A stretch of DNA of 43,547 bases from an uncultured Ectothiorhodospiraceae bacterium. Lineage in GTDB: Bacteria > Pseudomonadota > Gammaproteobacteria > JAABTG01. This document shows positions 1-43,547 of the stretch, piece after piece. Where the stretch lies: NCBI GenBank assembly GCA_937867305.1, contig CALMKJ010000136.1:1-43547 (forward strand), in the 5' to 3' direction. The notes below the pieces were generated by a model that worked only from the letters and a program-made list of their open reading frames with translations, had not been told where the DNA came from and did not search any database. How positions within the stretch are numbered: the first letter of the stretch is position 1; each line of letters begins with the position of its first letter. A program made the position numbers and the translations under genes.

Positions 1-1
1 C

Positions 2-25
2 GCTTACCCGCTTACCCGCTTACCC
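2..25. repeat. Three tandem 8-bp repeats at the end of the PEP-CTERM gene
   Basis: GCTTACCC occurs three times without a gap (GGGTAAGC on the coding strand of the neighbouring gene). The TAA stop of that gene lies in the first copy reached by translation. Because the unit is 8 bp, the copies place TAA in different frames. The array may continue left of the window. Confidence 0.75.
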
Positions 26-919
26 GCGGCCCTTCGCGCGCCGCGCGTAACCGATGCCCGCGAGGCCGAGTCCGAGCAGCGCCAGGGTGGCGGGCTCGGG
101 GACGCGCTGGGGCGGGCTGTAAGACACGGTCAGGTCGATGGCGTCGTTGCCGCAGTTCTGGGTCCAATGCAGATACCAGTCATCGTTGGCCTGCAATCCC
201 GTCCAGTCCGACCCGAACAGGGATACCGGGACCGCTGCCTCGATGACGTAATGGCTCCCCCCGAGCGTCCCGAGCGCCGTGGGTGTGGACGCCGAGTACG
301 CGACGCTCGCGGAGCCCCGCAGGTTTCCGGTGATCATCGACGTGGGGTCGGAAACCGCGTCGTTGAGGCCGTCGTCCAGCTTGCCCTTCCAGGTGCCGTT
401 CCAGTTGGGGTTGAAGATGGTATTGCCCCAGAGTGTGACCTGGTACACCTCGCCTTTCTCTGCCGTGTCGGCGCGGCTCGTATTCGTGACGTAGGCTGAG
501 TTGTCCAGGGGCGTCGTGTCTCCGTTGAACGTCCCGAACCCATCCTTGGTCTTGACCGCGTACTCGTATACCGCTCTCCCGCCACCGTCCTTCGAGAAGC
601 CGATCGCGATGTCGCCCGGTCCGTGCGTAGGGTCGTCCGGCTTGAGTCCGGTGACGATGGCGATGTAGAGGTGGGAACTGTCCCAGTCCACGTACATGGC
701 TTCCGCGTCGTAGGCCTGGCCCCCGTAGCCGGGTGCGAGGTAACTGTCCTTCTGGTCTTCGACGACACTTTTCTTGGCAGTGAGACTTGCGGGCGACCAT
801 TCCGAGCCCGTGATTCCCCAGTCCGTCAGGCTGCCATCGATGGTGTAGGCGGAGGCCTCGGTCACGCCGAGCACGGCACCGGAGACCAAGGCGTAAGTCC
901 AGAGTCGGGTCTTCTTCAT
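20..919 (-). CDS. PEP-CTERM sorting domain protein, exported
   Basis: This 299-residue protein should be exported and sorted to the cell surface by an exosortase. It starts with a Sec signal peptide (MKKTRLW, then a hydrophobic core ending EASA). The body, about residues 25-265, looks like a beta-rich CBM9/DOMON-type fold, with an IDGSLTDWG start and an HWTQNCGND-type motif near the end that recurs in such proteins. It finishes with VPEPAT near residue 273, a hydrophobic stretch and a basic tail (YARRAKGRG), the classic tripartite PEP-CTERM signal. No exosortase is in this window, so one must be encoded elsewhere. A GGAAGA Shine-Dalgarno and a sigma-54 promoter precede it. Its ligand is unknown. 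Confidence 0.9.
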   Translation of the reverse strand: MKKTRLWTYALVSGAVLGVTEASAYTIDGSLTDWGITGSEWSPASLTAKKSVVEDQKDSYLAPGYGGQAYDAEAMYVDWDSSHLYIAIVTGLKPDDPTHGPGDIAIGFSKDGGGRAVYEYAVKTKDGFGTFNGDTTPLDNSAYVTNTSRADTAEKGEVYQVTLWGNTIFNPNWNGTWKGKLDDGLNDAVSDPTSMITGNLRGSASVAYSASTPTALGTLGGSHYVIEAAVPVSLFGSDWTGLQANDDWYLHWTQNCGNDAIDLTVSYSPPQRVPEPATLALLGLGLAGIGYARRAKGRG

Positions 920-967
920 GGGATCTGTCTTCCGCTAGTCAGGGGATTTCCCTTTGCCTATCTGGAA

Positions 968-982
968 GCAATGATTGTGCCG
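968..982 (-). promoter_or_regulatory. Sigma-54 (-24/-12) promoter of the PEP-CTERM gene
   Basis: The minus strand reads CGGCAC-N5-TTGCT, with GG and GC exactly 10 bp apart, against the sigma-54 consensus TGGCAC-N5-TTGC. Only the first T differs. The predicted start of transcription is near 956, giving a leader of about 37 nt before the ATG at 919. RpoN control of PEP-CTERM genes is known from other proteobacteria. Confidence 0.75.
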
Positions 983-1057
983 TGCAGAAGGACTCTTTGA
1001 TCATCAATGAGATAGCCCTCTGATGGGCTCGGCCTTCGGGGTGGGGCGAGGGTTCCA

Positions 1058-1072
1058 GTCAGCCTGGCCGAC
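1058..1072 (-). promoter_or_regulatory. Candidate upstream activator site, PEP-CTERM gene
   Basis: The sequence GTCAG-N5-CCGAC is a near palindrome of the form GTCRG-N5-CYGAC. It is centred about 96 bp upstream of the -12 element. The same fixed bases with the same spacing occur upstream of the metalloprotease gene at 2294-2308. A wider 6-bp inverted repeat, CCAGTC/GACTGG (1055-1079), overlaps it. This is read as the binding site of a shared enhancer-binding protein. Confidence 0.5.
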
Positions 1073-1143
1073 GGACTGGCGGAGGAAGCTGAGACCTGCC
1101 TCACTGTTTTCCCGAAAAGGGGTGTAAAGCAGTCCGACAGCGT

Positions 1144-1179
1144 GCCCTGGCCGGCAGGGGCGGGCTCCCCGGCCAGGGC
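1144..1179 (-). terminator. Stem-loop after the metalloprotease gene
   Basis: The arms GCCCTGGCCGG and CCGGCCAGGGC are perfect 11-bp complements around a 14-nt loop, beginning 9 nt past the metalloprotease stop codon. No T-run follows. It may act as a terminator or as a 3' end stabiliser. Confidence 0.5.
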
Positions 1180-1187
1180 CGCGCGGA

Positions 1188-2147
1188 TCAGGAATTGCGC
1201 GCGCGGCGCAAGAGCGGCACCAGGCCGGCCAGGGCAGCGAGGAGAAGCGGGGCCGACGCCGGCAGCGGCACCGCCTGCGGAATGGGTGTCCAGCCGACGT
1301 CCGAGAGGGCCGCCACGTCGAGCCTCGTCAGAACCTTGCGGACGCCTGCCGCCAGGGTCGGGTCCATCGCAGCCTCTTGCAGGTCGGACGTGCCCGGTGC
1401 GGTGCTGGTCGTCCCTTCCTTCCAATGGGCGAGGTCCGGGTCCAGACCGGCCCCGCCGCCCCACAGTGAGACGGTGGCTGGACCCATGAAGGTCGTACCC
1501 TGGACCCGGTCGTCCCAGGAGTCGGCGGTCCCGAATCCCAGCAGATGGGTCATTTCGTGCAGTGCCACCGAGAACAGGTCGTAGCCGGAGAAACCCTCCG
1601 TGCTGGACGGGTCGGCGTCGACGTACCAATTGACGCCCGTCCCGGAGGCAAAGGCGATGCTGCCGCCCCACGGACCGAAGTCGGTCGCCTGCCCCAGCAG
1701 GGCTCCGGTCTGGCCACGGGCGGCTGCCGTCGCCAGGAACTCCGGGGATCCCGCCGCCGAGTAGCCGCCGACCGACGTGACCGCGAGCACTCCGCTCTCG
1801 AGGTTGCGCGCCCCCACGAAGACAAGAACCTGATCGACGGGCACGACGAGGTTCGGGAGCTCCACCTGAGACCCGGTGCCCGGGCTCTCCACTCGGGCAT
1901 AGAACTGGTTGTCTCCCGCGGGCGTGATCGCGGAGAGGGTGTCGGAAAACAAGCCCTCCAACACGGAGGCCGAGCCCTCGAGGACTGCCCGCCGGGCCTG
2001 CCCATCGGCACTGGTGGCGCTGAAAAAACCGGAGGTGTCGTACCGATAGTCGAGCGTGAGCGTGAGTGCACCCACATCCCGGACGGTTGCCACGACGGCC
2101 AGGCCGACCAGGATGCTTTTCAGCGACGGTCCGAAGTGCATACCCAC
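1188..2147 (-). CDS. Secreted zinc metalloprotease with VPLPA-type C-terminal sorting signal
   Basis: This is a 319-residue exported protease of the kind found as sorted substrates in exosortase-bearing bacteria (it resembles the NF038122 metalloproteases). An N-terminal hydrophobic segment (about 8-27) serves as the signal peptide. The zinc-binding motif HEMTHLLGFG lies at 197-206 (H197, E198, H201), and H241 in the AHW segment could be the third ligand. The C-terminus has VPLPAS at 293-298, a hydrophobic helix and LRRARNS, a VPLPA-CTERM-type signal. Start ATG 2147 is supported by GGAGGGG five bases upstream. A sigma-54 promoter and an upstream site precede it. The protease substrate is unknown. 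Confidence 0.88.
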   Translation of the reverse strand: MGMHFGPSLKSILVGLAVVATVRDVGALTLTLDYRYDTSGFFSATSADGQARRAVLEGSASVLEGLFSDTLSAITPAGDNQFYARVESPGTGSQVELPNLVVPVDQVLVFVGARNLESGVLAVTSVGGYSAAGSPEFLATAAARGQTGALLGQATDFGPWGGSIAFASGTGVNWYVDADPSSTEGFSGYDLFSVALHEMTHLLGFGTADSWDDRVQGTTFMGPATVSLWGGGAGLDPDLAHWKEGTTSTAPGTSDLQEAAMDPTLAAGVRKVLTRLDVAALSDVGWTPIPQAVPLPASAPLLLAALAGLVPLLRRARNS

Positions 2148-2214
2148 CCCTCCGCGTCCCCTCGGTGTACACGAAAACCAACGGCACCATTGATGACCGC
2201 AAACGGGACGGGCA

Positions 2215-2229
2215 GCAAGAACCGCGCCT
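2215..2229 (-). promoter_or_regulatory. Sigma-54 (-24/-12) promoter of the metalloprotease gene
   Basis: The minus strand reads AGGCGCG-N4-TTGCT, with GG and GC 10 bp apart. It differs from the TGGCACG-N4-TTGC consensus at two positions. The predicted transcription start is near 2203, leaving a leader of about 56 nt that carries a strong Shine-Dalgarno. Confidence 0.65.
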
Positions 2230-2290
2230 TGGTTCGAGAAGTTTTTCCGATCAGAGGGTTAGGAGATCCAGGTCGGCCGGCCTGCCCGAT

Positions 2291-2311
2291 GGTGTCAGAC
2301 ATTCCGACACC
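2291..2311 (-). promoter_or_regulatory. Candidate upstream activator site, metalloprotease gene
   Basis: The inverted repeat GGTGTC-N9-GACACC contains GTCAG-N5-CCGAC at 2294-2308, the same motif as at 1058-1072. It is centred about 85 bp upstream of the -12 element. The difference from the other site is 11 bp, one helical turn. It lies 23 bp past the galE stop, so a role as a weak terminator for galE is the alternative. Confidence 0.55.
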
Positions 2312-2333
2312 GTCGTCGAAGTGCCGGGCGCCG

Positions 2334-3335
2334 CTAACGCGGTGGAAGCGTCGCCCCGTACCTCGGCGCGCGCTCCCACTGGAGCGAGGTGCGCACGATG
2401 ACCTCCAGGTCGTCGTAGCGGGGGGTCCAGCCGAGGACCTCGCGCACGCGGGAGGCCCCGGCGACGAGGCTCGGCGGGTCGCCCGCGCGCCGGGGCTGCT
2501 CGATGACCCGGAGGGGGGCGCCGTGCACGCGCGCGACCGTGTCGAGCACCTCGCGCACGCTGTAACCGTGGCCGTACCCGCAGTTGAGGGTGACCGACCC
2601 GCCGCCGGCGGCGAGGTAATCGAGCGCCTTCACGTGTGCCGAGGCCAGGTCCTCGACATGGATGTAGTCGCGCACGCCCGTGCCGTCCGGGGTGGGGTAG
2701 TCGGTGCCGAAGATGGAGACCGAGGGGCGCTTGCCGACCGCGTGCTCGCAGGCGACCTTCACGAGCAGCGTCGCCTCCGGGGTCGACTGGCCGATCCGCC
2801 CGCCGGGGTCGCTGCCGGCGACGTTGAAGTAGCGCAGGATGACGTGCCGCAGGGGGGTCGCGAGGGACAGGTCCCGCAGCATCTGCTCGCTCATCAGCTT
2901 CGACATGCCGTAGGGGTTGATCGGGGCCGTGGGTGAGTCCTCGGTGGCTGGCATGCGCTCCGGGATCCCGTAGACGGCGGCGGTCGAGGAGAAGATGAAA
3001 TTCCGGACGCCCGCCTCGGCGCAGCATTCCAGCAGGCTGCGGGTGTTGCAGGTGTTGTTGCCGTAGTACTTGAGCGGCTTCTCCACGGACTCGGGGACGA
3101 TGGTGTGGGCCGCGAAGTGCAGGACGGAGTCGACGGCGTGCTCGCGCAGCAGACGGCTGACGAGGGCCCGGTCCCCGGTGTCGCCGACGACGAGCTCCGC
3201 GCCGAGCACCGCCTCCGGAAAGCCCTTCGAGAGGTTGTCGAGCACCACCACCCGGTGGCCGAGCTCGGCGAGCTGGCGCGTCACGTGGCTGCCGATGTAG
3301 CCGGCGCCTCCCGTCAGCAGGATGTTTCGGGTCAT
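2334..3335 (-). CDS. galE: UDP-glucose 4-epimerase
   Basis: GalE interconverts UDP-glucose and UDP-galactose in the cytoplasm, supplying galactose units for exopolysaccharide or LPS. The 333-residue protein has the NAD-binding TGGAGYIGSH at 8-17, the catalytic Ser/Thr segment SST at 116-118 and YGMSK at 142-146 (Y142, K146). The later YFNVAGSDP motif is also typical of GalE. Its ATG overlaps the stop of the upstream sigma-54 activator in an ATGA, so the two are co-transcribed and probably translationally coupled. Coupling an epimerase to an activator gene next to sorted surface proteins points to exopolysaccharide, but that role is inferred. Confidence 0.93.
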   Translation of the reverse strand: MTRNILLTGGAGYIGSHVTRQLAELGHRVVVLDNLSKGFPEAVLGAELVVGDTGDRALVSRLLREHAVDSVLHFAAHTIVPESVEKPLKYYGNNTCNTRSLLECCAEAGVRNFIFSSTAAVYGIPERMPATEDSPTAPINPYGMSKLMSEQMLRDLSLATPLRHVILRYFNVAGSDPGGRIGQSTPEATLLVKVACEHAVGKRPSVSIFGTDYPTPDGTGVRDYIHVEDLASAHVKALDYLAAGGGSVTLNCGYGHGYSVREVLDTVARVHGAPLRVIEQPRRAGDPPSLVAGASRVREVLGWTPRYDDLEVIVRTSLQWERAPRYGATLPPR

Positions 3336-4870
3336 GCCTGTCTCCTTCGCAGTTTCTTGTGCAGCCCCTGTCGCGTGATGCCCAGCAGTGCCGCGGCCCG
3401 GGTGCGCTGGCCGCCGCTCGCGGCGAGTGCGCGCCGGATGAGCTCGGATTCCAGGGCCTCGACCTGCCGGGGCAGGTTCAGGCCGTCTCCCTCGGCCACG
3501 GCGGGCGTTCCCGGCCAGTGGCGCAGCTCCTCCGAGCAGCGCTCCAGCCCGAGAGGCTCCCCTGCCGGGGTCAGCGCCACGAGCCGCTCCACCTCGCGCT
3601 TGAGCTGGCGGACGTTCCCGGGCCAGGGGTAGGCCTCGAACAGGGAGAGTACCTCGGGGGTGACGGTGGGCTCGGGGCGTCCGAAGCGTCGGGCGGTGTC
3701 CACCAGGAAGGCCCGGGTCAGCTCCGCCACGTCCTCGGGCCGCTCGCGCAGGGGCGGCACCCGGACCTCGACCGCGAAGAGCCGGTAGTACAGGTCCTCG
3801 CGGAACGACCCCCGGGCGACCGCGGCCCGCAGGTCGCGGTTGCTCGCGCTGACGACCCGGAAGTCGTAGCGGCGGACCTGTCCGCTGCCGAGGCGCGTCC
3901 CTTCGCCCTCCTGGATCGCGCGCAGGAACTTGGGCTGGATGGAGAGCGGCAGGTCGGCGATCTCGTCCAGGAACAGGGTGCCGCCCGCGGCCTCCTCGAA
4001 TCGCCCCCCGCGGCTTGCCACCGCACCGGTGAAGGCGCCCCGGTCGAAGCCGAAGAATTCGCTCTCCATCAGCGTTTCCGGGATCGAGGCGCAGTTGACG
4101 GCGACGAAGGGCCGTTCGCGCCGCTCGCTCAGGTCGTGCAGGAGCCGGGCGACCACCTCCTTGCCGGTGCCGTTCTCGCCCTGGACGAGGACGTTCACGG
4201 GGGTCGTGGCCAGCGCGCGCACCATCTGGATCACCGAGCGCATCGCGGGGCTCTCCGCCACCAGGGGCACGTCGCCGAGGTAGGTGCTGCGCAGGCGCTG
4301 GACCTCCTGGTCGAGCCCCGCGCCGACGGCGCGGATCTCCCGGTTCACGAGCACGCTCTCCACCGCCGCTCCGAGCTGCCGCGCGACCCTCTCCAGGAGG
4401 GCCACGTCGGCCTCCCCGAAGCCGCCCGTCCGGCGGTTCAGCACCTCGACCGCGCCGATGACCCCTTGCCCGGAGGGGCTCGGGATCGGGACGCAGGCGA
4501 GGTTGCGGGTCTCGAAACCGGTGCGGGAATCCGTCTCGCGGTGGAAGCCGCTCGAGAGGCTCGGCCGGTTCTCCACGACGGGTCGTCCGGAGGTGACGGT
4601 CCGCCCGACGACGCTCTCGGCCCGCGGGGCCTCGATCTGGCGCTCCCGGATCCCGGTGCCGATCTTGGCCCAGATGGGTGTTTCCCCCGGCTCGGCGACG
4701 AACACCGTGGCCCGCTCGGTGTCGAGGGCGGGTGGGAGGAGCTCCACCAGGACGCCGATCAGGTCCTCGTAGCGGCCCTCCGCCCAGCCGCGGCCGACGT
4801 GCTCGAGGCGTGCGCGCAGGACGGCGAGGCGCTGGTGCAGGTCGGCGGGCGCGGGGAGGTGGTCGGGCAT
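3332..4870 (-). CDS. Sigma-54-dependent enhancer-binding regulator (GAF-AAA+-Fis)
   Basis: This 512-residue bacterial enhancer-binding protein should remodel RNA polymerase-sigma-54 using ATP. An N-terminal GAF sensor spans about 25-175. The AAA+ domain (about 200-435) has Walker A GENGTGKE (231-238), the sigma-54 loop GAFTGA (278-283) and Walker B GGTLFLDE (296-303). A Fis-type helix-turn-helix closes the protein (about 470-512). There is no receiver domain, so it is not a PrsR-type response regulator; it should sense a small molecule or be controlled by another protein. The ATG at 4870 is chosen because the GAF-type sequence begins soon after and an upstream extension would run through the palindrome at 4895-4916. 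It heads an operon with galE. The effector is unknown. Confidence 0.9.
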   Translation of the reverse strand: MPDHLPAPADLHQRLAVLRARLEHVGRGWAEGRYEDLIGVLVELLPPALDTERATVFVAEPGETPIWAKIGTGIRERQIEAPRAESVVGRTVTSGRPVVENRPSLSSGFHRETDSRTGFETRNLACVPIPSPSGQGVIGAVEVLNRRTGGFGEADVALLERVARQLGAAVESVLVNREIRAVGAGLDQEVQRLRSTYLGDVPLVAESPAMRSVIQMVRALATTPVNVLVQGENGTGKEVVARLLHDLSERRERPFVAVNCASIPETLMESEFFGFDRGAFTGAVASRGGRFEEAAGGTLFLDEIADLPLSIQPKFLRAIQEGEGTRLGSGQVRRYDFRVVSASNRDLRAAVARGSFREDLYYRLFAVEVRVPPLRERPEDVAELTRAFLVDTARRFGRPEPTVTPEVLSLFEAYPWPGNVRQLKREVERLVALTPAGEPLGLERCSEELRHWPGTPAVAEGDGLNLPRQVEALESELIRRALAASGGQRTRAAALLGITRQGLHKKLRRRQA

Positions 4871-4894
4871 GGTGATGGCAACTCCGTTACCTTC

Positions 4895-4916
4895 AGCGTC
4901 AACGTGCGTTGACGCT
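4895..4916. promoter_or_regulatory. 22-bp palindromic operator/enhancer site
   Basis: Two perfect 10-bp arms, AGCGTCAACG and CGTTGACGCT, flank a 2-bp centre. The palindrome ends 25 bp before the activator start codon. It is centred about 130 bp upstream of the -12 element of the divergent sigma-54 promoter at 5022-5037, a normal enhancer distance. The inferred role is binding of the adjacent activator, both to repress its own gene and to activate the divergent one. Confidence 0.65.
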
Positions 4917-5021
4917 TGAGCCCCCACGAGGGCGGGGCAGGGCCCGCAGGCGGCAGCCCGTGGCGGCGGCGGGCGGCCAGGATCGCCCCGGGCCCGGGAA
5001 ACCGGTGGAGGGAGCCAGGGC

Positions 5022-5037
5022 CGGCACGAAGCCTGCA
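5022..5037 (+). promoter_or_regulatory. Sigma-54 (-24/-12) promoter, divergent from the activator
   Basis: The plus strand reads CGGCACG-N4-CTGCA, with GG at 5023-5024 and GC at 5035-5036, exactly 10 bp between. It departs from the consensus TGGCACG-N4-TTGCA at two T positions. The predicted start near 5048 gives a 31-nt leader before the small ORF at 5079. Confidence 0.6.
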
Positions 5038-5078
5038 TTGCCGGAGAGGGTCACTCATCCGACACACTCGAGACGCCC

Positions 5079-5240
5079 ATGGTCCGGTTCCTCCTGCTCG
5101 CACTGGCGTGCGTCGTGGCCGCGCAAGGCGGGTTCGTCGCGTTCGCCGACCAGTTGGGCGTGCCGGGGTTCGGGGACCACCTGGCGGCGCTCACGATCGC
5201 GTGGCTGATGCTGCCGTTCCTGACGGGCGTCGAGAACTGA
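5079..5240 (+). CDS. Small 53-residue membrane protein, unknown function
   Basis: This short reading frame encodes two hydrophobic segments, about residues 3-16 (FLLLALACVVAA) and 36-49 (LAALTIAWLMLPFL), separated by a Gly/Asp-containing turn. It could be a two-helix inner-membrane protein, or a signal-like segment plus one helix. It is the only gene placed to use the sigma-54 promoter at 5022-5037 and is divergent from the sigma-54 activator. No in-frame start lies further upstream in the leader. The Shine-Dalgarno is poor; GGAG at 5043-5046 is too far away. I do not recognise the family. Confidence 0.55.
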   Translation: MVRFLLLALACVVAAQGGFVAFADQLGVPGFGDHLAALTIAWLMLPFLTGVEN

Positions 5241-5248
5241 CGGCGCCC

Positions 5249-5299
5249 TCGACCGGCGCTGCCTTCGAGGGGTGCCGCCTTCGACCGGCGCTGCCTTCG
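5249..5299. repeat. Two 19-bp direct repeats after the small membrane protein
   Basis: TCGACCGGCGCTGCCTTCG occurs at 5249-5267 and 5281-5299, starts 32 bp apart. It lies in the gap after the small ORF. No function can be assigned. Confidence 0.7.
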
Positions 5300-5326
5300 C
5301 GGGGAAGCCGGCAGGCGCCGGCGGGC

Positions 5327-5629
5327 TCAGGCAAACAGGTCGACGAAGAGCGACCGGGGCAGGAGGCTCCGGGGCAGAAGCCCTCCCAGCGCCAGGTAGT
5401 CATCCACTCCCCCCTCGAGGGCCCGGGGACGGGCGAGCACCTCGCCCTGCAGGGGCAGCTCGTCCACGCTGGGGAGCGGGAGCGCCCGGGACCGCGCGGG
5501 CCAGGCGGGGGCGCGCCTTGGGGTCAGGGTCGCCAGGGCCCTGCCGTGGCCGTGCGCGAGGCGCGGCTCGGCGCGTGAGGGGGAAGGCAACGAGAAGGAG
5601 TCTTCGACGCCCATCTCCGAAACCGGCAT
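5327..5629 (-). CDS. Hypothetical 100-residue protein
   Basis: I do not recognise this protein. It is supported by a reading frame with strongly G/C-biased third positions and a C-terminal half that looks protein-like (SVDELPLQGE, GGVDDYLALGG, SLFVDLFA). No signal peptide or membrane segment is visible. Starts at ATG 5629 or 5614 are possible, and neither has a clear Shine-Dalgarno. It is divergent from the L,D-transpeptidase gene. In DNA this GC-rich a chance frame is possible, so confidence is moderate. Confidence 0.45.
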   Translation of the reverse strand: MPVSEMGVEDSFSLPSPSRAEPRLAHGHGRALATLTPRRAPAWPARSRALPLPSVDELPLQGEVLARPRALEGGVDDYLALGGLLPRSLLPRSLFVDLFA

Positions 5630-5833
5630 CGCCCGCGCGGGGGGTTCGTGGAAGCCGTCACGGAGTGTAGCAGAGCCGGCGCTGAGATCGCCTTTTGCCC
5701 AGTTGGTTGCGTGCGCTCGCCCGATTTCGGCAACCGAAGGGACCTCCGCCCGGTTACCGGCTTCCGGGGCGGGCCCGGCGCCGGGTACGATGGGGCTTCG
5801 AAGGCCGCGCTCCGGCCGGTGGTGGCTTCGTCG

Positions 5834-6325
5834 ATGGACCTTCCCGGGAACGTGCTCGAGGTGTCGATCCAGGACCAGCGCCTGCGCCACTGGCGCGACG
5901 GTGCGCTGCTCGCCGAGTACCCCGTTTCCACCGCCCGCAACGGCCCGGGAGAAATCATGGGCAGCGGTTGCACCCCGCGCGGCTGGCACCAGGTGCGGGC
6001 GCGGATCGGCGCGGGCGCGCCCCTGAACACCGTCTTCGTGCGCCGGCGGCCGACCGGCGAGGTCTACTCCGAGGCCCTCGCCCGGGAGTTCCCGGGGCGG
6101 GACTGGATCCTCACCCGGATCCTCTGGCTGAGCGGCCTGGAGCCCGGGCGCAACCGGCTGGGGGACGTGGACAGCTTCCGGCGCTTCATCTACATCCACG
6201 GCACGCCGGACGGCGTCCCCATGGGGGTGCCCGGCTCGCGGGGCTGCGTGCGCATGCGCAACCGCGACCTCCTGGAGGTCTTCGAGGTCGCATCCCCGGG
6301 TACCCGGGTGCTCGTCCGGGGGTAG
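5834..6325 (+). CDS. L,D-transpeptidase family protein (YkuD)
   Basis: This 163-residue protein is a minimal YkuD domain, the fold of L,D-transpeptidases that make 3-3 peptidoglycan crosslinks or attach proteins to peptidoglycan. The catalytic signature HGTPDG is followed by GSRGCVRM near the C-terminus, with Cys as nucleophile. No signal peptide is present from ATG 5834. A TACGAT -10-like box at 5786-5791 would put the transcription start near 5798, which supports this start. An upstream extension to 5648 has no recognisable leader. Short signal-less YkuD proteins are common in gammaproteobacteria. How it meets its substrate is unclear. Confidence 0.85.
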   Translation: MDLPGNVLEVSIQDQRLRHWRDGALLAEYPVSTARNGPGEIMGSGCTPRGWHQVRARIGAGAPLNTVFVRRRPTGEVYSEALAREFPGRDWILTRILWLSGLEPGRNRLGDVDSFRRFIYIHGTPDGVPMGVPGSRGCVRMRNRDLLEVFEVASPGTRVLVRG

Positions 6326-6439
6326 GGGGGCGACGCGCGGCTGCCCCACCGGGGTGCTTGGGTACGACCCGGCGGGAGCCCGTTGGGGCGAGGCCGCGCT
6401 GCGGCCCGGTGCAAGGACGGCCCGGTGCAGGCATGAGTC

Positions 6440-6469
6440 TTGGCGTCCGCCCCGGGGACACCGTATCCT
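6440..6469 (+). promoter_or_regulatory. Sigma-70 promoter of tRNA-Ser
   Basis: TTGGCG (6440-6445) and TATCCT (6464-6469) are separated by 18 bp. The predicted start is about 4 nt before the mature tRNA 5' end at 6480. Confidence 0.55.
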
Positions 6470-6479
6470 TACACGTTCT

Positions 6480-6573
<94 letters not shown>

Positions 6574-6579
6574 GCGCCT

Positions 6580-6599
6580 TTCAAAACTCGGTTTTTGAA
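6580..6599 (+). terminator. Hairpin after tRNA-Ser
   Basis: TTCAAAA and TTTTGAA are perfect 7-bp arms around a 6-nt loop, starting 8 nt after the tRNA. The right arm is T-rich, so it may terminate or help process the tRNA transcript. Confidence 0.4.
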
Positions 6600-6719
6600 G
6601 GACTTATCAGGAGTACTCTGGCGGGTCCCGTCACAAGCCCGCGCACGCCGGGGGGCTGTCCCCGCCCCAGGTCCTCGCCTGCGGGGCGTTGCGAGCGGCG
6701 GAGGGGCGGGGAGGGCGTT

Positions 6720-6968
6720 CTAAGCCTTCCGGTCCAGCGCCGCATAGAAGGCCCGGCGGCTGACGCCGGCCTGCCGGGCCATCGATGCGGTCAGGTCATG
6801 CCTGAACGGCGCCTTGGGACAATCGACAGTGACCTTCCAACGCTGGCCCTCGTCATCCTTGACCCACTGCTCGTGAGAGCCCGATCCCCGCGGCCGCGGC
6901 GCGAAGCCGAGCTGCGTCAGGATCCGCTTCACGTCGGCGCAGGTGAGCGGCGGATAGCGCCCACTCAT
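6720..6968 (-). CDS. hicA: HicA-like toxin (mRNA interferase fold)
   Basis: This 82-residue protein resembles the HicA/YcfA family of dsRBD-fold mRNA-cleaving toxins. The early segment LTCADVKRILTQLGF and the G-S-H motif with likely catalytic His32 (GSGSHEQWVK) fit the family. The later RHDLTASMARQAGVS fits the usual C-terminal helix. Its ATG overlaps the stop of the upstream partner in an ATGA, so translation is coupled. The order is partner first, toxin second, the reverse of the common hicA-hicB order. Activity is inferred from family. Confidence 0.8.
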   Translation of the reverse strand: MSGRYPPLTCADVKRILTQLGFAPRPRGSGSHEQWVKDDEGQRWKVTVDCPKAPFRHDLTASMARQAGVSRRAFYAALDRKA

Positions 6969-7291
6969 GCCCGGCGCAGGTGAGGGGCGAGCACGACGGG
7001 CAGCGGCTCCCGAAACGCGCGGTGGCGAGCGCCACGGCAGCCCCACTGGCAGAGATAATAGCGAACCCACATCCACCAGGGCGCCCGACGGGTCAGGAGT
7101 TGTTCCCCGAAGGCGCGGTCCTCGCCCACCGTGGCCTCCGCCACATAGTCGTCGAGCATAGCGTCAAGCTTTGCGCGCACCTCCCCGAAGGTCTCGGCCT
7201 GGGCCGCCAGATCGAAGTCGAGGCAGAACGCCTGCCATTGGCCGTCCTTGCGCTCGGCGTAGCAATGCACCAGCAGCTCGTCGGCCTTCAC
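6965..7291 (-). CDS. hicB: HicB-like antitoxin with unusual C-terminus
   Basis: This 108-residue protein starts at GTG 7291, chosen because GGGAGGGGAGA lies just upstream. The N-terminal half resembles the partial RNase H fold of HicB (LLVHCYAERKDGQWQAFCLD, AETFGEVRAKLDAML). No ribbon-helix-helix or HTH DNA-binding domain is visible. Instead the C-terminus is aromatic and basic (APWWMWVRYYLCQW, then Arg-rich). It overlaps the HicA-like gene by 4 nt. It should neutralise the toxin, while autoregulation may differ from that of classical HicB. Assignment rests on fold similarity plus context. Confidence 0.65.
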   Translation of the reverse strand: MKADELLVHCYAERKDGQWQAFCLDFDLAAQAETFGEVRAKLDAMLDDYVAEATVGEDRAFGEQLLTRRAPWWMWVRYYLCQWGCRGARHRAFREPLPVVLAPHLRRA

Positions 7292-7398
7292 GGATCTCCC
7301 CTCCCGACCTGAACGGAACCTCACCAAGGATAGCCCCGCTGGCCTCGCGGGGTCACGCACAGGCCGCCGACGGTGAGGTCGCAGTCCGCGCTCGGTCC

Positions 7399-8094
7399 TC
7401 AGAGGATTGCGTCGAGGTAGAAAGCCCCGAGCTGTCCCATCTGGCGCTCGATCCAGTCGGCCCGGGAGCGGACCCGGGGCGAGGGCGCGGCCGCGCTCAA
7501 CGCCTCCGGGTTCGGCAATACCGCTGCCAGCCGGGCACTCTCCTGCGGGGTCAGGTCGCGGACCGCCTTGCGGAAGGAGCGCTCGGCCGCCGCCGCGGCG
7601 CCGTAGGTGCGGGGCCCGAACTGGGCGAAGTTCAGGTACATCTCCAGGATCCGGCGCTTCGGCCAGGTGAGCTCGATCAGCGCGGTGAGCCAGGCCTCCA
7701 GGCCCTTGCGCACCCAGCTGCGGTCGCGCCAGAGGAAGAGATTCCTGGCGACCTGCTGGGAGATGGTGCTGGCCCCCCGCACCCGTTGCCCAGCGGCCCG
7801 TTCCTCGATTGCGTCCCGGATCTCCCGCAGGTCGAAGCCGTAGTGGTGCGGGAAGCGCTGGTCCTCCGCGGCGATGACGGCGAGGAGCAGGTGCTCCGGC
7901 ATGCGCTCGAGCGGGACCCAGCGGTGCGCGACCGGGGCGCCGCCCTTCCCGGAGAAGAGGTCGGGGAGCATGAAGGCGGAGACCGGCGGGTCGAGCCAGC
8001 GCAGGGCGAGCACCAGGGCAAAGCTCACGCCCAGCACCGCGAGGGTGACCGCTGTGGCCGCTCGAGCGAGCCGCCGGAGCGCCGATGTGCGCAA
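7399..8094 (-). CDS. mtgA: Monofunctional biosynthetic peptidoglycan transglycosylase
   Basis: MtgA polymerises lipid II into glycan strands at the inner membrane. The 231-residue length is normal. One N-terminal membrane helix (about 13-33) anchors the GT51 domain. Motifs are in order: EDQRFPHHYGFD with catalytic E77, RGASTISQQ (106-114), NLFLW, and KRRILEMYLN (146-155). It follows the cytochrome c peroxidase gene on the same strand with a strong hairpin between, so it is probably not co-transcribed with it. Confidence 0.95.
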   Translation of the reverse strand: MRTSALRRLARAATAVTLAVLGVSFALVLALRWLDPPVSAFMLPDLFSGKGGAPVAHRWVPLERMPEHLLLAVIAAEDQRFPHHYGFDLREIRDAIEERAAGQRVRGASTISQQVARNLFLWRDRSWVRKGLEAWLTALIELTWPKRRILEMYLNFAQFGPRTYGAAAAAERSFRKAVRDLTPQESARLAAVLPNPEALSAAAPSPRVRSRADWIERQMGQLGAFYLDAIL

Positions 8095-8176
8095 GGTCCT
8101 CTCCGGGTCCTCGGGATACGCCGCCTGGCGCGGGGGAGGCCCCGCGCGCGGCAGGAAGCGGGTGATTGCGGGGAAG

Positions 8177-8206
8177 GGCGGGAAAGGGGCGAGCCCCTCT
8201 CCCGCC
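8177..8206 (-). terminator. Strong hairpin after cytochrome c peroxidase gene
   Basis: On the transcript GGCGGGAGAGGGG pairs with CCCCTTTCCCGCC (13 bp, one G-U) around a CTCG loop, starting 10 nt past the stop codon. The tail is only weakly T-rich. Confidence 0.6.
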
Positions 8207-8216
8207 GGCAGGAGCC

Positions 8217-9248
8217 TCAGTCGAGGATCGTGTACCCGATGGTCGCGGGCAGGCGGGGCATGGTCTGCTCCGGGAAGGGGCCGGTCAGTGCGTCCAGGAA
8301 CGCGGCCACGTCCCGCGCCTGCTCGTCCAGCAGGTTCTTGTTGAGCTGCGAGGGGGCCATGACGCGCACCGCCTCCTCCAACGTCTTCACCTTCCCGTTG
8401 TGGAAATAGGGCGCGGTGAGGGCGATGTTGCGCAGCGTGGGCACGCGGAATTTGTGGCGGTCCGCCTCGTTCTGGGTGACGAGGAAACGGCCTTCGTCGT
8501 CCCGCAGGTTGTAGGTCTTCACGTATTCCGAGGTGTGGAAGGGGAAGGAGATGAAGAACCCCTTGCCGCCGGGCATCTCGGGGCCGTTGAAGGCGGGGCC
8601 GCGGTGGCAGGCGGTGCAGCCGAGCTCGTCGAAGGTCTTCATCCCCCGCACCTGCTGCGGGGTCAGGGCCGAGGCGTTGCCCTTCACGTAGCGGTCATAG
8701 GGGCTGCCCGGGGTGATGAGCGTGCGCTCGTAGGCGCCCACTGCCTTCGCCGCGTTCTCGGCGTTCACCGGGTCGTCGCCCCCGAAGACGGCCTTGAACT
8801 GTTCCACGTAGCCCGGGATCTGCCGGACCCGGGCGAGGGCGTCCTCGAGAGAGTTCATCCCCATCTCGACGCCGGCGACCACCGGACCCTTGGCCTGCTC
8901 CTCGAGGGTGGCTGCGCGCCCGTCCCAGAACTGCACCGAGTGGAAGGCGGAGTTCCAGACCGTGGGGGCGTTGCGCGGTCCGGCGAGGCCGTGCACCCCC
9001 ATGGAAGTCGACCGGCTGTCGTCACCGCCCGTCATCAGGTTGTGGCAGGAGTTGCAGGATACGGTCCCCGTCGAGGAGAAGCGGGGGTCGAAGAAGAGTT
9101 GCTTGCCGAGCTCGATCTTCTTTGCCGTCGGGGGGTTGTCGGCCGGCGCGACGGCCTTGTCCGGGAGGGCCTGCCACTCGTAGCCGGACGAGGCTGCGGA
9201 GATGGCGAGCAGACTGGCGGCCAACGGGACGAGCACGGAGCGCTTCAT
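8217..9248 (-). CDS. ccpA: Di-haem cytochrome c peroxidase
   Basis: This periplasmic enzyme reduces hydrogen peroxide to water with electrons from small cytochromes. The 343-residue protein has a Sec signal (about 1-20) and two haem-c sites, CNSCH (65-69) and CTACH (211-215). The intervening segment FHSVQFWDGRA and the C-terminal VPTLRNIALTAPYFHNG are typical of the MauG/CcpA family. Start ATG 9248 is supported by GAGGAGG nearby. Its leader carries a TATAGT -10 and an FNR-type box, so microaerobic or anaerobic induction is likely. Confidence 0.95.
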   Translation of the reverse strand: MKRSVLVPLAASLLAISAASSGYEWQALPDKAVAPADNPPTAKKIELGKQLFFDPRFSSTGTVSCNSCHNLMTGGDDSRSTSMGVHGLAGPRNAPTVWNSAFHSVQFWDGRAATLEEQAKGPVVAGVEMGMNSLEDALARVRQIPGYVEQFKAVFGGDDPVNAENAAKAVGAYERTLITPGSPYDRYVKGNASALTPQQVRGMKTFDELGCTACHRGPAFNGPEMPGGKGFFISFPFHTSEYVKTYNLRDDEGRFLVTQNEADRHKFRVPTLRNIALTAPYFHNGKVKTLEEAVRVMAPSQLNKNLLDEQARDVAAFLDALTGPFPEQTMPRLPATIGYTILD

Positions 9249-9309
9249 GGGGTCCTCCTCGAGTGGGCAGGGGTTCGCCGGAAAGCCGGATGGATGCATG
9301 CCTGACGGC

Positions 9310-9328
9310 TGGCCCCGACGAGGGGCCA
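9310..9328 (-). other. Stem-loop at the 5' end of the ccp transcript
   Basis: TGGCCCC and GGGGCCA (7 bp, 5-nt loop) lie directly after the predicted transcription start near 9331. A 5'-terminal hairpin of this kind could protect the mRNA. The effect is inferred. Confidence 0.4.
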
Positions 9329-9337
9329 ACTGTACAC

Positions 9338-9386
9338 ACTATACGGGTGCAATCCCCTCCGGTGATTCCTCGTTGACGCCGGTCAA
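9338..9386 (-). promoter_or_regulatory. FNR/Anr-type box and -10 of the ccp promoter
   Basis: A perfect palindrome TTGAC-N4-GTCAA (9373-9386) matches the FNR/Anr half-site pattern. An extended TATAGT -10 follows at 9338-9343 (minus strand). The box is centred about 48 bp upstream of the predicted start, slightly further than the usual -41.5 of class II activation. Peroxidase genes are well-known FNR targets. The Crp/Fnr protein encoded at 9914-10666 is one possible regulator. Confidence 0.65.
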
Positions 9387-9440
9387 GGGGTGGGTCGGCA
9401 AGGGGCCGCCCATGGGCACCCCCGCAGCCCGGGCCCTGGC

Positions 9441-9872
9441 TCAGGTGCCGTCGAGAGGGGCGAGGACGGGAGGGTGGCCGGACCTGGCGCGCAGCCAGTT
9501 GACGGCCTTCAGGACCCCGGGCTGGCGCACGAGCCGCTTCTCCAGACCGTACTTTCCCGGGAAGTCGGTGAGCATCAGGCCGATCAGCAGGGTCAGGAGC
9601 CCCTGCCCGGGGAGCAGGAGCATGCTGATCCCGGCGAGGACCAGGGCGACCCCGAGCATGTTCTTCAGCACGACGAGCGTGTGGTGTGCGACCGGGTGGC
9701 GGTCGTGCGCGTAGTCGCGCACCCGGTGCCGATGACGGAAGTACTCGGGCGGGATCCGGACCACCAGCACGGGCAGGAGGATCAGAGTGGCGACGAAGGA
9801 GAGGACGGAGAGCGCACCGAGCGCCCCCAGCAACACGCCGTTGTCAGCGACCCAATCCCAGGCGTTGCCCAT
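9441..9872 (-). CDS. PGPGW-family transmembrane protein
   Basis: This is a 143-residue inner-membrane protein. Hydrophobic segments lie at about 12-38 and 70-105, the second containing LLLPGQGLLTLLIGLML, a variant of the PGPGW signature of the family. A basic C-terminal region follows (LEKRLVRQPGVL). It starts 41 bp after the Crp/Fnr regulator on the same strand and may share its transcript. Function is not established for the family. Confidence 0.8.
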   Translation of the reverse strand: MGNAWDWVADNGVLLGALGALSVLSFVATLILLPVLVVRIPPEYFRHRHRVRDYAHDRHPVAHHTLVVLKNMLGVALVLAGISMLLLPGQGLLTLLIGLMLTDFPGKYGLEKRLVRQPGVLKAVNWLRARSGHPPVLAPLDGT

Positions 9873-9913
9873 CGGCAGTCTCGGTCAGCGGGGGCTTCCG
9901 GTGTGGCGTCTGG

Positions 9914-10666
9914 TCACAGGATGGGGCGGCGGCTGAACGAGTCCGGGCGAAAGCCCGTCATCTCCACCAGGGCCGCGCGGTTCTGGATCCGGAGCAGCCC
10001 GCCCCGGAGAACGGCCATGCCGGCCTCGCGCAATGTCCGCAACGTCCGGTTGACGTGGATGGTGGTCAGGCCGAGGGCGTCGGCGATGTGCTCCTGCTTC
10101 AGCGGCACGGGGATCCCCGCGCGCTCGTCCACCGGTCCCCGGGCGGCCAGCCGGTGCTGGATCTCCAGGAAGAGCTGGGCGATGCGCTCCTTTGCGGGGC
10201 GCCTGCCGAGGCTCGTCATGTGGTCGTGGGCGAGCGCCTCGTCCCGCGAGGCGATCCACGCCATCTGGATGGCCAGCATCGGGTGCTCACGGAACATCTC
10301 CATGAGCGAGTCCTGTCGGAACACGCAGACCCGCACGGCCGTCAGGGCCTGGGCCGAGTGCAGGACCGGACTCTCGGGGTCGGGCTGAAAGCCGATGAAG
10401 TCCCCCGGAAGGGCGAAGCGGAGCACCTGACGGCGCCCGTCGCTCAGGGTGCGGTGCAGCATCACCCAGCCCTGGAAGACGGTGAAGCTCTCGTCCAGTC
10501 GGGCGTCCTGAGGGTAGATCAGGGAGCCGGCCGGGACGTCGCGCTGCTCGAGGCGGTGCTTCTGCATCAACTCGAGCAGGCCGGTGGAAAGGGGCTCGAA
10601 GAGCGCCAGCCGCCGGATGGGACATTCGGCGCAGGGGGTGGGGTTTGCCGTGGGGGTGCCCGCCAT
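9914..10666 (-). CDS. Crp/Fnr family transcriptional regulator
   Basis: The 250-residue protein has an N-terminal CAEC-P-IRRL motif (C12, C15), a cyclic-nucleotide-binding-like beta barrel (about 25-140) and a C-terminal winged helix with recognition region EHIADALGLTTIHVNRTLRTLR. Classical FNR has a third N-terminal Cys five residues on. Here that position is Ala, so an FNR-type 4Fe-4S cluster is not assured. It is not CRP itself, since the cAMP-contact pattern is not evident. It is divergent from metH, with its own promoter at 10722-10750. The target genes are unknown. Confidence 0.88.
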   Translation of the reverse strand: MAGTPTANPTPCAECPIRRLALFEPLSTGLLELMQKHRLEQRDVPAGSLIYPQDARLDESFTVFQGWVMLHRTLSDGRRQVLRFALPGDFIGFQPDPESPVLHSAQALTAVRVCVFRQDSLMEMFREHPMLAIQMAWIASRDEALAHDHMTSLGRRPAKERIAQLFLEIQHRLAARGPVDERAGIPVPLKQEHIADALGLTTIHVNRTLRTLREAGMAVLRGGLLRIQNRAALVEMTGFRPDSFSRRPIL

Positions 10667-10721
10667 GGAAGGTCTGTCCGCCAGGGGTCGAAACGACGCC
10701 GCGGACGACGCCGCACCATTC

Positions 10722-10750
10722 AGAATACTTGCAGGACCTCACGGCGACAA
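10722..10750 (-). promoter_or_regulatory. Sigma-70 promoter of the Crp/Fnr gene
   Basis: On the minus strand TTGTCG (10745-10750) and TATTCT (10722-10727) are 17 bp apart. Each matches the consensus at four of six positions. The leader is about 49 nt. Confidence 0.45.
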
Positions 10751-10795
10751 GGACCCGGGCGGGATTTCTCCGTTTCGGTGGCCGGGCCCCTTCGC

Positions 10796-10880
10796 TACAA
10801 TGCGCTCCCAGGGGCGGGCGTTCCTGCCGGCCTGTTTTCGCGGGCAAATTCCATGGTCGACAGGCAGCGGGCAGGCCGGC
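10796..10880 (+). promoter_or_regulatory. metH promoter -10 and structured leader
   Basis: TACAAT (10796-10801) is a good -10, with only a poor -35 upstream. The roughly 100-nt leader contains a perfect 9-bp inverted repeat, GCCGGCCTG (10826-10834) and CAGGCCGGC (10872-10880). No Shine-Dalgarno precedes the metH ATG. The leader does not match the cobalamin or SAH riboswitch patterns I know. Confidence 0.4.
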
Positions 10881-10909
10881 TGGCGCAGCCACGCCGGGCG
10901 TTCTGATTC

Positions 10910-13900
10910 ATGGCTGATCTCCGCCAACGCATCGAGGCGATCGCCCAACGCCGGATCCTTCTGCTGGACGGTGCGATGGGCACCATGATCCAGCGCTACC
11001 GGCTCAGCGAGGCGGACTTCCGGGGCTCACGCTTCGCCGACCATCCCACGGACCTGAAGGGCAACAACGACCTGCTCTGCCTGACCCGGCCCGAGGTGAT
11101 TCGGGAGATCCACTCGGCCTACCTGGATGCCGGGGCGGACATCCTCGAGACCAACACCTTCAACGCAACGTCCATCTCGCAGGCGGACTACGGCCTGGAG
11201 TCGGTCGTCTACGAGCTGAACGCCGCCGGTGCCCGCCTGGCCCGCGAGGCCGCCGATGCGGCGACCGCCCGGGACCCCCGGAAGCCTCACTTCGTGGCGG
11301 GAGTGCTCGGCCCCACCAACCGCACCGCGTCCATCTCGCCGGACGTCAACAACCCCGGGTTCCGCAACGTCACCTTCGACGACCTGGCCGCAGCCTATCG
11401 CGAGTCCGTGCGTGGTCTCCTCGACGGGGGGGCGGACCTGCTGCTCATCGAGACGGTCTTCGACACGCTCAACGCGAAGGCCGCGGCGTTCGCGGTGGCC
11501 GAGGTCCTGGAGGAGCGCGGGCTCGACGTGCCGCTCATGATCTCCGGCACGATCACCGACGCGAGCGGCCGCACCCTCTCGGGGCAGACGGTCGAGGCGT
11601 TCTGGAACTCCCTCGCGCACACGCGGCCCTTCACCATCGGGCTGAACTGCGCCCTCGGGGCGCGCGAGCTCCGGGCTCACGTGGAGGAGCTCTCCCGGGT
11701 TGCCGACATGCGTGTCTCCGCGCACCCGAACGCGGGTCTGCCGAACGCCTTCGGCGAATACGACGACACCCCGGAGGGGATGGCGCGTGAGATCGGGGAC
11801 TGGGCCCGGGAAGGGTTCCTGAACGTGGTCGGCGGCTGCTGCGGAACCACGCCCGAGCACATCGCCGCGATCGCCCGGGCCGTGGCGCCCTATCCGCCGC
11901 GCCCGATGCCGCAGGTGCCGAAGCGGTGCCGGCTTGCGGGCCTCGAGGCGCTCAACGTCGGTCCGGAGTCGCTCTTCGTCAACGTCGGCGAGCGCACCAA
12001 CGTGACCGGCTCGGCGGCCTTCAAGCGCCTGGTGCTCGCCGGGGACTTCGAGGGGGCGGTGGACGTGGCGCGCCAGCAGGTGGAGAACGGCGCCCAGGTC
12101 ATCGACGTGAACATGGACGAGGGGATGCTGGACGGCCGCGAGGCGATGGTCCGGTTTCTCCACCAGATCGCGTCCGAGCCGGCGATTGCCCGCGTCCCGG
12201 TGATGATCGACTCCTCCCGCTGGTCGGTGCTGGAGGCAGGGCTGAAGTGTCTCCAGGGCAAGGGGATCGTCAACTCCATCAGCCTGAAGGAGGGCGAGGA
12301 GCCCTTCGTGCGGCAGGCGCGTCTCGCCCGCCGGTATGGTGCGGCGGTGGTGGTCATGGCCTTTGACGAGGCGGGCCAGGCCGACACCCTGGAGCGCAAG
12401 GTCGCCATCTGCACCCGGGCCTACCGCATCCTCACGGAGCAGGTGGGCTTCCCGCCCGAAGACATCGTCTTCGACCCGAACATCTTCGCGGTCGCCACGG
12501 GGATCGAGGAGCACAACGGCTACGGGGTCGCCTTCATCGAGGCGACGCGCCGGATCAAGGCGACCCTGCCCCACGCCCTGGTCTCCGGGGGCGTCTCGAA
12601 CGTCTCCTTCGCCTTCCGGGGCAACGACGCGGTGCGCGAGGCCATCCACGCGGTGTTCCTCTACCACGCCGTCCAGGCCGGCATGGACATGGGGATCGTC
12701 AACGCCGGCCAGCTGGCGGTGTACGCGGAGCTCCCGGAGGAGCTGCGCGAGCGTGTGGAGGACGTGGTGCTGAACCGGCGCGTCGACGCCACGGAGCGCC
12801 TGCTCGAGGTGGCCGGGCGGTACCGGGGAGAGGGCGGGGGCGCCACCCGGGAGGTCGACCTCGGCTGGCGGGTCTGGCCCGTGGAGAAGCGCATCGAGCA
12901 CGCCCTCGTGCAGGGCATCGACCAGTGGGTGGTCGAGGACGCCGAGGAGGCGCGCCAGAGCCTGCCGAGCCCGCTGGCCGTCATCGAGGGGCCGCTCATG
13001 AGCGGCATGAGCACGGTGGGCGACCTGTTCGGCGCGGGGAAGATGTTCCTGCCCCAGGTGGTGAAGAGCGCCCGGGTGATGAAGAAGGCGGTGGCCCATC
13101 TGGTGCCCTTCATCGAGGCAGAGCAATCCCAGGGGGCCCGCGCCGCCGGCCGGATCCTGATGGCGACGGTCAAGGGGGACGTCCACGACATCGGCAAGAA
13201 CATCGTGGGCGTCGTCCTGCAGTGCAACAACTTCGAGGTGATCGACCTCGGCGTGATGGTGCCGGCGCAGGTCATTCTCGACGCCGCCCGCACGCGTGGG
13301 GCTGACCTCATCGGCCTGTCGGGCCTCATCACCCCCTCGCTGGACGAGATGGTCCACGTGGCGCGCGAGATGCAGCGCCAGGGCTTCACGGTACCGCTCC
13401 TGATCGGCGGGGCGACGACCTCGGCGATGCACACCGCCGTGAAGATCGACCCCCAGTACGCCGGTCCCGTGGTCTACGTGAAGGACGCCTCCCGGGCGGT
13501 CGGTGTCGCCCAGAGCCTGTTGAGCCCGGAGCAGCGGGGCGCCTACGTGGACCGGGTGAAGTCCGACTACGCGGCCAAGCGCGACCAGCACGCCGCGCGC
13601 AGGCAGCAGGCCAGCGGACTGCCGATCGGGGCCGCCCGGGCCAACCGGACGCGCATCGAGTGGGCGGGCTACGTGCCGCCCGCGCCCCGCGAGCCGGGGG
13701 TGCGGGCCTTCGTGCGCTACCCGCTCGCCGAGCTGGTGCCCTACATCGACTGGACGCCGTTCTTCAAGGCCTGGGAGCTGCTCGGGAGCTTCCCGGCGAT
13801 CCTCGAGGACCCCGTGGTGGGTGGGGAGGCGCGTACCCTCTACGCCGATGCCCGGGAGATGCTGGAGCGGATCGTCGCCGAGGGCTGGATCGAGGCACGC

Positions 13901-14599
13901 GCCGTGGTGGGGTTCTTCCCGGCCAACGCCGTCGGCGATGATGTCGAGGTCTACAGGGACGAGAGCCGTGCGGGCGTGCTCCTCACCCTGCACCACCTGC
14001 GTCAGCAGACCGTCCGTCCCGACGGCAAGCCCAACCAGTGTCTGGCCGACTTCGTCGCACCGAAGGAGACGGGGCTCGCGGACTGGATCGGGGCCTTCGC
14101 GGTGACGGCGGGGCACGGCATCGAGGGCAAGCTCGCGGAGCTCGAGGCGGCGCACGACGACTACCGGGCCATCCTGTTGAAGGCGCTCGCCGACCGTCTG
14201 GCGGAGGCCTTCGCCGAGCGCCTGCACGAGCGGGTCCGCCGGGAGCTCTGGGGGTACGCGCCCGCCGAGCGCCTGGACAGCGATGCCCTGGTCCGCGAGG
14301 AGTACCAGGGCATCCGGCCCGCGCCGGGCTATCCGGCGTGCCCGGACCACACCGAGAAGGACCTCCTGTGGGAGCTCCTCGACGTGGAGGCGGTCACGGG
14401 GATCCGGCTGACGGAGACGAAGGCGATGATGCCCGCGGCCTCGGTGAGCGGGTTCTATTTCTCCCACCCCCAGGCCCGCTACTTCGCCGTGGGTCGAGTC
14501 GAGCGCGACCAGGTCGAGGACTACGCTCGCCGCAAGGGCATGACGGTGTCTGCAGTGGAGCGCTGGCTCGCCCCCAACCTCGCCTATGATCCAACATAA
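10910..14599 (+). CDS. metH: Cobalamin-dependent methionine synthase
   Basis: MetH transfers the methyl group of 5-methyl-THF to homocysteine via methylcobalamin in the cytoplasm. At 1229 residues it is full length and in register with the E. coli enzyme. The zinc ligands are C247 (GLNCALG) and C310/C311 ([10 protein letters not shown]). The pterin domain carries [11 protein letters not shown] near 360. The B12 domain has the DxHxxG motif with His759 as lower axial ligand (GDVHDIGKN). The C-terminal reactivation domain ends with the SAM-binding region ([15 protein letters not shown]). It depends on B12, in keeping with the cobalamin uptake and adenosylation genes 5-10 kb downstream. Confidence 0.98.
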
Positions 14600-14674
14600 G
14601 GAAACTCCTGACGCGGCCGACTGTCGCATGAGGAGGGCAGGGGAGCCCGGTAGGCACCCCGCCGGGAGCGGTCC

Positions 14675-16909
14675 GTGCAGTCCGATGCAGGCATGCAGAG
14701 TCTTCAAACAGTGACTCCGGGAGGGTCAGGTCCCACCCGGCGACGGTACCTGCTGACCGGTGCCCTTGCGCTCGTCGCGCTTGCCCTGTCGCCGGCAGGG
14801 GCCGTCGCGCCGCTCTCGCAAGCGCAAGCGGGGCCCGCCGCACTCGCCCCGACGGCGAGCCAGGTGAAGGCCACCAGTCTCATCACCCGCATCATCGACA
14901 AGCAGCATTATCTGAACGTGAGCCTCGACGACGCGTTCTCGAGTCGCGTGTTCGAGAGGTATCTGGAGAACCTGGACCCGAATCGCAGCTACTTCCTGGC
15001 GGAGGACGTGGCCCGCATGTCCCGGTACCGGGACAAGCTGGACGACGCGTTGCGCCAGGCCCGCCTGGATGCCGCGTACCAGATCTTCGCGGTCTATCGG
15101 GCGCGGCTCGGCGAGCGGGCGCGTCAAGCGCTTGCGTTGCTCGACGGGCCCTTCGATTTCACCCGGGACGAGGATTTCCGGATCGACCGCAAGAATGCCC
15201 CGTGGCCGCGCGACCGCAAGGAGCTCGACGAGGTCTGGCGTCAGCGGGTGAAGAACGACGTGCTCAATCTCATGCTGGCGGGACGGACCCAGAAGGAGGC
15301 CGAGCGCACGCTCAGGCGCCGTTACGAGGCCCTTGCGCGCAGGGCGGAGCAGTTCAACGCGGAGGACGTGTTTCAGATCTTCATGAATGCCTACGCGGGC
15401 AGCATCGAGCCACACACCGCGTATCTCTCTCCGCGCAACTCGGAGAATTTCCAGATCCAGTTGAGCCTGTCCCTGGAGGGGATCGGGGCGGCGCTGCAGG
15501 GCGAGGATGAATACACGGTCGTCCAGCGGGTCATCCCCGGCGGTCCGGCCAGCCTGAGCGGGCAATTGCAGGCCCAGGACCGCGTCACGGCGGTGGGGCA
15601 GGGCCCGGACGGCCTGCTGGTGGACGTCGTCGGTTGGCGCCTCGACGACGTGGTCGAGCTGATCCGCGGGCCGAAGGGGTCGACGGTGCGGCTCGAGGTG
15701 CTGCCAAAGGGTGCCCCGGATGGCGGGCCCCGCAAGATCGTGACGTTCACCCGCGACCGGGTGCGCCTGGAGGAGCAGGCGGCCAAACGCTCCGTCATCG
15801 AGGTCTTTGGCCTGGACGGGGCGCCTCGGCGCATCGGGGTGGTCAACATCCCGACCTTCTATCTGGACGCCGCCGCGCGGGCCCGGGGAGAGACCGACTA
15901 CCGGAGCACCGCCCGGGACGTCGCGCGGCTCCTCGCGGAGTTGGAAAGGGAGGGGGTGGACGGTGTCGTGCTCGACCTGCGGGGGGATGGAGGGGGCGCC
16001 CTGAGCGAGGCGGTGGAGTTGAGCGGGCTGTTCATTCCCACGGGCCCGGTGGTGCAGATCCGTGACGCGACCGGCAAGGTCCAGGTCCTGGAAGACGGGG
16101 ATGACACCGTTGCCTACGCGGGACCGCTGATGGTGCTGGTCGACCGGGAGAGCGCCTCGGCCTCGGAGATCGTCGCGGCAGCCCTGCAGGACTACGGTCG
16201 CGCCCTCGTCGTGGGGGAACCGACGTTCGGCAAAGGCACCGTCCAGAGCCTGATCGACCTCTCCCGGCTCGCCCGCGGGGCGGCCGGCGACCTGGGCCAG
16301 CTCAAGGCTACGGTGGCGCAGTTCTTCCGGATCAACGGCAGCAGCACTCAGCACCGTGGCGTGGTGCCCGACCTGACGCTCCCGACCGCATCCGACCCGT
16401 CGACGGACGGAGAGCGCTCGTTCGACAACGCCATCCCCTGGGCGAAGGTGGAGGCGGCCCGCTACCGGGTCGGCGGTGATCTGCTGTCCCTCTTGCCGAC
16501 CCTGCGCGCCCGCCATCAGTTGCGGGTGGGGGTCGACCCGGGTTTCCGCTGGCTGCTCGAAGAGGGTGCGGCGCAACTGGCCGTGTCCAACCGTTCCACG
16601 ACCTCACTGGCGGAGAATCGCCGCCGCGCCGAGCGCGAGGCGGAGCGGCGGGCGCGCTACGAGCGGGAAAGCCAGTTCCGCCTGGCCCGCGGCCTGGCTC
16701 CCCGCAAGGAAGGAGAAGAGGAGGAGACGGACGCCTCGGCTGCGAAGAGCCCCGAAGAGGACGTCTGGCTCATCGAGACTGCGCACATCCTCGCGGACAT
16801 GGTGGATCTGGTCCGGTCCTCGCCCCGACTGCGCACGGTGGGCGGTGGCGCGGGGGGCCTGGCGGCGGCCTGCGTCTCGGGGCCCTGCGCGGACAACCCC
16901 GGACTCTGA
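14675..16909 (+). CDS. prc: Tail-specific (C-terminal processing) protease
   Basis: Prc is a periplasmic S41 serine protease that trims or degrades proteins by their C-termini. The 744-residue protein has an N-terminal export signal, then the Prc N-domain, a PDZ domain (about 270-350; ENFQIQLSLSLEGIG to GPKGSTVRLEV) and the catalytic core. The dyad is Ser495 (SASASE) and Lys520 (TFGKGTVQ), 25 residues apart as in E. coli. Start GTG 14675 has GGGAGCGG upstream; ATG 14693 is the alternative. The leader contains TRRRYLLTG before the hydrophobic stretch, resembling a Tat motif, which is unusual for Prc. Confidence 0.95.
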   Translation: MQSDAGMQSLQTVTPGGSGPTRRRYLLTGALALVALALSPAGAVAPLSQAQAGPAALAPTASQVKATSLITRIIDKQHYLNVSLDDAFSSRVFERYLENLDPNRSYFLAEDVARMSRYRDKLDDALRQARLDAAYQIFAVYRARLGERARQALALLDGPFDFTRDEDFRIDRKNAPWPRDRKELDEVWRQRVKNDVLNLMLAGRTQKEAERTLRRRYEALARRAEQFNAEDVFQIFMNAYAGSIEPHTAYLSPRNSENFQIQLSLSLEGIGAALQGEDEYTVVQRVIPGGPASLSGQLQAQDRVTAVGQGPDGLLVDVVGWRLDDVVELIRGPKGSTVRLEVLPKGAPDGGPRKIVTFTRDRVRLEEQAAKRSVIEVFGLDGAPRRIGVVNIPTFYLDAAARARGETDYRSTARDVARLLAELEREGVDGVVLDLRGDGGGALSEAVELSGLFIPTGPVVQIRDATGKVQVLEDGDDTVAYAGPLMVLVDRESASASEIVAAALQDYGRALVVGEPTFGKGTVQSLIDLSRLARGAAGDLGQLKATVAQFFRINGSSTQHRGVVPDLTLPTASDPSTDGERSFDNAIPWAKVEAARYRVGGDLLSLLPTLRARHQLRVGVDPGFRWLLEEGAAQLAVSNRSTTSLAENRRRAEREAERRARYERESQFRLARGLAPRKEGEEEETDASAAKSPEEDVWLIETAHILADMVDLVRSSPRLRTVGGGAGGLAAACVSGPCADNPGL

Positions 16910-16980
16910 CCCGGACCCTCAGGAGGCGGGTCGTCGCGCAGGCCGATTCGTCGCGCAGGGTGCGGGAGTGACCGGGCTCC

Positions 16981-18246
16981 TCAGCCGAGGGAGCGGGTCG
17001 TGGGGGCGCTCGGGAGCGAGGAGATGTGCTGCCGGCGCTGCAGCCAGTCCCTCAGCCGTACCACGTCCGCGAAGGGCGTGTATCGGCCGTCTCCGTTCAA
17101 CAGCACGATCAGCAGGGGCCGCTGCGCGATGTCCGCCTGCATCACGAGGCAACGTCCTGCCTCGTTGATGTAGCCGGTCTTGCTCAGGCCGATGTCCCAG
17201 TCTTCCGCCCTCACCAGACGGTTCGTGTTGCGGAACTCCAGGCTTCCGGAGTCCTCGGGGAGCGCCAGGGTGTACTGGGGGGTGGTGGTCACCTGACGAA
17301 TGGTGGGATACGCGTAGGCGGCCTTCACCATCCGTACGAGGTCCTGGGCCGTGGACGTGTTCGCCGGGTTCAGGCCCGTCGGGTCCGCGAAGCGGCTGTC
17401 CACCATACCGAGTGCCCTCGCCTTGCGGTTCATGGCGGCGACGAACTCGGGCTTGCCTCCGGGGTAGGTGCGTCCGAGGGCCGAAGCGGCCCGGTTGTCC
17501 GACGAGACGAGGGCCAGGTAGAGCAGTTCGTGGCGGGTCAGTTGGGTGCCCAGGGGGAGCCGCGAGCGCGACCCCTTCAGCCAGTCCACGTCCTCGTCGG
17601 TCACCTCGAGGGTCTCTTCCAGCGGCAGACGGGCATCGAGCACCACCATCGCGGTCATCAGCTTGGTGATGGAGGCGATGGGCAGGCGCGTCTCGCTGTT
17701 CTTCTCGTAGAGCACGGCGTTCTGCCGCTGATCGACGATGAGCGCCGAGCCGGAGGCCAGGTGCAGGTGGTCGGGACTCGACTCGGCCACCGCGGAGATC
17801 GCGGGGACGGGCGTTGGCCGGTGTGTCACGCAGAGGGCGGCCCTGCCGCGGGGGAAGGAGGCCCGTGCGAGCGCCGGGGCGCCCTGGCGCGACTTCTTCA
17901 CCGCCACGCGCGCTGGCGCCGACCGGGAGCCCGAGGCAGCGCGGGGACCGGTGCGGGAGACGGCGGTGGGGGTCTTCCCGGGTGTCCTGCGGGTGGCTGT
18001 TGCCTTTGTGGACGAGGCCTTGGCAGTGGTGGCCCTGGCGGACGTCCCCCTGGCGCCAGTCGCCCGGGCCGCTGTGCCCTTGGCCGGTGCGGTGCCGACG
18101 GTCCGGGCCGGGGTGGCGGTGCGGCTGCTCGCCGGGCGCACGGCCGTCGCCTTGTTCGAAGAGGAGGCGTTGCCGGTCGCCGGCGCGGCCAGAGCCGGCG
18201 TGCTGGCGACAAGGAGCATGCTCAGAATGGTTGCCACCTTTCGCAC
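16981..18246 (-). CDS. pbpG: D-alanyl-D-alanine endopeptidase (PBP7-like)
   Basis: This periplasmic S11 peptidase should cleave D-Ala-meso-DAP crosslinks. The 421-residue protein has a signal peptide (ILSMLLVASTPALA), then about 110 residues of low-complexity Ala/Thr/Ser/Arg/Lys sequence before the catalytic domain. The three active-site motifs are present: SITK (SxxK), SSDN (SxN) and KTGYINEAG. The GTG at 18246 is chosen because GAGGGAGA precedes it. The basic linker is absent from E. coli PbpG and may bind peptidoglycan or outer-membrane anions. The gene converges with prc. Confidence 0.93.
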   Translation of the reverse strand: MRKVATILSMLLVASTPALAAPATGNASSSNKATAVRPASSRTATPARTVGTAPAKGTAARATGARGTSARATTAKASSTKATATRRTPGKTPTAVSRTGPRAASGSRSAPARVAVKKSRQGAPALARASFPRGRAALCVTHRPTPVPAISAVAESSPDHLHLASGSALIVDQRQNAVLYEKNSETRLPIASITKLMTAMVVLDARLPLEETLEVTDEDVDWLKGSRSRLPLGTQLTRHELLYLALVSSDNRAASALGRTYPGGKPEFVAAMNRKARALGMVDSRFADPTGLNPANTSTAQDLVRMVKAAYAYPTIRQVTTTPQYTLALPEDSGSLEFRNTNRLVRAEDWDIGLSKTGYINEAGRCLVMQADIAQRPLLIVLLNGDGRYTPFADVVRLRDWLQRRQHISSLPSAPTTRSLG

Positions 18247-18272
18247 GTTGGTCTCCCTCGGTTGCACCCGGT

Positions 18273-18309
18273 GTCTGGCGATCTACATCGGCCAGACTTC
18301 GAAAGTATA
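18273..18309 (-). promoter_or_regulatory. pbpG -10 element and leader hairpin
   Basis: TATACT (18304-18309, minus strand) is a good -10, without a clear -35. The predicted start near 18297 coincides with a GTCTGG/CCAGAC hairpin (18273-18297), so the transcript would begin in a stem-loop. Confidence 0.4.
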
Positions 18310-18405
18310 GAGGGTTATGCGCGCACTCTCATGACGCGCCTCAAGTATCGAGCCAGGAACGCCAGCGGTCCAGTCCCTCGGCGGCGTGTCACTCGGTCCC
18401 GCTGG

Positions 18406-18891
18406 TCACCAACGGAGCTCGAGCAGGCCCCGGAACCATGCGCGCAGCGCACCCCAGCGGGCGGCGAGACCCCGGCGCTCGAGTTGGGCAATCCGCTGGT
18501 TCATCTCCCGCAGCGTGTAGACGATGACCTCGTCGTAGCTGACCGTTCCCTCGGGGGCGGTGCCACGTGCCTCCGTGGTGACCGGCGCGGGCGTCGGAGC
18601 CGGGCTGGCGGGGGCAAGCGGCGTGGGACCTGTCCCGGCGGCCGCACGGGGCGTGGGGTCTGCGCCGGCGGCCGCAGCGGGCGGTGCCGGTGGCCCAGGT
18701 ATCTTGGCTCCCAGCTGTTCCCGTGGGGGGCCGAGGCGGGTCACGGGGCTCGGGGGCTCACGGGAGATCGCCGGCTTGAGCTTGATGGGCTTCTGCGGCC
18801 GCTGACTGTAGTCGCGGGTACGCCGCGCGGCGGGTGCCGGGGCCTCGCTGGCGGGGGTGGCTTCGGGGTCGCCGGACTTCTCGCGCGGCAA
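18406..18891 (-). CDS. Pro/Ala-rich hypothetical protein
   Basis: I do not recognise this 161-residue protein. Its N-terminal two thirds is Pro/Ala/Thr-rich and probably disordered, with a basic patch (RRTRDYSQRPQKPIKLKPA). The last 45 residues look folded and amphipathic (VSYDEVIVYTLREMNQRIAQ, then Trp/Arg/Leu-rich). No signal peptide is visible. TTG 18891 is taken as the start because GGAGG lies 8 nt upstream and a promoter sits at 18929-18957; a GTG at 19017 would lie upstream of that promoter. Confidence 0.5.
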   Translation of the reverse strand: MPREKSGDPEATPASEAPAPAARRTRDYSQRPQKPIKLKPAISREPPSPVTRLGPPREQLGAKIPGPPAPPAAAAGADPTPRAAAGTGPTPLAPASPAPTPAPVTTEARGTAPEGTVSYDEVIVYTLREMNQRIAQLERRGLAARWGALRAWFRGLLELRW

Positions 18892-18928
18892 GAGCGTGTC
18901 CTCCAGAGGGCTCGGTGCTGAGGACCCT

Positions 18929-18957
18929 ATGGTAGCCGAGGTGGCGGGCACCCCCAA
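18929..18957 (-). promoter_or_regulatory. Sigma-70 promoter of the Pro/Ala-rich gene
   Basis: On the minus strand TTGGGG (18952-18957) and TACCAT (18929-18934) are 17 bp apart. The predicted leader to the TTG start is about 31 nt. Confidence 0.4.
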
Positions 18958-18998
18958 AGAAGGGTCATGGGGGACCCCACGCCCCCGGGCCTCTTGCG

Positions 18999-19028
18999 TT
19001 GACAGCCTCGCGGGCACCGGGCTAGCGT
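18999..19028 (+). promoter_or_regulatory. Promoter of the B12 riboswitch operon
   Basis: A perfect TTGACA -35 (18999-19004) is followed after 18 bp by a weak TAGCGT -10 (19023-19028). The predicted start near 19035 is the first base of the riboswitch P1 stem, which supports both calls. Confidence 0.55.
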
Positions 19029-19035
19029 GGCGCCT

Positions 19036-19231
19036 GCCAGGTGCCCGACGGCCGTCCAGGTCCGCCGGGTGAAACGGGAAACCGGTGCGTGCCCGCCCAT
19101 CGAGCGGCGCAAGGCCGGTGCTGCCCCCGCAACGGTAAGTGAGTCGAGGCGGATCCGGACGCCACTGCGCGCAGGCGTGGGAAGGCGGTCCGCCGGCGAG
19201 AGCCGCTCACGAGCCCGGAGACCGGCCTGGC
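19036..19231 (+). promoter_or_regulatory. Cobalamin (B12) riboswitch
   Basis: All the conserved blocks of a cobalamin riboswitch are present in order. P1 closes GCCAGG (19036-19041) with CCTGGC (19226-19231). Then come GGGAA-ACC-GGTG (19076-19087), the B12 box GCTGCCCCCGCAAC with GGTAAG (19120-19139), GCCACTG (19161-19167), GGGAAGGC (19179-19186) and GAGCCCGGAGACCGG (19211-19225). Bound adenosylcobalamin normally switches expression off. No terminator with a T-run follows, so control is probably translational, through the ribosome site GGAGGG just before the GTG at 19277. Confidence 0.93.
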
Positions 19232-19276
19232 GTGGTCCAGTCGTATGTCGCGGTGGGCGACGGCGCGGAGGGTCTC

Positions 19277-20953
19277 GTGGGGTCGTCAGCGAATGTCCGC
19301 AAGTTCTTGACGTGGGCCGTCCTCGCGGTGGCCAGTGCCGGCGGCGCCGGCAAGCAGGCCTCGCTGTACCTCAGGGGAACCAGCGCCAAGGACGTTCTGG
19401 TTCTGGTCGACGGGGTGCGCGCGGGGTCGGCCACCGGCGGTGGTTTCGCCTGGGAGTTCCTGCCCGTTGCCGAGCTCGACCGGGTCGAGATCGTGAGGGG
19501 GCCCCGCTCGAGTCTCTACGGACCGGATGCGGTCGGGGGCGTCGTCCAGGTCTTCACCCGGCGGGCGGAGGAGGAGGGCACGGTCCTCTCGGCGCGGGCG
19601 GGCGCGGGCAACCGCGGGACCCTCCTGGGGCAGGCCGGACTCTCGGCGAGTGACGGAGGGTCCGAGGTGACGGTCCACGCCAGCGGCTTCGAAACCACAG
19701 GGGCCAACGCCCGCCGGCCTGCCCTCGTCTTCGGGACCCTGCTCGACGAGCCGGACCGGGACGGATACCGGAACCACGCCGTGTCGGGGCGGGTCGCCCA
19801 CCGTTTCGGGCCCGCGGCGGCGGCCTCGCTCCAGGTGCTCCACGCCGAGGGCACCACCGAGTACGACGGCTTCCCCTTCGACACCAACGAGACCGATTTC
19901 ACGCAAGAGGCCCTCGGCGCCAGGCTGGACCTGCGGCCGCTCGAGGGCTGGCAATCCTCGCTCGCAGTGGGGCGAAGCCTGGACCGCCGGCGTGAGCACC
20001 GGGACGGTGGCGCGGTCCCGCCGTCCCGGTTCGACACCGAGTCGCGGACCTTCTCCTGGCAGAACGATGTCCCGGTAGGCCCGGGGCTCCTGACCATCGG
20101 CGCCGACCGCCTGGAGCAGCGCGTCGACAGCTCGATCGACTACGACCGGCGATCGCGCACGGTCAATGGGGTGTTCGTCGAGCTGCAGGCCCGGGCCGGG
20201 GCACACCGGGCCGTGCTCGGGGGACGTGTCGACGACAACAGCCAGTTCGGCACGGCGAAGACGGGTAACCTCGCGTGGGGGTACGAGTTCGTGCCCGGCT
20301 GGGAGGTCGTCGCGTCCTGGGGTACGGCATTTCGCGCCCCCACGTTCAACGAGCTCTACTATCCCGGTTTCGGCAATCCCGACCTGCGCCCGGAGCGATC
20401 GCACAGCGTGGAGTTGAGCGTCGCCGGCCGCGAGGGGGCGTGGATCCCGCGGGTCTCGGTCTTCCGTACCCGGATCCACAACCTGGTCGCGTTCCCGGCG
20501 CCGGACTACGTCGGCCAGAACGTGGACCGGGCGGAGATCGACGGGCTCGAGCTGGAGCTCTCGGGCAGCCTCGGGACCTGGGAGCCCCGGGTTGCGCTCA
20601 CCTGGCTCGACCCGCGGGACCGGGCCACCGGGAACCACCTCCCGCGCCGCCCGCGAGAGGCGGCGGTCTTCGAGCTGGACCGCCCCTGGGGTCGCGCGCG
20701 AGCGGGCCTGACCTGGGTGGTGGAGGGGGCACGGTACGACGACCCGGCGAACCGGGAGCGTCTGGGCGGCTTCGGCGTGCTCGACCTGCGGGGCCGCTAC
20801 CGCATCGGTGGGGGCTGGACCCTCGAGGCGCGCGCCGGGAACGTCCTCGACCACGACTACGAGACCGTCGCAGGCTATCCCGAGTCGGGCCGCAGCCTGT
20901 TCTTCTCCATCGGCTACACGATGGGCGGCGCTGACACGACCAGCGGGTCGTGA
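19277..20953 (+). CDS. btuB: BtuB-like TonB-dependent receptor, N-terminal plug truncated
   Basis: This is an outer-membrane cobalamin receptor homologue of 558 residues. GTG 19277 is chosen because GGAGGG lies 4 nt upstream; a signal peptide follows (VRKFLTWAVLAVASAGG). The sequence then passes directly to GKQASLYLRGT, which in BtuB lies about 60 residues into the mature plug. The TonB box and the start of the plug are missing. The rest is intact: DVLVLVDGV, VEIVRGPRSSLYG, GGVVQVFTRR, then a complete-looking barrel (FRAPTFNELYYPGFGNP, NLRPERS-like DLRPERS, terminal strand). The junction is in a GGCGGCGCCGGC repeat. Without a TonB box active transport is doubtful. Downstream genes also concern B12. 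Confidence 0.85.
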   Translation: MGSSANVRKFLTWAVLAVASAGGAGKQASLYLRGTSAKDVLVLVDGVRAGSATGGGFAWEFLPVAELDRVEIVRGPRSSLYGPDAVGGVVQVFTRRAEEEGTVLSARAGAGNRGTLLGQAGLSASDGGSEVTVHASGFETTGANARRPALVFGTLLDEPDRDGYRNHAVSGRVAHRFGPAAAASLQVLHAEGTTEYDGFPFDTNETDFTQEALGARLDLRPLEGWQSSLAVGRSLDRRREHRDGGAVPPSRFDTESRTFSWQNDVPVGPGLLTIGADRLEQRVDSSIDYDRRSRTVNGVFVELQARAGAHRAVLGGRVDDNSQFGTAKTGNLAWGYEFVPGWEVVASWGTAFRAPTFNELYYPGFGNPDLRPERSHSVELSVAGREGAWIPRVSVFRTRIHNLVAFPAPDYVGQNVDRAEIDGLELELSGSLGTWEPRVALTWLDPRDRATGNHLPRRPREAAVFELDRPWGRARAGLTWVVEGARYDDPANRERLGGFGVLDLRGRYRIGGGWTLEARAGNVLDHDYETVAGYPESGRSLFFSIGYTMGGADTTSGS

Positions 20954-21015
20954 GTGCCCGGGACGCCGGAGGCTTGCCTAGGCATGCCCGCGGGCCAGGG
21001 TGTAACCTCGGGCCC

Positions 21016-21570
21016 ATGGGCCAGCGTCTCACCCGCATCTACACGCGCACCGGCGACGACGGTACCACCGGGCTCGGTGACGGAAGCCGGGTCGCCAAGG
21101 ACGCCTTGCGGGTCGAGGTGATGGGCGAGGTGGACGAGCTCAACAGCCACATCGGCGCCGTGCTGGCGCATCCCGTGCCGGTGGCGGTCCGGGAGCCCCT
21201 GCTGGCGATTCAGCACGACCTGTTCGACGTGGGCGGGGAGCTCGCGGTGCCCGGCCGGCAGGTGATGGGCGCGGCGCAGGTACGGAGGCTCGAGGTGGCG
21301 CTGGACGCCCTCAACGCCGACCTGCCCACGCTGCGCGAGTTCGTCCTGCCGGGCGGGAGCCCCGAGGCCGCCACGTGCCACGTGGCGCGCGCCGTCTGCC
21401 GGCGTGCGGAGCGTCGCCTGGTGACCCTGGGGCGCACGGAGTTCGTGAACCCGTACACCCGGCAGTACCTGAACCGGCTTTCGGACCTCCTGTTCGTGCT
21501 CGCCCGGGTGTTGACCCGGAACGCGGGCAGCGGCGAGGTCCTCTGGCAGCCCCGGGGCGAGGAGGATTGA
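21016..21570 (+). CDS. Cob(I)alamin adenosyltransferase, PduO type
   Basis: The enzyme adenosylates cob(I)alamin with ATP to make coenzyme B12. The 184-residue protein has the N-terminal ATP-binding TRTGDDGTTGL, the central VDELNSHIG, and the C-terminal YLNRLSDLLFVLAR followed by R-N-x-G-S-G-E-V-L-W, the PduO signature. ATG 21016 is used since the family motif begins within ten residues. It is the second gene under the cobalamin riboswitch. Its product would supply the riboswitch ligand. Confidence 0.95.
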   Translation: MGQRLTRIYTRTGDDGTTGLGDGSRVAKDALRVEVMGEVDELNSHIGAVLAHPVPVAVREPLLAIQHDLFDVGGELAVPGRQVMGAAQVRRLEVALDALNADLPTLREFVLPGGSPEAATCHVARAVCRRAERRLVTLGRTEFVNPYTRQYLNRLSDLLFVLARVLTRNAGSGEVLWQPRGEED

Positions 21571-21591
21571 GTGAGCGTTGGGAGGTCGGAG

Positions 21592-22140
21592 ATGAGGCGT
21601 GTGCTGACGCAGGTGCTGGCGCTGGTGGCTGTGGCGGCGCTGACCCGCCTGGTGCCCCACCCCCCGAACTTCGTCCCGCTGGGCGCCATGGCGCTGCTCT
21701 CGGGTGCGCTGCTCGGCGGGCGGGGCCTCGCTTATGCCTTGCCCCTGGGCGCGATGTTCCTGGGCGACCTGGTGCTCGGCCTGCACGCGCACGTCCCCGC
21801 GGTCTACGGGGCGATGGGCGCGGTGGTCTGGGTGGGCACCCGCCTCGGCGGGCGCCGGGGCCTGGTCCCGGTGAGCGCGGCGTCGCTGGCAGGCTCCACC
21901 CTGTTCTTCCTGGTGACCAATCTTTCGGTGTGGGCCCTCGACGGCCTCTATCCGCCCACCCTGGAGGGGTTGGCGGTGTGCTACGTGGCTGCCCTGCCGT
22001 TCTTCGCGAACAGCCTGGCGGCGGACCTGCTGTACGTCTGGGTGGTCGTGGGCGCCCTGCGCTGGGCCCGGGCCAGACCCGAGCGGGAGCTCGCAGCGTT
22101 CCAGGGTCCGGGTGCCGATCCGGTCAGGGCCGCTTCCTGA
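21592..22140 (+). CDS. DUF6580-family membrane protein, putative transporter component
   Basis: This is a 182-residue integral membrane protein with about five hydrophobic segments. It has a family-like start (LTRLVPHPPNFVPLGAMALLSGALLG) and paired membrane spans with small residues, resembling the substrate-binding (S) components of ECF vitamin transporters. ATG 21592 has GGAGG six bases upstream; GTG 21571 is a possible alternative. It follows the adenosyltransferase closely and is the third gene after the cobalamin riboswitch, suggesting a part in corrinoid uptake. That role is inferred from context. Its 3' end overlaps the convergent protease gene by 17 nt. Confidence 0.75.
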   Translation: MRRVLTQVLALVAVAALTRLVPHPPNFVPLGAMALLSGALLGGRGLAYALPLGAMFLGDLVLGLHAHVPAVYGAMGAVVWVGTRLGGRRGLVPVSAASLAGSTLFFLVTNLSVWALDGLYPPTLEGLAVCYVAALPFFANSLAADLLYVWVVVGALRWARARPERELAAFQGPGADPVRAAS

Positions 22141-22864
22141 GCTCCAGGGCCTTGCCGCTGCGGCCCATCTCCAGCCGCTCCAGGAAGGACATCCCGAGCA
22201 GCACTTCCCGGGGGTGGGGGCCGTCGATGACCCCCGCCTCCACGTCCTGAAGCTCGATCTCGCCGATTCGGACCCGCTTGAGCACGATCTCGTAGGTCTT
22301 CACCACGCCCGAGGCCGTGGCGGCGAAGGAAGGCTTCCCGACCTTCTGGTAGTCGATGCCCAGGCGTTTGGCCTGGACGCCGTTCATCGCGACCTTGCTC
22401 GCCCCGGTGTCGATCAGGAGAGTGACCGGGAATCCGTCGATGCTGCCGGCCACGGTGTAGGTCCCGTCCTCCCCCGGCCAGATGCGGACGCTCGTCTCAC
22501 GCTCGTCGGCGCCCGCGAACCGGGTGCTGATGCGGCTGCCGAGGCGGTACGTCGCCCGGTGACCGTCGACCTCGAGGACGGCCTCCCGGGCGTTGGCGCT
22601 GACGAGCTTGACGCCCTCGGGGCTCGTCTCGCCCGGACGCAGCACCCGCTGGCGGTCCCCCAGGAGCACCACCGCCCGGTCCTTGAAGAGCCCCAGGACC
22701 TGCACGGATTCCACCGCCGGTGCGGCCGCTGCGGCCATCAGGAGGGCCCAGGTGAGCGACAGCAGGGACCGGGATATCGGGCTGCGCCGCCTTGTGCTAA
22801 AAATCTCGGAAAGGATGTGCGGGGCCGCAGGCCGCAGCGGGGCTGAGGTGGGGCCCGCGGGCAT
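22124..22864 (-). CDS. Periplasmic retropepsin-like aspartic protease (clan AA, TIGR02281-type)
   Basis: The product is about 246 residues from ATG 22864. The start is uncertain because no Shine-Dalgarno is seen, and a later start within the Arg-rich segment is possible. A hydrophobic export or anchor segment (SLLSLTWALLMAAAAAPA) is followed by a beta-rich linker region and a single retropepsin domain with VTLLIDTGASKVAM (catalytic Asp) and LLGMSFLERLEM, the usual C-terminal pair of motifs. Single-domain retropepsins act as dimers. The substrate is unknown. Confidence 0.85.
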   Translation of the reverse strand: MPAGPTSAPLRPAAPHILSEIFSTRRRSPISRSLLSLTWALLMAAAAAPAVESVQVLGLFKDRAVVLLGDRQRVLRPGETSPEGVKLVSANAREAVLEVDGHRATYRLGSRISTRFAGADERETSVRIWPGEDGTYTVAGSIDGFPVTLLIDTGASKVAMNGVQAKRLGIDYQKVGKPSFAATASGVVKTYEIVLKRVRIGEIELQDVEAGVIDGPHPREVLLGMSFLERLEMGRSGKALELRKRP

Positions 22865-23034
22865 GCCGCCCGGGCACCGGGTGTTCCGGCGCGTCGAACC
22901 TTGTGCGGAGCTCATGGACCCTGTCCTCGTCTTTCGCCGCTGGGTTGGGGCTCTCGAGGGCACGGGTGACTCCCTCTCGTGCCTCGTCGGCCGCGATGCC
23001 TTCCCGGGTGGCCCTGTATCGACCGGATGTCCTC

Positions 23035-23063
23035 TTCACCTGAGCGGCGCGGGTGCCGATAAC
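23035..23063 (+). promoter_or_regulatory. Candidate sigma-70 promoter of the histidine kinase operon
   Basis: TTCACC (23035-23040) and GATAAC (23058-23063) are 17 bp apart, each matching four of six consensus bases. The leader to ATG 23096 is about 26 nt. Confidence 0.35.
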
Positions 23064-23095
23064 GTGGGGGCACCCCGGCCCAGGACGTGCCCGCC

Positions 23096-24621
<1,526 letters not shown>

Positions 24622-24625
<4 letters not shown>

Positions 24626-26352
24626 GCGAGCGGGCGTTGGCGCTGAAGGGGCCCAGCGGATCCGGCAGGCCCCTGCAGGTCCTGGTCGTCGAGGACTCGA
24701 CCGACGATGTGCTGCTGGTGGTGCGGGCGCTCACCCGCGGGGGCTACGCCCCGCGGTACCGGCAGGTCTTCACCGAGGACGCGATGCGCCGGGCGCTCGC
24801 CACCGAGACGTGGGACATGGTCATCGCCGACCACAGCATGCCCCAGTTCAGCTCCACCGCCGCGCTTGCGGTGCTCAAGGAGAGCGGGCGCGACATCCCC
24901 TTCATCATCGTCTCCGGCAGCATCGGAGAGGACATCGCGGTGGAGGCGATGAAGTCGGGCGCCCATGACTACGTGCTCAAGGACAACCTGGCACGGCTCA
25001 TCCCGGCGGTGGACCGTGAACTGCGCGAAGCCGCCGTGCGCCACGAGCGCCACCAGGCCGAGGCCCTCCTGCGCCATCAGGCCAGCCACGACGCGCTCAC
25101 CGGCCTCATCAACCGCAGCGAGTTCGAGCGGCGCCTGGAGGCGGCCCTGCGCGACGCACGCGACCTGGGGCGCCGCCACGCACTGTGCTATCTCGACCTG
25201 GACCAGTTCAAGGTCGTCAACGACACCTGTGGGCATCGCGCGGGCGACGAGCTGCTCAAGCAGCTGGTGGTGCAACTGCGCTGCTGCATCCGCGAGAGCG
25301 ACACCCTGGCCCGTCTCGGTGGGGACGAGTTCGGCCTGTTGCTGGAGAATTGCAGTCTGGAGAGCGCCGAGAAGGCGGCCGCCAACCTGCTCGAGCGGGT
25401 GCGGCGCTTCCGCTTCGCCTGGCTCGGCACCACCTTCGAGGTGGGCGTGAGCATCGGGCTGGTGCCCATCGACCTCTCCAGTGGGGACGTGGCGGGGCTG
25501 CTCAGTGCGGCGGACGTCGCCTGTTACACGGCGAAAGACCTGGGGCGCAACCGGGTCCACATCTACCGCACCGACGACGCCGAGGTGACCCGCCGCCGCG
25601 GGGAGATGGGCTGGGTGTCGCGGGTGAAGGGGGCGCTGCGCGAGGACCGCTTCCGCCTCTACGCGCAACCCATCGTCTCCACCCGCGACGGGCGCACCCT
25701 CGACCGGGAGGTTCTTCTGCGCCTCGAGGACGACCGGGGCGAGCTGGTGTTGCCGGATGCGTTCATCCCGGCCGCGGAGCGCTACGGGGTGATGCCCGCG
25801 ATCGACCGCTGGGTCGTGGAGCGGGTGGCCGCGAGCTGCGGGCGCTGGCAGCGGGAATTCCCGGGCACCGGCTGCAGCATCAATCTCTCCGGGGGGTCCG
25901 TCAACGACGAAGGTTTCCTGCGTTTCCTGCGCCGCGCCATCGAGGCGAGCGGGATCTCCCCGAGGACGATCTGCTTCGAGATCACCGAGACGTCGGCGAT
26001 CGTGAACCTGAGCAAGGCGGCCCATTTCATCCGCGAGCTGAAGGGGATCGGCTGCCGCTTCGCCCTGGACGACTTCGGCAGCGGACTCTCCTCGTTCGGG
26101 TATCTGAAGAACCTGCCGGTCGACTACGTGAAGATTGCGGGCGGTTTCGTGCGCGGCCTGCTCGACGACCCGGTCGACGCGGCGATGGTCGAGGCCATCC
26201 ACAAGATCGGGCACGTCATGGGACTGCAGACTATCGCCGAGCACGTGGAGCACGAGGCGCTGCTCGCCCGCCTGCGCGAGATCGGGGTCGACTATGTCCA
26301 GGGCGACGCCATTGCCGCGGCGGCGCCCTTTTTCGCCGCCAGCGACGGATAA
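24622..26352 (+). CDS. Response regulator with GGDEF and EAL domains
   Basis: The 576-residue protein should control cyclic di-GMP under the adjacent kinase. The receiver domain (about 18-135) has phospho-acceptor Asp70 (VIADHSMPQF). The GGDEF domain carries an intact RLGGDEF (233-237) with an RESD inhibitory site just before it. The EAL domain reads EVLLRL (363-368) rather than EALLR. The other catalytic segments are kept: SINLSGGS, FEITET, LDDFGSG, VDYVKI and AEHVE. Both synthase and phosphodiesterase activity are possible. It lacks any membrane segment. Confidence 0.93.
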
Positions 26353-26385
26353 TGGGTCCACCGCGAGCCAACCGGTCGAGCAGAG

Positions 26386-27507
26386 ATGATCCTCATCCTC
26401 CACCCCGACGTCACCACCGAAAGCGAGCCGTTCCTGCACCTGACCGGCTACCTCGAGCGCCTGCCGGGCATCCAGTTCCGGGTGCACCAGGTGGTGGGGG
26501 CGCAGCAGACCGTCACCGAGGTCTACCTGATCGGCAACACTGCCGCCCTGCAGGCCGAGGACATCCGGGTCCTGCCGGGGGTGGAGCGGGTCGTGCGGGT
26601 GTCCCGGGAATACCGGATCCTGGGCCGGCACCAGGGGGATACCCGCCCCACCTTCTTCGAATACAACGGGGTGCGCTTCGGGCAGGACAACCTGCACGTC
26701 TTCGCCGGGCTCTGCGCCGTGGACACGCCGGAGCACGTGGAGCTGATGATGCGGGCGGTTGCCGACCAGGGGCTTTCGTGCACGCGCATGGGGGCCTACA
26801 AGCCGCGCACGAACCCCTATTCGTTCCAGGGCCACGGCAAGGCGTGCCTGCCCTACGTCTTCGAACTCGCCGGCAAGTACGGCATCCGCGTGGTCGCGAT
26901 GGAGATCACCCACGAGTCTCAGGTGGAGGAGATCCGTCACGCCCTCGAGGAGACCGGCCACCCGACGGGCGTGATGCTGCAGATCGGGACGCGCAACGCC
27001 CAGAATTTCGAGCTTCTCAAGTCGGTGGGGCGCCAGCAGGAATTCCCCGTGCTCCTGAAGCGGGGCTTCGGCATCACCCTGGAGGAGTCGCTGAACGCCG
27101 CCGAGTATCTGGCGAGTGAAGGTAACCGGAGGGTCGTCTTCGGACTGCGGGGGATGAAGACGAACCTGGGGGACCCGCACCGCAACCTCGTCGATTTTGC
27201 CCACGTCCCCGTGGTGAAGCGGCTCACCCGGATGCCGGTGTGCGCCGACCCCTCGCACTCGGTGGGCAGTCGTGACCGCGCCCCGGACGGGGTGCTGGAC
27301 GTCTTCCACGTCACCGCCCAGGCAGTGATCGCCGGGGCGAACATGATCCTGGTGGATTTCCATCCGAAGCCGGCGGCCGCACTGGTCGACGGGCCGCAGG
27401 CGCTGCTCCTTTCGGAGCTGCCGCTGTTCCTGGAGGACGTGAGGATCGCCCGCGAGGCCTACGAGCGCCGCGCGGCGCTGGCGGCCTCGAGCCCGCGCGC
27501 CGCCTAG
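26386..27507 (+). CDS. aroF: 3-deoxy-7-phosphoheptulonate synthase, type I-beta
   Basis: DAHP synthase condenses PEP and erythrose 4-phosphate in the first step of the shikimate pathway. The 373-residue protein has an N-terminal ferredoxin-like (ACT-like) regulatory segment of about 75 residues beginning MILILHPD, as in the Thermotoga-type enzyme. The barrel motifs follow: RMGAYKPRTNPYSFQGHG, IGTRNAQNFELLK, LLKRGFG and VCADPSHSVGSRD. It has a short gap from the response-regulator gene upstream. Its TAG stop overlaps that of dksA on the other strand. Confidence 0.95.
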   Translation: MILILHPDVTTESEPFLHLTGYLERLPGIQFRVHQVVGAQQTVTEVYLIGNTAALQAEDIRVLPGVERVVRVSREYRILGRHQGDTRPTFFEYNGVRFGQDNLHVFAGLCAVDTPEHVELMMRAVADQGLSCTRMGAYKPRTNPYSFQGHGKACLPYVFELAGKYGIRVVAMEITHESQVEEIRHALEETGHPTGVMLQIGTRNAQNFELLKSVGRQQEFPVLLKRGFGITLEESLNAAEYLASEGNRRVVFGLRGMKTNLGDPHRNLVDFAHVPVVKRLTRMPVCADPSHSVGSRDRAPDGVLDVFHVTAQAVIAGANMILVDFHPKPAAALVDGPQALLLSELPLFLEDVRIAREAYERRAALAASSPRAA

Positions 27508-27926
27508 GCCCGCTGGCGGTCGCGGCTCTCCTCGATCTCCTTGCAGTCGATGCAGAGGGTAGCGGTGGGGCGGGCCTCGAGCCGGCGCGCCCCGATCGGC
27601 TCGCCGCAGGCCTCGCAATAGCCGTAGGTTCCCTCGTCCAGCTGGCCGAGCGCCACGTCAATCTTGTGGACGAGCTTGCGCTCGCGGTCGCGCGCGCGCA
27701 GCTCGAGGGCGAATTCCTCCTCCTGGCTCGCGCGGTCGTTGGGGTCCGCGAAGGCTATCCCCTCGTCCTGCAGGTGCTGGACGGTGCGCTCGACCTCGCC
27801 GCGCAACTGGTGCTTCCAGGCCAGCAGGAGCTGGCGGAAGTGCTCCGTCTGGCGCTCGTCCATGTAGGGCTCGTCGCGCCGTTGGGGGGAGGGCGCGTCC
27901 TTCGCCCTGGGGGTACGCTCAGGCAT
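27504..27926 (-). CDS. dksA: RNA polymerase-binding transcription factor DksA
   Basis: DksA binds the RNA polymerase secondary channel and works with ppGpp in the stringent response. The 140-residue protein has the coiled-coil region (RQLLLAWKHQLRGEVERTV) with an acidic tip (FADPNDRASQEEE), then the zinc finger CEACGEPIGARRLEA...CIDCK. The ATG at 27926 has GGAG 7 nt upstream; the internal MDERQTEHF is an alternative start. A TATAAG -10 lies at 27956-27961. It converges with aroF, the two stops sharing a CTAG. Confidence 0.96.
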   Translation of the reverse strand: MPERTPRAKDAPSPQRRDEPYMDERQTEHFRQLLLAWKHQLRGEVERTVQHLQDEGIAFADPNDRASQEEEFALELRARDRERKLVHKIDVALGQLDEGTYGYCEACGEPIGARRLEARPTATLCIDCKEIEESRDRQRA

Positions 27927-28057
27927 GCTCGAGCTCCGGGGGGAACGGGTCCGCCCTTATAGCGACCGTCCCCGGGGCACGTTTAGCGCGCCGGCGGGCC
28001 TCCTGCCCATCCCCGCCCGGCAGGCGGGTCCCCGGCGAGCGGTCCGGGCGAGGGCCG

Positions 28058-28840
28058 CTAAGGGTTGGGGGTCTCTCCCGGCTCGGCGAGGGGGGCGAGC
28101 TGCTCGACCCAGAGGGCGGTCGCGCCGGCGACCGCGGCAGGGATGACGGCCAGATTGAGGCCCGGGACCAGCAGGGCGAGACTCGTGGCAGCGCCGAATC
28201 CGAGCACCAGGAACCGCCGGCGCGCCAGCAGCTGGCGCTGCGCCGCGAACCGCAGGCCGCGGTTCGCCATCGGGTAGTCGGCGTATTCGATGGCAAGCAT
28301 CCACGCGCTGAAGGCGAGCCAGAGGAGGGGCGCCGCGAGGTTCACGCCCGGCACGAGAAAGAGGAGGAGCAGCGGGAGCGCGCGGGTCAGGAAATAGGCG
28401 GCCTTGCGCACCTCGGACCGCACGTCCCGGGCCGCCTCCCCCAGCAGGGAGAGGGCGCCCGCCCCGGGCACCCCGGGGCGCGCGTCGAGCCGGCGCTCCA
28501 CCGCCTCCGAGAGCAGGCTGTTGAAGGGGGCGGCGATGAGATTGCCCACGGTCGAGAAGCCGAAGAACAGCACCAGCAGCGAAAGCAGGACCAGCACGGG
28601 CAGGAGAGCCCAGGCCAGGAAATCCAGCCAGTCCGGAAGCCACCCCTCGACGTAGGTCCTGATGGGGCCGAGCTGAGCCCAGAGGAGGTAGAGGAGCGCC
28701 CCGAAGACCAGGACGTTGACGAGGAGCGGCGCCGCCACGTAGCGGCGCACGCCCGGGCGCACCAGGAGCCCGAAGCCCCGCAGCAGGTATCCCGCGCCCG
28801 TGAGGGGGCTGTTCGAGCCGTGCGGGCGGGTCTCACTCAT
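28058..28840 (-). CDS. cysZ: Sulfate transporter CysZ
   Basis: CysZ is an inner-membrane sulfate uptake protein feeding cysteine synthesis. The 260-residue protein has hydrophobic segments around 20-55, 70-105, 145-185 and 205-245, and the family segments FGFSTVGNLIAAPFN (near 95) and YPMANRGLRFAAQR. It belongs to the EI24/CysZ superfamily. It lies 55 bp downstream of queF on the same strand. No sulfur gene is next to it. Confidence 0.93.
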   Translation of the reverse strand: MSETRPHGSNSPLTGAGYLLRGFGLLVRPGVRRYVAAPLLVNVLVFGALLYLLWAQLGPIRTYVEGWLPDWLDFLAWALLPVLVLLSLLVLFFGFSTVGNLIAAPFNSLLSEAVERRLDARPGVPGAGALSLLGEAARDVRSEVRKAAYFLTRALPLLLLFLVPGVNLAAPLLWLAFSAWMLAIEYADYPMANRGLRFAAQRQLLARRRFLVLGFGAATSLALLVPGLNLAVIPAAVAGATALWVEQLAPLAEPGETPNP

Positions 28841-28895
28841 CGCGGCTCGGATCTGGGTTGAAGGGGGACGGCGGGCCGGGTCACGGGGGCTAGGC

Positions 28896-29285
28896 TCAGG
28901 GCAGGGCGACGGGCTGCGCCGGCACCCACCCTTCGGCCCGGTGCTCGGCGACGACCGTCGTGTAGATCCCGCCCCGGACGTTGAACTCGGCGGTCAGGCG
29001 CAGGAACCGGGGGGCGCAGGCCCGCACCAGGTCGCCCAGGATGCGGTTGGTCACCGCCTCGTGGAACGCGCCCACGTCCCGGTAGGACCAGACGTAGAGC
29101 TTGAGCGATTTCAGCTCGATGCAGGCGCGGTCGGGGACGTATTCCAGGTGCAGGGTGGCGAAATCCGGTTGGCCGGTCTTCGGGCAGAGGCAGGTGAACT
29201 CCGGGATCCGCACGCGGATCGTGTAGTCGCGTGCAGGCTCGGGGTTCTCGAAGGTTTCCAGCACGAGGGTCGGGGAGCTTGGCAT
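28896..29285 (-). CDS. queF: NADPH-dependent preQ0 reductase QueF
   Basis: QueF reduces 7-cyano-7-deazaguanine (preQ0) to preQ1 for queuosine synthesis. The 129-residue protein is the short unimodular type. The active-site Cys34 and Asp41 are in CPKTGQPD, and the family motif IELKSLK is at 56-62. ATG 29285 is chosen by fit to the family. It has no clear Shine-Dalgarno. It is divergent from smc. Confidence 0.95.
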
Positions 29286-29354
29286 GCGCGGCACCATAGC
29301 CCAGGGCTCGGCGGGTGGGCAAGGCTCGAGCCGCCTTCTGTCGGCGGGGGCCAT

Positions 29355-29370
29355 CCGGTAACCTTACCGG
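29355..29370. promoter_or_regulatory. Palindrome directly before the smc start codon
   Basis: CCGGTAA-CC-TTACCGG (7-bp arms, 2-bp centre) ends three bases before the smc ATG. No Shine-Dalgarno fits in this space. It could be an operator, or a hairpin that controls translation of a weakly led mRNA. Confidence 0.45.
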
Positions 29371-29373
29371 GCC

Positions 29374-32300
29374 ATGCGGCTCAGCAAGGTCAAGCTCTCC
29401 GGGTTCAAGTCGTTCGTCGACCCGACCGTCCTCCTGCTCCCCGGCCCGATCGTCTCGGTCGTCGGGCCGAACGGGTGCGGCAAGTCGAACGTCATCGACG
29501 CCGTGCGCTGGGTTCTCGGCGAGAGCTCGGCCCGCTACCTGCGCGGCGAGTCCATGGCCGACGTGATCTTCAACGGTTCCTCGGCCCGCAAGCCCGTCGG
29601 CCAGGCTTCGGTCGAGCTGGTGTTCGACAACGGGGACGGGGCGCTCGGGGGGGCCTGGGCGGAGTACGCCGAGATCTCCGTGCGCCGCCAGGTCGGCCGG
29701 GACGGCGAGTCGCAGTACTTCCTGAACGGTACCCGCTGCCGGCGGCGCGACGTGACGGACCTGTTCCTCGGTACCGGGCTCGGCCCCCGCAGCTACGCCA
29801 TCATCGAGCAGGGCACCGTGTCGCGGGTGATCGAGGCCCGGCCCGAGGAACTGCGCCTGTTCATCGAAGAGGCGGCGGGGATCTCGCGCTACAAGGAGCG
29901 GCGCCGCGAGACCGAGGTGCGCATCCACCAGACCCAGGAAAACCTGGCCCGTCTGAACGACCTGCGAGAGGAGCTCGAGCGGCAGCTCCAGCACCTGGGC
30001 CGGCAGGCGAAGGGCGCGGAGCGCTACAAGGCCCTGAAGCAGAAGGAACGGCGCCTGCGGGGTGAGCTCCTGACCCTGCGCTGGCGTGCCCTGCGCGCGG
30101 ACGGCGACGCTCGGGAGCGCGAGGTCTCGGCGCTGGAGACGGCCCACGCCGCAAGCCTGGCGGCGCTGCGCCAGACCGAGGCGGAGCTCGAGCGCGAGCG
30201 GGAGGCGCACGCCCAGGGGGCCGAGGCCCTGGGTGAGGTCCAGGCCCGTTTCTACGCGGTCTCGGCCGAGGTCGCGCGCTACGACCAGTCCATCGAGCAC
30301 GCCCGCCAGCGCCAGACGGAGCTGCGGGCGGAGATGGCGCGGGCCGAGCGCCTGCTCGCGGAGGCGCGGGCCCAGCAGGCGAGCGACCAGGCCGAGCTGG
30401 CCCGCATCGATGCGGAGGCCGGGGCGGAGGAACCGGCCCGGGATGCCGCGGTGCAGGCCGAGGTCCTTGCCGGGGAGGCCCTCTCCGTGGCGGAGGCGGC
30501 TCTGCAGGATTGGCAGATGCGCTGGGACGCCCTCAACCCGCGGCTGCTCGCCGCGGCCCGGGCGGTGGACGTGGAGCGCACCCGGGTCCACCACTTGGAG
30601 CCGCTGCTGCTCAGGGTCGCGGAACGGGCCGGGCGACTGGAGCAGGAGCGCGGGGGCCTGGCACCCGAGGGCCTGGAGGCCGAGGCGGCCACCGTGGCCC
30701 GGGAACTCGCCGAGGTGGAGCGGGAGCGCGCGGCCCTCGAAGCGGCCATCGCGGGGGCCCGCTCGCGCGTGGCGGCCCAGCGGGACACCGACCGGCACAC
30801 CGCGTCCGTGCTGGCCGAGGCGCGGGGCCGGCAGCAGTCGGCGCAGGGGCGCCTGGCGGGTCTCGAGGCCCAGCAGGAGCAAGCCCTCGACAAGCGCGGG
30901 CCGGGGGTGGCCGAGTGGCTCGCCGCGCAAGGTCTGGCGGCGCGGCCGCGCCTCGCCGAAGCCCTGCGGGTGGAGCCCGGCTGGGAGCGTGCGGTCGAGG
31001 CGGTGCTCGGCGACGACCTGCGGGCGGTCTGCGTGGAGGGGCTGGAGGGGCTGACGGAGGCGGCGGCCGGGCTGAAGGGGGGCAAGGTCACCGTCTTCGA
31101 CACGAAGGCGGCCGGGGCACCCCGGGAGGGTGGCGAGGCGGTGGCCTCCGATTCCCTCGCCGCCCGGGTCGAGGCCCCCTGGTCCCTCGGGACGCTGCTG
31201 GCAGGTGTGCTGACGGCCCCGACGCGGGGGGCCGCCGAGGCGTTGCGGGCGGGGCTCGGCGAGGGGCAGAGCGTTGTGACGCCGGACGGGCTGTGGCTCG
31301 GGCAGGACTGGCTGCGAGTGGAGCGCCCGGCCAACGGCCGCGCGGGTCTGCTCGCCCGGGAGCAGGCCCGGCGTGACGGTCTTGCGGAGCTCCAGGGCCT
31401 GAAGGGTGAGGTGGAGCGGTTGGAAGCGGTCCACCGGGAGGGGCTCGAGGCCCTCGCTGCCCTGGAGCGTGAGCAGGGGGCGCTCCAGGCTCGGCTGGGG
31501 GAGCATCAGCGCCGGCAGGCCGGCCTGCAGGCGCGTGCGGCCGAGCGCCGAGCCCGCCTGGAACAGGTGGGCCGGCGTGCCCGGCAGGTCGAGGAGGAGC
31601 TGCGCGAGGTGGCGCGACAACGCGCCACGGCCGAGGCCGACCTCGAGGGCGCGCGGTCGCGCCTGGCGGGGGGCGAGGTGGAACTGCAGGCGCACGAGGA
31701 GGAGCGCGCGGTCCTGCTCTCGGCCCGGGACCGCCATCGGTCCGCGGTCGACGAGGCCCGCCAGGCCTGGCACCGGGCTCGGGACGCGGCGCACGCCGTG
31801 GCGGTGGCGCTGGAAGGCGCGCGCGCCAGGCGCGAAGGGCTGGACCGGGGGGCGGAGCGTCTGCGCGGCCAGATCGCGGAGCTCTCCTCGCGCGCCGAGA
31901 ACCTCGGCCGGGGGTTGAGGGAGCTCGAGGCGCCACTCGCGGAGTCGATGTCTGCCCGGGAGCGGGCCCTGGCCCGTCAGGTCGCCGTGGAGGAGGAGTT
32001 GAAGGGTGCCCGCCGGCTCCTGGGCGAGCTGGACGAGCGCCTGCGGGTCCTGGATCGGGCCCGGCGCGGCGCGGAGGAGAGGGTCGAGGCCGACCGTTCG
32101 CGGCTGGAGGCGGTGCGGCTGGAGCAGCAGACGGCCCGGGTGCGCCTGCAGGAGGTCTCGGCGGACCTGCGCGAGCTGGGGGCGGAGCCCGAGGAGGTCC
32201 TGCCCGGACTCCCGGCCAGCGCCACCGAGGCAGACTGGCAGGCGGAGATCGAGGACGTGGAGCGCCGGGTGACCCGGCTGGGCCCGATCAACCTGGCCGC

Positions 32301-32892
32301 CATCGAAGAATTTGCCGAACAGGGCGAGCGCAAGCGATACCTGGACAGCCAGCACGCCGACCTGGTGGAAGCCCTCGGGACCCTGGACGGCGCGATCCGC
32401 CGGATGGACCGGGAGACCCGGACCCGGTTCCGGGAGACCTTCGATCGGCTGAACGCGGGTTTCCGGGCCATGTTTCCGCAGCTCCTCGGTGGCGGGGAGG
32501 CCTCGCTCGAGCTGACCGGGGAGGACCTGCTGGAGACCGGCGTGAGCGTGGTCGCGCGGCCGCCGGGCAAGCGCAACTCGACCATTCACCTGCTCTCGGG
32601 CGGTGAGAAGGCGTTGACGGCGATCGCCCTGGTCTTTTCGATCTTCGAGCTCAACCCGGCCCCCTTCTGTATGCTGGACGAGGTCGACGCGCCCCTCGAC
32701 GACGCCAACGTCGGTCGTTTCTGCGGGCTGCTCCGCTCCATGAGCGAGCGGGTCCAATTCATCCTCGTGACCCACAACAAGACCACGATGGAGCTGGCCG
32801 ACCAGCTGGTCGGGGTCACGATGCACGAGCCGGGCGTTTCGCGCCTGGTCCACGTGGACGTGGACCAGGCCCTGCAATTCGCCGCCGTCTGA
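29374..32892 (+). CDS. smc: Chromosome segregation protein SMC
   Basis: SMC dimerises and entraps DNA to condense and segregate chromosomes. The 1172-residue protein has the N-terminal ATPase half with Walker A GPNGCGKSN (about 32-40) and the QGTVSRVIE segment. Two long coiled coils, very rich in Ala/Arg/Glu, flank a hinge (about 510-660). The C-terminal half has the ABC signature LLSGGEKAL and Walker B FCMLDEVDAPLD. The use of SMC rather than MukB excludes enterobacteria and their close relatives. It is followed 20 bp later by zipA. Confidence 0.97.
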   Translation: MRLSKVKLSGFKSFVDPTVLLLPGPIVSVVGPNGCGKSNVIDAVRWVLGESSARYLRGESMADVIFNGSSARKPVGQASVELVFDNGDGALGGAWAEYAEISVRRQVGRDGESQYFLNGTRCRRRDVTDLFLGTGLGPRSYAIIEQGTVSRVIEARPEELRLFIEEAAGISRYKERRRETEVRIHQTQENLARLNDLREELERQLQHLGRQAKGAERYKALKQKERRLRGELLTLRWRALRADGDAREREVSALETAHAASLAALRQTEAELEREREAHAQGAEALGEVQARFYAVSAEVARYDQSIEHARQRQTELRAEMARAERLLAEARAQQASDQAELARIDAEAGAEEPARDAAVQAEVLAGEALSVAEAALQDWQMRWDALNPRLLAAARAVDVERTRVHHLEPLLLRVAERAGRLEQERGGLAPEGLEAEAATVARELAEVERERAALEAAIAGARSRVAAQRDTDRHTASVLAEARGRQQSAQGRLAGLEAQQEQALDKRGPGVAEWLAAQGLAARPRLAEALRVEPGWERAVEAVLGDDLRAVCVEGLEGLTEAAAGLKGGKVTVFDTKAAGAPREGGEAVASDSLAARVEAPWSLGTLLAGVLTAPTRGAAEALRAGLGEGQSVVTPDGLWLGQDWLRVERPANGRAGLLAREQARRDGLAELQGLKGEVERLEAVHREGLEALAALEREQGALQARLGEHQRRQAGLQARAAERRARLEQVGRRARQVEEELREVARQRATAEADLEGARSRLAGGEVELQAHEEERAVLLSARDRHRSAVDEARQAWHRARDAAHAVAVALEGARARREGLDRGAERLRGQIAELSSRAENLGRGLRELEAPLAESMSARERALARQVAVEEELKGARRLLGELDERLRVLDRARRGAEERVEADRSRLEAVRLEQQTARVRLQEVSADLRELGAEPEEVLPGLPASATEADWQAEIEDVERRVTRLGPINLAAIEEFAEQGERKRYLDSQHADLVEALGTLDGAIRRMDRETRTRFRETFDRLNAGFRAMFPQLLGGGEASLELTGEDLLETGVSVVARPPGKRNSTIHLLSGGEKALTAIALVFSIFELNPAPFCMLDEVDAPLDDANVGRFCGLLRSMSERVQFILVTHNKTTMELADQLVGVTMHEPGVSRLVHVDVDQALQFAAV

Positions 32893-32912
32893 GGGCGGCA
32901 CAAGGAGAAGGC

Positions 32913-33743
32913 ATGGATACCCTGCGTTGGATCCTTCTGGCCGTCGGCGTCCTCGTCGTGGTCGGAATCTATCTCTGGGAGACAGGGCGCCGCCGCCTTC
33001 GGCAGCGCGAGGAGGACGAGCTCGACGAGGTGGAGCGCGAGCTGCTCGAGGGGCTCAGCGCCCGGCGCGACGACGACCCGTTCGCCGGTCTCGGTAACCT
33101 GCGGGGTGAGCCGCTGAAGCTGGACGCGGAGGACGTCCGCGGACTCGGGCCCCTGGGTCCCGACGAGGACGACGCCGACCCGCGCGTCGAGCCTCCGGCG
33201 GCCCGCCCCGCGGAGGGCCCCCGGGCGGAAGGGCGTCCTGCGGAAGGGCGAGCGATGGAGGCGGGGAGCCGCCTCTACGCCGTGGACGGTCGCAAGGGGC
33301 GCCCGGGAGAAGAGCTCATCATCGTGCTCAACGTGATGGCCGAGCCCGGGCGGCCCTTCCCCGGAACCGAGGTGCGGGCTGCCCTGGAGTCGGTGGACAT
33401 GCGCTTCGGCGACATGCAGGTCTTCCACCACCACGGCGTCGGAGACATGCGCACGGAGCAGCCCGTGTTCAGCGTCGCCAATCTCCTGAAGCCGGGCACC
33501 TTCGACGTGGTGAATCTGGAAGGTTTCGCCACCCCCGGTCTTGTCATGTTCATGCGTCTGCCGGGGCCGCTGGACCCGCGCGTCGCGTTCGAGCTGATGC
33601 TGAACACCGGCCAGCGCCTGGCGGAGGCCCTGCACGGGGAGCTGCGCGACGAGACCCGCAGCGTGCTGAGCGCCCAGACCATCGCCCACGTCCGGGAGCG
33701 TATCGCGGAGTTCAACCGCCGGCAGTTGCTGACCGCCTCCTGA
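32913..33743 (+). CDS. zipA: Cell division protein ZipA
   Basis: ZipA tethers FtsZ to the inner membrane. The 276-residue protein has one N-terminal membrane helix (about 5-22), a charged segment, a Pro/Ala/Glu-rich linker and the C-terminal FtsZ-binding domain (about 130-265; IIVLNVMAEPGRPFPG, DMQVFHHHG, GLVMFMRLPGP). AAGGAGA lies five bases before the ATG. smc-zipA is a conserved gammaproteobacterial pair, normally followed by ligA. Here ligA is displaced by 3.3 kb. Confidence 0.95.
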   Translation: MDTLRWILLAVGVLVVVGIYLWETGRRRLRQREEDELDEVERELLEGLSARRDDDPFAGLGNLRGEPLKLDAEDVRGLGPLGPDEDDADPRVEPPAARPAEGPRAEGRPAEGRAMEAGSRLYAVDGRKGRPGEELIIVLNVMAEPGRPFPGTEVRAALESVDMRFGDMQVFHHHGVGDMRTEQPVFSVANLLKPGTFDVVNLEGFATPGLVMFMRLPGPLDPRVAFELMLNTGQRLAEALHGELRDETRSVLSAQTIAHVRERIAEFNRRQLLTAS

Positions 33744-33782
33744 ACCGCAGACCGGCGGGGACGGGTCCGGGCCCGGGACGTC

Positions 33783-35963
33783 TCACTTCCCTCGGGTCAG
33801 CCTCCAGCACTGGTGCACCTGGGGCCGGCGCTCGAAGTCCCGGGGGATGGTCCGGCGGGTGAGGTCCTGGGGGTCGAGGTCGGCAAGGGCCTCGCGGTCC
33901 AGGCGAAAACCGTGCCGGTTGGTGGAGAAGAGCAGGGTGCCTGCGGGGGCGAGGAGTGCGGCGGCGAGGCGGATGAGCCGGACGTGGTCGCGTTGCACGT
34001 CCAGCACCTGTGCCATGCGCTTGGAGTTCGAGAAGGTCGGTGGGTCCAGGAAGATGAGGCCGTAGCCGGGCTCGCGTTGCCGGGCCGCCGCCTGCTCCTC
34101 GAGCCAGCCGATGCAGTCGGCCTGGATCAGCTGGTGCTCGGGTCCTGTCACGCCGTTCAGGTCCAGATTGCGGCGCGCCCACTCGAGGTAGGTCCTGGAG
34201 AGGTCCACGGAGTCGCTCGCGCTGGCCCCCCCCCGCGCGGCGCAGACGGTGGCCGTCCCCGTGTAGGCGAACAGGTTGAGGAAGCGCGCCCCGGAGGCGA
34301 GCTCGGCGATGACCCGCCGGGTCTCCCGGTGGTCCAGGAAGAGACCGGTGTCCAGATAGTCGGTCAGGTTCACCAGGAACCGACACTCGCCCTCGCGGAC
34401 CTCCATCGCCCGACCCTGGGCGCCGAGGCGGGTGTACTGGGCTCTCCCACGCTGGCGCTGGCGGACCTTGAGGTGAATCTCGCCGGGGGCGACCCCGGTG
34501 ACCCGCGCCAGGGCGTCCAGCAGCTCGCGCAGGTGGACGGTGGCCGCCCGGGGGTCCACGCTGGCCGGCGCGGCGTACTCCTGGACGTGCAGGGCTACCC
34601 GAGCGCCAGAGTACAGGTCCACGGCGGCGGCGTACTCCGGCAGGTCCTGGTCGTAGATCCGGTAGCAGGTGACCCCGGTGCGACGCGCCCATCGGCCGAG
34701 CGCGGCGAGGTTCTTGCGCAGGCGGTTGGCGAGCATCGAGGCCCCGGGAGAGGGCTCGGGGAGTGGCGCGCGCGGCGTGGTCTCCCGGGAGGGGCCCGGA
34801 GGGGCGGCGGGCGCGAAACGCAGCAGCCGGCACTCGATGGGGCCGTTCCACAGGACATGGGTGCGCCGCGGACGCAGGCTGAGGGCAGCGGCGAGGGTGG
34901 CGTCGGCGGTGAAGACGGCGGCCTGCCAATCGGCGAACGTGGTGCGCAGCCGCTCCCCCAGAAGCCGGTAGAGGCTCGGCAGTGCGGCGGGCTCCCCCAG
35001 CCGGTGGCCGTAGGGCGGGTTGACGAGCACGAGACCCGGGGTCGTGTCCCGAGGTGCGGAGAGCTCTTCCAGCGTCCGGGTCTCGAACCGCAGGCGCTCG
35101 TCGACGCCAGCCCGCTCGACATTGGCGCGCGCCGCCTGCACGGCGCGGCGGTCCTGGTCGAAGCCGAGGATGGGTGGCAGCCGGTGGGACCCCGCCGCCG
35201 CCCGCTGCTCCGCTTCGTCCAGCAAGCGGCGCCACATCGCGGGGCGGTGGCCGAGCCACCCCGTGAAGCCCCAGTGCTCCCGGCGCAGCCCGGGGGCCCG
35301 GTCGCCCGCGATGAGTGCCGCCTCGATGGGCAGGGTCCCCGAGCCGCACATGGGGTCGAGGAGGGCGCCTCCGGCGGCGGCGATCGCGGGCCAGCCCGCC
35401 CGGAGCAGGATCCCGGCGGCGAGGTTCTCGCGCAGCGGCGCCTCCACCCCGTCCAGGCGGTACCCCCTGCGGTGCAGGGGCTCCCCGGAGAGGTCCAGCG
35501 AGAGGGTCGCGGCGGCGCCGTCCAGGTGCAGGCGCAGGCGCAGGTCGGGGTGCTCGAAGCGCACGGAGGGCCGGCGCCCGTGCACGGACCGCAGCCGGTC
35601 CACCACCCCGTCCTTGACCCGCTGGGCCGCGAAGCGGGTGTGGCGGAAGACCTCGCTCGCGCCGTCCACGTCGACCGCGAGGGTGCCGTCGGGGGAGAGG
35701 TGCTCTTCCCAGGGGAGCGCCAGGAGGCCCTGGTAGAGTGCATCCGGGCTGCCGCCATCGAGGTGCCCGAGGGTCAGCAGCACGCGGCTCGCGGTCCGCG
35801 ACCACAGGCAGGCGCGATAGGCCTGCTCCAGGGGCCCGCGAAAGGCGACGCCGGCCGCGGCCGGGCGGACCGACTCCACCCCGAGGGCGCGAAGCTCGTC
35901 GGCGAGCAGGTCGGCCAGCCCGCGCGCAGTGCTCACGAAGAACGTCAGGCGGTCTCGGTCCAT
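33783..35963 (-). CDS. rlmL: Bifunctional 23S rRNA methyltransferase RlmKL
   Basis: RlmKL methylates 23S rRNA at m2G2445 (RlmL half) and m7G2069 (RlmK half). The 726-residue fused protein has an N-terminal THUMP region (about 45-155), the RlmL methyltransferase with DPMCGSGT (203-210) and NPPYG (315-319), and the RlmK half with FLNLFAYTGTATV and LDPPTFSNSKRM. ATG 35963 is chosen because the family start follows directly. The gene lies antisense between zipA and ligA, an uncommon place for it. Confidence 0.96.
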   Translation of the reverse strand: MDRDRLTFFVSTARGLADLLADELRALGVESVRPAAAGVAFRGPLEQAYRACLWSRTASRVLLTLGHLDGGSPDALYQGLLALPWEEHLSPDGTLAVDVDGASEVFRHTRFAAQRVKDGVVDRLRSVHGRRPSVRFEHPDLRLRLHLDGAAATLSLDLSGEPLHRRGYRLDGVEAPLRENLAAGILLRAGWPAIAAAGGALLDPMCGSGTLPIEAALIAGDRAPGLRREHWGFTGWLGHRPAMWRRLLDEAEQRAAAGSHRLPPILGFDQDRRAVQAARANVERAGVDERLRFETRTLEELSAPRDTTPGLVLVNPPYGHRLGEPAALPSLYRLLGERLRTTFADWQAAVFTADATLAAALSLRPRRTHVLWNGPIECRLLRFAPAAPPGPSRETTPRAPLPEPSPGASMLANRLRKNLAALGRWARRTGVTCYRIYDQDLPEYAAAVDLYSGARVALHVQEYAAPASVDPRAATVHLRELLDALARVTGVAPGEIHLKVRQRQRGRAQYTRLGAQGRAMEVREGECRFLVNLTDYLDTGLFLDHRETRRVIAELASGARFLNLFAYTGTATVCAARGGASASDSVDLSRTYLEWARRNLDLNGVTGPEHQLIQADCIGWLEEQAAARQREPGYGLIFLDPPTFSNSKRMAQVLDVQRDHVRLIRLAAALLAPAGTLLFSTNRHGFRLDREALADLDPQDLTRRTIPRDFERRPQVHQCWRLTRGK

Positions 35964-36086
35964 GGTCTCTCGTGTTGCCCGGGGGACCCCTCCCTCCCGG
36001 GCGCGGTGACAAGTACGGGCGCTTGGGCCGATACTTACGCCGCCGCGCAGCGGCATCCTATCCGATAGATCGAGAGGACACCTCCT

Positions 36087-39067
<2,981 letters not shown>

Positions 39068-39122
39068 GCCCGCCGCACCCGCGGCAGGTTCCTGGCGCGG
39101 GCCGCGGATTTCCTCCGCACCT

Positions 39123-40040
39123 TCAGGCGGCGGCCGTGACCCGGTTGCGCCCGCCCGTCTTCGAATGGTAGAGCGCCCGGTCGGTCCGCTGCAGGAAACG
39201 CGCGGCGTCTTCGCCGGCGGACAGGGTGGCGACCCCGGCGCTCACCGTGAGCGGCACGGTCTTGCCGGAGCACTCCACGCGCATCGACTCCACGACCTGG
39301 CGGATGCGCTCGGCCAGGAGCGCCGCCCCGCGCAGGTCCGTGTTGCGCAGCACCACCACGAACTCCTCCCCGCCATAGCGGAAGAGGACGTCACTGCTGC
39401 GTATGCACTGACTCAGGCGGGCGGTGAACGTCTGCAGCACGCAGTCGCCCGTGCTGTGCCCGTGACGATCGTTGACCTGCTTGAAGTGGTCCAGGTCGAA
39501 CATGATGAGCGAGAGGTCACCGCCGTGGCGCTGCGCCAGGCTGACCTCCCGCTCCAGGGTGGACTCCAGGTTGGCGCGGTTGTTGGCGCCGGTCAGGGGG
39601 TCCCGGGAGGCCGCGACCACGGCGCGCTCGTAAAGCAGGGCGTTGCGCAGCGGATAGACGATCTGGCTCGTCAGCAACTCGAGGCTGGCCGCGTCGCTCT
39701 CACTGAAGGGCCGGGCGCGCGTGTAGGTCATGACCCCGAGCGAGTGGTCGGACAGGAGCAGCGTGTAGGCGCAGGAGTGCGGCTGGCGCGTGCCGTGCTC
39801 GATGGAGACCTCGCGGTCGGTGTACTGGAAGGCCACGCTGTCGAAGGGCACGACCGGGGCGCACTCGGTCGCATAGACCTCGATCAGTTCTTCGACCTGG
39901 AGCTTGGTCTGGAGCCTCTGCGACAGGTGGAGCAGCCAGCCTTTGTCGAAGGCGTCGCGGCGGGCGACGCCCGTGCGTCCGGGGCGGGGACGTGGGCTCA
40001 GGGACACTCGCGGAACCTCGGAAGGCAGGCGGAGCGGCAT
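39123..40040 (-). CDS. Diguanylate cyclase with N-terminal GAF-like domain
   Basis: This 305-residue soluble protein should make cyclic di-GMP. An N-terminal GAF-like sensor covers about 35-140. The GGDEF domain follows, with DPLTGANNRA, FDLDHFKQVND and the active GGEEF (223-227). An RSSD inhibitory site lies five residues before it. ATG 40040 is chosen over 40127 because a near-perfect sigma-54 promoter lies between the two. The gene is downstream of ubiG on the same strand but has its own promoter. It likely responds to the same sigma-54 signal as the surface-protein genes at the left end. Confidence 0.92.
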   Translation of the reverse strand: MPLRLPSEVPRVSLSPRPRPGRTGVARRDAFDKGWLLHLSQRLQTKLQVEELIEVYATECAPVVPFDSVAFQYTDREVSIEHGTRQPHSCAYTLLLSDHSLGVMTYTRARPFSESDAASLELLTSQIVYPLRNALLYERAVVAASRDPLTGANNRANLESTLEREVSLAQRHGGDLSLIMFDLDHFKQVNDRHGHSTGDCVLQTFTARLSQCIRSSDVLFRYGGEEFVVVLRNTDLRGAALLAERIRQVVESMRVECSGKTVPLTVSAGVATLSAGEDAARFLQRTDRALYHSKTGGRNRVTAAA

Positions 40041-40077
40041 AAGGAATCGGTCACCACTGGGCTGTCGACTTCCTGCA

Positions 40078-40093
40078 TGCCATAACCGTGCCA
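40078..40093 (-). promoter_or_regulatory. Sigma-54 (-24/-12) promoter of the diguanylate cyclase gene
   Basis: The minus strand reads TGGCACG-GTTA-TGGCA, with GG and GC 10 bp apart. The -24 block is a perfect match and only one base of the -12 block differs. The predicted start near 40067 gives a 27-nt leader before ATG 40040. Confidence 0.75.
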
Positions 40094-40176
40094 GGTCCCG
40101 ACTTCCCTGGGCGTTCCCTGGTCGCATAGAAATTTCATGGAGTTAAGTAAAGAGCGAAAAGACCGCGGGAGGTGGG

Positions 40177-40190
40177 GTCAATTCTTTGAC
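40177..40190. promoter_or_regulatory. Inverted repeat upstream of the diguanylate cyclase promoter
   Basis: GTCAA-TTCT-TTGAC has perfect 5-bp arms and is centred about 104 bp upstream of the -12 element, a typical enhancer distance. The half-site GTCAA/TTGAC also forms the core of the palindrome at 4895-4916, but there the spacing is 6 rather than 4 bp. Binding by the same activator is possible, not shown. Confidence 0.4.
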
Positions 40191-40301
40191 GGCAAGGCGT
40201 GGGCCGCAGGGCGGCAAAGGGCGGCGGTTTCCCGACAGGCGGCGGCGAGGCCGTCCTGGGCGGATGCGCCAGGGTGCCGGCCCCGGGCGGGTGCGAGGTG
40301 C

Positions 40302-41021
40302 CTACGCCGGGTCCTCGGGCCTTCTCGCCTGCGCCAGGTAGTTGACGTCGAGACTGGGCGTGAGACTCGCCGTGCGGGTGAAGGGGTTGTAGCGCACGCC
40401 GGTGAGGGCCAGGGGCTCCAGGCCCGACGCGCGCAGCCAGCGGGTCAGCTCGGCCGGTCGCACGAAGCGGGAGTAGTCGTGGGTGCCCCGGGGCAGGAGT
40501 CCCAGCACGTACTCGGCGCCGAGGACCGCGAACAGGTAGGCGGCGGGGCTCCGGTTCAGGGTGGCCAGGAACAGCTGGCCCCCGGGGCGCAGCAACGAGG
40601 CGCAGGAGCGGACCATGGCCGCGGGGTCCGGGACGTGCTCGAGGAGCTCCATGCAGGTGACCGCATCGAACGACCCCGGTTCTTCCCGCGCCAGGGCCTC
40701 CGCGGAGAGGAGCCGGTAGTCGAGGGAGACCCCGGCTTCCTCCGCGTGCCGCCGGGCGACCTCCAGGGGACCCGCCGAGAGGTCGATGCCGACCACGTGG
40801 GCGCCGCGCCGGGCCATGGCCTCGGCCAGGATCCCCCCGCCGCAGCCCACGTCCGCGACCCGCTTGCCGGCCAGCCCCAGCCGCTCCTCGACCCAGGCGA
40901 GGCGCAGGGGGTTCAGGTCGTGCAGCGCCCGCAGTTCCCCGCTCGGGTCCCACCAGTGGCGGGCCAGCGCCTCGAACCGGGCGAGTTCGAGGGGGTCGGC
41001 GTTGGGTGCGGTCGCGCTCAT
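40302..41021 (-). CDS. ubiG: Ubiquinone biosynthesis O-methyltransferase
   Basis: UbiG performs both O-methylations of ubiquinone synthesis using SAM. The 239-residue length is normal. It has the start ELARFEALARHWWDPSGELRALHDLNPLR, the SAM-binding VADVGCGGGILAEAMA and VVGIDLS, and the C-terminal HDYSRFVRPAEL. It lies 19 bp after mtaD on the same strand. mtnA-mtaD-ubiG is the arrangement found next to gyrA in Pseudomonas. UbiG releases SAH, a substrate of MtaD-type enzymes. Confidence 0.96.
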   Translation of the reverse strand: MSATAPNADPLELARFEALARHWWDPSGELRALHDLNPLRLAWVEERLGLAGKRVADVGCGGGILAEAMARRGAHVVGIDLSAGPLEVARRHAEEAGVSLDYRLLSAEALAREEPGSFDAVTCMELLEHVPDPAAMVRSCASLLRPGGQLFLATLNRSPAAYLFAVLGAEYVLGLLPRGTHDYSRFVRPAELTRWLRASGLEPLALTGVRYNPFTRTASLTPSLDVNYLAQARRPEDPA

Positions 41022-41040
41022 GGGAGGTCGTTTCCCGGCG

Positions 41041-42417
41041 TCATTTGCGGTTTCCAGGGGACACGCCCCCGTGCCGGGCGCCGGCGGCGATGCGGGCGCC
41101 CCAGGCGCGGGTCCGCTGCCGCACCTCGCCCTCGTCGAAGGTCGTGGGAAGGCGGTCCTTCAGGAGGTGCCGGCCCGCGACCCACACGTCGGTGACCTGG
41201 TGGCGGCTGGCCGCGTACACGAGTTGGGAGACGGGGTGGTGGACCGGCTCGGTCTCCAGGTGGGAGAGGTCGACCGCGGCGAGGTCGGCCGCCTTACCGG
41301 GGACGATCGAGCCGACCTCCTCCTCGATCCCGAGCGCCCGGGCCCCGTGCAGGGTAGCCATGGTGAGGGCGGTCCAGGCGCTCACCGCCGCCGCGTCGCC
41401 GGCGACGGCCTTGCCGACCAGGGCGGCGGTGCGCGCCTCTCCGAGCAGGTCGAGGTCGTTGTTGCTGGCCGCGCCGTCGGTGCCCAGGGCCACCGGGACG
41501 CCGGCGTCGAGCAGGCGCTGCACCGGGCAGAACCCGCTCGCGAGCTTCAGGTTGGACTCCGGGCAGTGCACCACGCAGAGGCCGTGCTCGGCCGCGCGCT
41601 CGATCTCGGCGGGCTCGAGCTGGGTCATGTGCACGGCGGCCAGCCGGTGCGTCAGCAGGCCGAGGCGCTCGAGGCGCGCGAGGGGCCGCACGCCGTGGCG
41701 CTCGACTCCCTGACGGACCTCGTCCGCCGTCTCGTGCACGTGCATGTGCACCGGCACGTCCAGCTCCTCGGCGAGCGTGGCGACGCGGGCGAGGGCCGAG
41801 TCGGAGACGGTGTACGGCGCGTGGGGGGCGAAGGCCGTGCGCACCAGGGGGTCGCCGCGGAAGCGGTCGTGGGTTTCGATGGCCCTGGCGAGGTACTCGT
41901 CCGTGTCCCGGGCCCACACCGAGGGAACGTCGATCACGAGCAGCCCCACCACCGCGCGGATCCCCATGGAGGAGGCGACCCGGGCGGTGTCCGCGGGGAA
42001 GAAGTACATGTCGTTGAAGCTGGTGGTCCCGCCCCGGAGCATCTCGGCCACGGCGAGCCGGGTCCCGTCCTGCACGAACTCCTCGCTGACCCACCGGCCC
42101 TCCGCGGGCCAGACGTGCTCCTGCAGCCAGCGCATCAGCGGCAGGTCGTCGGCGAGGCCGCGGAAGAGGGACATCGCGGCGTGGGTGTGGGCGTTCACCA
42201 GACCGGGGATCAGGGCGTGGTCCGCGAGCCGGTGCTCGACCCGGGGCTCGAAGCGCGCCTTTGCCTCGGCGGTGGGCAGCACCCCCACGACCCGCCCCCC
42301 GCGGACGGCCACCGCGTGGTGCTCGAGGACGACGCCCGGGGGCTCGACGGGGATCACCCAGCGGGCGTGGATCAGGGTGTCGATGGGCGTCACGGGACTG
42401 GCTTCGGGCGGTCGCAT
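41041..42417 (-). CDS. mtaD: 5-methylthioadenosine/S-adenosylhomocysteine deaminase (TRZ/ATZ family)
   Basis: This amidohydrolase deaminates MTA and/or SAH. The 458-residue protein has the metal-binding NAHTHAAMSLFRGLADD near 80-95, HMHVHETADEV, HCPESNLKLASG and GTDGAASNNDLDL. ATG 42417 is adopted. A CATACT -10 lies only 9 nt upstream of it, so either the mRNA is nearly leaderless or GTG 42393 (MTPIDT) is the true start. It pairs with ubiG and the divergent mtnA in SAM by-product recycling. Confidence 0.93.
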   Translation of the reverse strand: MRPPEASPVTPIDTLIHARWVIPVEPPGVVLEHHAVAVRGGRVVGVLPTAEAKARFEPRVEHRLADHALIPGLVNAHTHAAMSLFRGLADDLPLMRWLQEHVWPAEGRWVSEEFVQDGTRLAVAEMLRGGTTSFNDMYFFPADTARVASSMGIRAVVGLLVIDVPSVWARDTDEYLARAIETHDRFRGDPLVRTAFAPHAPYTVSDSALARVATLAEELDVPVHMHVHETADEVRQGVERHGVRPLARLERLGLLTHRLAAVHMTQLEPAEIERAAEHGLCVVHCPESNLKLASGFCPVQRLLDAGVPVALGTDGAASNNDLDLLGEARTAALVGKAVAGDAAAVSAWTALTMATLHGARALGIEEEVGSIVPGKAADLAAVDLSHLETEPVHHPVSQLVYAASRHQVTDVWVAGRHLLKDRLPTTFDEGEVRQRTRAWGARIAAGARHGGVSPGNRK

Positions 42418-42492
42418 CCGGGGCTGAGTATGCTCTCCCCGGCAGACCGCGGAAATGGGCGGGCGCGCGGGTCCGGGGCCCGGTCCCGGGGG

Positions 42493-42519
42493 CCGGACGC
42501 CAGGTTTGCCTGGCGCCGG
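42493..42519 (+). other. Hairpin in the mtaD-mtnA divergent gap
   Basis: GCCAGG-TTTG-CCTGGC, extended by CCGG/CCGG across a short mismatch, forms a compact stem-loop about 50 bp before mtnA. It may lie in the mtnA leader. Confidence 0.4.
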
Positions 42520-42571
42520 CGGCTCGCCCAGAATCGCTCGGCCCACCCCCGGGTCACGCACCGCCGCCGCC

Positions 42572-43547
42572 ATGTCTCACGACCGCCACGACACCGTCCG
42601 CGCCCTCCTCTGGGAAGGCGGGGCCCTGCGACTGCTGGACCAGCGCCGCCTGCCCTCCGAGGAGGTCTGGCTCGCGGCGAGCGACGCCCCCGGCGTCGCC
42701 GCCGCCATCCGGGACATGGTGGTGCGCGGGGCTCCCGCGATCGGCATCGCCGCCGCCTACGGCGTGGTCCTGGCTGCCCGCGAGGCCTACGCCAGGGCCC
42801 CCGGGGTCTGGCGTGCGCTCGCCGAGGAGGACCTCGCTCGCCTCGCCGCGGCCCGACCGACGGCCGTCAACCTGTTCTGGGCGCTTGCACGGATGCGCCG
42901 CGCGATGGCCGGGGTCTCCGGCGACCCCGTGCCCGCGCTACTCGCCGAGGCCCACGCCATCCAGGCCGAGGACGTCGCGGCGAACCGCCGCATGGGCGGG
43001 CTCGGCGCCGCCCTGATCGAACGCGCCGGCGCCGTGCTGACCCACTGCAACACCGGGTCCCTCGCGACGGGCGGCTACGGCACGGCCCTCGGCGTCGTGC
43101 GCAGTGCGGCCGCCGCCGGCCGGGTGACCCGGGTGTACGCGGACGAGACGCGGCCCTGGCTCCAGGGCGCCCGGCTCACTGCCTGGGAGCTCGTGCGCGA
43201 CGGCATCCCCGTGGACCTCCTGGTGGAAGGCGCGGCGGCCTCCCTGCTGCGCCGGGGCGAGGTGACCTGGGTTCTCGTGGGCGCGGACCGCGTCGCCGCC
43301 AACGGCGATTTCGCGAACAAGATCGGCACCTACGGCCTCGCGGTCCTGGCCCGCCACCACGGCGTGCCCTTCATGGTTGTCGCCCCGAGCTCCACGGTGG
43401 ACCTGGAGACGACGGACGGGGGGGCGATCCCCATCGAGGAGCGCTCGCCCGAGGAGGTCCTCGGCTGCGGCGGGCGCCCGGTCGCCGCCGCAGGGGCCGG
43501 GGCCTGGAACCCGGCCTTCGACGTCACCCCCGCCGGGCTGGTGGACG
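42572..43547 (+). CDS. mtnA: S-methyl-5-thioribose-1-phosphate isomerase (3' end outside window)
   Basis: MtnA isomerises methylthioribose-1-phosphate to methylthioribulose-1-phosphate in methionine salvage. The 325 residues present include [40 protein letters not shown] with catalytic Cys159, [37 protein letters not shown] with Asp239, and NPAFDVTP. The Cys and Asp numbering is close to the Bacillus enzyme. About 20-30 C-terminal residues should lie beyond the window. It is divergent from mtaD. Confidence 0.96.

Follow-up and report, generated by a model that had tools for sequence, protein, structure and literature searches.

Among the systems closest to the locus described here, BtuB has been studied under force: in the model of Hickman et al. 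(2017; PMC5413942), TonB takes hold of the Ton box and unfolds a stretch of ~50 plug residues (23-73), and removal of these residues from the BtuB structure leaves a channel of 12.5 x 30.2 Å, in which the strong subdomain (residues 73-136) stays in place. FecA was inactivated by deletion of its Ton box (PMC11658791), and FhuA delta1-159, from which the whole cork was removed, is a passive channel (PMC3292033). Here we describe a btuB gene, btuB1, from which the energy-coupling part was lost by an in-frame deletion, with no stop codon and no frameshift.

The truncated btuB1 and its locus

The stretch of DNA that was analysed (the window, 43,547 nucleotides from an uncultured Ectothiorhodospiraceae bacterium) carries btuB1 behind a cobalamin riboswitch aptamer (Table 1), and 32 bases separate the end of this element from the start codon. 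At the corresponding locus of a genome of the same genus (G001) the element scores 94.7 bits. From this arrangement, btuB1 is predicted to be under B12 control via the riboswitch. The frame is open from the GTG at 19277 to the stop codon at 20951-20953, and the encoded start of the product reads (M)GSSANVRKFLTWAVLAVASAGGAGKQASLYLRGT, in which a signal-peptide-like (M)GSSANVRKFLTWAVLAVASA is followed directly by GGAGKQASLYLRGT. Judged from the residues at this position, the leader is probably cleaved between ASA and GG.

In an alignment to the solved structure of E. coli BtuB (1nqf), of which the mature chain comprises 594 residues, the btuB1 protein matched residues 54-593. The Ton box near the mature N-terminus is missing, and with the first ~53 mature residues gone the product has no complete N-terminal plug domain. 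The TonB-dependent receptor beta-barrel is present (PF00593, 165.1 bits). The plug profile PF07715 was matched with 65.5 bits over profile positions 25-107, the first part of this match falling on the signal peptide, compared with 86 bits over positions 7-107 in the intact G001 orthologue. TIGR01779 (TonB-B12) was the top NCBIfam match of the product at 463.8 bits, which is under the cut-off of 599.7 bits, as is the score of the intact G001 orthologue (515.1 bits). Taken together, these results bear out the initial annotation in its description of an intact riboswitch, a GTG start with a signal-peptide-like N-terminus, and a BtuB that has kept its reading frame and barrel without its Ton box and early plug.

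Downstream of btuB1 lie a pduO-type cob(I)alamin adenosyltransferase gene, the start codon of which was taken as the ATG inside the listed open reading frame, and a gene for a DUF6580 membrane protein as the third member of an apparent B12 cluster. Since no FecCD permease (BtuC) was found above the cut-off in the genome, the DUF6580 gene, directly after btuB1 and pduO, is a candidate for an inner-membrane B12 transporter of an uncharacterised family. DUF6580 gave no significant sequence match among solved structures, so an identification as BtuM is unsupported, and no paper naming the family was found. The gene for the B12-dependent methionine synthase, metH, is situated at 10910-14599, ~4.7 kb upstream of btuB1; in the draft genome of G001, metH is on contig C2 and btuB on contig C20.

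Table 1. Features of the btuB1 locus and position of the second btuB gene. Coordinates refer to the window unless a contig is given; L033 denotes the corresponding locus in G001.
Feature	Position	Strand	Evidence
Cobalamin riboswitch aptamer RF00174, upstream of btuB1	19022..19244	+	cmscan 90.5 bits, E 2.9e-21, full model 1-189
btuB1, N-terminal deletion, GTG start, 558 aa	19277..20953	+	open reading frame and Pfam/NCBIfam profiles
Signal-peptide-like leader MGSSANVRKFLTWAVLAVASA	19277..19339	+	read from sequence
Deletion junction, GCGG microhomology	19325..19328	+	BLASTN break at window 19328 / L033 780, resumption at L033 972-979
GGCGGCGCCGGC motif, ancestral coding sequence	19340..19351	+	identical in G001, L033 990-1001
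pduO-type cob(I)alamin adenosyltransferase, downstream of btuB1	21016..21570	+	PF01923 200.7 bits, TIGR00636 200.1 bits
DUF6580 membrane protein, third gene of apparent B12 cluster	21571..22140	+	PF20221 157.4 bits
btuB2, full-length	C197:9796-11640	-	614 aa, TIGR01779 665.9 bits (cut-off 599.7)

The deletion compared with the congener and other relatives

Contig C20 of G001 harbors the same riboswitch-btuB-pduO locus, at an identity of about 91%, with synteny continuing to window position 38269 at a DNA identity of 90-93%. Its btuB is full length (618 aa), encodes the Ton box ELPELVVTETR and aligns to the solved E. coli BtuB from residue 7, inside the Ton box. An alignment of orthologues had been suggested as a check of the deletion, and against this intact allele at the same locus exactly 198 bp (66 codons, in frame) are missing from the window. 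The lost segment corresponds to L033 781-978, the window base after 19328 to L033 979, and both flanks are collinear with G001. Roughly the first 15 of the lost codons specify, in G001, the end of the signal peptide and the leader.

In G001, GCGG occurs at either end of this segment, within CTCGCGG and CTTGCGG. The initial annotation had proposed an origin between repeats and had placed the junction in the GC-rich repeat GGCGGCGCCGGC. A deletion between short repeats is upheld, but the repeat is GCGG, and GGCGGCGCCGGC, which starts 12 bases further on, was rejected as the junction because it is unchanged in the intact gene of the congener. The 198 bp were probably lost between the two GCGG direct repeats by slippage or by a microhomology-mediated deletion. 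Since an in-frame signal peptide was recreated, the product would be expected to be exported still.

All 24 other relatives of which the N-termini were read individually, a set including G001 and the second btuB of the window genome (btuB2, see below), showed a complete plug start and a preceding Ton-box-like sequence, weak in a few. The Ton box is ELVVTETR in G001, and the other relatives of this set have comparable sequences. A scan of genome contigs gave a single, distant relative, Lysobacter concretionis, at 40% identity. BtuB-like matches were detected in 184 of the 369 genomes of the class. Among the matches listed (at least ~150, counted by eye), late starts were confined to btuB1, at query residue 74, and G303:C215, at residue 69, which is cut by the contig start; all others listed begin by query residue 28. 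The missing N-terminus of btuB1 is not explained by ordinary divergence.

The remnant of btuB1 was compared with G001 (YN00), yielding a dN of 0.036, a dS of 0.38 and a dN/dS of 0.095. The dN/dS of neighbouring genes ranged from 0.024 to 0.20, with the histidine-kinase and GGDEF genes at 0.02-0.05 and DUF6580 at 0.20. With 11 outgroups, five derived changes in the shared region were assigned to the window branch and two to the G001 branch; this count was restricted to rows after residue 70 of the listed frame, because non-homologous sequence is compared in the earlier ones. No further lesions were found in the 529 remaining codons. The remnant thus appears to be free of decay since the deletion, and a recent deletion would look alike.

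A second btuB and the demand for B12

The window genome also contains the second btuB that the initial annotation had proposed to look for, a full-length btuB2 on contig C197. It lies behind its own cobalamin riboswitch and encodes a signal peptide, a complete plug and the Ton box ELPPVVVTATR. btuB2 is ~43% identical to btuB1 and was not grouped with it in a tree in which support around btuB2 was weak. A counterpart was not found in G001, which has a single btuB, and both a gain in the window lineage and a loss in G001 are possible. C197 shares stretches of 93-94% identity with G001 contigs, for which reason it was assigned to the window lineage; plain contamination is therefore unsupported, though all of these stretches fall in the first 3.4 kb, outside the btuB2 part, and this short mosaic contig could be partly chimeric. 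A group II intron with a reverse transcriptase/maturase is located immediately downstream of btuB2 (L034, G000:C197, 7580-9379), in a mosaic region with partial matches only in G001.

MetH is present in both the window genome and G001. Searches of the two genomes for the MetE C-terminal and CobS families gave no match, and neither genome yielded a FecCD permease above the cut-off. TonB-like (TonB_C) proteins are present in the window genome. As MetH was detected and MetE and CobS were not, B12 import should be important to the cell, and btuB2 would encode the intact receptor for it.

Interpretation and comparison with known systems

We consider it probable, though well short of certain, that the deletion is genuine and specific to this lineage, and that it uncoupled a redundant btuB1 from TonB, with B12 import covered by btuB2. 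Both the full-length btuB2 and the congener's intact gene at this locus favour such a reading. With the Ton box lost along with mature residues 1 to ~53-57, TonB should be unable to pull the product and energised B12 uptake would be lost, even if the protein could still form a barrel holding the C-terminal half of the plug. The loss would be tolerated because a complete, riboswitch-controlled btuB2 covers import. Given this complete second copy, btuB1 is best seen as a spare gene that was broken recently, and as such it would be a commonplace case of a gene decaying once it had become redundant. The absence of further lesions, the low dN/dS and the lack of a clear excess of derived changes speak against a redundant copy, although they would also be expected after a recent deletion; the short and mosaic nature of C197 speaks against it as well.

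That the deletion is instead an artefact or a minority variant, caused by a chimeric read, a low-coverage error or a mixed population mostly carrying the full-length gene, seems unlikely to us. The deletion is known from a single assembly, and this is a draft of 222 contigs with an estimated contamination of 4.1%, which leaves room for a rare explanation at the level of reads or of the population. Against this, the deletion has sharp ends, keeps the reading frame and lies between collinear flanks, and its junction is unique in the genome: 121 bp around it gave no other strong genome match, the longest perfect word among the matches listed being 16 bp. A repeat-driven assembly collapse was judged unlikely for this reason and because a repeat of 4 bp (7 bp with one mismatch) is far below any assembly k-mer. 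The deleted 198 bp were found on no separate contig and nowhere else in the window genome, whereas the control genome was matched at 100%, and a relocation of the segment as a separate plug gene was likewise not found.

The most interesting alternative, since the deletion takes much of the segment that TonB is thought to pull out, is a constitutively half-open BtuB, in which the C-terminal plug half sits in the barrel and an always open channel allows TonB-independent, passive diffusion of molecules roughly the size of B12. We regard it as quite unlikely. It would fit the loss of the Ton box together with over half of the weak subdomain (mature residues 1 to ~53-57), the intact frame, riboswitch, signal-peptide-like start and barrel, the undecayed remnant and the passive diffusion through cork-less FhuA delta1-159. 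Yet residues ~54-73 have been kept and could still obstruct the lumen, half a plug may fail to fold properly or be broken down, and an outer membrane with a lasting opening comes at a cost. Nor is there an evident need for such a channel, because a second, coupled BtuB exists. An AlphaFold2 model of the btuB1 protein, obtained from a two-row alignment, had a mean pLDDT of 54.5 (~30-35 in the plug remnant) and was too poor to judge the lumen. Stated in full, namely that btuB1 encodes a natural, riboswitch-controlled channel that has lost the Ton box together with most of the force-labile plug half and is constitutively open, TonB-independent and B12-sized, the proposal appears more doubtful still. 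If true, it would be a natural counterpart of the open state proposed from single-molecule work for TonB-pulled BtuB. A product that is made and open would amount to a natural experiment on TonB gating of BtuB, the weak plug half being removed by evolution and not by force, and would offer a direct test of the forced-remodelling model.

Another role for the truncated receptor, for example as a B12 binder or a surface receptor without transport, is very improbable: the barrel and remaining plug are conserved and still under a B12 riboswitch, but no partner gene or sequence innovation was seen, and a recent deletion explains the conservation equally well.

Compared with E. coli BtuB (PDB 1nqe/1nqf; TIGR01779), the btuB1 product aligns throughout the barrel and the C-terminal plug and differs in the lack of mature residues 1-53 including the Ton box. 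As for BtuB, a cobalamin riboswitch is found upstream of the gene, and in the genus of the window an adenosyltransferase gene follows downstream. btuB1 resembles btuB2 of the same genome in sequence and in its position behind a cobalamin riboswitch; unlike btuB1, btuB2 has its Ton box and complete plug, is absent from G001, and lies in a variable region beside a group II intron. With the engineered FhuA delta1-159 the btuB1 product shares a barrel without a functional N-terminal plug, but FhuA delta1-159 is missing the whole cork, whereas the deletion in btuB1 is natural and has spared roughly the C-terminal half of the plug.
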